From Thermotoga sp. KOL6 (GTDB lineage: Bacteria; Thermotogota; Thermotogae; Thermotogales; Thermotogaceae): 64,000 bases of DNA. Location: NCBI RefSeq assembly GCF_002866025.1, contig NZ_LNDE01000001.1:186001-250000 (forward strand), given 5' to 3'. The position numbers were made by a program, and so were the translations under genes. Of this stretch, positions 1 through 64,000 are shown piece after piece; positions within the stretch are counted from its first letter, which is position 1; every line of letters begins with the position of its first letter. The notes beneath the pieces are model-generated. The model did not search any database. It worked only from the letters and a program-made list of their open reading frames with translations, and had not been told where the DNA came from.

Positions 1-1044
1 TTGAGCAAAAATATTTGGATCTTTAACGAAAACAAGCTTTGAAAGTTCTCTTATTGAATTTCTGAATCTCTCGCTAAGTTCTTTCAGTTCCAAGTACAGC
101 TTCTCTATCTCCTCCTGACTCGCAGATATCTCTTCATAGAGTGCTTCTATCTCTTGATTTTGAGCCCTTAATTCCTCGTTCGCCAACTCTAATTGTTCCG
201 TCCTTTCCGCAACTTTTCTTCGAAGCAAGTAAACAAAAGAAAGAACCACACCCAACGCAATAGTGAAAAACGCTCCACTGTAAAGAACAAATTTGGTCAC
301 CCAAGATGGAATCACCAGAGCAACGGGTACGTAGTTTCCCAAGATTTCTTGTTTTTCTTTCTCTGATATCTTTGACAGACCAGAGTTAATAAGATCCAAA
401 ACGGATTTCTTTTCCTTCAAAGTAGCAACGTAAAGATAATTCGTTCCTAGATGAAGGGAGGTGAATCCGGAAGAGATGTTTTCTTTGGCCAAGTAGTAAC
501 GTGCCACCAAATCGTCTCCTAAAAACACAGAAATTCTTCCTTCTTTGAGCGCTTTCATGATAGAAGAATAATCTTTGAAGAATTCGAATCTCACATTGGG
601 ATTTTTTTCTTTCAGAATCCCAACCATACCTTCGCCTTTCAAGACACCAACAATATAGGAGGAAAGATCATCAAAATTTTTTATAGGAAGGTCTTTCTTG
701 AAAAATACACAAGATTTCATCTCGAAAATCGGTTTGGAGAAGGAAAAAATTTTTTCACGTTCCGGTGTTTTAAAGATTTGATCAACGGCGTCAACGCGTC
801 CATCCACAACCATTTGTTGCGCCGTTTGCCATTCTACGGGGACAAGCTCGATTTTTATTCCTGTTTTCTTCGAAAAGAGTTTCCAAAAGTCGACAGATAT
901 ACCGACCAATTCTCCTTTTTCGTTGTAAAAGGAAAAAGGAGCATAATCTTTGTCCAAGGATATCCGAAGAGACTGAGAAAAGACAAAGATTGGAAAAATA
1001 AGAAGAAAAGAAAGGATACCTCTGATTTTATCACTCCCCTCCAT
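1..1044 (-). CDS. Periplasmic solute-binding sensor protein, partial (C-terminus beyond window)
   Basis: Truncated at the window edge; 348 codons are visible. A signal peptide (about residues 1-24) precedes a SBP_bac_3-like domain (about 25-240) with the typical 'LVGISVDFWKLF' and 'GRVDAVDQIF' stretches. A transmembrane helix follows (about 250-275), then a charged coiled coil beginning RRKVAERTEQLE. This is the layout of a membrane sensor that binds a small solute, perhaps an amino acid, and signals through a cytoplasmic output domain (GGDEF, HD-GYP or kinase) not seen here. The start chosen is ATG 1044, which keeps the signal peptide in frame, although a purine-rich GGAGGGG lies just after it. 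The gene follows the Crp/Fnr gene by 21 bp and may be co-transcribed with it. Confidence 0.8.
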   Translation of the reverse strand, partial: MEGSDKIRGILSFLLIFPIFVFSQSLRISLDKDYAPFSFYNEKGELVGISVDFWKLFSKKTGIKIELVPVEWQTAQQMVVDGRVDAVDQIFKTPEREKIFSFSKPIFEMKSCVFFKKDLPIKNFDDLSSYIVGVLKGEGMVGILKEKNPNVRFEFFKDYSSIMKALKEGRISVFLGDDLVARYYLAKENISSGFTSLHLGTNYLYVATLKEKKSVLDLINSGLSKISEKEKQEILGNYVPVALVIPSWVTKFVLYSGAFFTIALGVVLSFVYLLRRKVAERTEQLELANEELRAQNQEIEALYEEISASQEEIEKLYLELKELSERFRNSIRELSKLVFVKDPNIFAQ

Positions 1045-1065
1045 CCAATGCTAAATTTTAACATC

Positions 1066-1656
1066 CTAGTGAGGAGTCTTCAAAATTTTGATCTGTTTCC
1101 CCTTTCTTCTTATGTACCCCTCCTCCTCAAGTTCTCGAAAGACTCTGGACAAAGCAGGCCGGGCACATCCAAATATCTTGGAGAGTTCTTCTATACTGAC
1201 AGGAAGAATCACCTCTTTTTCGTCATTCGCGTGGTGCAGAAGATATTCTATGACTTTTTCTTTCAAAGTCTTCGTGGTGAGAAAGAAAAGTTTTTCTGAA
1301 ATTATTTTGAAGTGTTCGGACACATCTTCGAGAAAGAACAGAAGAAGTTCTTCGTCGGACATGAGAAGTTCTAGAAATTTCTTTTTGGTTACGATAAGAA
1401 TTTTCACATCGTTTTCTGCAACGATGTTCACTGGAAACCTTGGATTTTTAGAAAAAATGAGGCCAGATGCTACTATTTGAACGGGTTTTATTATATCAAT
1501 CTCTAAAACTTTTCCACTTTCCGAAACGTGTTCCGTTTTCAAAGAACCCTCAATCAAAATCATGACATCATTTATCGGGTCTCCTTGATGTACTATCATC
1601 TGGCCTTTTCTGTAGGAAAAAATTTTTCCGTTTCTAAACAGTTTGTCTACGACCAT
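1066..1656 (-). CDS. hcpR: Crp/Fnr-family regulator, HcpR-like
   Basis: About 196 aa. An N-terminal cyclic-nucleotide-binding-like beta-barrel (about 10-115, 'VHQGDPINDVMILIEGSLK') is joined by a long helix to a C-terminal winged helix-turn-helix ('SIEELSKIFGCARPALSRVFRELEEEG'). No Fnr-type cysteine cluster is visible. It is divergent from hcp with a shared palindrome between them, the arrangement known for HcpR regulators that respond to nitrosative/NO stress, so this role is inferred from context. The reading frame also opens at GTG 1665, but ATG 1656 has a good GGGGTGATC ribosome site just upstream and is preferred. The name rests on context plus family. Confidence 0.8.
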   Translation of the reverse strand: MVVDKLFRNGKIFSYRKGQMIVHQGDPINDVMILIEGSLKTEHVSESGKVLEIDIIKPVQIVASGLIFSKNPRFPVNIVAENDVKILIVTKKKFLELLMSDEELLLFFLEDVSEHFKIISEKLFFLTTKTLKEKVIEYLLHHANDEKEVILPVSIEELSKIFGCARPALSRVFRELEEEGYIRRKGKQIKILKTPH

Positions 1657-1666
1657 TCTGATCACC

Positions 1667-1684
1667 CCGTAACAATTGTTACGG
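1667..1684. promoter_or_regulatory. 18-bp perfect palindrome, probable HcpR operator
   Basis: CCGTAACAATTGTTACGG is a perfect inverted repeat (GTAAC-N4-GTTAC core), a typical shape for Crp/Fnr-family operators. Its centre (1675.5) lies about 42 bp before the likely hcp start of transcription, the class II activator position. On the other strand it lies in the leader just before the regulator's own ribosome site, where binding would block transcription. Confidence 0.8.
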
Positions 1685-1703
1685 ACATGATTATTCTAAC
1701 CTA

Positions 1704-1731
1704 ATTATACTCTAAGTGAAAGACTTAACAA
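1704..1731 (-). promoter_or_regulatory. Promoter of the Crp/Fnr regulator gene
   Basis: On the minus strand, TTGTTA (1731-1726) and TATAAT (1709-1704) are separated by 16 bp. This is a good sigma-70-type promoter reading toward the regulator, and its -10 overlaps the hcp -10 on the other strand. Confidence 0.65.
1706..1711 (+). promoter_or_regulatory. -10 element of hcp, no good -35
   Basis: TATACT is a good -10. The bases 17 bp upstream (GGACAT) do not resemble a -35, which fits activator-dependent transcription from the palindrome at 1667-1684. Confidence 0.55.
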
Positions 1732-1746
1732 AAGGAGGTACAAAGC

Positions 1747-3042
1747 ATGCAAATGTTCTGTTACCAGTGTTCTCAAGCCGCCAAGGGTGTTGGTTGTACG
1801 GAGTACGGTGTGTGCGGGAAAAGCCCCACACTTGCCAGACTACAAGATAACTTGATATTCGCCATAAAAGGAATTGCCGCTTACTACTACCATGCAAGAG
1901 AACTTGGTTACGATGATACAGAAATAGCAGGATTCCTTGATGAAGCTCTTTACAGCACATTGACCAACGTGAACTTCGATGCCCAAGACTTTGTAGAGTA
2001 CGCACTCGAGGCTGGAAGAATGAATCTGAAAGCGATGAAACTTCTGAAGAAAGCGCACATCGAAACTTATGGAGAACCTACGCCTGTCGAAGTGGAAACG
2101 GGAACGAAAAAAGGAAAGGGAATCATCGTCACTGGTCATAATTTAAAAGCTCTGGAAGAGCTTTTGAAACAGGTTGAAGGAACAAATGTTTACGTCTACA
2201 CACATTCCGAGATGTTACCAGCCCACGGTTATCCTGGTCTCAGAAAGTACAGGAATCTTGTTGGAAATTTAGGGAAAGCTTGGTACGACCAAAGGAAACT
2301 CTTTGCTGAGTATCCTGTTGCTATACTTGGAACATCCAACTGTGTTTTGATACCGTCCGAATCTTACAAAGACAGAATGTTCACAACGAGTATCGCCAGA
2401 CTCCCTGGAGTGAAGCACATCGACGGATACGATTACACTGAAGTTATAGAAAAGGCTAAAAGTTTGCCCGATCTTGAGGAAAAACCTGGTGTCTACAAAC
2501 TCAAAACAGGGTTCTCCACCTCGGTTGTGGTTTCACTAGCAGATAAGATAAAGGAACTTGTCGAAGCAGGCAAAATAAAACACTTTTTAGTTGTAGGTGG
2601 ATGCGATGTACCATTCAAGAGAAATGAATACTACAGAGAATTTGTACAGAAATTACCCAAAGAAACTGTTGTTATTACACTCGCCTGTGGAAAATTCAGG
2701 ATAAACGACTTGGATCTTGGAGAAATAGAAGGTATTCCAAGACTCATCGATGTGGGACAATGTAACGACACGATCGTTGCCATCGAAATCGCCGAGGCTT
2801 TGGCAAAAACCTTCAATGTATCAGTTACAGAACTTCCTCTTACCCTCGTTTTAACTTGGATGGAGCAAAAAGCAGTTGCTATCTTGTGGACACTTCTCTC
2901 ACTAGGATTGAAAAACATCTACATTGGCCCCGTGCTTCCAGCTTGGGTGAACGAGGATATTTTAAGGGTTCTCACCACAGAGTACGGAATAAAGATGATT
3001 TCGGAACCGGAGAAGGATATAAAAGAAATTCTGAAAGTCTGA
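1747..3042 (+). CDS. hcp: Hybrid cluster protein (hydroxylamine reductase / NO-stress protein)
   Basis: 431 aa, the short class found in thermophiles. The N-terminus [10 protein letters not shown] with cysteines spaced C-X2-C-X8-C-X5-C ligates the cubane cluster. Ligands of the hybrid Ni-free Fe-S-O cluster are visible downstream: the 'EMLPAHGYP' Glu/His stretch, cysteines in 'TSNCVLIP', '[10 protein letters not shown]', 'ACGKFRIND' and 'GQCNDT', and Glu/Lys in 'WMEQKAVA'. Hcp reduces hydroxylamine in vitro and is linked to NO detoxification in the cytoplasm of anaerobes. Start ATG 1747 follows AAAGGAGGT. It is divergent from the Crp/Fnr gene that probably controls it and ends at a strong terminator. 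Confidence 0.95.
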
Positions 3043-3046
3043 TTTA

Positions 3047-3073
3047 CCCCGCCAGAGTGGCGGGGTTTCTTTC
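3047..3073. terminator. Rho-independent terminator of hcp
   Basis: CCCCGCCA-GAG-TGGCGGGG stem followed by TTTCTTTCT. The HAD gene on the opposite strand ends immediately beyond it, so it lies between convergent genes; the T-run favours the plus strand. Confidence 0.9.
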
Positions 3074-3753
3074 TATCTAAGAGTTTCTATAATATCTTTC
3101 AGCTCTTCAAAATTTCTAGCCACATGGCAGTTTTCGACAATAATGTTTATCTCAGGTGAAAAAAGAATGAAATCAATCCCTGCATTTCTCGCACCTTCTA
3201 AATCACTTTTCAGATCATCTCCCACATAGACGATCTCGCACTTTTTCAGATTCATTCTTTCGAGAGCTAACCAGAAGATCCTCGGATCTGGTTTTTCGAA
3301 ACCGGCTTCCTCTGAGGTTAGAACGAACTCGAAGAACCTATCGAGATTTAACTTTCTACTTCTGTTTTCCTGGACGAACCTAATACCGTTCGTAACAGCG
3401 GCCATTCTGTAACCTTTTTCTTTCATCTCCTCAAGAAACTCTTCGGCTCCCGGCAAAAAATAGGCCTCTTCCGAAAGAGCTTCCAAATAATCAATTGCGA
3501 TTTCTCTCGGATCGAACGGAACGTTTAGCTCTTTCAAAAATTCTTTGAATCTCGCAACCACCACTTTCTCTTTGGACATTTTACCTTCTGCTAGCATATT
3601 CCAAAATTTCCTGTTTATTCTAGTGTACAAAAAAACTTTCTCCTCATCGAGGAGGACTTTTCTTTTCAAAAAAACTTTTTTTAGTGCGATTTCTTCGCTC
3701 TTTTTGAAATCGAGGATGGTACCATCCAAGTCGAAAAGGATCGCTTTCTTCAA
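3073..3753 (-). CDS. HAD-superfamily hydrolase (YjjG-like nucleotidase/phosphatase)
   Basis: 226 aa. Motif I 'LFDLDGTILDF' carries the nucleophile Asp; motif II is 'AAVTNG', motif III a Lys in 'EEAGFEKPDPRIF', and motif IV 'VYVGDDLKSDLEGARNAG'. A helical cap of about 80 residues sits after motif I, as in the YjjG/haloacid dehalogenase-type subgroup, whose members dephosphorylate nucleotides or small phosphoesters; the substrate cannot be read from the sequence. Its ATG overlaps the end of the upstream acetyltransferase gene by 4 bp, so the two are translationally coupled in the cluster running down from smc. Confidence 0.88.
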   Translation of the reverse strand: MKKAILFDLDGTILDFKKSEEIALKKVFLKRKVLLDEEKVFLYTRINRKFWNMLAEGKMSKEKVVVARFKEFLKELNVPFDPREIAIDYLEALSEEAYFLPGAEEFLEEMKEKGYRMAAVTNGIRFVQENRSRKLNLDRFFEFVLTSEEAGFEKPDPRIFWLALERMNLKKCEIVYVGDDLKSDLEGARNAGIDFILFSPEINIIVENCHVARNFEELKDIIETLR

Positions 3754-4589
3754 ACAAGCCTCAGCTCCATTTCGTATTGTGTAAGTACCTTTTGAAAACC
3801 GTTTTTTTCTAAAGAGTGAGATAAGGGGTCATCCTCTGGAACGGCAGCACACGTTACAATTGTCTTTCTACTTTTTCTTTGTATATGATCAACACACTCT
3901 CTAACAAATTCGTCCATATCACCCCGAAGAGCAAAAGCATCAACTATGAAAGCACTTTGAGGAGTTTCACCCCACACGAGGTAACCTTCTCCATTCTTCC
4001 AACTGGCCCTCTCCATTTTGTATCGTCCATCAGCAAGAAGCAATGTTGTACACTCTCTCTGCCAGTTGGGACTCCTCCCGAAATCCGTCCTTGCCTTCAG
4101 AGAATACATGTGAATTCTTTTTTCATCCGTTTCGAAAAATCTCACACTACCCGTTCCCTCTATATTTTTGTCAAGGGCATAGCTGTAAAGTTCTCTTCTC
4201 TGTTTGAAGCCATTTTTCTCATAGAATCGTATGGCTCTTTGATCGGTCGAAACTACCTCGAGAACAACACTTTTCACGCCTTTCCACACAAGATGTTCCA
4301 AAGCGTGTTTCAATATCATGTCTGCTAGTCCTGTTCCTCTCTTTGGCTTCACCACTCCCATGGAATCTATCCTTCCACGATCTTTCCTTACACAAACCAA
4401 AATGAAACCCACTGGTGTATCGCCTTCGAAAAAGACGAAAGAATCTTCCAACGATATAGAGTTCTCTTTCACATCCAAACTGAAATTGTACACATCCCAA
4501 TTCACTGGAACAGCATAATCTTTGAAGATTTCGTTCACCAAGCTGACGAGATCGATAACAGATACATCACTGGCTTTCTTTATGCTCAC
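3750..4589 (-). CDS. GNAT-family N-acetyltransferase, two-domain
   Basis: 279 aa, GTG start overlapping the fliS stop (GTGA). The N-terminal half is a typical GNAT fold: 'MGVVKPKRGTGLADMILKHAL' is the acetyl-CoA-binding R/Q-X2-G-X-G/A loop, followed by 'VSTDQRAIRFYEKNGFK'. The C-terminal half (about 150-279) ends with a second, degenerate 'DPLSHSLEKNGFQKVLTQYEMEL' stretch, suggesting a duplicated GNAT fold in which only the first binds CoA. The substrate is unknown. Its place between fliS and a HAD hydrolase does not indicate a pathway. Confidence 0.85.
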   Translation of the reverse strand: MSIKKASDVSVIDLVSLVNEIFKDYAVPVNWDVYNFSLDVKENSISLEDSFVFFEGDTPVGFILVCVRKDRGRIDSMGVVKPKRGTGLADMILKHALEHLVWKGVKSVVLEVVSTDQRAIRFYEKNGFKQRRELYSYALDKNIEGTGSVRFFETDEKRIHMYSLKARTDFGRSPNWQRECTTLLLADGRYKMERASWKNGEGYLVWGETPQSAFIVDAFALRGDMDEFVRECVDHIQRKSRKTIVTCAAVPEDDPLSHSLEKNGFQKVLTQYEMELRLV

Positions 4590-5020
4590 CCCATTAGATT
4601 CAGTCCCCCTTCTTTTTTCTTATTTGGGGTAGTAGTCACATTCCCTGCCTTCTTCATCGCTTCTTTCCATACTTCCAAAAGCTCCGATAGCATTCCTTCA
4701 ACCTCTTCGATTTTCTCGATATCTTTTTTTACGTTCCCTTCCACCAGTCTCTGGAACATGTAGTTGTAGAGCGCTCTCAAATTTTGAGCAATTGTTCCTC
4801 CTTTTTCCATGTTCAAAGAAAGGTTGAGTTCAGTTATTATATCTTGAGCTTTTGCGACTCTCTCACTGAATTCCACGAATTTTTTCTCTTTCAAGAACTT
4901 TTTTGCCTCTTTCAAAACTTCTATAGCCTTTTCGTACAGCATCTGAACGAGTTTTGCTGGACTGGCTGTCATGATCATGTTTTCAAGATAGGGATTTTCT
5001 TTCATCATTTCACCTCTCAT
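4586..5020 (-). CDS. fliS: Flagellar export chaperone FliS
   Basis: Up to 144 aa, all helical. It has the FliS N-terminal signature 'NPYLENMIMTASPAKLVQMLYEKAI' (quoted across the family's hallmark T-x-S-P-x-x-L-x-x-x-L-Y), followed by 'LNMEKGGTIAQNLRALYNYM'. FliS binds the C-terminus of flagellin in the cytoplasm to stop early polymerisation before export. The first ATG (5020) overlaps the upstream stop; ATG 5008 or 5005, after AGAGGTGA, is the more likely start. It is the only clear flagellar gene in the cluster; no fliD or flagellin gene is nearby. Confidence 0.9.
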   Translation of the reverse strand: MRGEMMKENPYLENMIMTASPAKLVQMLYEKAIEVLKEAKKFLKEKKFVEFSERVAKAQDIITELNLSLNMEKGGTIAQNLRALYNYMFQRLVEGNVKKDIEKIEEVEGMLSELLEVWKEAMKKAGNVTTTPNKKKEGGLNLMG

Positions 5021-5610
5021 GATGGATTATTTTCAAGAAGGGTCTGAATTTTCTTAAAAAATTCCTCATAGTAAGCGAAAACATCCCTCAAATCACCGTC
5101 TATCAAATCGGCTATTTTCACCAGATCCTTATTTTGGAGTGCGTTTACAAAATCTGTGAGGATGTGAACCACCTTTTCTTCTTCCACTTTTAACCCTAGT
5201 TCTTTTGAGTTTATTCCCGTGATTTTTATTGTGTTCATTCTAACATTCTCCATCGCGTTGAGTCCCTCTGCAAGATCGTTTATACTTCTGTAACCCTCGG
5301 CAGTTCCTGCAACAACAACGTCCGCTACTCCTTTCAAAAGGGGCTCAACTCTTTTTATGTACCTGAGCACCTCCTTTATCGTCTCAAGAAGAAAGTCTTT
5401 CAAGGAAGAGAGCTCCAATTCTATCATCATGTCTTCTGTAAGTTCCATCTGTTTCAACTCTTCCAATCTAGAAAGAGAACATTCTTCACCGTTTATGACG
5501 ATTTTCTTGACAACCCAATTTTCTTTATTTTCTCTCACTTTTCCAAGAAGATCACCGAAAGTTTTCACATTGTCAACTGTCAGTTCCTCACCGTTCACCC
5601 TGATCTTCAT
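5017..5610 (-). CDS. Conserved hypothetical protein, upstream of fliS
   Basis: 197 aa from ATG 5610, which overlaps the NUDIX stop (ATGA) and follows GGGAGTGAT. I do not recognise a family. The N-terminal 40 residues ('MKIRVNGEELTVDNVKTF') look like a small beta-grasp or ubiquitin-like fold, and the rest is predicted helical, with no membrane segment or cysteine motif. Tight coupling to fliS hints at a flagellar accessory role, but this is only inference. The frame extends 14 codons further upstream without a ribosome site. Confidence 0.75.
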   Translation of the reverse strand: MKIRVNGEELTVDNVKTFGDLLGKVRENKENWVVKKIVINGEECSLSRLEELKQMELTEDMMIELELSSLKDFLLETIKEVLRYIKRVEPLLKGVADVVVAGTAEGYRSINDLAEGLNAMENVRMNTIKITGINSKELGLKVEEEKVVHILTDFVNALQNKDLVKIADLIDGDLRDVFAYYEEFFKKIQTLLENNPS

Positions 5611-6146
5611 CTTATCACTCCCTTCGAAAAGAAAAAGCGTGTCAAAGCACAAACAGTCTTCGAGTCCTCGATTTCCAAATTTTTCAACATAGCGAGTACT
5701 TCTTCAATTGGTACCATCTTCACTTCGATGAATTCATCTGGATCTGTGTTTTGAACCGTCTTCTCTAGATCTTCTGCCACGAATATGTGTATAACTTCAG
5801 TGGTAAATCCAGGAGTTGTGAATATCTTCCCAAGATAAGAGAACTTTTTTGCTCGATATCCCGTCTCCTCTTCCAACTCTCTTCTTGCACAAATTTCTGG
5901 TGATTCTCCCGAATCCAGTTTTCCCGCTGGAAGTTCCAAGAGTGTCCGTTCAATCGGATACCTGTACTGTTCCACAAAAAGAAGTTTATCTCCCAGCACG
6001 GGTACAATCACCACCGCTCCGGGATGATCAACCACTTCTCGGATAGATTCTTTCCCATTCGGAAGTCTTACACGATCGACTCTCACACTTATCATTTTCC
6101 CTTCGAAAACTCTTTTACTATCTATCCTCTCTTCATAAAATTTCAC
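5607..6146 (-). CDS. NUDIX hydrolase, ADP-ribose pyrophosphatase type
   Basis: 179 aa. The NUDIX box is complete: 'GKLDSGESPEICARRELEEETGY' fits G-X5-E-X7-REUXEEXGU, giving the Mg-binding glutamates. The preceding 'LLFVEQYRYPIERTLLELPAGKLD' and following 'TPGFTTEVIHIFVAEDL' are characteristic of ADP-ribose pyrophosphatases, which split ADP-ribose into AMP and ribose 5-phosphate. It lies 2 bp after smc and overlaps the next gene by 4 bp, so it is part of the smc transcript. Other nucleoside diphosphate sugars are possible substrates. Confidence 0.9.
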   Translation of the reverse strand: MKFYEERIDSKRVFEGKMISVRVDRVRLPNGKESIREVVDHPGAVVIVPVLGDKLLFVEQYRYPIERTLLELPAGKLDSGESPEICARRELEEETGYRAKKFSYLGKIFTTPGFTTEVIHIFVAEDLEKTVQNTDPDEFIEVKMVPIEEVLAMLKNLEIEDSKTVCALTRFFFSKGVIR

Positions 6147-6148
6147 CG

Positions 6149-9100
6149 TTACACCTCCAAAATTTTTTCTATTTCCACGGGTACGATAGCAGATACACCG
6201 TTTACCATTGTCACTCCATGTAGAAGATCAGCCGCCTCCATCACAATTTTATTGTGGGTGATCACCACAAATTGCGTTTGTTTCGAATTCTCTTTGAGCA
6301 ATCTTTTGAATCTCTCTGCGTTGTAATCATCGAGAGGAGCATCAACCTCATCGAGTACATAGAAAGGACTCGGTTTAATTTCCATGAGGGCGAAAAGAAG
6401 GGCAATTCCAACGAGTGCCTTTTCTCCGCCAGACAATAAACTCAATTTTTGATCTCTTCTACCCGGCTTCCTTATGGATATTTCGAATCCCGCTTCGAGT
6501 ATGCTTTTGGATTCCGAGATGATGCTAATTCTTCCTTCTCCCCCGAAGAAAAGAAGTGAAATCAAACGATTGAAACTCTCGTTTACTCTTTGATACACGT
6601 CAAAAAGTAGACTTTCCGCTTCTCGATCTGTTTTCTCTATGATATCCTCGAGTTTCCTTTTTGCTTCTTCGAGGTCTTCTTTTTGTTTGAGAATCTCTTC
6701 GTATTCTCCTCTTAGTTTTTCGTATTCATCAATGGCGGTGAGATCCACAGGGCCGAGGTACTTTATCTTGTTTTCCAAATCCCCCATGCTCTTATATATC
6801 TCTTCAAGTTTGTCATCGGGAAGATCTTCCACTTCCTTTTCTGAACCGTTGAACTCACCGAGAACATTGGATATCTTGAGTCTGCTCTCTTGCATAGCAA
6901 GCTCTATCTGATGAAGATGGTTTCGCAGCTTTTCTTTTTCATCTTTGAGTTCGTTCATCCTATTTTCTACGTCCTGTAATTCTCTCATTTTTTCCTCTTT
7001 TCCAACCCTGTGAAGTTTCATTGTTTCGAAAATATCGTCCATTTCTTTCTTAAGATGCTCTATTTCTCTTTCGTGTTCTCTTATAAACCTTCTGTACTTT
7101 TCTATTTCCTCTTCGAGATCAACCAGTTGATTTCTCAGAAGATCCATTTCTTCGCCAAATCTCTCGATCGCTTTTCTCACATCTTGCATTTCTTTTTCGT
7201 AACGTTCTTTTGTTTCAAGTAAACTCCCAACTTCCACTCGAAGGGTGAATATCTTTTCATTGAGCTCGTCCAGGGCTTTTCTCTCTTTCTCCAGCTCTTC
7301 AGAATACTCGGACAGAGACTTTTGTAGAATACCTTTTTGCTCTTTGAGTCGATCTATGTCTTCGAATATCCTTTCTCTTCGTGCATTGAAACCATTTTCC
7401 TTCGCTCTGTACTCTGCGAGCAGTTTTTCCAAGTTCTGTATTTCCTCTTGTATTTGGTTTATGCTTCTCAATATTTCGGAAAGAATTGTTTTCGTTGAAG
7501 ACGATCTTTTGGAAAGTTCGAAAAGTTCTCTCTGAACTATCGTCTCTTGCTTCTTCAGGTCTTCTTGCTCCGTTTTTAAAGAAGCGAGCTCTTCTCTTTT
7601 CTCGAGTACGGTTCTTTCTATGTTTTCTATCTCTCCTTCTATGTGTTTCAACCTTATACGTCTCTCAAAGACGTTGTTGGTTCTCTCTTCTCTTCCTCCT
7701 GTGATCGCTCCTCTGCCGCTAACAAGTTCCCCGTCCAAGGTCGCTATTCTAGAACTGAGGTTATACTTTCTTTTCACTCTTATCGCGTCATCCAAGGTTT
7801 CAACTACGATGGAATTCCCGAACAGAAAACCGGCAACCACTTCAAGGTTTGGTGGGAGCTTAACCAAATCAACTGCATAACCGACGAATCCCCTTTCTTT
7901 TTCCAAACCCGGTACCTTTCGGAAGCTTCCATCTATCAAATCGAGCGGAAGAATGGTAACCCTTCCTGCCTCATTTTGCTTCAGAAACTCCACGATCGAT
8001 TTTGCAGTTTCTACATCCTTCACGACAATGTTTTGGGACATCCCGCCGAGCAAGACACTGATCGCCATCGAATACTTTTCCTCCACTTCCAAAAGATTAG
8101 TCACAACGTCGATCAAACCTGGAAAATTCTCCCTTTGTTCGAAAACCGTTCTAACCGCTCTAGAAAATCCTCTGTACTCCCTTATATCTCTTTCGATCAT
8201 CTCTTTCTCAAACTGAAGCTCTCTGGAGCGCTTTTCCAGACTCTCGATTTCGTGGGACAAAGTTTCTATCTTTCTTCCAATCTCCTCTATTCTCTCGCGA
8301 GTCACATTCAGCTCCTCAGTGAGTTTTCTTTCCTCTTCATCGAATTCTTCTATGCGCTTTGATATCTCTTTGAACTCTCCTTTTTTTTCTTCTAACTCCC
8401 TCGTTCTTGCGCTGATCTGGTTCTCTGCCATTCTCTTTCTCTTTTTCAAGTCCTCAAGTGCTTCTCCTATTCTCAAAAGCTCGTTTTCCAATTTGAGAAT
8501 TTGTTTTTCGATGCTAGAGATTTCTTCTCTGATTTTCAAAAACTCCTTTTCCTTTTCACTGAACCTCGACAAGAGAATTTCTTTTTCTTTCTCTAGCTTG
8601 CTAAGTTCACTTGCTTTTTGTTCGTATTCACCCATTACACCTTTGAAAATGTATTCCATCTCTTCGAGACGTTTTCCGTACTCTTCCCTTCTCCTTTCTA
8701 ACTCTTCGAATCGCGTGGAAACTTCTACATATTTATTCTCACCGTTCGCCAATTTGGAACTATAGAGATTCTTCATCTCCATAAGATCATTCTGCCTCTT
8801 CTTGTAATCTTCCAAGAGCTTTGTGTATCGATCTATCTCTTGATCCATTTCTCCGAACTCGTTTTTCAGAGAACTCCATCTCGTTTCAAGTTCGATCAAT
8901 TCTTTCTGAATACCTCTTATCTTTTCGTTGGTTTTTCTCTCCTCTTCCTGGTAAAATTCGAGTTTTCTCTTCTCTCTTTTCAACACATTGCCGTAGTAGA
9001 TTCTTCGAAGTCTCTCAAGTTGAGAAGAATATTCCTTGTATCTTTCAGCTCTCTTTGCCTTAAGATAGAGGGATTTCATCTGACGTTCCCTTTCGAAGAG

Positions 9101-9661
9101 AACATCCTTCACTCTGTCAAGATTGAGCTTCGTTCTTTCCAAGTTTACCTCTGTTTCCTTCTTCTTCTCTCTGTAGATAGAGATACCCGCCGCTTCTTCT
9201 AGGAGGAGTCGAAGTTCTTCAGGAGAAGCGTTGACGATTTTATCTATTTGGCCTTGGCCGACTATCGAATAAAAATCGACTCCAAGTCCTGTTCCTGCAA
9301 ATCGATCCCTGATATCCTTGAGTCTAACAGGAACACCATTCAGATAGTAAGTGTTTTCACCGGTTCTTTTCAATTCACGCGCAACCGTTATCCCTTCATC
9401 TCCGTCTTCGAAAACGAGCTCCACGTAGGCAGACCCTGAAGGAGGAAGATTTTCAGAACCGGAAAATATCATATCGAATTTTTCGCTTGCCCGCAGTTCC
9501 TTCTTCGATTGCTCACCGAAAACCCATTTTATGGCATCTATGATGTTGGATTTCCCACTTCCGTTCGGGCCAACTATGGCGGTGATTCGATCTGAAAAAG
9601 TAAGGGAAGAAGGCCTTCCGAAAGATTTGAAGCCTTTTAAAAAAAGTTTCCTCAATCTCAA
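6149..9661 (-). CDS. smc: Chromosome segregation ATPase SMC
   Basis: 1170 aa from TTG 9661. This start sits 3 nt after GGAGGGGATC and gives 'LRLRKLFLKGFKSFG', the usual SMC N-terminus; an in-frame ATG at 9694 would add 11 atypical residues. Walker A is 'GPNGSGKSNIIDAIKW'. Coiled coil I (about 165-480), the hinge (about 500-660, 'GRGAITGG') and coiled coil II (about 660-1010) precede the signature 'LSLLSGGEKALVGIAL' and Walker B 'YVLDEVDAPLDD'. SMC dimers with ScpA/ScpB extrude DNA loops and organise the origin; scpA/B are not adjacent. It is the first gene of a tightly packed minus-strand cluster. Confidence 0.97.
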   Translation of the reverse strand: MRLRKLFLKGFKSFGRPSSLTFSDRITAIVGPNGSGKSNIIDAIKWVFGEQSKKELRASEKFDMIFSGSENLPPSGSAYVELVFEDGDEGITVARELKRTGENTYYLNGVPVRLKDIRDRFAGTGLGVDFYSIVGQGQIDKIVNASPEELRLLLEEAAGISIYREKKKETEVNLERTKLNLDRVKDVLFERERQMKSLYLKAKRAERYKEYSSQLERLRRIYYGNVLKREKRKLEFYQEEERKTNEKIRGIQKELIELETRWSSLKNEFGEMDQEIDRYTKLLEDYKKRQNDLMEMKNLYSSKLANGENKYVEVSTRFEELERRREEYGKRLEEMEYIFKGVMGEYEQKASELSKLEKEKEILLSRFSEKEKEFLKIREEISSIEKQILKLENELLRIGEALEDLKKRKRMAENQISARTRELEEKKGEFKEISKRIEEFDEEERKLTEELNVTRERIEEIGRKIETLSHEIESLEKRSRELQFEKEMIERDIREYRGFSRAVRTVFEQRENFPGLIDVVTNLLEVEEKYSMAISVLLGGMSQNIVVKDVETAKSIVEFLKQNEAGRVTILPLDLIDGSFRKVPGLEKERGFVGYAVDLVKLPPNLEVVAGFLFGNSIVVETLDDAIRVKRKYNLSSRIATLDGELVSGRGAITGGREERTNNVFERRIRLKHIEGEIENIERTVLEKREELASLKTEQEDLKKQETIVQRELFELSKRSSSTKTILSEILRSINQIQEEIQNLEKLLAEYRAKENGFNARRERIFEDIDRLKEQKGILQKSLSEYSEELEKERKALDELNEKIFTLRVEVGSLLETKERYEKEMQDVRKAIERFGEEMDLLRNQLVDLEEEIEKYRRFIREHEREIEHLKKEMDDIFETMKLHRVGKEEKMRELQDVENRMNELKDEKEKLRNHLHQIELAMQESRLKISNVLGEFNGSEKEVEDLPDDKLEEIYKSMGDLENKIKYLGPVDLTAIDEYEKLRGEYEEILKQKEDLEEAKRKLEDIIEKTDREAESLLFDVYQRVNESFNRLISLLFFGGEGRISIISESKSILEAGFEISIRKPGRRDQKLSLLSGGEKALVGIALLFALMEIKPSPFYVLDEVDAPLDDYNAERFKRLLKENSKQTQFVVITHNKIVMEAADLLHGVTMVNGVSAIVPVEIEKILEV

Positions 9662-9732
9662 ACCGATCCCCTCCCATATGTTAGATTTTATCATCTTGAA
9701 GTGTTAAAATTAATGCGTGAGGAGGTGTAAAT

Positions 9733-10872
9733 ATGCAGTATAGGGATTTCGGAAGAACTGGTGTAAAAACGTCCCTTCTTGGGTTTGGAGCGATGAGACT
9801 TCCTATCGTGGGGGAGGATCATTCTCTAATCGATGAAGAAAAGGCTATTGAGATGATTCGCTATGCGATCGATCATGGTGTAAACTACGTTGATACCGCC
9901 TATCCCTATCATGGTGGAAACAGTGAAAAAGTCGTGGGAAAGGCATTGAAAGATGGGTATCGTGAGAAGGTTTTTCTTGCCACCAAATCTCCTGTATGGC
10001 AAGTGGAAAAGCATGAGGATTTTTACCGTTATCTTGACGAGCAGCTCGAAAAACTCCAGACCGATCACGTTGACATGTATCTCATGCATGCCCTCAACAA
10101 GGAAAGATGGGAGAAAATAAAAGCCTTAAGATTTTTTGAGTTCTATGAGAAAGCGAAAGCTCAAGGAAAGATTAAGTTTGCAGGCTTTTCTTTCCACGAC
10201 AAGTATCCTGTTTTCAAAGAGATCGTGGACGGTTATGATTGGAATTTCTGTCAAATTCAACTCAACTATATGGATGTCAATTATCAAGCTGGGTTGAGAG
10301 GGTTGAAATACGCTGGTTCCAAAGGATTGGCGGTTGTGATCATGGAGCCTCTCAAAGGTGGAAAGCTTGCAAGACTTCCCAAAAGGGTATTGGATATTCT
10401 CAATCGAAATGGCAAAAACTGGTCTGCTGTGGAATGGAGTTTCAGATGGATCGGTCACCATCCAGAGGTTTCTGTGATACTCAGCGGAATGAGTACACTA
10501 GAACAGGTGAAAGAAAACATTGAAATAATGAGTAAAATAGTTCCCAACAATCTTTCCGAAGAAGATCTGATGTTGATCGAGGAGGCAAAAAGAACACTCG
10601 AATCCTTCGCAGTTATAAATTGTACAGAGTGCGGATATTGTATGCCGTGTCCGAACGGAGTAGATATCCCTGGAAACTTCAGATTGTACAACGAGACCAT
10701 CATGTTCGAAGATTGGGAAGGTGGTAGAGGAACTTACAGATGGTTTGAGAGTCAGAAATCTGCCGCTTCTTTCTGTGTTGAGTGTGGCGAATGTCTCAGC
10801 AAATGTCCACAAAAACTTGACATTCCAAATCTCCTCAAAAAAGTTCACAAGGAGTTGTCAAAAGCGAGATGA
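9733..10872 (+). CDS. Aldo/keto reductase with C-terminal 4Fe-4S domain
   Basis: 379 aa. The N-terminal TIM barrel carries the aldo/keto reductase tetrad: Asp and Tyr in 'VNYVDTAYPYHGG', Lys in 'LATKSP', His in 'DMYLMHAL'. The C-terminus has two cysteine clusters, C-X2-C-X2-C-X3-C-P-like 'CTECGYCMPCPNGVDIP' and 'CVECGECLSKCPQKLDIP', typical of ferredoxin-linked members of this family in anaerobes. Substrate unknown; electrons may come from ferredoxin rather than NADPH. Start ATG 9733 after GAGGAGGTG. It is divergent from smc by 71 bp and its stop overlaps the GGDEF gene's start. Confidence 0.92.
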   Translation: MQYRDFGRTGVKTSLLGFGAMRLPIVGEDHSLIDEEKAIEMIRYAIDHGVNYVDTAYPYHGGNSEKVVGKALKDGYREKVFLATKSPVWQVEKHEDFYRYLDEQLEKLQTDHVDMYLMHALNKERWEKIKALRFFEFYEKAKAQGKIKFAGFSFHDKYPVFKEIVDGYDWNFCQIQLNYMDVNYQAGLRGLKYAGSKGLAVVIMEPLKGGKLARLPKRVLDILNRNGKNWSAVEWSFRWIGHHPEVSVILSGMSTLEQVKENIEIMSKIVPNNLSEEDLMLIEEAKRTLESFAVINCTECGYCMPCPNGVDIPGNFRLYNETIMFEDWEGGRGTYRWFESQKSAASFCVECGECLSKCPQKLDIPNLLKKVHKELSKAR

Positions 10873-12866
10873 AACTTGCTCGTTGGATAATTCTCTTTCT
10901 GGGCATCATACTCATTTTTCTGTACAACTTGTTGAGTGGCACACCTTTACAAGTCAATCTGGATGTTCGGTGGGGAGAGATACTTTCCAGATCGATATTT
11001 CTTTTTGCGGCCTTCCTTTTGAACATCTTGTTTGCGAAGATCGATATGAACGTAGCTTTCTGGGGTTCTTTCCTTCTCTTTTTAGGAGCTTGGGAGCACT
11101 TTTTAGAAATTTTTTATCTCTTTCCGAATTGGATCGATATGTTGAAGATACTTCTCTACACGGCTGGTTCAGTGTTTATATTCGTGGAGATGTTCAAAAT
11201 ACTTTTGAAAGCAAAAAAGCTTCTCATCATGTTCAAAGGGCTTTTTCAAGAGAACAACGACATGGTCTTCTTCTACACTCCAGAAGGAAAAATCGTTGAG
11301 GTGAACCCCATTACAGAAAGGTTTCTCAAATATAAAAAAGAGGAATTGATCGGAAAAAATATCGAAGAAATAGCATGCCAAAACAGTGAAGATTCTTCAG
11401 CGAGAACTATTAATCTTTTTCAATTAAAAGATGCGTTTTTCATACCGGAGAAGATTTTTTTAAGCAAAGATGGAGAGATGCTTTTGTGTGAAAGCAAGAT
11501 AATTCCTTTGTACGAAGGAAAGCAATTGATTTTGATACAAGAAATCGCAAGACCGATTATTGAAAGAAAAAAAGCGGAAGAACAACTGAAAGAAGAACGA
11601 AAAAAATTTCTTGCTTACTTCAACTCTCTCCCCATTCTAGGTATCATCTTGAATTATGACGGCACAGTAGCGTCAATAAACGAGACGGCCCGATCGTTTC
11701 TGGGAATAGACGTAGGAGCCAATTGGTTCGAAAAATTCCCCGAGAGTTTTCCACAGGAGATCCTCGAAAAAGCATTCAGAGAAAAGGTTGTTTACGAGGG
11801 AAATATCAGCACCAAAAAAGGTGAAAGAATTGTAAAATGGTTTTTCATACCCCTTAAAGGACAGTTATTATTGGCTGGTATAGATATCACTGAAGAGACT
11901 AGTAATCTGAGAAATCTCGAGAGAGACAGGAAATTCTACGATCTTCTCTTGAAAATTTCTGGGAATCTCCTTTCACTTGGCTGGAGCAATCTAGTGATAA
12001 AAGAATACTTTCCTTTGATCAGCGAAGTTTTCGAGGCAGAAAGCATGGCATTTTATGAAAAAGAAGACGGTATCCTTACTCTGAAGATCGCCTACAAAGG
12101 GGTGTTTGACTCTATCATATCGGATGTTCCAAAAGAAATCCACTTCTCCCATGGTATTTTGAACATACCCCTTGAATACGAAAGTGATATCTTCGCTTTG
12201 TTTTTAATCAAATACAAAGCGATTTCTAAAGAGATCATTGAAATTGCGGAAATTTTCAAAAATCAGCTTGAGTTGATTTATTGGAAGTTGAAAGGTGAAG
12301 AGAGAATTCTCTGGCTCGCTGAGCACGATCCATTGACACAGCTTTACAACAGGAAAGCGTTCGAAAGCAGACTGGCTTATCTGATAAATCTGTCGAAAAG
12401 ATATGGGAGGAAACTCTCCTTTGTGTTCATAGACCTCGACAACTTCAAGAAAGTGAACGACACAATGGGACATCTTATAGGAGACCAGGTTTTGAAGGAA
12501 TTTGCAAAAATTCTTTCTTTGCAGATGAGGAAATCTGATATCGCTGGAAGGCTTGGTGGCGATGAATTTGGACTGGTTCTTCCTGAGACTGACTATAATG
12601 GTGCGGAAAAACTGATGAACCGATTACAAGAAATACTAGAAAAACCTCTCAAAGTGAATGGAAAAGAATTCAAAATAGATTTCAGCTACGGAATAAGTAT
12701 GTTTCCTGACGACGGTGAAAATATTGAGGAGCTCCTAAAAACAGCCGATGAAAGGATGTACACGAATAAATTCAAAAAGAAGGGGGAAAGAAGATATGTC
12801 CGACAGGCCAAGGAGATACAAGATATTCATGGAAAAAAAGAAGAGGATAGCTCTCATCGCACATGA
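10869..12866 (+). CDS. Membrane PAS-GGDEF diguanylate cyclase
   Basis: 665 aa. About four transmembrane helices (residues 5-115) are followed by a PAS domain (about 122-230, '[22 protein letters not shown]'), a second PAS-like region (about 245-350) and a GAF-like region (about 355-480). The C-terminal GGDEF domain carries the intact 'GGDEF' at about 563 and the inhibitory RxxD (R-K-S-D) five residues before it. It should make c-di-GMP in response to an internal signal and be feedback-inhibited. The first ATG overlaps the previous stop (ATGA). Its last 24 codons overlap the mgsA start. Confidence 0.92.
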
Positions 12867-13290
12867 CAGAAGGAAAAGAGACCTTTTGGAGTGGGTGAGT
12901 TTCAATCTAGGAACTTTGTCACAACATGAGCTGTACGCCACCGGTACAACGGGCGCCCTTCTCCAAGAAAAGCTCGGTTTGAGGGTCCACCGATTAAAAA
13001 GCGGGCCCCTCGGTGGAGACCAACAAATAGGAGCGATGATAGCCGAGGGAAAAATAGATGTTCTCATCTTTTTCTGGGATCCTCTGGAACCACAAGCTCA
13101 CGATGTGGATGTAAAAGCTCTTATCAGGATAGCGACTGTGTACAACATTCCTGTTGCTATAACAAGATCCACGGCAGATTTTCTCATCTCTTCTCCTCTC
13201 ATGAACGATGTATACGAGAAAATACAAATAGACTATGAAGAGGAGTTGGAAAAAAGAATCAGAAAAGTCGTTGAAGGGAAGGAGGATTAA
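12796..13290 (+). CDS. mgsA: Methylglyoxal synthase
   Basis: 164 aa. The family landmarks are present: '[16 protein letters not shown]' at the N-terminus, the phosphate-binding 'ATGTTGALL', '[12 protein letters not shown]', and '[21 protein letters not shown]', which contains the catalytic Asp region and conserved His. The enzyme converts dihydroxyacetone phosphate to methylglyoxal and phosphate, a glycolytic bypass. I chose ATG 12796, 9 nt after GGGGG; the frame also opens at 12748 inside the GGDEF gene and at 12829. The stop overlaps that of the convergent zinc-ribbon gene. Confidence 0.95.
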
Positions 13291-13493
13291 CTACAACCAG
13301 AACATCCCCCACAGTTTCCGCCACACGAAGAAGAACTTGTGCCTCCTTGAACGGTGAAAGGAACTTTTTTGTACACCCTTTCTTTTTCTTTGGAATTACA
13401 TTTAGGGCATTTTGCCTCTCCAATTTTGCTGTAAAATGTGAATATCGTGTAGACTTCTCCACAGTTTTTGCATTTGAAAGTGTAAGTGGGCAT
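13287..13493 (-). CDS. FmdB-family zinc ribbon protein
   Basis: 68 aa: '[18 protein letters not shown]' followed by '[18 protein letters not shown]' gives the two C-X2-C zinc knuckles of the FmdB/CxxC_CXXC_SSSS family. The tail is rich in Cys, Gly and Ser ('[12 protein letters not shown]'), as common in family members. The function of these small putative regulators is poorly known. It lies 4 bp downstream of the permease gene on the same strand and probably shares its transcript. Confidence 0.85.
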
Positions 13494-13497
13494 CGTT

Positions 13498-14463
13498 TTA
13501 TCCCTCCATCACATAGTGTTTCCAGTAATTCTTTAGGAATATCAGAAAAGGAAGTGCTATGAGAACACCACCAAAACTGAAAAGATCCCCAAGAACGAGT
13601 ATGGTGATCAGTATGATGAACCAATGGATATTAAGAGCGTTACTCTGTATCTTCGGTGCGAGTACCCACATCTCCAACTGATTAGCAGCCACAAGAATTA
13701 TAGTCCCTATCAAAAGACCGTTCAAGCCGTGTACAGAGAACGCCAGCATTAAAAGTGGTATGGCTGAGATTATAACACCAAGATAAGGAACGAAATCTGT
13801 TACAAAAGCGAGCATTCCTAAAAAGAAGGCGCTGGGGATTTTGAACAAAAACGCTCCAAGTCCCACAAAAACGCCTACAAATATCGCGACAAGCACTTGT
13901 CCCCCTACGAATCTCTCGAACTCTTTGTAAGTTTCTACCATAAATCGTTTCCCGTCTTCAGGATCTTTCGGAAAGAGATAGAACACGTTTTCATTGATGA
14001 GCCTCTTGATAGATGACACGATAAAAGTTGTGATGACTATAACCACAGCAGATGTTATGAAAGATGGCACGTAGCCGATGATTTTGTTCACAAGGGAAAG
14101 AGCACCTTCGGAAAAGGAAGCACTGAGATTACTGAGGAGAGAAGTTATCCAATCAGGTATTTCCAAATTACCAAGTCCTGTTCTGATCTTATCTATCTCT
14201 GAAAAGACCTTCTGCGCTTCTTTAACGACGACAGGGAAGAAATTAACGGCGGAGTACGCAATCATCAGGAACACAAGGACGTTTGCGACAATTCTTGGGA
14301 GTGAAGATGGCTTCTTCATGAAAACGCCAAAGAATTTAGCCACATAATCAACGATTATGGATAGGTACAGACCCATGATCAAAGCGGTTATAATGAATGG
14401 GGAGAGCTTTGCCAACACCAAAAACATAATCAAATACAAAAGCGCAAAATGTTTGTTTTTCAC
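13498..14463 (-). CDS. AI-2E/PerM-family membrane permease
   Basis: 321 aa from GTG 14463, which follows AAAGGAGTG; the frame extends upstream without a ribosome site. About eight hydrophobic segments are visible, with the family's 'ILVAANQLEMWVLAPKIQS' and the final 'GDLFSFGGVLIALP' stretch. Members export diverse solutes (autoinducer-2, Na+ coupled antiport in some), and the substrate here cannot be assigned. It is divergent from the acyltransferase gene with only 43 bp between starts, so their promoters must overlap. Confidence 0.88.
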   Translation of the reverse strand: MKNKHFALLYLIMFLVLAKLSPFIITALIMGLYLSIIVDYVAKFFGVFMKKPSSLPRIVANVLVFLMIAYSAVNFFPVVVKEAQKVFSEIDKIRTGLGNLEIPDWITSLLSNLSASFSEGALSLVNKIIGYVPSFITSAVVIVITTFIVSSIKRLINENVFYLFPKDPEDGKRFMVETYKEFERFVGGQVLVAIFVGVFVGLGAFLFKIPSAFFLGMLAFVTDFVPYLGVIISAIPLLMLAFSVHGLNGLLIGTIILVAANQLEMWVLAPKIQSNALNIHWFIILITILVLGDLFSFGGVLIALPFLIFLKNYWKHYVMEG

Positions 14464-14506
14464 TGTTTCACTCCTTTCGATATTTATTTTATCAGAGGTG
14501 AGAAAT

Positions 14507-15517
14507 GTGGAATCACTGAAAGGCCTTTTGATTCTTTTTGTTGTATCTGCACACGCCATAATGAGCGTCTATGAAGATCTAACTCCTTTTCTCCCTGTTT
14601 TACGATTCATGGGACCTTGCGTTTTTGTTTTCGTATATCTCTTTGGTTACTCTCAAGGAAAAGTGAAAAAGAATCCTCTGAAAATTTTGAAAAAAGCGCT
14701 CATGTTTTTTCTTTTTTATTCGTTTTGGGCGTCTCTTTCTTTTTTGCTGTACACAACGCTCGGTGGTAGATACTCCGAAGTTTGGACCACACAAAGAGTT
14801 TTCAATATAAATGACTCTCTTTTGAAAAAGTACCTGATCACTCTTTTTTCTTTCACAGGATCCTGGCAGTACTACTTTGTCTTTGTCTTCCTCGTCTTGG
14901 TCATTCTTTCGATCTTAATAAACAATCCTGTGAAAATTTTCCCGCTCTCATTGATTGGAGCCCTTTTAAATTCGGCTTTTGTGAGTTTTTGGTTTTTAAC
15001 CAAAGACAAACTCTTACCTCCCATTGAAGGAGCTTTTATTACCTATCTTAGCCCTGTCCATTGGTCTTTTCCCTATTTGCTTGGATACAGAGACGCTTAT
15101 AAGGGAGAGCGCCCCTCTTTGAAAAAGAGAGTTCTGTTTTTTTACGCGGTATTTCTTATAGTTGGTTCTTTGGAATATTGGAACGCGTATCGAAAATTTC
15201 ATTCTCTTGTTGGAATCGATCAATTTTCTTTACTTGGAATCGCTCTTGGAATCTACAGTGTGGGCATCTTTTACTGGATTGCACAGAAGATGAATTTTCG
15301 CGTTTTGAGGAAAGTAGGAAGATATTCTTTCTTACTCTTTATGATACACATGCCGTTCCAATGGATGGTGTACGTGTTTTTAGACACTTTCATTGATCTT
15401 CCAAGATTTCTCTGGGTGATACTCATGGTAACATTTTCTGTGATGATGATGGATATTCTTTTGAAAATCTCTCGGCATCTTCCAAAAGCTGTAAGAAAAT
15501 TGATCGTAGGAGTTTAA
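14507..15517 (+). CDS. Membrane acyltransferase 3 family protein
   Basis: 336 aa from GTG 14507, 6 nt after GAGGTG. About ten transmembrane helices. The start 'VESLKGLLILFVVSAHAIM' with a His in the first helix, and later 'SPVHWSFPYLLGY' and 'GRYSFLLFMIHMPFQW', are typical of acyltransferase 3 (OafA-like) enzymes that O-acylate surface sugars from the cytoplasmic side. The target polymer is not evident. It is the last backbone gene before the tRNA-Asn and accessory island. Confidence 0.82.
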   Translation: MESLKGLLILFVVSAHAIMSVYEDLTPFLPVLRFMGPCVFVFVYLFGYSQGKVKKNPLKILKKALMFFLFYSFWASLSFLLYTTLGGRYSEVWTTQRVFNINDSLLKKYLITLFSFTGSWQYYFVFVFLVLVILSILINNPVKIFPLSLIGALLNSAFVSFWFLTKDKLLPPIEGAFITYLSPVHWSFPYLLGYRDAYKGERPSLKKRVLFFYAVFLIVGSLEYWNAYRKFHSLVGIDQFSLLGIALGIYSVGIFYWIAQKMNFRVLRKVGRYSFLLFMIHMPFQWMVYVFLDTFIDLPRFLWVILMVTFSVMMMDILLKISRHLPKAVRKLIVGV

Positions 15518-15526
15518 ACCACCCCC

Positions 15527-15555
15527 TTGAAATCCCTCGAATCATATAGTACAAT
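15527..15555 (+). promoter_or_regulatory. Promoter of tRNA-Asn copy 1
   Basis: TTGAAA (15527-15532) and TACAAT (15550-15555) with a 17-bp spacer, 13 bp before the tRNA. It is well placed to drive the first tRNA-Asn copy. Confidence 0.75.
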
Positions 15556-15568
15556 TATCCCTGGAGGT

Positions 15569-15644
15569 TCCGGCGTAGCTCAATCGGTAGAGCGCCTGGC
15601 TGTTAACCAGGTGGTTGCAGGTTCGAGTCCTGCCGCCGTTGCCA
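15569..15644 (+). tRNA. tRNA-Asn (GTT), copy 1 with damaged acceptor stem
   Basis: 76 nt with D, anticodon (GTT) and T stems identical to copy 2 at 21764. The acceptor 5' strand is TCCGGCG, but the 3' strand reads CGCCGTT instead of CGCCGGA, so the first two pairs (1-72 and 2-71) are lost. The discriminator G and encoded CCA remain. It still has a good promoter. It may be a pseudo-tRNA produced by recombination at the tRNA 3' end, or it may still function poorly. Confidence 0.85.
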
Positions 15645-15737
15645 TAGCCATCATTTTGTACGCGGTGGAATCATATCGACCTGAGATAGTTACTAAGAGA
15701 TCTTTGAACTCCCAAGAATTTAACAAGTAACCCTGTA

Positions 15738-15866
15738 TTCAATTCAATGGTATGCTCGTCGGCGAAATTTGGGCGAGCGTAAGCGAGTCACATATCCGCC
15801 TGTTATATGACCAGAACGGAGTGAGGGCGAGGAGCGAAGCGACGAAGCGTTGCGAAGAGCGGGTAC
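15738..15866 (-). repeat. attC-like imperfect palindrome, copy 1 (degenerate)
   Basis: Follows the stop of the PH-like pseudogene. In gene sense, CATATAAC-AGGCGGATATG corresponds to the R''-L'' end of copies 2 and 3 (ACTTAAC-A-GCGGGTAT), and GCATACC near 15752 is the opposite arm. The outer arm is degraded. The internal GCGAGC/GCTCGC hairpin (15771-15787) is retained. Confidence 0.5.
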
Positions 15867-16182
15867 TCATTTTACATCTACTCCTCTATTTCTTAATTCG
15901 CGTATTGCACCATCTAAATCATCAAATACTACAAGATGATTTCTGAACATACCCTTTTTTAGAACGACTTTTAATGCTTCGGTTCTTGGAGGACATTTCC
16001 CCCATCTGATAACATCCCAAGATATTCTTCCGCCACGATATATTTCTCTGCTGATAGACTCAATATTCTTAAATTTGTAAAATTTTTACAATACCGCGGA
16101 GAAATGTAATCAAAATACCATCATCTGTTATCGTGCTTTTATATCCAAATACATAACCAATATTTGGATCCGGAAATTTCAT
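15867..16182 (-). pseudogene. Frameshifted small protein, PH-domain-like
   Basis: Three reading-frame pieces join into a roughly 105-residue protein. 'MKFPDPNIGYVFGYKS' continues to residue 34 and stops at a frameshift near 16080; 'FKNIESISREIYRGGR' continues in a second frame to about 15985; the end, 'KGMFRNHLVVFDDLDGAI', is in a third. The strand order and short beta-rich pattern suggest a bacterial PH-like domain, but I do not recognise a named family. A ribosome site AGGAGGG precedes it. Two frameshifts make it non-functional. It is flanked by attC-like copies 1 and 2. Confidence 0.6.
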
Positions 16183-16239
16183 AATTCATATCCCTCCTGT
16201 AAGTTTGAATACCGAATTATTCCGCTCTGAGCAATGTCG

Positions 16240-16314
16240 CCTAACGTTCTGGGGGTATGCGAAACCCGTAATAGTTTGGGTGAGTGACGTCGAACCGCAT
16301 ACCCGCTGTTAAGT
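16240..16314 (-). repeat. attC-like palindrome, copy 2
   Basis: 75 bp. In gene sense it runs from ACTTAAC (RYYYAAC box) to GTTAGGC (GTTRRRY box, the canonical integron core). Inside is a perfect 9-bp inverted repeat GGGTATGCG/CGCATACCC, separated by unpaired bases. It sits directly after the last gene of the Cas-like operon, with the same orientation relative to that gene as the other copies. Between the stop and the palindrome lies a GGTGC-GAA-GCACC hairpin also resembling copy 3. Confidence 0.65.
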
Positions 16315-16368
16315 GACCCCGATAGGGGCAAGGTGCGAAGCACCGCAGAGTGCCCAAGTCTGCCGATA

Positions 16369-17283
16369 TTATATATTGACTCCAACATCTACTTTACCAG
16401 CTCCTCTACTTTTTTGTCCACCTAATTCTCTTATATTATTTATTGCTGGAATTAGTACTTCTTCAATTAGAATTTTCGCTCTTTTTTTCTTATCAGTTTC
16501 TCTCCAACTTTCCAACCATTTATCAATTATCACACCATCAATCTTTCTTGCATCACCAAACTGTATTCCCTGCATTTCCAATACCGGTTCGGAGATTACA
16601 ATGCTTATATTGCCCTTAAATACTGTTCCCGGTTTTACTTGTTCACCCTCAACTTTTGCACCAGGGGCTGCAGTCTCTGTTTTTCTATCAATTCTTATAT
16701 TTGTCTGGTCTATTACACTACCCTCACTTTCAGGATAGAAATTGCTAAATCTCAAGAATCCCATTAGACCAGCAGATCCCATAAAATAACATACAGGACA
16801 GATTCCAACATTTTGATCATTTATTTTAGGAATCCATATTTTATCATTATCAACACCAATTTGGCACCCTGCAATTTCTTTGTTTCCCAATTTTGCCTTT
16901 TTTCTATATTTCCCCAAGTTAATTAACTCTTCCTCAGCCTTTGTCGGTCTCGGAGATGGAATACAGGGCTTTAGTAGATTTTTTTTATTATCAGGTATAT
17001 TAAATAGCTGTGCAAATTCATCAATTTTTTCAATAAATAGCAACTCTAACTGATGTCTCAATGCTCCTTTAAAGCTTGTTGCCGGTATTACAGGAGTTCT
17101 ATCCACTTTAAAAACAGCACCCTTTTTCTCAGTCAATGGAGATGGCGCTGCACCAATATGTAAAAAGCTATCTTCAGCAACCTCTATTTTTACTGGAAGC
17201 TCCAAGACTCTCATTTTTCCTTCTCTTTTCATTTTAAATTCCTTTTCTTCTCCACCAACTTCTATTTTCATTATCTCACTCAT
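16369..17283 (-). CDS. RAMP protein, Cas7 (Csm3/Csx7)-like
   Basis: 304 aa from ATG 17283 after GGGAGGTGAT. Family signs: 'VIPATSFKGALRHQLELLF', matching the IPGSSLKGALR block of Csm3-type Cas7 proteins; the Cys-bearing 'ICPVCYFMGSAGLMGFLRF'; and the C-terminal glycine-rich loop 'LGGQKSRGAGKVDV'. Cas7 subunits form the backbone that holds crRNA in type III effectors. The residue where Csm3 has its catalytic Asp (GVD before the IPGSS block) appears to read GAV here, so RNA cleavage may be lost; this is a by-eye alignment. Last gene of the four-gene operon, followed by attC-like copy 2. Confidence 0.82.
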   Translation of the reverse strand: MSEIMKIEVGGEEKEFKMKREGKMRVLELPVKIEVAEDSFLHIGAAPSPLTEKKGAVFKVDRTPVIPATSFKGALRHQLELLFIEKIDEFAQLFNIPDNKKNLLKPCIPSPRPTKAEEELINLGKYRKKAKLGNKEIAGCQIGVDNDKIWIPKINDQNVGICPVCYFMGSAGLMGFLRFSNFYPESEGSVIDQTNIRIDRKTETAAPGAKVEGEQVKPGTVFKGNISIVISEPVLEMQGIQFGDARKIDGVIIDKWLESWRETDKKKRAKILIEEVLIPAINNIRELGGQKSRGAGKVDVGVNI

Positions 17284-17864
17284 TCTATCACCTCCCAATA
17301 TTTTGTTAATGAATCAATTTTCCTTACGAAATATGCTATTTCTTCTGAGGAAATTCCTGCTGTATAAAGTTCTTTAACATATTCGAGGACTTTCTCCAAT
17401 GCTTTATTTCGTGGATAAGAGGTTCTTTTTATTTTATCAACAAAATAATGTTCAACGACAGAAATATCATATCTCTCAATAACTCTTCCATACTGATCCA
17501 TATTAGGCAATTTACACTCTACCACGCCATACCACTCCAGCTTTTCAAATAATTGTTTTAAAAGATGTGGTTTACTTTCAAATGCTGATTTTAACCATTT
17601 TGCTCGTTGCTTTAGCTCCTTAATTCTATCGTGACGCCATCTATTAGATCTTCCTTCTTGATTCTCTATTTCCCTAATTCTGCTGTTAATTTTCTCTATA
17701 AATTCATCCTTCCTACCTTCATTAAATAATCTCTCCAGTTCTTCCCAGCTCCTTCCTTCAAAGAGTTTTGGAATAGGTTCCCTTGTATCCCTATCATATG
17801 GACTATCAAATATTTCTCTATCATTCAACACTTTTTTAAATACTTCATCCATCTTACTCATCAT
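17280..17864 (-). CDS. Helical protein of the Cas-like operon, possible small subunit
   Basis: 194 aa, almost entirely charged helix with no recognisable domain. It lies between Cas5-like and Cas7-like genes, overlapping the former by 11 bp and the latter by a few bases, with a clear GGAGGTGA ribosome site. In type III operons this position is often taken by the helical small subunit Cas11 (Csm2/Cmr5), but those are usually nearer 120-150 aa, so the identity is inferred from context only. Confidence 0.6.
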   Translation of the reverse strand: MMSKMDEVFKKVLNDREIFDSPYDRDTREPIPKLFEGRSWEELERLFNEGRKDEFIEKINSRIREIENQEGRSNRWRHDRIKELKQRAKWLKSAFESKPHLLKQLFEKLEWYGVVECKLPNMDQYGRVIERYDISVVEHYFVDKIKRTSYPRNKALEKVLEYVKELYTAGISSEEIAYFVRKIDSLTKYWEVIE

Positions 17865-18489
17865 AGTATGTCACCTCCTCTAATAAAATCTCAGGAGCTT
17901 TTACTAAACTGCCGGGGAATAAAGCTCTTTTGTAAACACCCCCAATAGAAAACTCATCAGGTTTGAACAGATAACCATAAATTGGAGAAATCGGAGTAAT
18001 TTCAAACTCTCCAGCCTCCTCTTCAAATACTTTAACTTTTAAAATTCCTTGTTTTACCTTTGATTCTATTTTCTCTATTTGAACAATTTTCGTTTTCCCA
18101 AATCCTTTACTCTTTAAAGCACCCATCTGAAATTCAGCATTGTTTAGCTCGTTCTTAAAACCTGCAACTTTATCATAAGGAATATACACTTTTGCCTTAA
18201 TTTTTCCATTCACATCTTTTGATCTCAAATAACATGTGGTTATAGGAACTTTTGATATATTAAGAAACTTATCCCTAACAGAGTATGTAAATTCATCAAA
18301 TTCATAAGTGTCTTCTTCAAAAAATCCAACAGCAGGAACTTTAATACCAAAATAGTGTTTTAATGCTCCCTCAATAGTAGAGGAAGGAATTGTAGTCTGA
18401 CAAGGTCTAAATACGCCACCTTTGAATCTTTCACCAATGATAACAGAATCAATTTCCAGATGTAATTCAAACAATTTAATGCCATTCAT
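17854..18489 (-). CDS. RAMP protein, Cas5 (Csm4/Csx10)-like
   Basis: 211 aa. 'GGVFRPCQTTIPSSTIEGALKHYFG' has the IP-S-S-x-x-G-A block of RAMPs, and 'QMGALKSKGFGKTKIVQI' is a glycine-rich loop. The C-terminal 'TPISPIYGYLFKPDEFSIGG' resembles the end of Csm4/Cmr3-type Cas5 proteins, which cap the crRNA 5' tag and bind Cas10. ATG overlaps the Cas10-like stop (ATGA) and the next gene overlaps its end. The exact subfamily cannot be fixed without profile searches. Confidence 0.72.
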   Translation of the reverse strand: MNGIKLFELHLEIDSVIIGERFKGGVFRPCQTTIPSSTIEGALKHYFGIKVPAVGFFEEDTYEFDEFTYSVRDKFLNISKVPITTCYLRSKDVNGKIKAKVYIPYDKVAGFKNELNNAEFQMGALKSKGFGKTKIVQIEKIESKVKQGILKVKVFEEEAGEFEITPISPIYGYLFKPDEFSIGGVYKRALFPGSLVKAPEILLEEVTYYDE

Positions 18490-20594
18490 TTCTTCTCACC
18501 CCTTAGAAGCTTATAAAGACTCAAGAATTTTGATGGCTTTATTCCTTTTGAAAATAATTCATAAATTTCAGGGTATTTCTTCCTATTATTAAATATCTCA
18601 ACAGACATATGAATCTCAGATCCAATCTTTTCCTCTAATTGAGCTAGTTTATGTAAAAACGAACTTGAAGTCTCTGTATTGATAACTTTATCCATGATAA
18701 TCCTTAATTGCTCTTTTGCATACTTTTCAACAAATACTTTATGATATCTAATATTCAAGAAATTCTTATTACCTTCTTCAAAAAACCTCCAATGCTCTCT
18801 TATTGGATACTTAATATTAGCGATGCTCAGGGACAAACTTATAAGGGATTTCTCATCACTGGCACAATCTGGGAAATACTGCTCAAAGAGATTAAGGAAA
18901 TTCTCAATAACCCTTTTTGTTAATTCCGGAGAATATTTAAATACACCCAGCTCGTCATATTCAGCAATTGGTTTTTTAACATCTTCTATTCCATCAAAAT
19001 TTTCCCAGAACTTTTTCAGCATTTCTTTATAGTCTTTATTGAAATCTACCTGTAACGCAAGGGGTCTAAATTCATCTTTTAAAACATTTCCTTGCCTGAA
19101 ATTGTAACTGTCAACATACTCTCCAAACGCCTTTTGCAGCCATTTTTCTAATTTATTTTGATCCAGAGAAAACTTAAACCAGCAAACTTTGACATTCTCT
19201 TCCTCCCACACAGTTGTATACTTTCTAAATGGTTCACCTAGGTCTCTTATTTCCTGACATTTATCGCAGATCCACTCCCTTATGGTTTCTTTTATTCGTT
19301 CTACTCCTCTCCTCTGCTGGCATATATCGCAAATAGGTGGATGTATTTCATCTGGAAGTTCGGGCATAAGATATTTTTTGTACACTTTGGTGCTTCTATT
19401 GTTTAGAACATTAAGTCGCTTCTCAAAATCTTCTTTTGGCTTTTTCTTACATTCCTCCCATTCTTCATGTTCTTCAACACATTTTCTTGCTTGCAGGGTT
19501 TTTTTATCCAATATTGAGCTCAATATTCCTAAATCAGTAAAAGTTTCCTCTACTTCTATGTAAAAACCCCAGTCCAGAAGTGGTTTGAGAATATTATTTA
19601 AGTCTTGATTTAATGGAAGAAACAAAGTGATAAAATCTGAAGTTGAAAATATAACCTCATCCTTATATTTGTTTGAAACAGAATTTATTAATTCTTCTCT
19701 TTTTCTGAGCAAGTTTATATCCTGTAATCTCACAAATGAGTGTGGAAACTTTATCCAGCATTTTACTATCCTTGCCTGCCATTTACCTTTATCAACATCT
19801 ATGTTTCCAGTGGTTCTCTTACCACCCTCAGCCTCCTTTATTTTCTTTACCTTATCGCCGGAATACTCAATAGAAATAGAACCGTCTGCTTCCTTTACTA
19901 ATCTTGTATTTTTCTTTAATACTCTAAAAATTTTACCCACAAGTTCAACATGTGTATAAAGTGATGTAACATTTCTTGGAATTGATTTGTCTTCAGGAGT
20001 AAGCAAAAGGTTTTCTTTGTATTTGTTTAAAAATGCCTCTCCAGATTGACAATTTTCAATTTCATCAAAAAGAGTCCTCAAATCATCTGTTGTTTTAAAC
20101 GCAGCCCAATATTTTCCTTTTTGCTCCTCTCGTTGATAGAAATTTTTATTCCATAGCTTTAAGACTCCATCTTGAGGTGCCTGTTTTCTTTCAAGTTCTA
20201 AAGTTGCTCTTGAAACAGAAGATGCCAAATGATCTGCAAGTACGAGCAAAAATAGGTTGTATTTGTCTTCTTCTGAAGGAGTGTTTCCTAAAGTATCTTG
20301 CAAATTCCAATTGTTAATGTCTATTTCATTAATGCTTATGTGTACCCCCTGTTTTTGTTTTCTACGATCACAATCTACCCATTGGTTGGCACGATTATCA
20401 TAACAAATATGGTGATATTGCCCCCACCAGGATGGAGACGTTGGTTGTGTAATTCCAAGATTTTGAAAATTAAAGTTAATGAATACATGACCTCTCCATG
20501 AATTTCCAAATTGATTTTGTAATCTATCTTTTACTTGATCATCAACCAATTTTCCAATATCGTGCAACTCGGGAATGAACTTTTTATCTACCAT
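18486..20594 (-). CDS. Cas10-like large subunit with HD motif, no GGDD (Csx11-like)
   Basis: 702 aa. An N-terminal 'PELHDIGKLVD' (H11, D12) is the HD nuclease motif; 'HHICYDN' follows. A zinc ribbon at about 418-446 has two C-X2-C pairs ('ICDICQQ' and 'WICDKCQE'). The palm-like stretch 'SLSLSIANIKYPI' at about 590 resembles the second palm domain of Cas10/Csx11 proteins. No GGDD cyclase motif is visible anywhere, so cyclic oligoadenylate synthesis is unlikely. ATG 20594 follows TGGAGGTAA. First gene of the operon. Csx11 is the closest family I recall. Confidence 0.75.
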   Translation of the reverse strand: MVDKKFIPELHDIGKLVDDQVKDRLQNQFGNSWRGHVFINFNFQNLGITQPTSPSWWGQYHHICYDNRANQWVDCDRRKQKQGVHISINEIDINNWNLQDTLGNTPSEEDKYNLFLLVLADHLASSVSRATLELERKQAPQDGVLKLWNKNFYQREEQKGKYWAAFKTTDDLRTLFDEIENCQSGEAFLNKYKENLLLTPEDKSIPRNVTSLYTHVELVGKIFRVLKKNTRLVKEADGSISIEYSGDKVKKIKEAEGGKRTTGNIDVDKGKWQARIVKCWIKFPHSFVRLQDINLLRKREELINSVSNKYKDEVIFSTSDFITLFLPLNQDLNNILKPLLDWGFYIEVEETFTDLGILSSILDKKTLQARKCVEEHEEWEECKKKPKEDFEKRLNVLNNRSTKVYKKYLMPELPDEIHPPICDICQQRRGVERIKETIREWICDKCQEIRDLGEPFRKYTTVWEEENVKVCWFKFSLDQNKLEKWLQKAFGEYVDSYNFRQGNVLKDEFRPLALQVDFNKDYKEMLKKFWENFDGIEDVKKPIAEYDELGVFKYSPELTKRVIENFLNLFEQYFPDCASDEKSLISLSLSIANIKYPIREHWRFFEEGNKNFLNIRYHKVFVEKYAKEQLRIIMDKVINTETSSSFLHKLAQLEEKIGSEIHMSVEIFNNRKKYPEIYELFSKGIKPSKFLSLYKLLRGEKK

Positions 20595-20630
20595 TATTTA
20601 TTACCTCCATAAAGGCGGGCTTGGGCATTT

Positions 20631-20717
20631 CACTTAACGGTTTGGGGATATGTGAAGTCGCCGAAGGCGATTTGGGTGAGGGCTGAAAACCCGAACCAGA
20701 TACCCGCTTGTTAAGTG
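20631..20717 (-). repeat. attC-like palindrome, copy 3
   Basis: 87 bp bounded by perfect outer arms CACTTAAC (20631-20638) and GTTAAGTG (20710-20717), which fit RYYYAAC and GTTRRRY. Inner arms GGGGATATG and ATACCCGC pair imperfectly, and a GTCGCCGAAGGCGA hairpin lies in the centre. It lies between the IS3 remnant (whose stop is 55 bp away in gene sense) and the Cas10-like gene, so the Cas-like operon is bracketed by two such sites. Confidence 0.68.
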
Positions 20718-20771
20718 AGGGCGTAAGCCCCCAGCAACCCGAAAGGTTGCGAGAGTGCCTGCCGTCGCCAG

Positions 20772-21175
20772 TCATTTTAGGATCCTTCTTATAAGTTCCA
20801 ACATTTTGTGACCAACTCCATAATAAATCTCATCAGGCATACAATATCCAAACGACTGATGTAACTTTTTTTGTTGTAATATCCTATCTAGTCCTTACTC
20901 ACCTCTCTTACATCTCTCGGTGTCGCAATCTCCTTCAAATACAGACATTCGTACTTGTACGTCCTTCGAAACCTCTCCATATATATGTTGTCTTTGTATC
21001 CTTTATTACCGTAACTCGCCTTTGAAAGTACTTTTACCATTCTCGTCCATAAATGCTCATAAATACTCTAAAAAATCCCTACTTAAAAATTGTTCCCCTA
21101 TCATCTTTTCTTCTTTGATAGCTTCAATTTAGGTCTTTGTTTTAAATTCCGGTGAGTAGTTCTTCTTCTACCCAT
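20772..21175 (-). mobile_element. IS3-family insertion sequence remnant
   Basis: Two decayed pieces. From ATG 21175, 'MGRRR' then, after a frameshift, 'YSPEFKTK' and 'IEAIKEEKMIGEQF' match the start of an IS3 OrfA helix-turn-helix protein. After a large deletion, 'MERFRRTYKYECLYLKEIATP', an in-frame stop and 'LHQSFGYCMPDEIYYG' match the last part of the OrfB DDE transposase, including the final catalytic Glu region. A whole IS3 is about 1.2-1.5 kb; only about 400 bp remain. No terminal repeats could be identified. Confidence 0.75.
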
Positions 21176-21408
21176 ATGGCCCCCTTATTCACTTGGTATT
21201 TTAACTTATACCCCGGTACAACTTCCGAGGTTCACCTCAAATTGTATCACCATTTCCCCAATTTTATTGCACCTGAAGCTTAAACATCAAACATACAGAT
21301 TCTAACTTTGAGTGTGTGTAAAATAAATGGATAGGAGTGTCAAGAGTGGAAGTTAAGAAGCTACTTGAACTTTCCAACTTTCTGTCATTTCGAGTCTTTC
21401 CCACCTAT
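21176..21408. other. Intergenic stretch with no supported gene
   Basis: Between the IS3 remnant and the palindromic repeat. I see no open reading frame with a ribosome site and no RNA gene. The left part may hold remains of the IS end. Confidence 0.5.
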
Positions 21409-21632
21409 GTCATTTCGAGCGAATGTGAGAAATCTGGTATTGGCGTGTGGCTGGTAGCTTGTGTCACGTAGAAGTGTGGCAGGTAGCGGGTAGAATAAGA
21501 TTTCTCCTCGCTAACGTTCGTCGAAATGACAGAAGAAGGGAGTGCTTGTTGAAATGACAGGAGAGGGGAAAAACTCGAAATGACGAAGGAGAGACCTCGA
21601 AATGGCAGAGGGGAAGGGCTCATCGAAATGAT
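21409..21632. repeat. MITE-like palindromic repeat with tandem arms
   Basis: Arm GTCATTTCGAGC...AGAAATCT (21409-21435) is inverted as AGATTTCTC...TCGAAATGAC (21498-21530). The arm core TCGAAATGAC or its variants recurs at about 21374, 21548, 21571, 21594 and 21618. The centre contains repeated GGTAGC(G) units. Such multi-copy palindromes of the GTCATTTCGAG type are common non-coding mobile repeats. No coding content is evident. Confidence 0.65.
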
Positions 21633-21706
21633 GGGAGAAAGGACGCGGAATGGAAGAAACTAAGGTATCATCCATTTTCTTGACAGAGACCGAGGGGCGA
21701 AAGTAG

Positions 21707-21735
21707 TTGACATGTTCTACACCTTGTGCTAAAAT
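21707..21735 (+). promoter_or_regulatory. Promoter of tRNA-Asn copy 2
   Basis: TTGACA (21707-21712), 17-bp spacer, TAAAAT (21730-21735), 28 bp before the tRNA. It is unrelated in sequence to the copy 1 promoter, so the duplication does not include the promoter region. Confidence 0.8.
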
Positions 21736-21763
21736 ACAATTCGAAAGGTGGGGATTTAGAGGT

Positions 21764-21839
21764 TCCGGCGTAGCTCAATCGGTAGAGCGCCTGGCTGTTA
21801 ACCAGGTGGTTGCAGGTTCGAGTCCTGCCGCCGGAGCCA
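21764..21839 (+). tRNA. tRNA-Asn (GTT), copy 2, intact
   Basis: 76 nt including encoded CCA. The acceptor stem TCCGGCG/CGCCGGA pairs fully; D stem, anticodon stem with GTT and T stem GCAGG/CCTGC are regular. It is followed at once by a T-rich tract that can serve as a terminator and is part of a direct repeat. Confidence 0.97.
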
Positions 21840-21857
21840 TTTTCTTTTTTTATAGGC
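21840..21857 (+). repeat. 18-bp direct repeat after tRNA-Asn, left copy
   Basis: TTTTCTTTTTTTATAGGC is identical to 24301-24318, and both are soon followed by CCGTTTC. The two copies bound a 2.4-kb block of decayed genes. It could be an attachment-site-like duplication, though the T-run lowers its specificity. Confidence 0.45.
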
Positions 21858-21938
21858 TAGGCCGTTTCAAACTCTTTTAAAGTGTCTTCAATGAAGCCTA
21901 ACCGCACCCGCCCCGAAAAGGAAAAGTTTTTTGAAAAT

Positions 21939-21966
21939 TTGACTTTTTACTTTTCTTTGCTATATA
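21939..21966 (+). promoter_or_regulatory. Possible promoter of the helix-turn-helix pseudogene
   Basis: TTGACT (21939-21944), 16-bp spacer, TATATA (21961-21966), about 58 bp upstream of the pseudogene start. The surrounding sequence is AT-rich, so chance matches are easy. Confidence 0.4.
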
Positions 21967-22023
21967 TTATTATGTGATCTTAAACGATGATAAACTCTGA
22001 CAGGTTAAAAAGGAGTTAAACCT

Positions 22024-22238
22024 ATGATGAAAGGTTTTCCTGAAATAATGACCCTTGAGGAGACCGCAAAATAGTTAAAAATTTAGGAAAATCTACCCTT
22101 AAATGGCAAGGGAAGGAAAAATCCCTGCTGTTAAAATTGAACCTAGAAGAAATAACAGGGTTATTGTCAAGATTCCATACAATCAGGAATTGGTAGATAA
22201 AATAAAGACAGAGAAAATATTAGGAAATTCCGTATGAA
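22024..22238 (+). pseudogene. Decayed excisionase-type helix-turn-helix protein
   Basis: ATG 22024 follows AAAGGAGT. The opening 'MMKGFPEIMTLEETAK' is the start of a MerR/excisionase DNA-binding domain, but an amber codon, another stop and a frameshift follow. 'MAREGKIPAVKIEPRRNNRV' then recovers the recognition-helix and wing part in another frame. The intact form would be about 70 aa; such proteins serve as antitoxins or excisionases. Non-functional as it stands. Confidence 0.65.
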
Positions 22239-22305
22239 GAAGGTCTAATATCAAAGCTTAAAGCGAAAATCTTTCTATTGATCCATATAAGAAGGAGGAA
22301 TTGAC

Positions 22306-22731
22306 ATGAATTAAAGAAATAGGAACACTGAAAGAGATGTTTTAGGTCGAGAGGTAAAAGATTTGAGCAGCACTCCCTGGTGGGGTATAGACAGAAAAGA
22401 AATAGAATGGTGGTATCCATCAATCAATTATGATAAATGTGCAGGCTGTGGTATATGTTTTATAAGTTGTGGTAGGAGAGTTTTTGATTGGAATATGGAT
22501 GAGGATAAACCAATAGTAGCACGGTCATACAATTGTATGGTGGTATGTTAAACATGTGCGAATTTATGCCCTTGTGGAGCTATTGAATTTCCAGATATAT
22601 CGGATATTAAAAAATTGATTGCAAAAGCTAAATTGGTTAAAAAGGCATTTGAGATTCTAGAACCCATAAGGAATAAAGAAAAAATAAACATAAAACAAAC
22701 TCAAATGAAACCAAAAATGGAAAATGATTAA
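22306..22731 (+). pseudogene. 4Fe-4S ferredoxin-type protein broken by two stops
   Basis: A single frame of 141 codons from ATG 22306 (after GAAGGAGG) with TAA at codon 3 (22312) and TAA at 22549. 'YDKCAGCGICFISCGRRVF' is one C-X2-C-X2-C-X3-C cluster, and after the second stop 'TCANLCPCGAIEFPD' gives part of the second. The second stop lies where 2x[4Fe-4S] proteins usually have a Gln or similar before TCANLCP, so it is probably a CAA-to-TAA change. An internal start could make the first cluster only. Confidence 0.7.
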
Positions 22732-22775
22732 ATGTCGCCCGCAACTCTCCATTTCGTTTCGGTGCTATCGCACTC

Positions 22776-22905
22776 GAACAACAGGCGGGTATTTGGTTTT
22801 GTACCTTCAACATCTCACTTAAATCTTTCCGCAACTTCTATAACCATGCTATCAGTTCACAGCTTATGAACGGAGAGACTTCAGGTACTCACTTGGACGT
22901 TGTCT
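22776..22905 (+). repeat. Possible attC-like site, copy 4
   Basis: Right after the ferredoxin pseudogene, GAACAAC-AGGCGGGTATTTGG matches the R''-L'' part of copies 1-3 in the same orientation relative to the preceding gene. The sequence before it (GTCGCCCGCAACTCTCC) matches the stop-proximal part of copy 3. A GTTGTCT box at 22899 could be the other end. The middle shows little pairing, so this copy is uncertain. Confidence 0.4.
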
Positions 22906-22944
22906 GAAATTCGGATCGGCGGCTTTTAAAAAAGAGGTGGAAAA

Positions 22945-23437
22945 ATGAAAGTGTTGATATTAATGATTCTATCCTTTTTACTAGTGGTGGGGAGTGCAAA
23001 GGGTAACTCGGGGGGTAACGGTCTTAATATCATATAGTTGATACCAACTAGAACCTTTGTTTCGATACAGTCAAGGTAATCCCATGCCCGGATCCAGGAA
23101 AACCCTTTTATGGACAGGATGTCCAATATCAAGGTAACCAGCCATGTTATGTGGACAATGGGAACGGTACCGTTACCGATTTGGTAACTGAACTAATGTG
23201 GACAAAAAGTCCGAACTGGAATGGAGATGGGGTAATCAATGCCTGACTTATTATGAAGCCGTTGAATCCATGAAAAAGTTAAATGAAGAAAGATACCTGG
23301 GATACGATGATTGGAGGTTTCCCACAATAAAGGAATTGTACTCTCTCATAGACTTTTCCGAAACAGACCCAAGTGGATACGTGGGCAAAAAGGTGCTAAA
23401 GTGGAACCATTTAAGGCCCCTTAAGGGTGTGGATTAA
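22945..23437 (+). pseudogene. Secreted DUF1566 protein, frameshifted and truncated
   Basis: ATG 22945 after AGAGGTGG gives a signal peptide ('MKVLILMILSFLLVVGSAKG') that ends at a stop. A second frame then reads 'CYVDNGNGTVTDLVTELMW', the hallmark of DUF1566/Lcl domains, to a stop near 23246. A third frame continues 'LTYYEAVESMKKLNEE' to 'YDDWRFPTIKELYSLID'. The rest of the domain is missing: homology stops at about 23395, where the flavodoxin gene of the other strand begins to overlap. Function of these extracellular domains is unclear. Confidence 0.7.
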
Positions 23438-23884
23438 CCTCTCAAGCTCCTCGGCAAAAACCCTTGCTTCCCCTTCCAGCCTTTTTCTGACCTTCACCCT
23501 TTCCATGAGGACTTCCTTCCCGTATATCTCCTTCATCTGCTTCAGGCACTTTCCCGGCCTCCCAGCACACGTGACAAAGAAAACGGCGTTCTTTATCTTT
23601 TCCCGATTTTGAAGGAGGTAGGTTCTTATGGCCGGCGTTAAACGGCCGTTCCACACAGGAGTGCCTACAACAACGAGGTCATATTCTGATGGATCCTTTG
23701 AGAATGTTATCTCGGTGGTCTTCTCCATTGTAGCGTCGTATCCAGCCCTTAAAAAGCCCAGAATTCCCTTGCGGTTCTTATTATCCACTACTTCATCGAG
23801 GTCCGCATTCAGGATCTTCCCGAGTATGTCAGCTGCTTTTCTCGTATGTCCGTCTCTGGAGTAAAAAGCAATGAGTATCTTCAT
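23411..23884 (-). CDS. Flavodoxin-domain protein
   Basis: 157 aa, intact. 'MKILIAFYSRDGHTRKAADILG' is the FMN phosphate-binding loop (S-R-D-G-H-T), and 'VVVGTPVWNGRLTPAIRTYL' and 'FFVTCAGRPGKCLKQM' are the two further FMN-contact loops. It is a cytoplasmic electron carrier or NAD(P)H:quinone reductase-like flavoprotein. It lies 18 bp after the tautomerase pseudogene on the same strand and is the only intact reading frame between 21.8 and 24.5 kb. Its codon choice looks richer in G and C than that of its neighbours, suggesting a separate origin. Confidence 0.88.
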   Translation of the reverse strand: MKILIAFYSRDGHTRKAADILGKILNADLDEVVDNKNRKGILGFLRAGYDATMEKTTEITFSKDPSEYDLVVVGTPVWNGRLTPAIRTYLLQNREKIKNAVFFVTCAGRPGKCLKQMKEIYGKEVLMERVKVRKRLEGEARVFAEELERLIHTLKGP

Positions 23885-23902
23885 TCGAATCCCCCCGATT
23901 CA

Positions 23903-24098
23903 TTATTTCCTCCTTTTTGCTATGATATCAGACAAAAGTTCGTCGTCAACCCCAACGTTTTCAGAATCTGCCTCATGGATTATCACGCTTACGTGGTGCA
24001 CCTTGTAGATCTCCCTAACGACCTCTGTGATCCTCTTCACGAGATTCCTTTTGATTTCCACGTCTACCCTTGGGCCCTTCAATTATCACGGTCGGCAT
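23903..24098 (-). pseudogene. 4-oxalocrotonate tautomerase-like gene, one-base frameshift
   Basis: ATG 24098 gives 'MPTVIIEG', with the catalytic Pro right after Met. One extra G in a GGG run (about 24074) then shifts the frame, after which 'VDVEIKRNLVKRITEVVREI' to 'SDIIAKRRK' completes a normal 62-64-residue tautomerase. Removing one base restores the whole protein, so the damage is recent. It is the upstream gene of the flavodoxin pair. Confidence 0.75.
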
Positions 24099-24430
24099 GG
24101 GGAATCACTGGTATAAGTTTGTATCGAAGCTTAAAAAGCTTTTCAAAACGAAGAGGTTTCGTGAGAATTTTTCTTAACCTGAAAAGGATCCTGAATGATA
24201 AGGTAGATGCTGAATTTCTTGAGGGCGCCCCTTGCTCTTTATCATTTCTATTTCCGGTTCGTCCCTGAAGGTTCGCAAAGTTTCATACGAGTGAAATCAT
24301 TTTCTTTTTTTATAGGCCGTTTCGAGGTCATTAAAAGAATCTTTCTGAGTTATCTACTTTAAAGAAATGCCCCTAATCTGTCCCTGTTTGTAACAATTCA
24401 ATATAAACGAGCTGATTTTGATCATTGTTT
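24099..24430. other. Gene-free stretch with unidentified coding remnants
   Basis: No intact gene. Plus-strand fragments such as 'HWYKFVSKLKKLFKTKRF' (24098-24160) and 'ALYHFYFRFVPEGSQSF' (24234-24290) look like pieces of a lost protein, perhaps a transposase, in different frames. The right copy of the direct repeat lies at 24301-24318. Confidence 0.35.
24301..24318 (+). repeat. 18-bp direct repeat, right copy
   Basis: TTTTCTTTTTTTATAGGC, identical to the tract right after tRNA-Asn copy 2, and followed by CGTTTC in both places. See the left copy at 21840. Confidence 0.45.
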
Positions 24431-24458
24431 TTGTCAATACTACCGCATCCAGTATAAT
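24431..24458 (+). promoter_or_regulatory. Promoter of the methyltransferase gene
   Basis: TTGTCA (24431-24436), 16-bp spacer, perfect TATAAT (24453-24458), 36 bp before the chosen start codon. Confidence 0.65.
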
Positions 24459-24493
24459 TGCAGTGACAACAATAAACATCGAAGGTGATAAAC

Positions 24494-25222
24494 ATGGGTG
24501 TGATGAACAAAATACCTATTGAAGGCTTAATCTGCTTGGAAGCTGGAACGGGTGCAGGTAACATGACACGCTACCTTGTCGAAAGAGGAGCAAAGTTAGT
24601 TTATTCAATTAGTAACAATCAGGAACATCTTGATTACGCTCAAAAAAGGCTTCCCAAAAGATATCTCGAAAAGGTTGAGTTCATCAAAGCAGATTTGAGA
24701 AAATTGGACTTCTTGAAAGAAGGGGAAGTCGATCTTATTACCGCTCACATGCTTATTAATGTTGTCACAGCCGTGGATTTATTTTTCATATTCAAGGAAT
24801 TAACAAGGGTAGCAAAAGATGGAGGAATAATGGTGATAAACGACTACAACCCCTTATCGAGCTATCGATCAGAGAGATCCCATCTCGTGGAGAAAATTTT
24901 TAAGATCGAAAATGCTGTCTCCTACCTCGTAGATGGTAAGCCTGCATTGGTATGGTATCCATTCAAATATGTTACTGATTTACTTGAACTTTTAGGCTGG
25001 AAAATCGAAAGTGTAGAGTTGATGTACGATAAAACACCCTGGAACAAAGATTTGCTCGAAGAACACCTCGAGATAATAGAAGAAAAATGCACAAAAATTA
25101 GCAACGAAAATCTGAGAAAAGCCTTACTGTGTGAAGCATTCGAAACCTTTAACCAGATTGATGAGGAGAAAGTAATATACGCAGGTACCATCTACAGCAT
25201 CAAAGCAAGGAAAGGAAAATAA
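24494..25222 (+). CDS. Class I SAM-dependent methyltransferase
   Basis: 242 aa from ATG 24494, after GAAGGTGAT. Motif I is 'CLEAGTGAGNMTRYLVERGA'; an acidic residue ends strand 2 weakly ('VYSISNNQEHL'); motif II/III is 'VEFIKADLRKLDF' and 'VDLITAHMLINVV'. The fold resembles UbiE/small-molecule methyltransferases; no target-recognition domain is present, so DNA methylation is unlikely. It is isolated in the island, next to but convergent with the Mrr gene. A GCCTAAC box lies 10 bp after its stop. Confidence 0.82.
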   Translation: MGVMNKIPIEGLICLEAGTGAGNMTRYLVERGAKLVYSISNNQEHLDYAQKRLPKRYLEKVEFIKADLRKLDFLKEGEVDLITAHMLINVVTAVDLFFIFKELTRVAKDGGIMVINDYNPLSSYRSERSHLVEKIFKIENAVSYLVDGKPALVWYPFKYVTDLLELLGWKIESVELMYDKTPWNKDLLEEHLEIIEEKCTKISNENLRKALLCEAFETFNQIDEEKVIYAGTIYSIKARKGK

Positions 25223-25280
25223 CACAATGCTGCCTAACACCAAAAGGGGTCAACTATCAACTATTGTCGACAACGATATA

Positions 25281-26174
25281 TCATTCTTCCGTGAAATAAT
25301 CCAAGTCTATTTTTTTAATTTCATACGTTGCTACAGTGGAAACCCCCACGTTATATTCGATCATCAAATCGGCCAGTTTTTCACCATCTATGAGTATAAT
25401 TTTGCTATCTATTTTGGAAACATACTCGATTGCAGACTTTGAAAAACTTGACGTCGTTATGAATACGCCTTTTTTCGCCCTTTGACCATGTAATGCCCCC
25501 ACGAATTTCTGGATTTCCGGCCGGCCCACCGGATTGTTCCAACGTTTTGCTTGTATATAAATAATGTCTAATCCTAGCCTGTCTTCTTTTATAATTCCAT
25601 CGATTCCTTCGTCACCCGTCCTTCCAATTGCCTTTCCTGCCTCTTCTCTCGAACCTCCATAACCCATCTTGACCAAAAGATCCACAACTAATTTTTCAAA
25701 AAAGCTTGGAGAACAGGACATTACTTTATCTAATAACTGTGCCACCAGCTCTTTACGCAATCTCTGATAACCTATGGCAATCAACTCTTCGGGAGTATTT
25801 TTGCTTGAATTTGATTCTTCCTTTGAAATTCCTCCCTTTTTTCTAAATTCAATAAATTCTGGAAATCTCAATAAATATTTGACATCAATCTTCTCAGGAG
25901 GATTTTTCAAAACCTCCAAACCTCTTTCTGTGATTTTGAAATAACCACGCCTAGTGGTGCAAAGCAATCCAGCCTTAGTTAAATATACCTTTGCCCATCC
26001 TACTCTACTTTCAAAGATAGTTTGTTGCCCACTGGGCAACATTATCTTTCTTTCCTCTTCAGTTAAACCGAATTTCCCCGCAAGATAATCTATTGCCTCT
26101 CTTCTACTGTGCTCTTTACCATCACTCGCAAACTCCAACAAAGGTAGCATTATAGTTTGGTAATCGGGAATCAT
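25281..26174 (-). CDS. mrr: Mrr-family restriction endonuclease
   Basis: 297 aa. An N-terminal Mrr_N winged-helix domain (about 1-95) is joined to a C-terminal Mrr catalytic domain (about 150-290). The PD-(D/E)XK core is visible: 'GRTGDEGIDGIIKED', then 'IIYIQAKRW' (Q-A-K variant), followed by 'KFVGALHGQRAKKGVFITTSSFS'. Mrr enzymes cut modified or foreign DNA without a partner methyltransferase (type IV). Intact. Start ATG 26174. No cognate modification gene is visible. Confidence 0.9.
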   Translation of the reverse strand: MIPDYQTIMLPLLEFASDGKEHSRREAIDYLAGKFGLTEEERKIMLPSGQQTIFESRVGWAKVYLTKAGLLCTTRRGYFKITERGLEVLKNPPEKIDVKYLLRFPEFIEFRKKGGISKEESNSSKNTPEELIAIGYQRLRKELVAQLLDKVMSCSPSFFEKLVVDLLVKMGYGGSREEAGKAIGRTGDEGIDGIIKEDRLGLDIIYIQAKRWNNPVGRPEIQKFVGALHGQRAKKGVFITTSSFSKSAIEYVSKIDSKIILIDGEKLADLMIEYNVGVSTVATYEIKKIDLDYFTEE

Positions 26175-26323
26175 ACATCTCTACCTCCAGAGATTTTCCT
26201 AGCATTCCCTGTTAATAATACTAACACACAACGTTTGGCGAACAACTATTTTTATGTTGTATACTAATACACAGTTCAAGAGAGCAAAACGATGAGTGTG
26301 AGGATTTACGGTGGGGAGATCAA

Positions 26324-27510
26324 ATGAATAGCAAACGAAATCAGTCAGAAAGAGAAGCTTTAGAAAAATTCATCTCTGACAATCCCGAACTAGAATTGTT
26401 AGAAGAAATCATCGACAGATTCAATATCTTTGCAGCGTTGAATATAGTAAATTATGAAATAAGATATTCTGCTTTCCTATCGTGGTTACTGAATCCCCAA
26501 GAGAATCATGGCCTAAGAGATTATTTTTTAAAAATTTTCCTTAAAAAGTTGATCTTAAAAGCTTCTATATTGGGGATGGAGAGAGTTTCGGTTTTTGACA
26601 TAGACAGCTGGGATTTGGACGATACAGAAGTACTACGAGAGTGGCGAAACATTGACATATTAATAAAACACGATGAACGAAAGTTCGTGTGTGTAATAGA
26701 AAACAAAATGTACTCAAAAGATATAAAAGGATTATCAACAGCGAGTATTCATCGTATAGAAAAATGTTTGTTTATTTAACTATTGAAGGGAACATTCCAT
26801 CCGATAGCGACTACATTCCTATGAGTTACAACGAAATAATCTCGCTAATAGAAGATCTCATAGAAAGAAAAGAAGAAAAGATCGGCCCAGAAATATTGAT
26901 CTTTATAAAGCATTACAGAGATATGTTAAGGAGGTATATTGTGAGAGAATCTGAAATTCAAGAATTGTGTAGGAAAATTTACCAGAAGCACAAAAAGGCA
27001 CTGGACTTAATCTTTGAATACAAATTGGATGATCTATTAGAAATATCAAGAATCCTGACTGAGATGATCGAGAAAGATGAAAATCTGATTCTAGATTCAT
27101 CGAGCAAGTCCTATATAAGGTTTATCTCAAAGAATCTAGATTTTATTCCAAAAAAAGGTGAAGGATGGACAAAATCAGGAAGGATTTTGTTGTTTGAATT
27201 CCAGAATTTCAAGGCAAGATTGTCATTGAACTTGATCATCGGTCCCGGTCCAAGAGAAATCAGAGAAAAACTCTACGACAAAGCATGCGAAAAACCACAG
27301 TTGTTTAACGGGATCGCCAAAAGAAAACTAACCTCTCAATGGTTTACTGTCTACTCCTGTTTATTCTTAAGAAACTACGAAGATAAAAATCTTGAAGAAA
27401 TAAAAAAGATCATCGAGGAAAAATTCGAAAAATTCAAGAAAAACGATCTTCCCCGCATTGAAAAAGAAATAAAGGTGTTGGAAGTAGAATTTCAAGATGA
27501 ATCTCCATAA
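26324..27510 (+). pseudogene. PD-(D/E)XK nuclease-family protein, frameshifted
   Basis: Codons from 26324 ('MNSKRNQSEREALEKFISDN') carry the family's 'YEIRYSAFLSWLLNP' and the catalytic 'WRNIDILIKHD' plus 'CVIENKM' (D...E-x-K). Just after the active site the frame is lost near 26730 and stops at 26779. The rest continues in the +1 frame ('EYSSYRKMFVYLTIEGN' onward) to 27510. Unbroken it would be about 390 aa, like PDDEXK_4 proteins of defence islands. Probably a neighbour partner of the DUF262 gene that follows. Confidence 0.75.
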
Positions 27511-27583
27511 AATTACAAACAGAAATGTCCAATGAGAACAACACAATTTGATACTTTATTTAATTTAGTCAAGAAGTGATAAC

Positions 27584-29323
27584 ATGCACGGATTACCGTT
27601 TGAATCAAGAAATATCAAAATCTCAGGATTAGTAGATGATATCAGAAAGGGAATAATTGCTCTTCCCGACCTTCAAAGACCTTTTGTTTAGGATGCAAAA
27701 AAGGTTAGAGATCTTTTTGATTCTCCCTACAACGGGCTTCCCATAGGCACCATTATTCTATGGAAAGTTAGGGATGCAGAAAGTTTCAAAAAGATCAATT
27801 TAGAAGAGAACACAGTACCGGAATACTTGGTTATAGATGGACAACAAAGGTTAACATCGCTCTATTCAGTGATATACAACAAGCCTGTTTTGACGAAGAA
27901 TTTTAAAGAAAAACCGCTGAATATCTCGTTCAATCCCATAATGGAAAAATTTGAAGTTACAAACGCAGCTATAGAAAAGGATCCAAGATGGATAAAAAAC
28001 ATAAGTGAGATACTACTACCTGAAAATTCAACTTACAAGGTGATCCAGAAATATCTGAGAGATCTTAAATCAAAATTGAGTGACGAAAGATACGATGAGG
28101 AAATCATAGCATCAAGAATAGAAAAATTGAGAAGAATTCTATCATATCCTCTCAATGTTATAGAACTTTCTCATACCCTAGATCCCGAAACCGTTGCAGA
28201 GATATTTGTAAGAATTAACAGCACAGGGAAATCTCTCAACCAGAGCGATTTCATTCTGACTCTTCTTTCCTTATACTGGAATGAAGGGAGGAAAGAGCTC
28301 GAAAAATTCTGTGAATCGTCAAGGATGTTCCCAGAAGATAACACAAGCTCTTCATACAACATAATAGGCATTAAGCCAGACCCTGAGTACCTGGTGAGAG
28401 CAACTGTGGGATATTCCTTTAGAAAGGGAAGACTGAGATACGCATATTTAATACTGAAGGGAAGAGATTTTGAAAATAAAACGATCTCTGAAAATTTGAG
28501 AGTTAAGAATATAAACCTCTACAAAGAAGGTCATCAAAAAGTTGTGAATCTAACGAATTGGCATGACTTTGTAAAAATAATTTACAGTTCTGGATTTGTC
28601 AACGATCGGCTGATAAATTCCAAAATAGCATTTTTTGTTTCCTACACCCTTTACCTTATCGGAAGATACGATTTCACAATTCATCACAAGGAGTTGGAAT
28701 CAATAATAAGAAAATGGTTCGTCTTTTCTGTTCTGACGCAAAGGTATAATACATCAACCGAAACCTTAATAGAACAAGATTTTTCATCTCTGAAGAGTGA
28801 TTTTATAGGAGATCTCAAGAAAATAATGGATGCAGAACTAACTCAAGATTTTTGGGGAATTACTCTTCCAGAAAGGCTCAATTCCTCCTCGATAGAGAAT
28901 CCTGCGTTCAGGGTTTATACAGCAGCTCTTGTTTACAATGATGAGAACGTATTCTTGTCCGACATAAAATTGAGAGATTACTTAAGCCCTGCGGTTAAAA
29001 ACGTTAGGAAAAAGATGATAGATCTTCATCATATATTCCCAAAAGCCTATCTGAAAAGAATAGGTTACAAAGAAAATAAGTTGATAAATCAAGTGGCCAA
29101 TCTTGTTTATATAGAATACAAAGACAACTTAGAAATAAGCGACAAGCCACCCTATGAATATTGGAAAGAAATAACAAAATTTTATCCTGAAGATAAGATC
29201 GAAAATCACATAAGATCTCACGATATACCCAATGGGTTTTGGGGAATGACCTATGAAGAATTCCTTGCTGAAAGGCGAAAGATGATGGCTGCAAGAATAA
29301 GAAAATACTTCACCAAACTTTGA
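27584..29323 (+). pseudogene. DUF262/DUF1524 (GmrSD-type) gene with an amber codon
   Basis: From ATG 27584 the frame reads 'LPDLQRPFV' then TAG at 27689, then 'DAKKVRDLFDS'. The usual family residue here is Trp (RPFVW), so TGG has become TAG. All else is intact: 'VIDGQQRLTSLYS' is the DGQQR nucleotide-binding/hydrolysis motif of DUF262 (ParB-like), and the C-terminal 'DLHHIFPKAYLKRIG' is an HNH nuclease motif. Full length 579 aa. GmrSD proteins restrict glucosylated phage DNA. An internal start near 27827 would lack the N-terminal motif. Confidence 0.8.
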
Positions 29324-29411
29324 ATATCACACCTTATATATTCTTTACAGTCCGATCAGTGCGGAAAAGATCAAGAAATGATTGACAATTATATTGAACA
29401 TGGTGCTATAT

Positions 29412-29426
29412 TACTCACAGTGAGTA
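29412..29426. promoter_or_regulatory. Odd-centre palindrome before corA, possible operator
   Basis: TACTCAC-A-GTGAGTA is a perfect 7-bp inverted repeat 34 bp before the corA start. A TTGACA (29394) and TATATT (29407-ish) lie just upstream with a long 19-bp spacer, so the palindrome would fall at the transcription start, as expected for a repressor site. Confidence 0.5.
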
Positions 29427-29460
29427 TGTTTTTTATTCTTAACAAAAGTGAGGTGAGAAT

Positions 29461-30513
29461 ATGAAGAAGAAAAGACGTTCAATAAAAACAGGGTTGCCAC
29501 CAGGTACCCCCGTATACACAGGAATCGTAGAAAGAGAGACGGAGATTTCCATTATAGAGTACGATTCAGAAAATTATCGTGAAATGAAAGTAGAAAACAT
29601 CGAAGAGAGTTTTCTTCACAAAAGCAAATCAACTGTTTCTTGGATAAATGTTGTAGGACTCTCCAACACAGATATTATTGAGAAGATCGGAAAGAATTTC
29701 CAAATACACCCACTTGTGATCGAAGACATCTTGAACGTCCACCAACGTCCTAAGTTAGAAGATTACGGAGATTACATATTCATTGTTCTGAAAATGATAA
29801 CTTATGACGACAAAATTCATGAAATCGAATCCGAACAGGTAAGTGTGATTCTTGGTGACAATCTCGTTCTCACGTTTCAGGAGAAAAAAAGTGATGTTTT
29901 TGATCCTGTGAAAATTCGTATAAAGAACGACAAAAGCTTGATAAGAAAGATGGGGGCAGATTATTTGGTTTATGCTTTGATCGATGTCATCGTTGATAAC
30001 TATTTTGTAGTTCTCGAAAAAATAGAAGAAGAGATAGAGGATCTCGAAGAAAAGGTCCTGATCGAACCAACCCCTGAGACATCCCAAAGAATCCACAGAG
30101 TTAAGAGAATCCTGATCGATTTTAGAAAAGCAATTTGGCCATTGAGAGAAGTTCTCAGCAATATTGGAAAGATAGAATCCAATCTGATCAAAAGTGCATC
30201 TTTATATTTCAGAGACGTGTACGATCACACGATTCAAGTTATAGATACTCTCGAAACGTTCAAAGAAATGGTGACCGATCTTTTGGACGTTTATCTGTCC
30301 AGCATAAGCAACAAAACTAACGAAATAATGAAAATGCTAACGATAATAGGGACAATCTTCATTCCGCTCACATTCATCACGGGGATCTACGGAATGAATT
30401 TCAGGTACATGCCAGAGCTCGAATGGAAATATGGCTATCCCACGGTCTTAGTCGCAATGTTTGTTATAGGAATATTAATGGTGTTATACTTTAAGAAGAA
30501 AAAATGGTTGTGA
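29461..30513 (+). CDS. corA: CorA-family divalent metal transporter
   Basis: 350 aa. A large cytoplasmic N-terminal domain ('IHPLVIEDILNVHQRPKLEDY') and a long stalk helix precede two C-terminal transmembrane helices with the selectivity motif 'GMN' in 'TGIYGMNFRYMPELEW', ending in the basic 'KKKKWL'. It forms a pentameric Mg2+/Co2+ channel. From memory T. maritima's structurally known CorA is at another locus and differs at many positions, so this is probably a paralogue. Start ATG 29461 after GTGAGGTGAG. It stands before katG with 110 bp between. Confidence 0.93.
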   Translation: MKKKRRSIKTGLPPGTPVYTGIVERETEISIIEYDSENYREMKVENIEESFLHKSKSTVSWINVVGLSNTDIIEKIGKNFQIHPLVIEDILNVHQRPKLEDYGDYIFIVLKMITYDDKIHEIESEQVSVILGDNLVLTFQEKKSDVFDPVKIRIKNDKSLIRKMGADYLVYALIDVIVDNYFVVLEKIEEEIEDLEEKVLIEPTPETSQRIHRVKRILIDFRKAIWPLREVLSNIGKIESNLIKSASLYFRDVYDHTIQVIDTLETFKEMVTDLLDVYLSSISNKTNEIMKMLTIIGTIFIPLTFITGIYGMNFRYMPELEWKYGYPTVLVAMFVIGILMVLYFKKKKWL

Positions 30514-30623
30514 GTTCCAGGGCGGCAGAACTTGTGTGATTCCTTCCTTTTGCTTCATCCTACCAAGTGTACCTCCCGTACATCGAGTCCTGTCGTCTTG
30601 TGAAAATTCAAGGAGGCGACATT

Positions 30624-32816
30624 ATGGAAAAGGCAAAATCCAGAAAGAGATGGATTACAGACTGGTGGCCAAACAGACTAAACCTGAAGATACTGAGGCA
30701 AAACTGTCCTACATCGAATCCGTACGGTGAAAGTTTCAACTACTTCAAAGAGGTCCAAACACTCGATGTTGACGCGGTAGTAGAAGATTTAAAGAATCTG
30801 ATGAAGAATCCACAAGATTGGTGGCCTGCAGACTTTGGACACTATGGACCCCTCTTCATCCGACTTGCTTGGCATAGTTCGGGAAGTTACAGAATATACG
30901 ATGGAAGAGGAGGAGCCAGAAACGGTAGTATCCGTTTTCCACCGCGAATAAATTGGCCGGACAACATAAACCTCGACAAAGCCATAAGACTACTTTGGCC
31001 TATCAAAAAAAAGTATGGCAAGAAACTCTCGTGGGCAGATTTGATCGTTCTAGCAGGAACTGTGGCATTGGAAGATATGGGTGTCAAGATCCTCGGATTC
31101 TCTCTTGGAAGAGAAGACATCTATGAACCCGATGAAAGTCCAGATTGGGGTGCTGAAGAAGAAATGCTCACGGGTGAAAAACGTTTCGATGGTAAGGAAC
31201 TCAGAAAACCCTACGCGGCAACAGAAATGGGTTTGATTTACGTTAATCCCGCAGGACCCGGAGGGAATCCTGATCCTGTTGGCTCTGCGAAAGAAATAAG
31301 ACTCGCTTTTGCAAGAATGGGGATGAACGATGAAGAGACCGTTGCTCTGATTGCAGGTGGACACTCCTTTGGGAAATGTCATGGAGCTGGGCCCAGTAAA
31401 CATCTTGGACCAGATCCAAGTTCTTCTCCCATAGAACAGCAGGGATTGGGTTGGAAGTACGATTATGGAAGCGGAAAGGCCTCACACACTTACACATCTG
31501 GTTTCGAGGTCACATGGTCTTCAACCCCGACGAAATTCGGTTTGCAGTATCTTCAATTTCTCTTTAGATACGACTGGGAACTGGAGAAAAGCCCAGACGG
31601 AAAACCACAATGGGTAGCGAAAGACGCCCCAGAAATAGTACCCGATGCACATGATCCCAACAAGAAACACAAACCGAGAATGTTGACAGCAGACCTTGCT
31701 TTGAGGTTCGATCCCATTTATTCCAAGATAGCAAAAAGATTTCTCGAAAATCCTGATGAGTTCGAAAAGACTTTCGCAAGAGCCTGGTTTAAACTTACAC
31801 ATAGAGATATGGGGTCGAAATCATGTTATGTCGGCCCTTACGTTCCAAATGAAGAATTCGTTTGGCAGGATCCTCTACCAAAGCTAGATTACGAGCTAAT
31901 TGAAGAGAAAGATGTTGAAGAACTGAAGAGAAAGATTCTAGAGTTCGGATTAGGCATATCCCAGCTTGTGTACACAGCTTGGTCCTCAGCTTCAACCTAC
32001 AGAGATTCAGACAGAAGAGGTGGAGCAAACGGAGCCAGATTGAGGCTTTATCCAATGAACGAATGGAAAGTGAATCATCCTGAGGATCTGAAGAAAATAA
32101 TCGAAATCTACGAGAAAATTCAGCGAGAATTCAACGAAAAGCAAGAAAAAGAAGGAAGCAACAAGAAAGTTTCCATAGCCGATTTGATCGTCCTTGGGGG
32201 ATGTACAGCTGTAGAAGAAGCAGCTAGAAAAGCGGGATTCGATGTGAAAGTTCCTTTCACATCCGGCAGGGTGGATGCAACACAAGATCAGATCGAAGTA
32301 GAGTTTTACAAAGAAATCGAGCCTTTCGCTGATGGTTTCAGGAATTATTTCAAGAATCCAGCGGAATTCGATGAGAGCGATGTCTACACAACACCAGAAT
32401 ACTTCCTCGTGGACAAAGCTAACCTTCTGACGTTAACAATACCTGAAATTGTGGTACTCGTTGGAGGAATGAGAGTCCTGGGTGCTACTTACAAATATCA
32501 GAATTATGGAGTTTTCACAGACAAACCTGAAACGCTTACAAACGATTTCTTCGTGAATCTTCTTGACATGGGAATCGAATGGAGACAAGCAGACGATCAT
32601 CGATACTTGTTCGAAGGGTATGAGAGAAAAAGCGAGAAGATCAAGTGGAAAGCAACGAGGGTTGATCTAGTTTTCGGACACCATGATGAATTGAGAGCAA
32701 TCGCGGAAGTCTATGCGGGTGATGATGCGAAAGAAAAATTTGTCCACGATTTTATAAAGGCATGGGATAAAGTGATGAATTTGGATAGGTTCGACTTGAA
32801 ATTCGGAGGGAGGTAA
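30624..32816 (+). CDS. katG: Catalase-peroxidase KatG
   Basis: 730 aa from ATG 30624, after AAGGAGG; the frame opens 19 codons earlier without a ribosome site. Haem-pocket residues are intact: distal R80-x-x-W83-H84 in '[13 protein letters not shown]', proximal His in '[15 protein letters not shown]'. The Trp-Tyr-Met crosslink needed for catalase activity is present: W83, Tyr in '[10 protein letters not shown]', Met in 'ARMGMND'. The C-terminal duplicate domain is present but lacks haem ligands, as usual. It removes H2O2 in the cytoplasm. It is unexpected in a strict anaerobe and probably acquired by transfer. Confidence 0.96.
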
Positions 32817-34395
32817 ATGCGTTCATTGTCCTGAATCGATACTTTTTTGGTTTTTTTTTCATCTTGTACATAAGGTTATCCACTACTTCTAGAGTTTTCG
32901 CGAGAGATCCTTGGAATTTTGTTATTCCGTAGGAAAATGTGGGACGTGAAGGATGAGAGCAGTTGAAATCGTCGAGTATCTTCTGAAATATTCCGTGTGC
33001 TTTCTTCGTATTACAATTTCTCAAAACCACCAAAAACTCGTCGCCCCCCATTCTGATTATCAAATCGGAGCTTCTTATGTTTTCTTTTATTTTCTCCACA
33101 AGAAACCTCAGAATCTGATCTCCTACGTCATGACCATACACATCGTTTATCTTCTTGAAATCGTTTATATCTATGAAAACAAATGTATCATCGTCGCTGA
33201 ATTGTACCTCTGTTAAGATCCCTCTATTGTAACCCCCCGTCAGAGGATCTATAAGGCTTTTTACGTGATCAACTGTTGCCTTGACATACATTTCTTTGTA
33301 CTCGTTCACGAGAAAGTAGACGAGTCCAAAAAACATACCAATTACTCCGTAATTAGAGATGAGTTTCGATTCAATGGAAAGAGAGAGCACCATTCCATCG
33401 TGAAGTATACAAAGCGAGAAGAAAAAAGCGGCACCAGATAGAATTTTTGAGTAAGAAGCAAAACTATCAATCAGCAAATAAATACTGTCTACAAACAGTA
33501 AAATTGAAACAGTACTCGTTATTTTATCCAAAGCAACAAAGTCTCCGGTTATCCATACAATAATTCCTGATGTAAGGTTCAAAATCGCAAGAATTCTACC
33601 TACCTTCCTCATTTTTCCAAACAAAATCCTTTCGATTCCAACGATCAAAGCCGACAAACCAAGGTAAGCGGAACTCACAAGAAGTTTTCTGAAGAATAAA
33701 AGAAAATCCGAACCACCAACATCGATGAAATCCACTAAATCGAACATCCAAACAGCAGACAGAAATCCAGCAATAGCCAAATGAATGTAGTTTATTCTCT
33801 TTCCTTTGTGTAGGGATAAAGCTATTATGAGAATTATTGAGGATAAAGCTATAGAGAAACCGATGATCATCGGTGAAACGGTGTTGGTTAAAAACAATAA
33901 AGCGAGGTACCTCGAAAGATTCGAACGATCGATCAAATAAGCGCTTTCAATTCCTACTTCGTATATTCCACTGAGTTCAATGGAAAGCTCCCTGACACGG
34001 TTGGGTAACTCAAAAAACACGGGACGATACCAAAAATGTCCCGAACGCTTTTCTTCAAGACCCATTGCTCCGATTTTCAAGTCGTTCGCATAAACGGCCA
34101 AATACGAAAAATATGCCTGCGGGATGTAAAGGTATCTTTTTGAAGATTCAAACGCTTTTTCAGGGAGATTAGCTTTTATCAAAATCTCAATGGGTGTTTT
34201 GGAAACCAATCTAAAACCTGTGTTCAGATACCTAGATGTATTGATTGAAGATCTGAGTACTCTCCAAGTTTGTATTGGATATCCTCCCTCAGGATGCATC
34301 GTGTACACGAACAGAAAAGCCAACAAAACGAACACTGAAATTCCTGCTATCAAAGAAACAATGTGATATCCGACATGATACAAAAATTTTTTCAA
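32752..34395 (-). CDS. Seven-helix membrane diguanylate cyclase (GGDEF)
   Basis: About 547 aa. One N-terminal helix, an extracytoplasmic beta-rich domain (about 35-165), then about seven transmembrane helices (about 165-370) as in 7TM-DISM receptors, and a C-terminal GGDEF domain with '[11 protein letters not shown]' and an RxxD inhibitory site (R-S-S-D) five residues before it. Likely a c-di-GMP-producing receptor. I chose TTG 34395, 6 nt after GAGGTG; GTG 34404 and 34401 are alternatives. Its last 65 bp overlap the end of the convergent katG, a tail that looks added. Confidence 0.85.
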
Positions 34396-34510
34396 TAACA
34401 CCACCTCGTTGGATGAAGAAACATCCTGAAAACAATTATAACAGTCACCGTAATATTACAGCTGGTTCTATCGTGTTTTTCTAAGGTGAAATGACCATTT
34501 TGGACTCATA

Positions 34511-34539
34511 CTGAAAAGAAAAAGGGAGCACAAGCTCCC
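34511..34539 (-). terminator. Terminator of the galactose operon
   Basis: On the minus strand GGGAGC-TTGT-GCTCCC followed by TTTTTCTTTTCAG, starting 2 bp after the galK stop. Confidence 0.9.
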
Positions 34540-34540
34540 T

Positions 34541-35593
34541 TCAAATCTTTTGAACACCGTCTGCGCTTTCTATTTTATGGAAGGTGAGATCTATTTCAAA
34601 ACGCTTCTTGTAGGATCTCGCCAAGTCTTCCTTTATTTTTTCGAAAACACCTTTCTTCGAGAGAACGATCACTCCTCCACCAAACCCACCGCCCACCATT
34701 CTGGCACCGAGAACGCCTTCTTTTTTTCTTAAAAACTCGACGATAAAATCTGTCTCCTCACAAGAAACTTCGTAAAGATCACGTAAGCTTTCATGAGAAG
34801 AAAAAAGCAGTTTTCCAAGCATTTCAAAGTCTCTTTTTCGTAAGGCTTGAACACTCTTTAAAACCCTCTCATTCTCTTCCAAAACGTGTTGGGCTCGTTT
34901 TTTTAACGTTCCAGGAAGTTTGCCCAGCTCTTCTAATTTCACTTCGCGAAAACTTTTCTTCCCAAGAATTCTCAACACCTCTTCACATTCTTGCCTTCTC
35001 TTGTTATATTCGGAAGATGAGAGTTCATGTTTTACGTTGGAATCGACTAGATTAATCTCAACTCCCTCCAGTTCAAGTGGGACGTATTCGTAATTCAAAG
35101 TCATGGTGTCCAGAAAAATTGCGTGACCTTTTTTTCCAAAAGCTGATGTGAACTGATCCATGATACCACATTTCACACCTACAAATTCTACTTCCGCTTC
35201 ACGTGCGATTCTCACAAGTTCAAGTTTTGTCACGTTGAAACCAAAATGTTCGGATATCGCATACGCAGCGGCGACTTCGAGGGCTGCGGAACTCGACAAT
35301 CCCACTCCAACGGGAAGATTGGAAGAGATCACAATTTTCACAGGAGGAACTACAAAACCTCTTTTCTCGAACGCTCTTATCACCCCAGAGATGTAATCAG
35401 TCCATTTGTTGAGCTTTTTTGGTTCATCCATTTCCACAGTCTCATTCATAGTTTCTGAATGAAAGATAAACTTTTTTGTCCTTTCTAGAGAAAGAAAAAC
35501 GAACTTGTTAACTGCAAAAGGTAAAACGTAGCCATCGTTGTAATCAGTGTGTTCTCCGATGATGTTTACACGCCCTGGTGCCTTTACTTTCAT
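34541..35593 (-). CDS. galK: Galactokinase
   Basis: 350 aa GHMP kinase. The N-terminal galactokinase signature is 'GRVNIIGEHTDYNDGYVLP'; the ATP-binding motif 2 is 'LPVGVGLSSSAALEVA'; the catalytic Asp is in 'GIMDQFTSAFG'; motif 3 is 'ARMVGGGFGGGVIVL'. It phosphorylates galactose at C1, the first step of the Leloir pathway. ATG overlaps the galT stop by 4 bp. Last gene of the operon, directly before the terminator. Confidence 0.97.
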   Translation of the reverse strand: MKVKAPGRVNIIGEHTDYNDGYVLPFAVNKFVFLSLERTKKFIFHSETMNETVEMDEPKKLNKWTDYISGVIRAFEKRGFVVPPVKIVISSNLPVGVGLSSSAALEVAAAYAISEHFGFNVTKLELVRIAREAEVEFVGVKCGIMDQFTSAFGKKGHAIFLDTMTLNYEYVPLELEGVEINLVDSNVKHELSSSEYNKRRQECEEVLRILGKKSFREVKLEELGKLPGTLKKRAQHVLEENERVLKSVQALRKRDFEMLGKLLFSSHESLRDLYEVSCEETDFIVEFLRKKEGVLGARMVGGGFGGGVIVLSKKGVFEKIKEDLARSYKKRFEIDLTFHKIESADGVQKI

Positions 35594-36546
35594 ATCTTCA
35601 CCTCCACCTCTCTAAGTCGCTTTGCCGCTTTTTCAGGAACAACTGGGTTTATGAACGCCCAAGTACCCGTTTCAACGCTGGCCATCCATTTCAATTTGTC
35701 CTTGTCACGTTTCGGAGGATTGAATTCCACGTGGAAGTGAAAGAAATGTGAAACGTCTTCCCCATTGAAAGGTGCCTGGAAGAACATCATCATGTATGGA
35801 AATTCCTGCTCGAAAAGTTTGTCATATTTGGCAGTCACTACTTTTAGAACCTCTGCAAATTCCTTTTTTTCTTGTTTAGAGAGTTCCAAAAGGTTACTGA
35901 CGTGTCTCTTCGGATAGACGTGGACCTCATATGGAAAGCGTGCATAAAAAGGAACAATCGCGAGAAAGTTGGCCGTTTCGTAAACTTTTCTCTCTTCTCC
36001 TTCGTTCTCAATGATCTCACATATAGTACACATTTTTTTCTTTTCATACCATTTTCTCATCGCTTCTATTTTCACTTCTATTCTTTTCGGAAGAAAAGGG
36101 AAAGCGTAGATCTGACCGTGAGGATGAGGAAGTGATGCTCCAACTTCTTTTCCACGGTTTTCAAAGATGAAAACGTACTTCACAAAATCATGCTGAGAAA
36201 GATCCCTGGTTCTGTCTACCCACATCTCCACGAGTTTTTCAATCTGCTTTATAGGCATACCCGGAAGTGCCGTGTTGTGATCAGAAGTGTAAACTACAAC
36301 CTCGCAAACTCCACGAGATTCTTCTTTTTTGAAAGGGCCTCTTTCTTTCCAATCAACAGGTGGCGGATCCTTCTTGAGAGAAGGGTACCTATTTTCGAAC
36401 GTCACAAGGTCGTATTCCTCAGGAAGTTCCAACCCTCCCACACATATGGGACACTCCGTCTTTGAAGGCTGAACGGGCCTTTTCTGGGTGGCCGCAGAGA
36501 CGATTACCCACTCATCCGTGAGAGGATTGTACCTGAGCTCCATCAT
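35590..36546 (-). CDS. galT: Galactose-1-phosphate uridylyltransferase
   Basis: 318 aa, HIT superfamily. Catalytic '[14 protein letters not shown]' has the H-P-H-G-Q motif whose middle His forms the UMP-enzyme intermediate. 'TECPICVGG' and 'CTIC' provide the zinc-binding cysteines. It swaps UMP between UDP-glucose and galactose 1-phosphate. Start ATG 36546 overlaps the galA stop. No UDP-galactose epimerase gene (galE) is in the operon. Confidence 0.96.
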
Positions 36547-38201
36547 TCTTTATCACCCTCTTCGTAAAAATAGAAATTTCTTCCATCTTCTCTTCTTACG
36601 ATTCTTTTTTTCAGCAAGGACTTTCCTTCCTTTTCCAGGTGGTATTCTCTATTTTCCAGGTCTACTGAAATCTTCACGTTTCCCGAATTTGTCCCAGATG
36701 AGACAATCTCGTATTTCATATCCGTTGTCAGAATGTCCTGAACACGAGGCTTCCCACCGAGAAGATCGAGAGTTTCTCTTAAAACCTCCCTCCCGTGGTC
36801 TTCCACAAGTGAAAGATCGTCACTTTCTACGATCATATTATCGAGAACCCCACAGGTGTAAGAGTAAAGTTCTCTCTCCTTCAGCGTTAGTTCCGTCTTT
36901 TCTTTTCTGAGGATGAGACAATCTGGATCATTGAGCCAGAGTCTATCGTGCATGAAATATCTTGTAATAGCGTTCCTCAAGGCCCATTTGGCAGCCGGTG
37001 TACCGTTGTCTTCCACATGGTCACCCCAGAAGGGAGCGGTATCGGGTCCTATTCTCATCCCATCCACGTAACCCACCGCAGGAAGAAGGGGGGAACCACA
37101 ACCGAGAACAAAGGAATCCTCTCCAACTGCTTTTCTAATGGTTTCTATTCCCTTCCTGAAAGCTTGGATTGGCGTGATACTTTCTTTTCTTTCTCCAGGA
37201 ATTGCCCCCGCGAAGAGGAAGTCTATCTTGAAATATCTGTATCCCATATTCTTCAAAGACTTGAAAATATCGAAAACCCAATTGAGCACTTCTTCATTTG
37301 AAAGATCGAGGGCGTATATCTTTTTGTTCCAATTCCTATAGGCTATCTTGGGTTCTCCATTCTCTTTTACTACCCAATCTGGGTGGGCATTGAATGTTTC
37401 AGAAGTTTCTGAAACGCTGAACGGTGCAGTCCATATTCCAGGAATGAAACCGCTTTCTTTTATTGTCCTAGCCATCTCTTCAACTGTAGGAAAACCATCC
37501 TTTGTGACAAGCCAATCACCGATATCCTTTTCGTAAGCGTCATCTATTTGAAAGACTTCAAACGGGAAACTTCTCGCAAGTTTCAGATTCTTCAAAGTTT
37601 CTTTCCAAGTGAGATCCAAAAAGTAATGATACCAGCTACACCAACCAACGGGAGTGTGTCTAGGAACTTTCGCTTTGTTTTCAAAACCAACAAGTTCTGC
37701 ATATTTTTCCAAAAGAAGAGAGGTATTTGGATCTTCGAAAACGACGAGAGGTTCAAGTGGTACGAAATCATCAAAACGGGAATCGAAGTATTCCAGGTAT
37801 GCAATTAAGTCTCCATTTTCTATGGTGAAAAACGGGTGGGCTATCTTGGAACTGAGAAAACCGTAAACCTTACCTTCTTCTGCGACAAAATAATCACTCT
37901 GAAGACTCTTTGTGAGAACATCTGGTACTATCGATGCAGTGTAACGCCAATTGGGATCTATTTCAGGCGGTGTGAAAGAATCAACATTCACTACCTTGCA
38001 CGGTCCCCATGATTGCCAGTTGTTCACAAGAAGTTTCATAGGGACTTTTGTTCGAAAAATTTCCAGTCGTCCAGGGGCTCCTTTTACCCTTCCAGATACT
38101 TTGTATCCAAGATGAATCTTTTCCACCTTCCACTCGACAGTGTAGCCTTTTTCATCGAGAACGAAATTTCCCTCTTTGAGTATTTCCCCGAATATCCTCA
38201 C
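36543..38201 (-). CDS. galA: Alpha-galactosidase, glycoside hydrolase family 36
   Basis: 552 aa from GTG 38201, which follows GAGGTGATC; the frame opens 3 codons earlier. An N-terminal beta domain precedes a TIM barrel. The nucleophile Asp is in '[12 protein letters not shown]' and the acid/base Asp in '[12 protein letters not shown]'; 'GWCSWYHYF' lines the galactose pocket. It releases galactose from alpha-1,6 linkages (melibiose, raffinose, galactomannan side chains). No signal peptide, so it acts on imported oligosaccharides. The lacZ stop overlaps the region just before the start. Confidence 0.96.
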
Positions 38202-38206
38202 ACAGA

Positions 38207-41467
<3,261 letters not shown>

Positions 41468-41600
41468 CTAACCTCCCACATGAAGGCATGAAACCCTGTG
41501 ACCAGGTTTCACTTTTTGCGCAAATTTCACAAACGAGTGTTAGTCCACAGTTTCTAAAATCGTTGATGATTCGCTAATATTATCCAAAGTCACTGATCTA

Positions 41601-41630
41601 TTGACATACACCAGTGCACATTTCTAAAAT
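41601..41630 (+). promoter_or_regulatory. Plus-strand promoter-like site between lacZ and the GH42 gene
   Basis: Perfect TTGACA (41601-41606), 18-bp spacer, TAAAAT (41625-41630). It reads rightward into the 3' end of the GH42 gene on the opposite strand; no plus-strand gene follows. The last ten bases (TTTCTAAAAT) also occur at 41551. Confidence 0.4.
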
Positions 41631-41675
41631 ACCGCTGAGAAAGAGAATTTGCTTTCAAATATTTGGTTACCATTC

Positions 41676-43625
41676 TTAACTTGTTTCTTCCCATATAACC
41701 AAATCCATAGGTTCTATCTTTTCGCTACCTAGAACAACACGTGTATCCTTTGGAATTTCCAAAGGAATTTCTTCGGATGTGAAGTTGAAAACGAAAGTAA
41801 ACCTTCCTCTTTTTTGCAGGCAAATTCCTTCTGGAAGTTTCTTCACAATGAGTCCTCTCTCAAGTGCCAGTTTTTCGAAGAAATCAGTAAGAAATTCCAC
41901 GGGTGGCCAAAAACTCAAATAGAACACATTCTTGTTTTTGAACACTCCTCCTAAATTGTCTTCGAAACTCGCCAAAGTTTCAGGTACATCTGACCTCACC
42001 ATTTCTCTCCATACATTCACGGAGTAGCTCTTTCCACCCCACCTCAAAGTTTCTGTGTGTTTCAAACCCATACTTTCCACCTGGATTACTTCGAGAGGTA
42101 TTAATTTTTTCAAAGGACCTGGTGGCATTTCTTTGGGTATTCGAAAGCTTTCTGTCTTGCTTCCACTCCTTGGACCGAAAACGAGTAACCCTCCAACTTT
42201 CTCGAAAACGCTGAGATACTCTTCCCTTACGATGGGCAGACTGGGCACAACAACTAGCTTATAATCATCCAAAGAGACTCCAGGAGGAACCACATCAACG
42301 TTCAATCCGAGTCTCCTCAAGGCCGTGTAGAATCTTAAGACAAGATCGAGATAGTGCACGCCTTCACCATGAGGTTGTATGGAAAAAACCCAATCCGCTT
42401 CGTAATCGAAAACGAGCGCCACGTCGCTTTTCACAGACTCATGGAGATCGAGGGTGTTCAACTCTTCGAAGACCTTTTTTATTTCCTGGAAATACAATGT
42501 TGGTGTTGAATCCGGAGTTAGCAAACCTGAATGCATCTGTTCCTGTGCAAAGGGGGCTTGTCTCCATCTGAAGTAAGAAACGACTTCTGCCCCATGCGCA
42601 AACGCTTGCCAAGTCCAAAGACGAATAGCACCCTTCCCCGGCCAAAGATTGTAGGGCGCCCAATTCACTGGTCCCGCTTGTTGTTCCATCACCCAAAACT
42701 TTCCTTTCCCCATACCACGATAAAGATCATGCGAAAAAGAAATCAAATCGGGATAACCCGTTCTATCGAAAGGATTCTGCTCCATCCCTTTAAGCTTCAT
42801 GAAAACAAGAGTATGTCCCAATGGATAGTTATCCCAGGAAGAAAAGTCCAAATCTCTGGAGAGTTTGTAATGATCGAAATCCGTAAACCCCGCCATAAAA
42901 TTGTGTGTCACAAATCTTCCCGGTGAAAACTCCCTGATGATTTCTACCTGAAGTTTGTTGAACTCAACTACTTGATCGGAGGCAAACCTGTAATAATCGA
43001 GAACATGTGAAGGATTGGGATCCGCCGGTGTAAGATTAGGAAGTTCAATCTCCCTGAAAGATCTATACTCTTGACTCCAAAATACAGTTCCCCAAGCTTC
43101 ATTCAACTTTCTAATGTCTCCCTCGTATTTTTTTTCTAACCACTTTTGAAAGGCTTCTTTACATTCTTGACAGTAACACCTCACTGTATCATGACAACCG
43201 TATTCGTTGTCCGTTTGCCACCCAACAACTGCAGGATGTTTTCCATAACGTCTGGCAATTATGAAAACTATTCTTTTTACCTCTTCACGATAAATTGGGC
43301 TGGAAAAACAATAGTGCCTTCTAGAACCAAAATTCTTCTTGTGACCGTATTTGTCAACGGGAAGAATCTCCGGGTGTTCGTCTATAAGCCATTTCGGGGG
43401 AGTCGCTGTGGGTGTTCCAAGAATGATCTTCAACCCCACTTTCTCGGCTATATCCAATGTCTCATCCAACCACTCCCAATTGAACTTTCCTCTCTCCGGT
43501 TCTATCCTGCTCCATGCAAACTCCCCTATCCTCACATACTCTATGCCGAGTTCTTTCATTCTTCTGAAATCCTCTTCTACCTTCTCTATCCCCCAATGTT
43601 CTGGATAATAACAAACACCCAGCAT
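41676..43625 (-). CDS. Beta-galactosidase, glycoside hydrolase family 42
   Basis: 649 aa. Acid/base Glu in 'VGWQTDNEYGCHDTVRC' (N-E-Y) and nucleophile Glu in 'GKFWVMEQQAGPVNW'. The cluster 'CHDTVRCYCQECKEAF' plus an earlier Cys provides the zinc site of many thermophilic GH42 enzymes. A trimerisation-type domain (about 400-580) and small C-terminal beta domain complete it. It hydrolyses short beta-galactosides, for instance from pectic galactan, imported by the adjacent transporter. Start ATG 43625 after GAGGTGATT. Last gene of the transporter operon. Confidence 0.96.
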   Translation of the reverse strand: MLGVCYYPEHWGIEKVEEDFRRMKELGIEYVRIGEFAWSRIEPERGKFNWEWLDETLDIAEKVGLKIILGTPTATPPKWLIDEHPEILPVDKYGHKKNFGSRRHYCFSSPIYREEVKRIVFIIARRYGKHPAVVGWQTDNEYGCHDTVRCYCQECKEAFQKWLEKKYEGDIRKLNEAWGTVFWSQEYRSFREIELPNLTPADPNPSHVLDYYRFASDQVVEFNKLQVEIIREFSPGRFVTHNFMAGFTDFDHYKLSRDLDFSSWDNYPLGHTLVFMKLKGMEQNPFDRTGYPDLISFSHDLYRGMGKGKFWVMEQQAGPVNWAPYNLWPGKGAIRLWTWQAFAHGAEVVSYFRWRQAPFAQEQMHSGLLTPDSTPTLYFQEIKKVFEELNTLDLHESVKSDVALVFDYEADWVFSIQPHGEGVHYLDLVLRFYTALRRLGLNVDVVPPGVSLDDYKLVVVPSLPIVREEYLSVFEKVGGLLVFGPRSGSKTESFRIPKEMPPGPLKKLIPLEVIQVESMGLKHTETLRWGGKSYSVNVWREMVRSDVPETLASFEDNLGGVFKNKNVFYLSFWPPVEFLTDFFEKLALERGLIVKKLPEGICLQKRGRFTFVFNFTSEEIPLEIPKDTRVVLGSEKIEPMDLVIWEETS

Positions 43626-43658
43626 AGAATCACCTCATTCTTTTAATTTTTGGAGACG

Positions 43659-44495
43659 TCATCCTTTCACACTACCGATCGTCAAACCTTCTATGAAGTA
43701 TCTCTGGAAGAAAAGGAACACCACAATGGGTACCAAAGCCGCAAGATTTGCGCCCGCAGCTATCACGTTCCAACTTGTGACCCATTGTCCTTGAAGTGTG
43801 GTAAGTCCCAGAGTAACAGGTTTCAAATGGTCACTCTGAATCAAGACAAGGGACCACAGGTAGTCGTTCCATATCCAAGTGAATTCCAATATTCCCAAAG
43901 CAGCGAGGGCAGGTAAAACAAGAGGCATAATTACCTTCCTGTAGATAAGAAAATCACCAGCTCCGTCTATCTTTGCGGCCTCGAATATGCTCTTTGGAAT
44001 CGTTACCATGAAATTTCTCAGAAAGAATGTACAGAATCCTGTTTGAAAAGCAATGTGAAGCAAGATGACCCCCCAATAAGTGTCATATATTCCCAATTTT
44101 ATTGAGAGCCTATAAACCGGGATCAGCAACATTTGAAAGGGTATAAGCATCCCTGCAACAAACATGATGAGAATAGGTCTACTCAGTTTGAAGTCGTACC
44201 AAGACAAAGCAAAAGCACTCAAACTAGAAACAAAAAGGGCTCCTACGACTGAAATTCCAGTGATTATGAGTGTATTCACAAAGTATCTTTTCATGTTGGC
44301 TTCTCTCCACGCAATCGCATAATTTTCAAGAGTGGGATGTTTAGGAGGATACCACCATCTCAATTCCAACATAACTTCGTCCATAGGTTTAAGAGAGGTG
44401 AACACAGATATTATGAATGGTGCCATCCAAATTAAAACCAGCAACGTAGAGAGAGAATAAAATACAATGGCCACAATCAATTTTCTTTTGTTCAT
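43659..44495 (-). CDS. Sugar ABC transporter permease, MalG type
   Basis: 278 aa, six transmembrane helices, with the cytoplasmic EAA loop 'SIFEAAKIDGAGDFLIYRKVIMPLV' (E-A-A-x-x-D-G-A) that docks on the ATPase. Start ATG 44495 overlaps the stop of the MalF-type gene. No ATPase gene is in the operon; such CUT1 transporters often share an MsmK-type ATPase encoded elsewhere. Confidence 0.93.
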   Translation of the reverse strand: MNKRKLIVAIVFYSLSTLLVLIWMAPFIISVFTSLKPMDEVMLELRWWYPPKHPTLENYAIAWREANMKRYFVNTLIITGISVVGALFVSSLSAFALSWYDFKLSRPILIMFVAGMLIPFQMLLIPVYRLSIKLGIYDTYWGVILLHIAFQTGFCTFFLRNFMVTIPKSIFEAAKIDGAGDFLIYRKVIMPLVLPALAALGILEFTWIWNDYLWSLVLIQSDHLKPVTLGLTTLQGQWVTSWNVIAAGANLAALVPIVVFLFFQRYFIEGLTIGSVKG

Positions 44496-45370
44496 ACGAC
44501 TTTTTCCTCCCTTCTAAGCGTGTAGAGAAGATAAACTATTATGAATCCCAAAGTAATGAGGAACTGAATAACTGCAATTGCAGAGCCGTATCCCATTCGA
44601 TAATTATGGAAGGAATGAATGTACATGTAGTTCGCCAAGACACTCGAGGAATAAAACGGTCCTCCTCTCGTCATTACGTAGACAATATCGAATGCTCTCA
44701 AAGAGTCTATTATGTTCACCGTAATCGCTATGACCATAGCTGGCCTAAGGGAAGGAAGTATGACGTACCAGAATCTTTGCCATGCGTTAGCACCGTCCAC
44801 ATAAGCTGCTTCCACCAATTCCGGGGGAACGTTTTTCAAACCCGCAAGAAACAGAACTATAGCGTAAGCTATTTGCCTCCATAAAGCTGCCATTATAAGA
44901 GCATAAGTCACTATCTTCGGATCGCTCAACCACGGTTTTGCCAAACTTCCTAGACCTATCGTTCTCAAAAATTCATTCAGAGCACCATGTCTGGGTTCCA
45001 ATATCCAAGACCATATCTGTCCTATTACAACAAAAGAAAGTGTCATAGGTAAATAAATGAGTGTCTTAAAAACCTTGTTACCGGGAAATTTCTGATCCAT
45101 CAGCATCGCCATTCCCAAACCGGCAGGAATTGCTATCACAACAAAAGAAACGAGCCATTTTATATTGTTTTTTAAAGAAAGCCAGAAGTATGGATCGCTG
45201 AAAAGTCTTTTGTAATTATCCAAGCCTATTATTTTGAAACTCGAAGATACTCCATCCCAATCAGTGAAGCTCAGGTAAATAGTTTGAAAAATCGGGAAAA
45301 TCACCCATATAAAATAAAGAGTCAACGGAAGAGCCAGGAAAGCGTAAGGAACCCATTTTCTTTTCGACAC
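44492..45370 (-). CDS. Sugar ABC transporter permease, MalF type
   Basis: 292 aa from GTG 45370, 9 nt after GGAGG. The frame extends 38 codons upstream through the terminator hairpin without any ribosome site. Six transmembrane helices and an EAA loop 'VPPELVEAAYVDGANAWQRF'. It pairs with the MalG-type subunit in the membrane for import of galactosides in the CUT1 family. Confidence 0.93.
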   Translation of the reverse strand: MSKRKWVPYAFLALPLTLYFIWVIFPIFQTIYLSFTDWDGVSSSFKIIGLDNYKRLFSDPYFWLSLKNNIKWLVSFVVIAIPAGLGMAMLMDQKFPGNKVFKTLIYLPMTLSFVVIGQIWSWILEPRHGALNEFLRTIGLGSLAKPWLSDPKIVTYALIMAALWRQIAYAIVLFLAGLKNVPPELVEAAYVDGANAWQRFWYVILPSLRPAMVIAITVNIIDSLRAFDIVYVMTRGGPFYSSSVLANYMYIHSFHNYRMGYGSAIAVIQFLITLGFIIVYLLYTLRREEKVV

Positions 45371-45427
45371 AAGTGTACGCCTCCTTATTATTGGTATTTG
45401 GTATGAGAATATTTGAAATGAGAATTC

Positions 45428-45458
45428 AAAAAAGGGAGGGCAGGTATTACTGCCCTCC
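45428..45458 (-). terminator. Partial terminator between binding-protein and permease genes
   Basis: On the minus strand GGAGGGCAG-TAATAC-CTGCCCTCC followed by CTTTTTT. The TAA stop codon of the binding-protein gene is the loop of the hairpin. Leaky termination here would give more binding protein than permease. Confidence 0.85.
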
Positions 45459-46676
45459 GAATATTCTCTGTCTTTCTTTCTCAAGATTTTCGAGTATCTG
45501 ATCCAACCTTTCAGGATAGATCATGAATTCAACAAATCCATTCATTCCAACGGTAGCCATTTCCGGATTAGTGTCTCTGTCGTAGAACTGTGTGACTCCA
45601 TCAGATTCCAAAATCATCTGGAGACCTTTTCGAGCATGTTCGTCTGGTGGTTCAACATTCTTGTTCGCTGCGAGTCTTCCAAGTTTTTTGGCGAAGTACT
45701 CTTGAACATCTTTTCTCGCAATGTACTTCATAAAGACTTTTGCCCCTTCCTTATTCTTTGCTTTTGCGGGTACCATGAAGCCATCGATAGGTGTTTCTTC
45801 GAACAACCCTACATTCGGATCTATTACCGGGAATCTGAAGAAGTCGAGATCGTCTTTAACACTTGCTGGTGCAACATCCTTTATGAACTGACCAATCAAG
45901 TACATACCTGCCTCTCCTCTGAAAAGGAACGCCGCAGCTTCCTGCCATGTGTAAGATGAATGATTCTCTAGGAAGTAACCTTTTTCCACAAGTTGTTTCC
46001 AATATTCGAACACTTTTTTAACACGTGGATCGATGTATGGAATCTCTCCTGCAGTTAGTTCGGTGTGGAATTCAATTCCATTAACCCTTAAGTCGAGATA
46101 GTCAAACCAACCTGCTGCAGGCCAGAGATACTTCGTTCCGATCGTTATAGGTGTTATTCCGTTTTCTTTAAGAGTTTCGCAAACTTTCAAAAATTCGTCC
46201 CAAGTTTTTGGAGGAGTTATTCCGTACTTTTCAAACACAGACTTTCTGTAATAAACTCCCCACCAGTACCAGCTTTGAGGAATGAAGTAAATTTTTCCGT
46301 CGTATTCACAGGCACTCCTGAAAGCAGCTGGGAAGTAATCCTCGAAGGTTTCAGGTGCAAATATGTCATCGAGAGATGCTAAAAGACCTTTGCTGGCAAA
46401 ATATCTCATTCTTTCTCCAGCAAACCAAGTAACCACATCCGGTGCTTCATCGGAATTCAACCAGGTTCTCAATAGAGTTTTGAAGTCTTCATGTGGGAAA
46501 GTGTTCACAACAACATCGTACTCTGGATGCTCTTTCTCGAACATCTGAACAAGTTCGGCAAAAACGATCCTAGGTACTGGGTCTGAGATGTACGAATTCA
46601 CTACTATCTTTTCTTTCGCGAGCACGAAAAGACTTAGAAGAACCAAGGAGATCACCAAAAGAACACGATACTTCAT
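45447..46676 (-). CDS. Extracellular sugar-binding lipoprotein-like protein of the ABC transporter
   Basis: 409 aa from ATG 46676 after GGAGGGTGG. Signal peptide 'MKYRVLLVISLVLLSLFVLA' is followed by an SBP_bac_1 fold (maltose-binding-protein type): 'WYWWGVYYRKSVFEKYGITPP' is the typical central strand, and 'LFRGEAGMYLIGQF' the second hallmark. No lipobox Cys is seen. It should capture galacto-oligosaccharides and deliver them to the permeases downstream. First gene of the operon, with promoter and operator-like motif upstream. Confidence 0.92.
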   Translation of the reverse strand: MKYRVLLVISLVLLSLFVLAKEKIVVNSYISDPVPRIVFAELVQMFEKEHPEYDVVVNTFPHEDFKTLLRTWLNSDEAPDVVTWFAGERMRYFASKGLLASLDDIFAPETFEDYFPAAFRSACEYDGKIYFIPQSWYWWGVYYRKSVFEKYGITPPKTWDEFLKVCETLKENGITPITIGTKYLWPAAGWFDYLDLRVNGIEFHTELTAGEIPYIDPRVKKVFEYWKQLVEKGYFLENHSSYTWQEAAAFLFRGEAGMYLIGQFIKDVAPASVKDDLDFFRFPVIDPNVGLFEETPIDGFMVPAKAKNKEGAKVFMKYIARKDVQEYFAKKLGRLAANKNVEPPDEHARKGLQMILESDGVTQFYDRDTNPEMATVGMNGFVEFMIYPERLDQILENLEKERQRIFGGQ

Positions 46677-46729
46677 GAGTACCACCCTCCCTTTTATAGA
46701 AGTGTTGGTTGATATTCCACATTGCGTTA

Positions 46730-46759
46730 ATGATACCGTGAACGTTTAAGATTGATCAA
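46730..46759 (-). promoter_or_regulatory. Promoter and operator-like motif of the galactoside transporter operon
   Basis: Minus strand TTGATC (46759-46754), 18-bp spacer, TATCAT (46735-46730). The spacer carries the motif seen on the plus strand as TACCGTGAACGTT (46734-46746), also found before the lacI gene. A repressor bound here would cover the promoter. Confidence 0.55.
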
Positions 46760-46853
46760 ATGTTAAAAAAGGTTGTTCAACGGAGAAATTTCCAAACAAT
46801 CACTTATAAAAGATCATAATCGGTTACAAATCGAAGAATCCAAGGAAATCTAC

Positions 46854-47855
46854 TTATGTGGTTTCCCGGACGACAAGTTCCACATCAAGGATGACTCTCT
46901 TCCTTCTTTTTCTTCTTCCTTTAATCTTTTGGAGAAGCATTCTGAAAGCTTCGAATCCCATTTCAAACTTCTTTATCCTTATTGTTGACAAAGGTGGACA
47001 GACTAAAGAAGAGTAAACAATATCATCGTATCCTATAACAGCCACATCCTCTGGTATTTGAAATCCTCTTTCTTTCAACGCTTTTATTACCCCAAAAGCC
47101 ATCAAATCGTTGTAACAGAAAACCCCATCAAATTTGAGGCCCTCATTTAGAGCTTTTTGAACAGCCTGATAACCGTTTTCTATGTCTATATCCGTTACTA
47201 TCACCATATCTTCTCTAAAAGGCATCCCGTGTTCTCTCAACGCTTTTTTATAACCCTCCAGTCTCATGTATGCAGCTGACTTGAAGAGATATCCGCTGAT
47301 CATCAGAATATTTCTCTTTCCACGTTCGATGAGATGCTTTGTTGCTAAGTAACCACCCTTTATCTCGTCACTGTGTATCTCATCCACCTCAAATTCTTCG
47401 AAATGTCTTCCCACGATAACGAAGGGTACGTTCCTTTGCATCAAGGCTTTTATGTCCTCGGCTTTGTCTTGGACAGGAGTTATCAGAAGACCATCAACCC
47501 TTCTTTGAAGCAGTACATCGATGGCCTTTTCCTCGTTCTCATAAACTCTCTCGGTGTTCATAAGCATGATCTGATAACCATACTTTCTTGAAGCGGCTTC
47601 AATTCCTTTGAGGACCTCCGCATAGAATGGATTCGCACTGTCCGCAATAATCACACCCACGATATTCGTTTGTTTACTTCTAAGGGAAGAGGCCGTTGCG
47701 TTCTTCACATAACCAAGTTCCCTTGCTATTTTCAAGATTTTCTTTCGTGTTTCCTCACTGATATCTGGTTTATTGTTCAAAGCTCGTGAAACTGTGTTTA
47801 TCGATACTCCCGCTCTTTCCGCTATATCTCTTATAGTAACGTACTTTTTTTTCAT
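46854..47855 (-). CDS. LacI-family transcriptional regulator of galactoside use
   Basis: 333 aa from ATG 47855 after AAGGAGG; the frame opens 8 codons earlier. The N-terminal helix-turn-helix is 'VTIRDIAERAGVSINTVSRAL', with hinge 'KNATASSLRSKQTNIVGVII', and a periplasmic-binding-like effector domain follows. It lies between the transporter operon and the Mbx operon. The common motif before it and before the binding-protein gene suggests autoregulation and control of the transporter. Probably released by galactose or an oligosaccharide; the ligand is inferred only. Confidence 0.9.
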   Translation of the reverse strand: MKKKYVTIRDIAERAGVSINTVSRALNNKPDISEETRKKILKIARELGYVKNATASSLRSKQTNIVGVIIADSANPFYAEVLKGIEAASRKYGYQIMLMNTERVYENEEKAIDVLLQRRVDGLLITPVQDKAEDIKALMQRNVPFVIVGRHFEEFEVDEIHSDEIKGGYLATKHLIERGKRNILMISGYLFKSAAYMRLEGYKKALREHGMPFREDMVIVTDIDIENGYQAVQKALNEGLKFDGVFCYNDLMAFGVIKALKERGFQIPEDVAVIGYDDIVYSSLVCPPLSTIRIKKFEMGFEAFRMLLQKIKGRRKRRKRVILDVELVVRETT

Positions 47856-47923
47856 AAATCTTTCCTCCTTAGAAAACACATAAACACAACATACATGCTA
47901 TTTATGATATCATACGTAAACGT

Positions 47924-47938
47924 TACCGTGAAAGTTAT
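47924..47938. promoter_or_regulatory. Operator-like motif upstream of lacI
   Basis: TACCGTGAAAGTTAT shares TACCGTGAA-x-GTT with the site at 46734. Next to it GTAA-ACG-TTAC (47917-47926) is a near-perfect odd-centre palindrome, a shape typical of LacI-family sites. Confidence 0.5.
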
Positions 47939-48117
47939 CGAAAGTCAAATCATATTTTACACAGATTTTTACCTTTAATCGATTTTAATCATCCATAAAT
48001 GGGATTAATCATCGATATTCGCTGATTTTCATGTACTTTATTAAAAAAGTGGATCAATTTGGTTGAAATTCAAGCGCGCATATGGTATTCGTGCTGTTTT
48101 AATCTTTACTAATTAGG

Positions 48118-48145
48118 TTGACATTATACCATCGAAAGTTATAGA
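48118..48145 (+). promoter_or_regulatory. Promoter of the Mbx-type complex operon
   Basis: TTGACA (48118-48123), 16-bp spacer, TATAGA (48140-48145), 60 bp before the first gene. The rest of the 325-bp gap between lacI and this operon is AT-rich with a short inverted repeat TAATCATCC/GGGATTA near 47988 and no gene. Confidence 0.65.
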
Positions 48146-48204
48146 ATTATTTCTGGATTGTTCTTGTGAAAACTTTCTCTTTCTTTCTCGAGGAGGTGTA
48201 AAGA

Positions 48205-48672
48205 GTGGGTGTTTTCGTCACCAGCTTGCTTGTGTGGCTTATGCTCACTAGATTTTCTTATTCTGAACTCGTTGTCGGAATAATAGTTTCACTGATTGCT
48301 TCCATGACGTTCCGTAAATTCCATGAAATAAAGTTCGATCGTAAGCTTCCGATGAGAGTTTTGTATTATTTGGTTTTCTTTCTTCCGGTGTTCGTGGTAG
48401 AAATGATCAAAGCTAATATCGATGTGGCTCTTAGAGTTTTGAATCCCCGCCTCCCGCTCAAACCTGGGTTTGTAAAGATAAAAACCAAACTGAAAGGAGA
48501 AGCTTCAAGATTGTTTCTTGCGAACAGCATTACTCTCACTCCCGGAACATTGAGTGTGGATGTAAAAAAGGATACCATATACGTTCATTGGATTGATGTA
48601 AAAGATACTCAACGGAAAGAAAAATACATCTCCCAAAGATTCGAAAAGTCTATCAAGGAGGTGTTCGAATGA
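48205..48672 (+). CDS. mrpE: Mrp/Mnh antiporter subunit E-like protein
   Basis: 155 aa, GTG start after GAGGAGGTG. Two or three N-terminal transmembrane helices, then the MnhE soluble part with 'FLANSITLTPGTLSVDV', the family's most conserved stretch. MrpE helps assemble the Na+/H+ antiporter module of Mrp, Mbh and Mbx complexes. First gene of a 13-gene operon in which most neighbours overlap by 4 bp. Confidence 0.93.
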   Translation: MGVFVTSLLVWLMLTRFSYSELVVGIIVSLIASMTFRKFHEIKFDRKLPMRVLYYLVFFLPVFVVEMIKANIDVALRVLNPRLPLKPGFVKIKTKLKGEASRLFLANSITLTPGTLSVDVKKDTIYVHWIDVKDTQRKEKYISQRFEKSIKEVFE

Positions 48673-48917
48673 GTCTTCTTTTTTTCATACTCATCGGTAT
48701 AGGTGCAATTTTAAGTTTCATCAGAGTGATCATCGGTCCCACTTCTCCCGATAGAGTGGCTGCGTTGGACACAATGAATGTAATGCTCACAGGTCTTATA
48801 GTTGTTTTAGCGTACATCTTCGACAGGGCGTTGTACCTCGATATAGCCCTCGTTTACGCTTTGCTTTCCTTTTTAGAAACGATCATCGTATCCCGATACT
48901 TGGAGGGGAAAAAATGA
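48669..48917 (+). CDS. mrpF: Mrp/Mnh antiporter subunit F-like protein
   Basis: 82 aa with three transmembrane helices. 'VIIGPTSPDRVAALDTMNVM' and 'YLDIALVYALLSFLETI' are typical MrpF blocks containing the conserved Arg and Asp in the membrane. Part of the ion-translocating antiporter module. ATG overlaps the mrpE stop. Confidence 0.93.
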   Translation: MSLLFFILIGIGAILSFIRVIIGPTSPDRVAALDTMNVMLTGLIVVLAYIFDRALYLDIALVYALLSFLETIIVSRYLEGKK

Positions 48918-49237
48918 ACGTGATGATTGGAGAAATTCTCATAGCTATAGGAGCTTTCTTTTATTTTCTTGGAGGGCTGGGCGTGTTTAGAATGCCAGAC
49001 GTGTACAACAGATTGCAAGCTGGTACTAAGGCTACAACACTTGGAACTTTTTCTACCGTTCTTGGTGTAGGAATATCAAAACCGGAATTTCTTTTGAAGG
49101 CGATTGTTATTATCGCCTTTGTTGCCCTCACAAATCCTGTGGGTAGTTCTGTCCTTGCTCGTGCTTCCTACTTGTCCGGTGTAAAACCATGTGAATGCAC
49201 CACAATCGATGAGTACGAAGGTGGTGACGAAAAGTGA
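48914..49237 (+). CDS. mrpG: Mrp/Mnh antiporter subunit G-like protein
   Basis: 107 aa, three transmembrane helices. 'LGVFRMPDVYNRLQAGTKATTLG' is the MrpG signature. The C-terminal tail has a C-x-C pair ('KPCECTTID') not usual for the family. ATG overlaps the mrpF stop. Confidence 0.93.
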   Translation: MNVMIGEILIAIGAFFYFLGGLGVFRMPDVYNRLQAGTKATTLGTFSTVLGVGISKPEFLLKAIVIIAFVALTNPVGSSVLARASYLSGVKPCECTTIDEYEGGDEK

Positions 49238-49476
49238 ACTTATTGCTCTGGTTGACTGGTGGGATGATGCTAGCCGCGGCTATTTTCGCTGTCGAAGCGA
49301 AAAGTATGTTGGACAGCGTTATTTCAATATCCGCTTTGAGTTTGTTATCTGTTTTCTTTTTCCTTGTAATGAAAGCCCCAGACGTTGCTATAACCGAAGC
49401 ATCTGTGGGAGCAGGTTTGGTTACAGCTGTTCTTCTCATCGCTCTTTTCAAAATGAGAAAGGGTGATGAAAGATGA
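49234..49476 (+). CDS. MbhD-like (DUF4040) membrane subunit
   Basis: 80 aa with GTG start overlapping the mrpG stop. Three transmembrane helices and the DUF4040 block 'MKAPDVAITEASVGAGLVTAV', equivalent to part of the C-terminal end of MrpA and to MbhD of archaeal membrane hydrogenases. It belongs to the ion channel module. Confidence 0.88.
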   Translation: MNLLLWLTGGMMLAAAIFAVEAKSMLDSVISISALSLLSVFFFLVMKAPDVAITEASVGAGLVTAVLLIALFKMRKGDER

Positions 49477-50237
49477 AAAGATTCTTCGCTATTTTACTTT
49501 CAATCCTCTTTGTTTATATGATGATGACTTTTCTGAGTAATTTGGAACCTTACGGAAAAATAGATCTCTCCAAGAGAGTTTCTATCTATTTTCTAGCGAA
49601 AGATGTGAACAGTGTAGATCCAGATAAATGGGTCAAGGGAATGGAACAACTCCCCACCGAGAGAAGGATCTTCGGTGAAAAAAACTTGGAAGAAGGCAGT
49701 GCTAACACGGTTACCTCAATAGTTGTTAATTACAGATCTTTCGATACTTTAGGGGAAGTCACCGTGCTTTTCGCCGCGGCAATCGGTGTAGGACTCGTCT
49801 TGGGAGGAACCAAAAGGATGAGATACGGTAGAGAACCGAATTTCATTCTCAGAGTGAGCACCGGTATTCTCCTTCCTTTGATCATCATGTTCGGTGTTTA
49901 CATATTCGTTCACGGACATCTTTCACCCGGTGGAGGTTTCCCTGGAGGTACCGTTTTAGCAGCTTCTGTTTTGCTACTCTATCTCTCAAACGAAGAATTT
50001 TCGGTTGGAAAGAATATCACCAAATTTTTGGAAGGTTTCTCAGGATCAATCTACATCATCGTCGGATTACTGGGATTGGTGCTTGGTGGTGCTTTCCTCT
50101 ACAACTTCCTCCCCAACGGAGAAGTGGGCAGCCTCATCAGTGCTGGTGTCGTACCTGTTGTGTACGCAATCATAGGTCTGAAAGTCGGATCGGAATTGTC
50201 TGGTGTTATAGCTGAGATCCATCAAGAGAGGGAGTGA
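49473..50237 (+). CDS. MrpB/MnhB-like subunit, fused MbhE-MbhF type
   Basis: 254 aa. The N-terminal half (about 1-110) resembles MbhE ('VVNYRSFDTLGEVTVLFAAAIG'), equivalent to the MrpA tail. The second half is an MnhB domain with 'YIFVHGHLSPGGGFPGGTV'. In archaeal complexes these are usually two genes, here one. About six transmembrane helices. ATG overlaps the preceding stop. Confidence 0.88.
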   Translation: MKRFFAILLSILFVYMMMTFLSNLEPYGKIDLSKRVSIYFLAKDVNSVDPDKWVKGMEQLPTERRIFGEKNLEEGSANTVTSIVVNYRSFDTLGEVTVLFAAAIGVGLVLGGTKRMRYGREPNFILRVSTGILLPLIIMFGVYIFVHGHLSPGGGFPGGTVLAASVLLLYLSNEEFSVGKNITKFLEGFSGSIYIIVGLLGLVLGGAFLYNFLPNGEVGSLISAGVVPVVYAIIGLKVGSELSGVIAEIHQERE

Positions 50238-50243
50238 TGAAGG

Positions 50244-50588
50244 ATGGTGTTTTGGATATCCGTCTCATTAATCGGTGTGGGTATCTACGGCCTTCTCACA
50301 CAAAAGAATCTTTTCAAGCATTTGATTTCTCTTTCCATAATAGATACCGCTGTAAACATTCTCATAGTCGCTTTAGGATACGTGGACGGTGGAGAAGCTC
50401 CTATATACACAGAAAAATTTTCGAATTTTTCTTTGAACAATTTTGTTGACCCACTACCCCAAGCACTTGTTCTAACTGCAATAGTTATCGGTGTGGGTGT
50501 CTTGGCTTTGGGAGCGTCACTACTTGTTCGCATCGAAGAGAAACACACTTCAATCGATGTTGAAGACATGAAAGGAGTGGAAAAATGA
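50244..50588 (+). CDS. mrpC: Mrp/Mnh antiporter subunit C-like (NuoK-like) protein
   Basis: 114 aa with three transmembrane helices. 'VDPLPQALVLTAIVIGVGVLALG' is the conserved MrpC/NuoK block. ATG 50244 after GAGGGAGTGA. Part of the ion-translocating chain. Confidence 0.93.
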   Translation: MVFWISVSLIGVGIYGLLTQKNLFKHLISLSIIDTAVNILIVALGYVDGGEAPIYTEKFSNFSLNNFVDPLPQALVLTAIVIGVGVLALGASLLVRIEEKHTSIDVEDMKGVEK

Positions 50589-51985
50589 TAAGCCTGCTCG
50601 TGGCCACTCCGCTTCTTCTGGCTTTCCTGTCTATCTTGTGGAAAAAACAAGCAGAGGTTATGTTATTTTTCGCTGCAGTTGTAAACGTACTTCTTCTCCT
50701 CGTAAAAGGATTCCCAAATGGCGTTGAAATACACGCCATGGGTAGTTGGAAGCCTCCTTTTGGCATAAATCTCGTTCTAGATAATGCAAGCTTTTATGCA
50801 GTTTTGGTAGTGAATCTTTTCTTTATGATGATTTCTATCCTCCCAGGAAAAATGAAAAAGAGTTACACAACATCTCTTCTACTCCTTTTGACAGCTGCCA
50901 ACGGTTTCATTCTGACCGGTGATCTGTTCAACTCATTTGTTTTCATGGAGATAATGACGATAACAGCCGTCACAATAGCGTCAAAAAGAGATAACTTCTA
51001 CAACTCCTACAAGTATTTGATACTCGGAGGTGTAGCTGGATCATTTTACCTTTTGGCAACAGTGTTCACCTATGCGGCAGCAGGAAGTCTGAACATGGCA
51101 CATGTTGCGACATTAACCCTATCTTCGGGTGCCCTTCTGGCAGTAACCACCCTTTACACGGTCGGATTAGGGGTGGAAGCGAAACTTTTCCCGCTGAATG
51201 GTTGGGTATCAGGTGTATACAGTGGAAATGAACTCGCTCCACTTGTCTTGGGAACTTCCGTGACATTCGCCATTCTTTACATGGTCGGAAGATTGTTTGG
51301 AACAGTATTTCATGGGAATGGGTCGGAGACCCTTTACGTTTTAGCCTTAATAACGATTCTTGCAGGAGAGACAGCAGCCCTAAGACAAACCAATCTTCTA
51401 AAGACTTTTGCCTATTCCAGTGTTGCGCAAGCGGGAATAGTGATAGCGATGATTTCAAAAGGAACAGAAGAGGCCATTAATCTTGCTTATTTTCACCTGA
51501 GTAACGATGTTGTAGCGAAATTCACCATATTCCTCGTAGCTGGGTACCTAATTTATAACTACAAAGATTTGGATGGTGTTTTCAAAAAACACAAAGTTCT
51601 CGGAGTTGCATTCAGTGTAGCGAGTTTCTCTCTGATCGGGTTCCCCTTATTCGCTGGATTTCAAAGCAAGATCAGAATCATAATGGAGGCTTTTCTTTTG
51701 AAAGATTATCTACTGCCCGCCGTTGTTCTTCTCGGAACAATAATAGAGATCGGATATGTGATCAGATGGAACATGAGACTTTGGTTTGATGAAGAAAAAG
51801 AGGAAGAGAAAGTGAAAGTTCCCTTTGTTATAGGTTTCATTTCGATAATGCTAGCGATAATACTCGTCGTCGTCTTTCTGAATCCCAACGTGTTTCTTGA
51901 AGGAACTCAAAAGATGGCAAAAGCGATCGTTGATACGAAAAGCTATGCTCAAGGTGTTCTCTCCATAGCTAAAGGAGGGATGTGA
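50585..51985 (+). CDS. mrpD: Mrp antiporter subunit D-like (NuoN/M-like) protein
   Basis: 466 aa, about 14 transmembrane helices. 'DLFNSFVFMEIMTITAVTIAS' has the conserved Glu in helix 5, 'VEAKLFPLNGWVSGVYSG' the conserved Lys in helix 7, as in proton- or sodium-pumping antiporter-type subunits. ATG overlaps the mrpC stop. Confidence 0.93.
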   Translation: MISLLVATPLLLAFLSILWKKQAEVMLFFAAVVNVLLLLVKGFPNGVEIHAMGSWKPPFGINLVLDNASFYAVLVVNLFFMMISILPGKMKKSYTTSLLLLLTAANGFILTGDLFNSFVFMEIMTITAVTIASKRDNFYNSYKYLILGGVAGSFYLLATVFTYAAAGSLNMAHVATLTLSSGALLAVTTLYTVGLGVEAKLFPLNGWVSGVYSGNELAPLVLGTSVTFAILYMVGRLFGTVFHGNGSETLYVLALITILAGETAALRQTNLLKTFAYSSVAQAGIVIAMISKGTEEAINLAYFHLSNDVVAKFTIFLVAGYLIYNYKDLDGVFKKHKVLGVAFSVASFSLIGFPLFAGFQSKIRIIMEAFLLKDYLLPAVVLLGTIIEIGYVIRWNMRLWFDEEKEEEKVKVPFVIGFISIMLAIILVVVFLNPNVFLEGTQKMAKAIVDTKSYAQGVLSIAKGGM

Positions 51986-51986
51986 C

Positions 51987-53870
51987 GTGACAATGAGTGC
52001 CTTCTTAATAACACTTTTGCTATCGTCGATCGTTGTGTACTTTCTTTCAAAAGCGAGTTGGAAAGTGGGAGCTTTACTGAATATTGCGATAAGCCTATTT
52101 GCGCTCTTTTACGTATTCACTGTAGATGTGGGAACAACGGAGAAAATCGGCAATTTTTTTGGACAAAACCTCGTGCTTCAGTGGACAAATGTTTCCTTTT
52201 ATTTTTCCTTGGTAAGTCTTTTGGTAATAATTTCTGTAATGATATTCTCTCTAAAATGGCTTGAAAGTCAAAAGTACAAAGCTTCCTTCAACATGTTCTT
52301 ACTAATGGTAACGGCGAGTTCCATCGGTGTTTTCGCTGCAGGAGACCTTTTAACGCTGTACATCTTTTGGGAAATAGCTGTTCTTTCATCTTTATTGATC
52401 GTTCCCATGGGAAAAAAAGGATCCAGGAAGGCCTCCGTTCAGTACGCCGTTATGAGCGCAGTGGGAACGTACATGTTCATCTACGGTGCTTTTCTGCTGA
52501 TGCAAAGGTATGGTACATTGAGATTACCTGAAATATCTCGGCATTTGATATCAGATCAATCAATGGGTTTCAAACTCGCAATCTTCCTCCTTTTGGTCGC
52601 AGCTGGTGTGGCGAAAAGTGGAATTTTCCCACTTCATACGTGGTTGAGAACAGCCCACGGAAAAGCACCTGATGCTTTTTCCGCCGTTCTTTCAGGACAA
52701 CTTACAAAACTCGGTAGCTATATCTTTACCGTTTCCGTTGCCGTTGTTCCCTCTTTAAAAATTTTCTCAGACCTCACTGTTTACTCGGGAGTGCCTCTTC
52801 CAAATTACATCTTAATCATCTTGGGAAATATTTCCATAATCATTGGAACATTGATGGCCATAAAACAAGATGACATGAAGATGCTCATTGCTCTTTCTTC
52901 GGTCGCGAATGGTGGCTACATCCTGATAGGGCTCAGCACAGTGGATCCTCTGGGGTTTGAAGGCGGAATGTTTCACATTCTGAATCACGCTCTGGCTAGT
53001 GCAGTCATTTTCATGGCTTTCGCTGCAGTTGTTTATAGAACAAAAACAACAAAGATAAGTGAAATGGGTGGATTGATTCACAAGATGCCTGTTACTTTTC
53101 TCGTGTATCTCTTCTCTATAATTTCTCTTGCGGGTATTCCTCCTATGAGTGGCTTTATCTCAAAATGGATGATTTACCAGGCACTCGTTAGAAAGGGAAT
53201 GTTCATAACCGCGTTTGTAGCTTTCTTCGGTTCAATAGGTTCTTTCTTGTACGTCTTCAGACCACTTGCCGGGGTGTTTCTCGGCCAACTTCCAAAGAAG
53301 TACAAAGATGTGAAAGAGGCACCTTTCATAATGCTGACTCCCATGGTGCTTCTCGTTCTTTTAAGTCTCTTTCTTGGAGTATGGCCTTTCCCGGTCCTTC
53401 AGCGCATAGAAGATATCAGAATGGATCTTGGAATAACCCCCTCTTTCAAAATAGTAGAGATTGATAAGTGGCTGATAAAAGGTTTTGCAGGAAGTTGGGA
53501 TCCTGTCGTTGTGTTTTCGCTGTTCATGACAGGTTTCATTGTTGCCTACATCCTCTACTCATTATTCCCAAGGCCAAAGAAAGTTGACCTCCTTGCCCCA
53601 CATGAGAAAGAAGGCACCCCTGTCAACATTTACACAGGAGGAGAATTCATATACAATCCCGATCTGTATCATTTCAACACAAGATTCTATGCAGGTTTTG
53701 AAAGAATGTACGAAAAACATCCATCGTGGGAAAAAGTACTCAACATGTTCGCAAAATTTTTCCATGACATTGGAGAGTGGATCCACAGTTGGTTCTTCAA
53801 GCCCTCTCCATCTGTTTATACTCTCTGGATGATCGTAACCATTTTGCTCGTATTCTGGGTGAGGTGGTGA
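51987..53870 (+). CDS. Second antiporter-type subunit (NuoL/MrpD-like), long form
   Basis: 627 aa. Helix 5 Glu in 'LLTLYIFWEIAVLSSLLIV' and helix 7 Lys in 'AAGVAKSGIFPLHTWLRTAHG' are the ion-path residues. It is about 150 residues longer than MrpD, with an extra C-terminal part carrying a final membrane helix, as in NuoL-type lateral helices that brace the membrane arm. GTG 51987 or ATG 51993 may start it; both follow AGGAGGG. Confidence 0.9.
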   Translation: MTMSAFLITLLLSSIVVYFLSKASWKVGALLNIAISLFALFYVFTVDVGTTEKIGNFFGQNLVLQWTNVSFYFSLVSLLVIISVMIFSLKWLESQKYKASFNMFLLMVTASSIGVFAAGDLLTLYIFWEIAVLSSLLIVPMGKKGSRKASVQYAVMSAVGTYMFIYGAFLLMQRYGTLRLPEISRHLISDQSMGFKLAIFLLLVAAGVAKSGIFPLHTWLRTAHGKAPDAFSAVLSGQLTKLGSYIFTVSVAVVPSLKIFSDLTVYSGVPLPNYILIILGNISIIIGTLMAIKQDDMKMLIALSSVANGGYILIGLSTVDPLGFEGGMFHILNHALASAVIFMAFAAVVYRTKTTKISEMGGLIHKMPVTFLVYLFSIISLAGIPPMSGFISKWMIYQALVRKGMFITAFVAFFGSIGSFLYVFRPLAGVFLGQLPKKYKDVKEAPFIMLTPMVLLVLLSLFLGVWPFPVLQRIEDIRMDLGITPSFKIVEIDKWLIKGFAGSWDPVVVFSLFMTGFIVAYILYSLFPRPKKVDLLAPHEKEGTPVNIYTGGEFIYNPDLYHFNTRFYAGFERMYEKHPSWEKVLNMFAKFFHDIGEWIHSWFFKPSPSVYTLWMIVTILLVFWVRW

Positions 53871-53874
53871 TAGA

Positions 53875-54765
53875 ATGATGGCGTTTTACAAAGCTTTATT
53901 CAATCTCGTTTTTGCCTTCTTTCTCGTTGTGTCACTCGAAGGAATCGCTAGAAAGATAGTGGCGAGAGTTCAAAGGCGGATCGGCCCACCTTGGTATCAA
54001 AACTTCATAGATATATTCAAAGCCCTTTCTAAGCACCCTTTCAGTAATGGATGGATTTTTGACTTCGGTGTGATCATGGCTCTTGGTGGTTCCATAGCAA
54101 CCGCCATGCTCATGCCACTTGGTTCTTTGAAGTGGACTCCGTTTCCAAACACAGATAATTTCTTCGTTATCGCATATCTGTTCACCGTTGGTGCCCTTGG
54201 AATGGCTATGGGTATGGTTGGAAGTGGAAATCCATGGGCGTCAATAGGAATCAGCAGAGCACTTACGCAGATGTTGGGATACGAACTACCCTTCCTCGTT
54301 ACGATGTCTTCCGTAATATACAACTATAAAACAGCATCAATACATCAACTCATAAACCTTCAAAGCGATAAATGGAATCTGTTCAGTATGCCTCTTGCTG
54401 GTATCGTGGCGTTCATTTCTCTCATAGGTATGATGGGGAAGAAACCTTTCGATATAGCGATCGCACCTGCAGAAATAGCATCTGGACCCATGGTGGAACT
54501 GTCTGGAAAGTATCTCGGTCTTCTCCAAATAATGCATGATTTCTCTTTATTCAGCGAAATATCCCTCTTCGTCAACATTTTCCTCGGTGGAGGTAGCCTC
54601 GGATGGTTCCTTGTGAAGTTCGTAATAGTGTGGGTGTTGGCAGTGTTGATTTCATCGGTACTTCCACGATTCAGAATAGAACAGATGTTGAAGTTTTACT
54701 GGGGAGTACCGCTTGGACTGGCTTTTTTGAATGCTCTCCTAGTTCTCTTGGGTTGGACATTCTGA
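53875..54765 (+). CDS. NuoH-like membrane anchor subunit
   Basis: 296 aa, about eight transmembrane helices. 'ARVQRRIGPPWYQNFIDIFKALS' is the complex I NuoH/MbhM signature, and 'PFDIAIAPAEIASGPMVELSG' the loop near the quinone or equivalent site. It links the antiporter module to the hydrophilic arm. ATG 53875 follows GGTGGTGATAG. Confidence 0.95.
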   Translation: MMAFYKALFNLVFAFFLVVSLEGIARKIVARVQRRIGPPWYQNFIDIFKALSKHPFSNGWIFDFGVIMALGGSIATAMLMPLGSLKWTPFPNTDNFFVIAYLFTVGALGMAMGMVGSGNPWASIGISRALTQMLGYELPFLVTMSSVIYNYKTASIHQLINLQSDKWNLFSMPLAGIVAFISLIGMMGKKPFDIAIAPAEIASGPMVELSGKYLGLLQIMHDFSLFSEISLFVNIFLGGGSLGWFLVKFVIVWVLAVLISSVLPRFRIEQMLKFYWGVPLGLAFLNALLVLLGWTF

Positions 54766-54777
54766 GGAGGTGGTTCA

Positions 54778-55314
54778 ATGAAAGAAAGAACGATTTGGGA
54801 AAGAATAGCGGACAATCTTAGGTCAAGATCGATTTGGATGCTTCATTACTGTACTGGATGTGGTGCTGTAGAACTTCCGCCTTCCATGACATCACGATTC
54901 GATATGGAAAGGTTCGGAATAATGCCTATGGCAACTCCTAGACAAGCGGATATTCTCCTCATCACCGGATATTTGAACACCAAAACACTTAGAAGGGTAA
55001 TCTACACCTATGAACAAATGCCGGATCCAAAATACGTTGTTGGGTTTGGAAGCTGTACGATAAATGGCGGTATATATTTCGATTCTTACGCAACGGTGAA
55101 CAGGCTTGACTATTACATACCAGTTGATGTGTACATCGCCGGTTGTATGCCAAGACCCGAAGCTATTCTGGAGGCTTTCAACTATCTTATGGAAAAGATT
55201 AGAAAAGGCGAAGCAAATGGTTGGAAAAGATACAAAGAAAATTACGAATGGTACAAACAGAATCAAATTCGCTCCCTTGGGGAGGTGTACGTTCATGACG
55301 AATTCCATGAATGA
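54778..55314 (+). CDS. NuoB/MbhJ-like Fe-S subunit
   Basis: 178 aa. Cysteines of the proximal [4Fe-4S] cluster are in 'HYCTGCGAVELPP', 'VVGFGSCTINGG' and 'VDVYIAGCMPRPEAI'. The C-x-x-C first pair is the hydrogenase/Mbx type and not the tandem Cys-Cys of true complex I. It passes electrons between the ferredoxin entry and the NuoD-like site. The next gene starts inside its end. Confidence 0.94.
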   Translation: MKERTIWERIADNLRSRSIWMLHYCTGCGAVELPPSMTSRFDMERFGIMPMATPRQADILLITGYLNTKTLRRVIYTYEQMPDPKYVVGFGSCTINGGIYFDSYATVNRLDYYIPVDVYIAGCMPRPEAILEAFNYLMEKIRKGEANGWKRYKENYEWYKQNQIRSLGEVYVHDEFHE

Positions 55315-55822
55315 AGCTATAGAGGCGCTAGGTGCGTTTCAACCGACCATAGAAGTGATAGATGAAAGAGAAATAAAAGTTTCAGTGTCTCCAGATAAAG
55401 TTATTTCAACTCTCGAACTTTTGAAATCTTTAGGGTATTCACATCTCTCTCTTTTGACGTGCATAGATTGGATCGATGATAACCAGTTCGAACTCGTTTA
55501 TATCTTGTTCTCATGGAAAGATGGAGGGAAATTCATCGTTTCAACGAGAATAGACAGGAACAACCCGCGCTTTGTTACGGTGAAAGAAATATGGCCCGTG
55601 GCAAGATTTTACGAAAGAGAAATCCACGAATTCTTCGGAGTAAAATTCATTGGAAACGATGATATGAGGCCTCTCTTCCTAGAATTATGGGATGATAAAC
55701 CTCCTCTGAGAAAAGATTTCGATCCTCTCGAGTACTCAAAAAAGAAATTTCCTGGAAGAGAATACAGGAAGGATGTTTTAGGTGAAGCAAAAAAGATATT
55801 CAGAGGTGAGATAAATGGGTGA
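55295..55822 (+). CDS. NuoC/MbhK-like subunit
   Basis: 175 aa from ATG 55295 after GGGGAGGTG, overlapping the NuoB-like gene by 20 bp. 'WPVARFYEREIHEFFGVKFIGN' is the NuoC (30-kDa) signature, and 'PPLRKDFDP' follows. It assembles with the NuoD-like subunit in the peripheral arm. Confidence 0.94.
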   Translation: MTNSMNEAIEALGAFQPTIEVIDEREIKVSVSPDKVISTLELLKSLGYSHLSLLTCIDWIDDNQFELVYILFSWKDGGKFIVSTRIDRNNPRFVTVKEIWPVARFYEREIHEFFGVKFIGNDDMRPLFLELWDDKPPLRKDFDPLEYSKKKFPGREYRKDVLGEAKKIFRGEING

Positions 55823-56921
55823 GACGAAACTCTTTTTTGGCCCGAACCACCCGGGAATGCATGGGAATTTTTCTGTTCATATGTACGTAGAAGGAGATAT
55901 CGTCAAAAGAGCTAGACCCGTTCCAGGATTCTTACACAGAGGTTTTGAAAAACTCATGGAACGCAGGTATTGGTACTCTAACATATCTCTCATCCCGAGA
56001 ATATGTGTTCCAGAACCTGATATAAACGAAATTTGCTATGCTATGGCCGTGGAAAAGATCGCAAAGCTTGAAGTACCAGAGCGTGCTCAATGGATAAGAA
56101 TGATTGTGCTCGAGCTTGCAAGAATAGCGAATCATATTTGGTCGGTTGGTGGTATAGGAGGTCCTCTTGGTCTTTACACCGCTTCCTATTGGGGAGTCGC
56201 AGATAGGGATCGTATACTTGACATTTTCGAAGCGCTTACCGGTGCAAGAATATACCACATGTACATCATCATTGGTGGAGTGAGAAAAAACATGACGCCG
56301 AAGATAGAAGACATGATATGGAAAACACTCGATTACATAGAATCGAGGCTACCAGATTACGAAAACCTCATTTTTAAAAACAGAATAGTGCATTCCAGAC
56401 TCAAAGGTCGTCTCATCCTCACTCAAGAGCAAGCCTTAGAAATGGGAGTCACAGGAGTTGGTATAAGAGCCACTGGAGTGGAGTACGACATAAGAAAAGT
56501 TGATCCTTATCTTTTCTACGATAAGGTGGAATTCGAGGTCCCAACGGCAACGGATGGAGATGCTTTTAGCAGATTATATCTGAAATTCAAAGAAATTCTG
56601 CAAAGCATAAAGATCGTAAGGCAGGCATTGGAAAGAATGCCACAGAGTGATAAAGTAAACGTATCTTTGGGTAAAGGAAGTGGTCTCAGAAGAGTTGTCC
56701 CAAGAGGTATGGCTTACGCACACGTAGAATCCACTAGAGGTGAGTATGGTTTCTTTGTCGTGTCCGATGGAAAAAATAAACCTTATCGAGTAGCCGTGAG
56801 AGGGGCGTCGTATCCGCAGGGACTCTATGGAATAGAAAAGTATCTTCCAGGTACAAGAATAGAAGACGTCCCGATCTGGCTCGCCACGATGGATGTCTGT
56901 GCACCGGAAATAGACAGATGA
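55815..56921 (+). CDS. NuoD/MbxL-like subunit lacking the full NiFe cysteine set
   Basis: 368 aa. 'FFGPNHPGMHGNFSVHMYVEGD' and 'PVPGFLHRGFEKLMERRYW' are the complex I 49-kDa/hydrogenase large subunit landmarks. Where [NiFe]-hydrogenases have R-x-C-G-x-C and D-P-C-x-x-C, this protein has 'PRICVPEP' and 'DVCAPEIDR', one Cys at each. So it cannot bind a Ni-Fe site, like the MbxL of sulfane-sulfur-reducing complexes. Confidence 0.92.
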   Translation: MGETKLFFGPNHPGMHGNFSVHMYVEGDIVKRARPVPGFLHRGFEKLMERRYWYSNISLIPRICVPEPDINEICYAMAVEKIAKLEVPERAQWIRMIVLELARIANHIWSVGGIGGPLGLYTASYWGVADRDRILDIFEALTGARIYHMYIIIGGVRKNMTPKIEDMIWKTLDYIESRLPDYENLIFKNRIVHSRLKGRLILTQEQALEMGVTGVGIRATGVEYDIRKVDPYLFYDKVEFEVPTATDGDAFSRLYLKFKEILQSIKIVRQALERMPQSDKVNVSLGKGSGLRRVVPRGMAYAHVESTRGEYGFFVVSDGKNKPYRVAVRGASYPQGLYGIEKYLPGTRIEDVPIWLATMDVCAPEIDR

Positions 56922-56933
56922 GGGGTGAGAGAG

Positions 56934-58778
56934 ATGGCAATGCAAAAATTACCTGAGAAGGATTTCTTTGCTCCTCTGAAAGCTTGGAAATTTTTAGGAA
57001 AAAAACCCGTTACCATACAGGTTCCAAATAAAGAAAAGAGAGAGGCCTCTGAAAGATATAGAGGATTTCATGTGAATGATTGGGGAAAATGTATAGGATG
57101 TGGAACATGCTCAAAAATTTGTCCTACAGATGCCATAACGATGATGGAAGTACCAGATTTGACCCAAGAAGACGGGAAATTGCCCCAGCGCCCTGTGATA
57201 GATTATGGTAGGTGTTCTTTCTGCGCTCTTTGCGTTGACATATGTACAACAGGATCACTTAAGATGACCAGAGAATACATTCACATTTCGGAGGATCCAG
57301 AGGACTTTATATACATGCCGACAGACAAAGGTTTGAATGCGAAAGGGGGTCTTTACAAATTTGGGGAGGCTCCCCTTGGATGGGTGAGAGACAAGGATTC
57401 CGAACTTTTGGATCTTGAAAGAGTCGAGATGCCAAAAGAGGAACCCAAGGTAAGAGTCAAATCCTTCATTGAAATAGTGAAAGGATACAGTAGAGAACAA
57501 GCTATGCAAGAGGCCGCAAGATGCGTTGAGTGTGGTATTTGTACGTACACCTGCCCGGAACATATGGATATTCCGCAATATATAAAAGCAATTTATGAAG
57601 ACAATCTAAAGGAAGGACTCAGATGGCTCTACAAGACTAATCCCCTTTCTATGGTTTGTGGAAGAGTCTGTACTCATAGATGTGAAACTGCTTGTTCCGT
57701 GAGTGTTAGAGGAGAACCTATCGCCATTCAATGGCTGAAAAGATACATAGTAGACAGTATACCTCTTGAAGATTATGACAAAATATTGAACATAAGGCCA
57801 GAAAGGAAGGAAAAAAGTGTTGGAATAATAGGTTCTGGACCTGCAGGTTTGGCAGCTGCTTATTTCCTAGCAACCATGGGATACGACGTGACGATATATG
57901 AAGCAGAGTCAAGGCCAGGTGGAGTCATGAGGTATGGTATTCCGAAATACAGACTCCCAGATGAAGCCTTGGACAAGGATATTGCCTTTATTGAAGCACT
58001 TGGCGTGAGAATTCTTCTCAACACAAAGATCGGTCGCGATATACCTTTCGAAGAAGTAACGAAGAGGCACGATGCCGTATTTCTCGCAACGGGATTCGGC
58101 CTTGGCAGATCAACCAAAGTACCGGGCACAGATCATCCGAATGTAAAGCAGGCTCTCCCCGTTCTCAAAATGATTAGAGACTACCTCAGAGGAGATGGCC
58201 CAAAACCCCCTGTGCCTAGAAAACTCGTGGTTATCGGTGGTGGAAACGTAGCCATGGATATATCTAGATCTATGGCGCGGCTTCAAACTATGGAATATGG
58301 AGAAGTGAACATCCAAACGCTGTCCCTAGAAGGATGTTATGACGACATGCCTGCCGACATGGAAGAAATCGAAGAGGCAATCGAGGAAGGAGTTGTCATA
58401 AAACCAGGTTGGGGTCCCATAGAAATTGTTATAGAGAACGACGAAATAAAAGGTGTAAGATTCAAAAAATGCGTCAGAGTTTTCGATGATGAAGGACGCT
58501 TCAGTCCACAATTTGATGAGAGTAAACAAATATTTGTAGAAGCGGACATGGTAATCGAGGCAATAGGACAAGCTCCAGATTATTCCTACTTGCCGGAGGA
58601 TATAAGAAACAAATTGGAATTCGTGAGAGGAAGAATCAAGACCAACGAATACAATCAAACTACGATAGAGTGGCTCTTTGCTGGTGGTGACATAGTTCAC
58701 GGTCCAGATATCATCAATGGAATAGCGGATGGGCACAGAGCGGCAAAGGGGATAGATATGTACTTGGAAAGAAAGTGA
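56934..58778 (+). CDS. Ferredoxin-GltD-like flavoprotein subunit of the Mbx complex
   Basis: 614 aa from ATG 56934 (GTG 56925 also possible). The N-terminal NuoI-like part carries two [4Fe-4S] motifs ('CIGCGTCSKICP', 'CSFCALCVDICT'). The GltD N-terminal part has 'CVECGICTYTCP' and 'CGRVCTHRCETACSV'. Then come an FAD site ('GIIGSGPAGLAAAYFLATMG') and an NAD(P) site ('VVIGGGNVAMDISRSM'). This resembles the NADPH-ferredoxin-side subunit of NfnAB fused to a complex I-type ferredoxin. It should connect NAD(P)H or ferredoxin to the membrane arm. Last gene of the operon. Confidence 0.93.
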   Translation: MAMQKLPEKDFFAPLKAWKFLGKKPVTIQVPNKEKREASERYRGFHVNDWGKCIGCGTCSKICPTDAITMMEVPDLTQEDGKLPQRPVIDYGRCSFCALCVDICTTGSLKMTREYIHISEDPEDFIYMPTDKGLNAKGGLYKFGEAPLGWVRDKDSELLDLERVEMPKEEPKVRVKSFIEIVKGYSREQAMQEAARCVECGICTYTCPEHMDIPQYIKAIYEDNLKEGLRWLYKTNPLSMVCGRVCTHRCETACSVSVRGEPIAIQWLKRYIVDSIPLEDYDKILNIRPERKEKSVGIIGSGPAGLAAAYFLATMGYDVTIYEAESRPGGVMRYGIPKYRLPDEALDKDIAFIEALGVRILLNTKIGRDIPFEEVTKRHDAVFLATGFGLGRSTKVPGTDHPNVKQALPVLKMIRDYLRGDGPKPPVPRKLVVIGGGNVAMDISRSMARLQTMEYGEVNIQTLSLEGCYDDMPADMEEIEEAIEEGVVIKPGWGPIEIVIENDEIKGVRFKKCVRVFDDEGRFSPQFDESKQIFVEADMVIEAIGQAPDYSYLPEDIRNKLEFVRGRIKTNEYNQTTIEWLFAGGDIVHGPDIINGIADGHRAAKGIDMYLERK

Positions 58779-58787
58779 AATAGAAGA

Positions 58788-58811
58788 GCCCCTCCGAGTG
58801 GAGGGGCTTTT
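58788..58811. terminator. Bidirectional terminator between Mbx operon and lacI2
   Basis: GCCCCTCC-GAGT-GGAGGGGC followed by TTTT on the plus strand; the minus-strand side has AAAAG before and a TCTTCT tract after, weaker. It ends the Mbx operon and lies between convergent genes. Confidence 0.9.
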
Positions 58812-59797
58812 CATAGTTGTTTCACAGAATCTCTTTCGACAATTTCTACAGGTAAAATTACCCTTCTTGCTACACCTTTCTTTCCCGATAATCTTTCGTA
58901 GAGTATCGCAAACGCCATCCTTCCTATTTCTTCTCTGGGTTGTCTTACGGTTGTCAAAGCTGGTACAGTGTAGCTGGATATTGGATCGTCGTCGAACCCC
59001 ATGACGGAAATTTCGTCCGGTACAGCTATCCCCAAGTCATGAAGAGCTTTCATAACACCTATTGCAGAAAGATCATTTATAGCAAAGACAGCGGTAAAAT
59101 CTCTACCATGTTTTTTCAAATATTTTTCCACAGCTTGATACCCATGTTCTGGGAAATATCCGCAAGAAACAGCTTTCACTTCCATTCCGTGCCTTGTTGC
59201 GTAGTTTATGAACCCTCTTTCTCTGTCTGAGAACGAATACACATCTTTTCTTCCTCTCAAGAGCAGAACTCTTTTATGTCCCTTCTCCAAAAGATACTTT
59301 GCGCACATCCTACCAGCTGCATAATTGTCTATTCCTACGTTGTCGATTCTGACTTCAGGTTCTTCCCTGTCCACAACGACCACAGGTATAGCACTTTTTA
59401 TCAATCTTTCAAGTTGTTCCTCATCTTTTTTCGATGAACAAACAATGATACCGTCTACCCTTTTCGAAAAGAGGACCTCAAGTCTTTCCAGTTCCAAAGA
59501 AGTTCTGTGAAAGGTGGTTGAAATCATCAACGTGAAATCTCTTTTTATAGCTTCTTTTTCAATACCTGTTAATATCTCATTGTAATGAAAACCACCAAAG
59601 TTCGGCACCAAAACTCCCACTGTTCTTTTAAGAACGGCGGATTTTACAGAATAAACAGGGTGATAGTTGAGTTTTCTGATTGCATCGATGACTCTCTTTC
59701 TCGTTTCCTCGGATACGTTGTTGTAACCGTTTATCACCCGGGAAACAGTTGCAATGGAAACACCCGCGAGCTTGGCCACATCTTTGATCGAAGCCAT
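58811..59797 (-). CDS. LacI-family regulator at the end of the opp-type operon
   Basis: 328 aa. Helix-turn-helix 'ASIKDVAKLAGVSIATVSRVING', hinge 'NYHPVYSVKSAVLKRTVGVLV', then the sugar-binding-type effector domain. ATG 59797 is 4 bp after the oppF-type stop, so it is transcribed with the transporter and probably regulates it. The presence of a LacI regulator argues for a sugar as the transporter's substrate. Confidence 0.93.
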   Translation of the reverse strand: MASIKDVAKLAGVSIATVSRVINGYNNVSEETRKRVIDAIRKLNYHPVYSVKSAVLKRTVGVLVPNFGGFHYNEILTGIEKEAIKRDFTLMISTTFHRTSLELERLEVLFSKRVDGIIVCSSKKDEEQLERLIKSAIPVVVVDREEPEVRIDNVGIDNYAAGRMCAKYLLEKGHKRVLLLRGRKDVYSFSDRERGFINYATRHGMEVKAVSCGYFPEHGYQAVEKYLKKHGRDFTAVFAINDLSAIGVMKALHDLGIAVPDEISVMGFDDDPISSYTVPALTTVRQPREEIGRMAFAILYERLSGKKGVARRVILPVEIVERDSVKQL

Positions 59798-59800
59798 ACA

Positions 59801-60748
59801 CTAACCTCCTGCTTTCAAGCAGAGCACCTTGTGATTTTCCTCCACTTCAACGAGTTCTGGTTTTTGAACAAGACATTTTCCATCTTTTATTGGACATCTA
59901 TCGTAATACTTGCATGGAGCGTTGGAAGATCCAATAAGTTCTGGTATAAACCTTTTTCGGAGATCCCATTTCTTATCGATCTCTGGAACGGATTCGAGAA
60001 GCATTTTCGTGTAAGGATGAACGGGATTGTGGAACACTTTCTCTGTGTCTCCCATTTCTACAATGTTTCCCCTGTACATTATGAAAGTTTCGTCACTGAT
60101 ATAATACCCCAAGGAAAGGTCGTGTGTGATGAAAATGACAGACATCCCACGCTCTCTGAGATCACTGAGAAGATTCAATATATCCACCCTTGTGGAAGCA
60201 TCGAGCATACTTATTATCTCATCAGCTATTAGGAGCTTAACGTTGAGAAGAAGAGTCCGTGCAATGAGTATTCTTTGAAGTTGGCCGCCACTCAACTGAT
60301 GAGGGTATTTCCCCAAGATCTCCCTAGGATTCATTCCTACAGAAACGATGACTTCCTCAATCTTGGAGCGTCGCTCAGAAAAAGGTGTGCCAGGGAAAAA
60401 TTCTTCGAAGACCATGTTGAACACTCTGTCTATTTTGTATATAGGATTGAAAGAAGAAAACGGGTCTTGAAAGACTCCTTGAACTTCTTTGTAGTATTCT
60501 TTGAGATCCTTTTTCTTAATCTGTGTTATATCTTTACCATCGACCAAAATTCTTCCAGACGAAGGCCTTACCAGTTTCAAAATGAGCTTCCCTATTGTGG
60601 TTTTTCCGCTTCCACTTTCACCTATCAAAGAAACTATTTTGGAACGGTCTATCTCAAAAGAAACGTTGTCAACAGCTTTCAATCTTTCACGTCCAAAAAA
60701 TCCCAATGGAAATTCTTTCGTTAGATTCTGAACTTTCAGAAGACTCAA
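59801..60748 (-). CDS. Oligopeptide/sugar ABC transporter ATPase, OppF type
   Basis: 315 aa from TTG 60748, after AGAGGTGAT and overlapping the OppD-type stop. Walker A 'GESGSGKTTIGKL', signature 'LSGGQLQRILIAR', Walker B 'LLIADEI', and the C-terminal Opp tail with Cys residues 'CKYYDRCPIKDGKC' that ligate a [4Fe-4S] or metal in this family. The D-loop sequence is ISMLD instead of the usual TSALD. Confidence 0.93.
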   Translation of the reverse strand: MSLLKVQNLTKEFPLGFFGRERLKAVDNVSFEIDRSKIVSLIGESGSGKTTIGKLILKLVRPSSGRILVDGKDITQIKKKDLKEYYKEVQGVFQDPFSSFNPIYKIDRVFNMVFEEFFPGTPFSERRSKIEEVIVSVGMNPREILGKYPHQLSGGQLQRILIARTLLLNVKLLIADEIISMLDASTRVDILNLLSDLRERGMSVIFITHDLSLGYYISDETFIMYRGNIVEMGDTEKVFHNPVHPYTKMLLESVPEIDKKWDLRKRFIPELIGSSNAPCKYYDRCPIKDGKCLVQKPELVEVEENHKVLCLKAGG

Positions 60749-61725
60749 TTTACATCACCTCTTTCGAAAAGCCAACACGAAACCTTTCTTCCATCCACAT
60801 CGAATACAGGAGGATCTTGCTTACACTTTTCGAATGCATATGGACACCTGTCTTTGAATCTACAACCTGATCCTATGTTCAAAAGGCTAGGGGGATAACC
60901 GGGTATTCCTTTTAACTTGGTCTGGGAGTATCTCACACCTATTTTTGGAAGTGAAGAAAGAAGCATTTTCGTGTAAGGATGAAGGGGATCTTTGACGAGA
61001 TCTTCTATCGGAGATATCTCCGCAACTCTACCTGCATATAAAACCATTACCTTGTCAGCTATCTGATAGAGAACTGATAGATCGTGTGTTATGAAAGCAA
61101 GGGACCCCATTATTTCTTTTTCCCTCATCTCGTAAAGCATCTGTATAACTGCTCGCTGAGAACTCACATCTAAAGCAGACGTGATTTCATCAGCGATCAA
61201 AATATCAGGGTTCATCAACGTGGATATCACCATAACCATTCTTTGCTTCATACCACCTGAAAGCTCTATAGGATACATATTGAGCACCCTTTTCCCAAGA
61301 TTCACTATTTCAAGCCTTTCTTCTATGACATCCTTTTTTCTTTCAAAGCTTTCTCCATGTTCGTGCAGGAGGTCATCGATGATTTGCTTTATCTTTTTCG
61401 TTGGATTCATAGCATCCATTGCGTATTGGGGTATGATCGAAATCTTCTCGTATCGAATCTTCCTGAGTTCTTTCTGTGAAAGTGTCATTATGTTTTTCCC
61501 ATCCAAAATAGCTTCTCCACTGATGTACTTCATAGGAGGCTTTAGAAGAATGAGGCCATTTCCCAACGTCGATTTTCCACAACCTGATTCCCCTGCGATT
61601 CCAAGAATTTCTCCTCTTTTTATATCGAAGCTTATTCCATCAACAGCTTTTACATAGCCATAAAGAGTTCTGTAGTAAATTTTCAAATCCTTGACATTTA
61701 GAACCACTTCTGCCACACCTATCAC
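60745..61725 (-). CDS. Oligopeptide/sugar ABC transporter ATPase, OppD type
   Basis: 326 aa. Walker A 'GESGCGKSTLGNG', signature 'LSGGMKQRMVMV', Walker B 'ILIADEITSALD', and the C-terminal Opp domain with 'CRFKDRCPYAFEKCKQ'. GTG 61725 overlaps the OppC-type stop. Energises import with the OppF-type partner. Confidence 0.93.
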   Translation of the reverse strand: MIGVAEVVLNVKDLKIYYRTLYGYVKAVDGISFDIKRGEILGIAGESGCGKSTLGNGLILLKPPMKYISGEAILDGKNIMTLSQKELRKIRYEKISIIPQYAMDAMNPTKKIKQIIDDLLHEHGESFERKKDVIEERLEIVNLGKRVLNMYPIELSGGMKQRMVMVISTLMNPDILIADEITSALDVSSQRAVIQMLYEMREKEIMGSLAFITHDLSVLYQIADKVMVLYAGRVAEISPIEDLVKDPLHPYTKMLLSSLPKIGVRYSQTKLKGIPGYPPSLLNIGSGCRFKDRCPYAFEKCKQDPPVFDVDGRKVSCWLFERGDVN

Positions 61726-62570
61726 ATCTCCCTGAGCTTAGGATTGAAGATTTCGTCAAGGCCAGCATTCATAACGTAAAGGGTAGCAACCATAAGGGTT
61801 ATCACAGCACCAGGAGTGATAGCCCACCACCACATACCAAGTTGAATTGCATTCCAGAGAGTGGCCTGTTGCATCATGATACCCAAAGACATTCCTCTCG
61901 TCGGCCCCAAACCGATGAAATCAAGGCCTGTAGCAGCGAGAATTGCCCCACCAAATTGAAGAATGAACACCATGAAAACATAGGACATCATATTAGGCAT
62001 TATTTCACCAAAAATGATCTTCATAGGGCTCCTGGCTGTGATTCTCGCAAGGTCGACAAACTCCCTTGTCTTCAAAGAAAGCGTCTGTGCCCTTACAGCT
62101 CTCGCTGTCCAAGGCCAAGCAGTGAACCCTATGATCACACTCTCTATGAAAACCCCTCTGTATGGGAGATAAGCAGCTATTATTATGAGAAGAGCGAGAG
62201 TTGGTATCACCATAAGAATGTTCGTAAACATCATGAGTATCTCATCGAACCAGCCGCCTCTGTATCCTGCAACAAATCCAACGAACAAACCTATAGTTGT
62301 TGCTAACGTACCACCAAGGAGCCCAACGAACAAAGAGCTTCTCAGACCGTAAACAAGCTGGGTGAATATGTCTTGACCGAACGTGTTGGTACCAAGCCAA
62401 TGTTCTTTGCTTGGAGGTTGGTATCCTGGTCCTACAAAAGCAAGAGGATCCTTGTAAGGAGAGATGTAAGGCCCTATGAGGGCAAGAAGGATCAATCCTA
62501 TGTATACACATATTGCAAAAATGACCTTTTTATTTTTTAAAAAGAAGTGGACAAATTCTTTTCGTGTCAT
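61722..62570 (-). CDS. Oligopeptide/sugar ABC transporter permease, OppC type
   Basis: 282 aa from ATG 62570 (TTG 62579 also possible). N-terminal helix then five more, with 'YQPPSKEHWLGTNTFGQDIFTQLVYGLRSSL' (quoted at its ends: the OppC periplasmic signature around H-W-L-G-T-N) and an EAA-like loop 'FVDLARITARSPMKI'. Confidence 0.92.
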   Translation of the reverse strand: MTRKEFVHFFLKNKKVIFAICVYIGLILLALIGPYISPYKDPLAFVGPGYQPPSKEHWLGTNTFGQDIFTQLVYGLRSSLFVGLLGGTLATTIGLFVGFVAGYRGGWFDEILMMFTNILMVIPTLALLIIIAAYLPYRGVFIESVIIGFTAWPWTARAVRAQTLSLKTREFVDLARITARSPMKIIFGEIMPNMMSYVFMVFILQFGGAILAATGLDFIGLGPTRGMSLGIMMQQATLWNAIQLGMWWWAITPGAVITLMVATLYVMNAGLDEIFNPKLREM

Positions 62571-62575
62571 GACTA

Positions 62576-63565
62576 TCAAACCTCTCCTGAATAAGATTTT
62601 CTGATTCTCGGATCTATGATCACATAGAAAATATCAACTAGAAAATTGGCAAGAAGCACCCCAAGAATAATGAAAAGGAAACATCCCTGTATCAAGAAAT
62701 AGTCTTGATTTAATATCCCCTGCATAAGTAAGTAACCTATCCCAGGATAAGAAAACACTATTTCAGTTGTGAGAGCTCCTGCCACCACCGTTCCAAGCTG
62801 AATAGCAAGCCCTGTCACTTGTGGAAGAATAGCATTTCTGTAAGCGTATCTCCTTATTAACCTCTGAGAAGATCCCAGAGCCTCAAGGTACCTTGAGTAG
62901 TTTGCTTCTAATTCGTATATGATCATATTTCTCATTCCAATTGCCCATCCACCTAACATCACAAGGAACAAAGAACCAAATGGAAGCACCCAATGATGAA
63001 GGAAATCGAGAATAAACTGCCAAGAAAAAGAAGGTGTTATGCCAAAACTGTAAGCTCCCGCCAATGGAAAAAGAGGAATTACAACACCGAATATCCACGC
63101 AAGGAGTATACCAAACCAAAAGTACGGTGAAGCTGTTAAAGTATAGAAAATTGGCAACGCGAAATTGTCAAGTTTCTTTTTCCTAGCAACGAAGGCACCG
63201 AATCTATTTCCTATCGCAAAACTCAATAGAACTGCTGGTAAAAGTATCACTAGAGAATACGGTAAGGCTTCTGCTATCACTTTAGCAACCGGTTGGGGAT
63301 ACATATAAATACTTATTCCCAAGTCACCGTTGAAAAGTGCTTTCCAGAAATTTACGTACTGCTCCCAAAGTGGTTTATCCAACCCGAAGGCTTGTGTAAA
63401 ATAGCTTTGGAGAACCTTTACAGATTCTGGAAGACCCGCAAACCTTGATATCAGAAAATTGATAGGGTTACCTGGCATAAAACGAGGGATTGCCCAATCG
63501 ATAGTAACAGCAAAAAAGAAGGTTAATATGTAGATCAGTGTCTTCTTGACGAGATATCTTCTCAA
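62576..63565 (-). CDS. Oligopeptide/sugar ABC transporter permease, OppB type
   Basis: 329 aa from TTG 63565, 8 nt after GGAGG. Six transmembrane helices with 'IPRFMPGNPINFLISRF' at the start and the EAA-type loop 'YSRYLEALGSSQRLIRRYAYRNA'. Its stop overlaps the OppC-type gene. A terminator-like hairpin lies just upstream, between it and the binding-protein gene. Confidence 0.92.
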   Translation of the reverse strand: MRRYLVKKTLIYILTFFFAVTIDWAIPRFMPGNPINFLISRFAGLPESVKVLQSYFTQAFGLDKPLWEQYVNFWKALFNGDLGISIYMYPQPVAKVIAEALPYSLVILLPAVLLSFAIGNRFGAFVARKKKLDNFALPIFYTLTASPYFWFGILLAWIFGVVIPLFPLAGAYSFGITPSFSWQFILDFLHHWVLPFGSLFLVMLGGWAIGMRNMIIYELEANYSRYLEALGSSQRLIRRYAYRNAILPQVTGLAIQLGTVVAGALTTEIVFSYPGIGYLLMQGILNQDYFLIQGCFLFIILGVLLANFLVDIFYVIIDPRIRKSYSGEV

Positions 63566-63586
63566 GACTCATACCTCCTTCTTTTT

Positions 63587-63610
63587 AAAACCCCGCCCCT
63601 CAGGGCGGGG
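63587..63610 (-). terminator. Hairpin between binding-protein and oppB-type genes
   Basis: CCCCGCCC-TGAG-GGGCGGGG on the minus strand followed by TTTT. It lies 10 bp after the binding-protein stop and before the OppB ribosome site, so it probably reduces expression of the membrane components relative to the binding protein. Confidence 0.85.
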
Positions 63611-63620
63611 AAACATTAAA

Positions 63621-64000
63621 TCATTTTGCTTCAATTCCAAACAGTGTCTTGATACCGGTGAGTTGCCACCAACCGTTCCATCCTATGGGTACTGCGTATG
63701 GATTCTTTTCCGTTGGCCAGTTCGTCCAGACAGCGTTGGAAGCTTGGAACCAGGCTCCGTTGTACCAAAGTGGTATGAACGGCAGATCTTTGAGTAGGAT
63801 CTCCGACAGTTTGGCTACCACTTCTTTAATTTTATCATCTTCTTTGCTTCTGTTGAGTTCATCGAGAAGTGTTTCAACCTCTGGATTAGAGTATCTTCCA
63901 AAGTTTCCAGCGTAGGAGTATTCGGACTCTACTGCATCTGGATAGAACACACCATTGAAGTAAGACCATATGGTAGCAGCGACTCCCGTTGTAAAGTTGT
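63621..64000 (-). CDS. Extracellular solute-binding protein (SBP_bac_5), C-terminal part
   Basis: Only the last 126 codons lie in the window; the start is beyond its right edge. 'NPEVETLLDELNRSKEDD' followed by 'LSEILLKDLPFIPLWYNGAW' is the usual C-terminus of oligopeptide/nickel-type binding proteins (family 5). In T. maritima the equivalent protein has, as I recall, been reported to bind beta-mannobiose instead of a peptide; a LacI regulator in the operon agrees with a sugar substrate. Confidence 0.88.
   Translation of the reverse strand, partial: NFTTGVAATIWSYFNGVFYPDAVESEYSYAGNFGRYSNPEVETLLDELNRSKEDDKIKEVVAKLSEILLKDLPFIPLWYNGAWFQASNAVWTNWPTEKNPYAVPIGWNGWWQLTGIKTLFGIEAK

Follow-up and report, generated by a model that had tools for sequence, protein, structure and literature searches.

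Two adjacent, interrupted defence nuclease genes of the PDDEXK_4 and DUF262 families in a Thermotoga genome, probably acquired and lost separately

Two genes for restriction-type nucleases, one of the PD-(D/E)XK type and one with a DUF262 domain, follow each other in Thermotoga sp. KOL6, and the reading frames of both are interrupted. This leads to the question whether they formed a two-component defence system that was silenced as a whole, as had been proposed in a reading made from the sequence alone, or whether each was gained and lost on its own. The locus was analysed within a stretch of 64,000 nucleotides, here called the window, which belongs to contig C1 of a draft genome (1.71 Mb, six contigs). 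The second answer is very probably correct: the genes appear to be two independently acquired solo defence nucleases that became neighbours within a defence island in a single Thermotoga genome, where both were recently pseudogenised. Their families are known, and the locus looks more like ordinary wear in a defence island than like a silenced two-part system. The features are listed in Table 1.

Table 1. Features of the locus, in positions of the window
Feature	Position	Strand	Evidence
Mrr-type restriction enzyme, intact (Mrr_N and Mrr_cat, PADLOC mREase_IV), divergent neighbour upstream of PDDEXK_4	25281..26174	-	
PDDEXK_4 gene (PF14281; PADLOC candidate family PDC-S26), whole, in two frames	26324-27510	+	
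PDDEXK_4 N-terminal part, frame 1, ends with the ENK active-site motif	26324..26710	+	Pfam and PADLOC
PDDEXK_4 lesion, 22 nt short (net) of the fixed spacing ENK-8 residues-QL	26708..26713	+	
PDDEXK_4 C-terminal part, shifted frame, open to the natural stop	26713..27510	+	ORFs and PADLOC
DUF262 (GmrSD_N, PF03235) gene with HNH-like C terminus (HHIFP...NQVAN), PADLOC HEC-05-like; 579 codons, one internal stop	27584..29323	+	
In-frame amber TAG, codon 36 of the DUF262 gene, Trp in 9/9 aligned relatives	27689..27691	+	Alignment

The first frame of the upstream gene matches PF14281 with an E-value of 9.7e-21 (Pfam), and the PADLOC profile PDLC04977 (PDC-S26) covers both pieces in register, at profile positions 5-129 and 129-394 of 400 with E-values of 4.2e-45 and 5.3e-78. 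The profile match extends over the length of the protein, across two frames; E-x-K and QL at a fixed spacing in one open frame are not found. Frame 1 comprises 151 codons and past position 26710 runs out of register to 26779, and the second frame, which starts with GTG, overlaps it. In 17 of 18 homologues the gap between ENK and QL is exactly eight residues, with K and L 27 nt apart; the remaining homologue (L037) lay outside the search pattern used. In the window the stretch between the end of ENK and the corresponding Leu codon is only 5 nt long, giving the net loss of 22 nt. The active-site motif (IENK) is kept, and the Q of the conserved QL is lost together with the reading frame. The loss may have been a single event or several. 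Judged by its sequence, the gene is a pseudogene of PDC-S26/PDDEXK_4 and no working member of that family.

The downstream gene matches PF03235 over positions 1-197 (E-value 4.6e-33, over the cut-off), with the TAG codon, its sole internal stop, inside the match. The frame is otherwise open over its whole length, and the motifs VRDLFDS, DGQQR, HHIFP and NQVAN are present in it. A DUF262 domain with DGQQR is found, the latter invariant across a 10-row alignment of the window gene and nine relatives, but in a frame interrupted at residue 36. The C-terminal open reading frame gave no Pfam HNH or DUF1524 match at an E-value of 0.001, and HHIFP...NQVAN aligns with Thermotoga and plasmid relatives. 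Because no Pfam C-terminal nuclease domain passed, the label HNH is a motif reading combined with an alignment.

The sequence-only reading was borne out in its family assignments, in a PD-(D/E)XK frame lost just past the active site (the break follows directly after IENK), in the Trp to TAG exchange and in an intact Mrr neighbour. Its description of both genes as restriction-type defence genes, inactivated recently, likewise holds. It had called both lesions minimal; the PDDEXK_4 lesion is no minimal slip. The rest of the DUF262 gene had been considered intact, and this stands for the open frame, DGQQR and HHIFP, whereas an HNH domain was not confirmed by Pfam. As for the products, the PDDEXK_4 protein would be truncated without the QL motif and the entire C terminus, and the DUF262 protein would end after residue 35. 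Neither should work, because each is cut short at, or ahead of, parts that it needs.

Could both genes nevertheless be expressed, through a programmed frameshift and a read-through of the stop that join the frames by recoding? Frameshifting was considered because the PDDEXK_4 genes of two other loci (L013 and L014) are also split, and it would fit the overlap of the two frames in the window. It was ruled out by the differing break sites, those of L013 and L014 lying approximately 30 residues further on, after FLSP, and by the sequence missing from the window. Since the 22 nt and the conserved Q are gone, a ribosomal frameshift could not yield a normal PDDEXK_4 protein, and 17 of the 18 homologues reach QL in a single frame. 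In addition, no CTA, TTA or TCA anticodon was detected by ARAGORN among the 47 tRNA genes of the genome (44 anticodon types), so suppression of the amber codon by a tRNA of any known type is unlikely. Taken as a whole, recoding is extremely improbable. Reactivation by amber suppression or reversion, which had been envisaged, is unlikely as proposed: a single-base reversion would be insufficient for PDDEXK_4, where lost sequence must come back.

An error of assembly or sequencing in genes that are really intact is conceivable in a draft genome, the more so as the amber codon is one base away from a Trp codon. Against this, a 22-nt loss that takes a conserved motif is atypical of read error, and the long genes near the broken pair have open frames, which makes such an error very unlikely.

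Broken copies of PDDEXK_4 or DUF262 are not unusual. A frameshift disrupts PDDEXK_4 in Rossellomorea (L013) and on one Leptospira noguchii plasmid (L014 4998-6352); another L. noguchii plasmid (L011) has an intact copy, and both states thus occur naturally in this one species. Only fragments are present in Natribacillus (L025) and Fredinandcohnia (L026), and two-piece matches occur in 5 of 25 plasmid records, in two of which the cause was looked at. The age of the losses in the window was approximated with a neutral model in which a stop arises from 3.5% (DUF262) or about 4% (PDDEXK_4) of random substitutions and indels amount to an assumed 5-20% of substitutions. Upper bounds for the divergence since loss were about 1.2-3.2% for DUF262 and 1.7-4.4% for PDDEXK_4, crude values that depend on the assumed indel share. 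On this crude neutral scale the losses are recent, because each gene carries one disabling event in an otherwise open frame.

Several features of the locus would agree with a genuine two-component restriction system, in which a PDDEXK_4 nuclease and a DUF262 NTPase/HNH nuclease were silenced as a unit because of their cost. The DUF262 gene begins 73 nt 3' of the PDDEXK_4 gene on the same strand, an operon-like arrangement, and the G+C content is similarly low in both (0.334 for PDDEXK_4 and 0.354 for DUF262, compared with 0.403 for the window). Moreover, two broken neighbours beside an intact, divergent Mrr gene can be read as the joint silencing of a unit, which together with the arrangement speaks against two solo pseudogenes. 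The low G+C of both genes also fits gene acquisition. Nonetheless, the distribution of the two families renders a two-component system highly improbable. PF14281 matches a single genome of 103 from Thermotogota, the window's own. DUF262 relatives occur in 6 of the 14 genomes of the family, and five genomes with such relatives (G005, G006, G008, G010 and G011) have no PF14281 match genome-wide. Two of these, G005 and G006 of the same genus, keep an intact, open DUF262 gene. The gene of G008, likewise of this genus, is 92.8% identical to the G006 copy and has a 1-nt deletion, the G010 gene is represented by an N-terminal part at a contig end, and G011 carries a remote relative with 29% identity. 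In G005 and G006 the neighbour of the DUF262 gene is a convergent gene for a protein of 428 aa (L003 181-1467; L004 3277-4563), DUF3883-like by eye, of which at least a part is found in G008 as well.

Outside this genome the two genes were not found as neighbours. Within the flanks examined, which are short (1.5-6 kb) at some loci, DUF262 lay beside PDDEXK_4 at none of 20 other PDDEXK_4 loci, and PDDEXK_4 beside DUF262 at none of 18 other DUF262 loci; these modest counts include none of the intact adjacent pairs that had been sought. The 20 loci (L011-L015; L019-L026; G171, G186, G189, G200, G409, G467 and G505) come from plasmids and genomes outside Thermotogota, and the eight strongest of 19 matching genomes entered the count (G103 as L019), with the 11 weaker left out. 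The two counts are not independent, because 8 of the 18 DUF262 loci (L027-L030, L032, L058-L060) were from genomes or records picked for carrying PDDEXK_4. Blast queries missed the DUF262 domain in four loci where the Pfam model saw it (L027, L030, L032 and L060), and for this reason more weight falls on the Pfam whole-genome searches when the question is approached from PDDEXK_4. They placed both families on the same contig in 4 of 25 genomes or records, at distances of 17 kb (strong copy) and 11 kb (weaker copy) in G103, 19 kb in G467, 20 kb in G104 and 33 kb in W03. Although this co-occurrence in the same islands could be taken to favour a two-component system, distances of 11-33 kb fit defence-island clustering and do not fit an operon. 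A scan of genome contigs with two peptide patterns returned 8 loci, a search that rare adjacent pairs could escape. Viral contigs contained no PDDEXK_4 relative and the phage collection one partial relative; two DUF262 relatives on viral contigs had no PDDEXK_4 in the flanks examined. PADLOC, too, assigns the two proteins to separate candidate families, PDC-S26 and HEC-05. In the papers searched there was no mention of "PDC-S26", nor of "PDDEXK_4" together with "defense". Thus, the PDDEXK_4 and DUF262 families share islands, not an operon.

Several DUF262 loci adjoin DNA methyltransferase genes. In Meiothermus taiwanensis (L016 4965-6764) the DUF262 gene has a class I DNA methyltransferase immediately on one side and a restriction specificity subunit immediately on the other, an arrangement which suggests that DUF262 can fill the nuclease role in a type I-like unit. 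In Priestia it is close to a type ISP enzyme, and on two viral contigs it is near genes that by eye are putative methyltransferases.

The surroundings of the pair in the window were also inspected. The Mrr gene is full length (PDLC03657, E-value 1.4e-93, PADLOC), and this neighbour is absent from six other genomes of the genus. In four 20-kb stretches around CorA in sister genomes nothing but CorA itself matched, and an empty site is therefore not definable. Further upstream, at 15564-21840, a type III-F CRISPR effector module with Cas7f, Cas11f, Cas5f and Cas10 (16369-20594) lies between two tRNA-Asn copies, which share an 82-bp direct repeat (98%) and score 65.2 (first) and 76.1 bits (second). 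No Cas10 was found in the six other genomes of the genus, and no repeat array was detected at 15-30 kb of the window. This region has the appearance of an island integrated at a tRNA gene. Two exact copies of a 20-bp direct repeat are found 2.46 kb apart: one starts at the 3' terminus of the second tRNA-Asn (21838-21857), and the other is downstream (24298-24317). It is very unlikely that the nucleases are a population-polymorphic pair, intact in some strains of this species and jointly off in others, of which a recent joint switch-off was caught here in an island that also gained the type III-F module.

For two solo nucleases, the most likely cause of the loss is that selection on defence genes was relaxed or fluctuated; a silencing driven by cost is possible. 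If intact, the PDDEXK_4 protein would presumably be a lone effector that cleaves foreign DNA, and the DUF262/HNH protein may, by analogy, perform nucleotide-dependent (type IV-like) restriction of the GmrSD/BrxU type. The locus then represents a clear case of gain and loss of solo defence nucleases in hyperthermophiles, and one candidate two-gene defence system is dropped from consideration. Better test material than the broken pair is offered by the DUF262 genes of G005 and G006 and by PDC-S26 of Salinicoccus and Halobacillus.

Among known systems, the DUF262 gene is closest to the BrxU/GmrSD-type enzymes (PDB 7P9K, 7P9M; PF03235), with which it shares the N-terminal DUF262 domain, RDLFDS-like and DGQQR motifs and a nuclease-like C terminus with HH-x-FP. 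Passages of two earlier papers describe the motifs RLFDS, DGQQR and DHIYP for the BrxU family (PMC8565348) and a nearly 100% conservation of DGQQR in GmrS (PMC4619093). In a phmmer search against the Protein Data Bank, BrxU was the sole relative at E-values up to 0.1 (7p9k_A, residues 13-65, E-value 5.8e-8). The window gene differs from these enzymes by its early end and by the lack of a Pfam match for the C-terminal nuclease. Among the PADLOC models HEC-05, a candidate defence family defined computationally, matches the read-through protein best (E-value 4.3e-35, residues 9-245), with the best stretch limited to the N-terminal half. The PDDEXK_4 gene resembles PDC-S26/PF14281 in that both halves match PDLC04977 in register and ENK is kept, and departs from it by the net 22-nt loss, with which the Q of QL and the frame are gone. 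The divergent neighbour, intact over its full length, corresponds to the Mrr type IV methyl-directed restriction enzymes and stands outside the broken pair.
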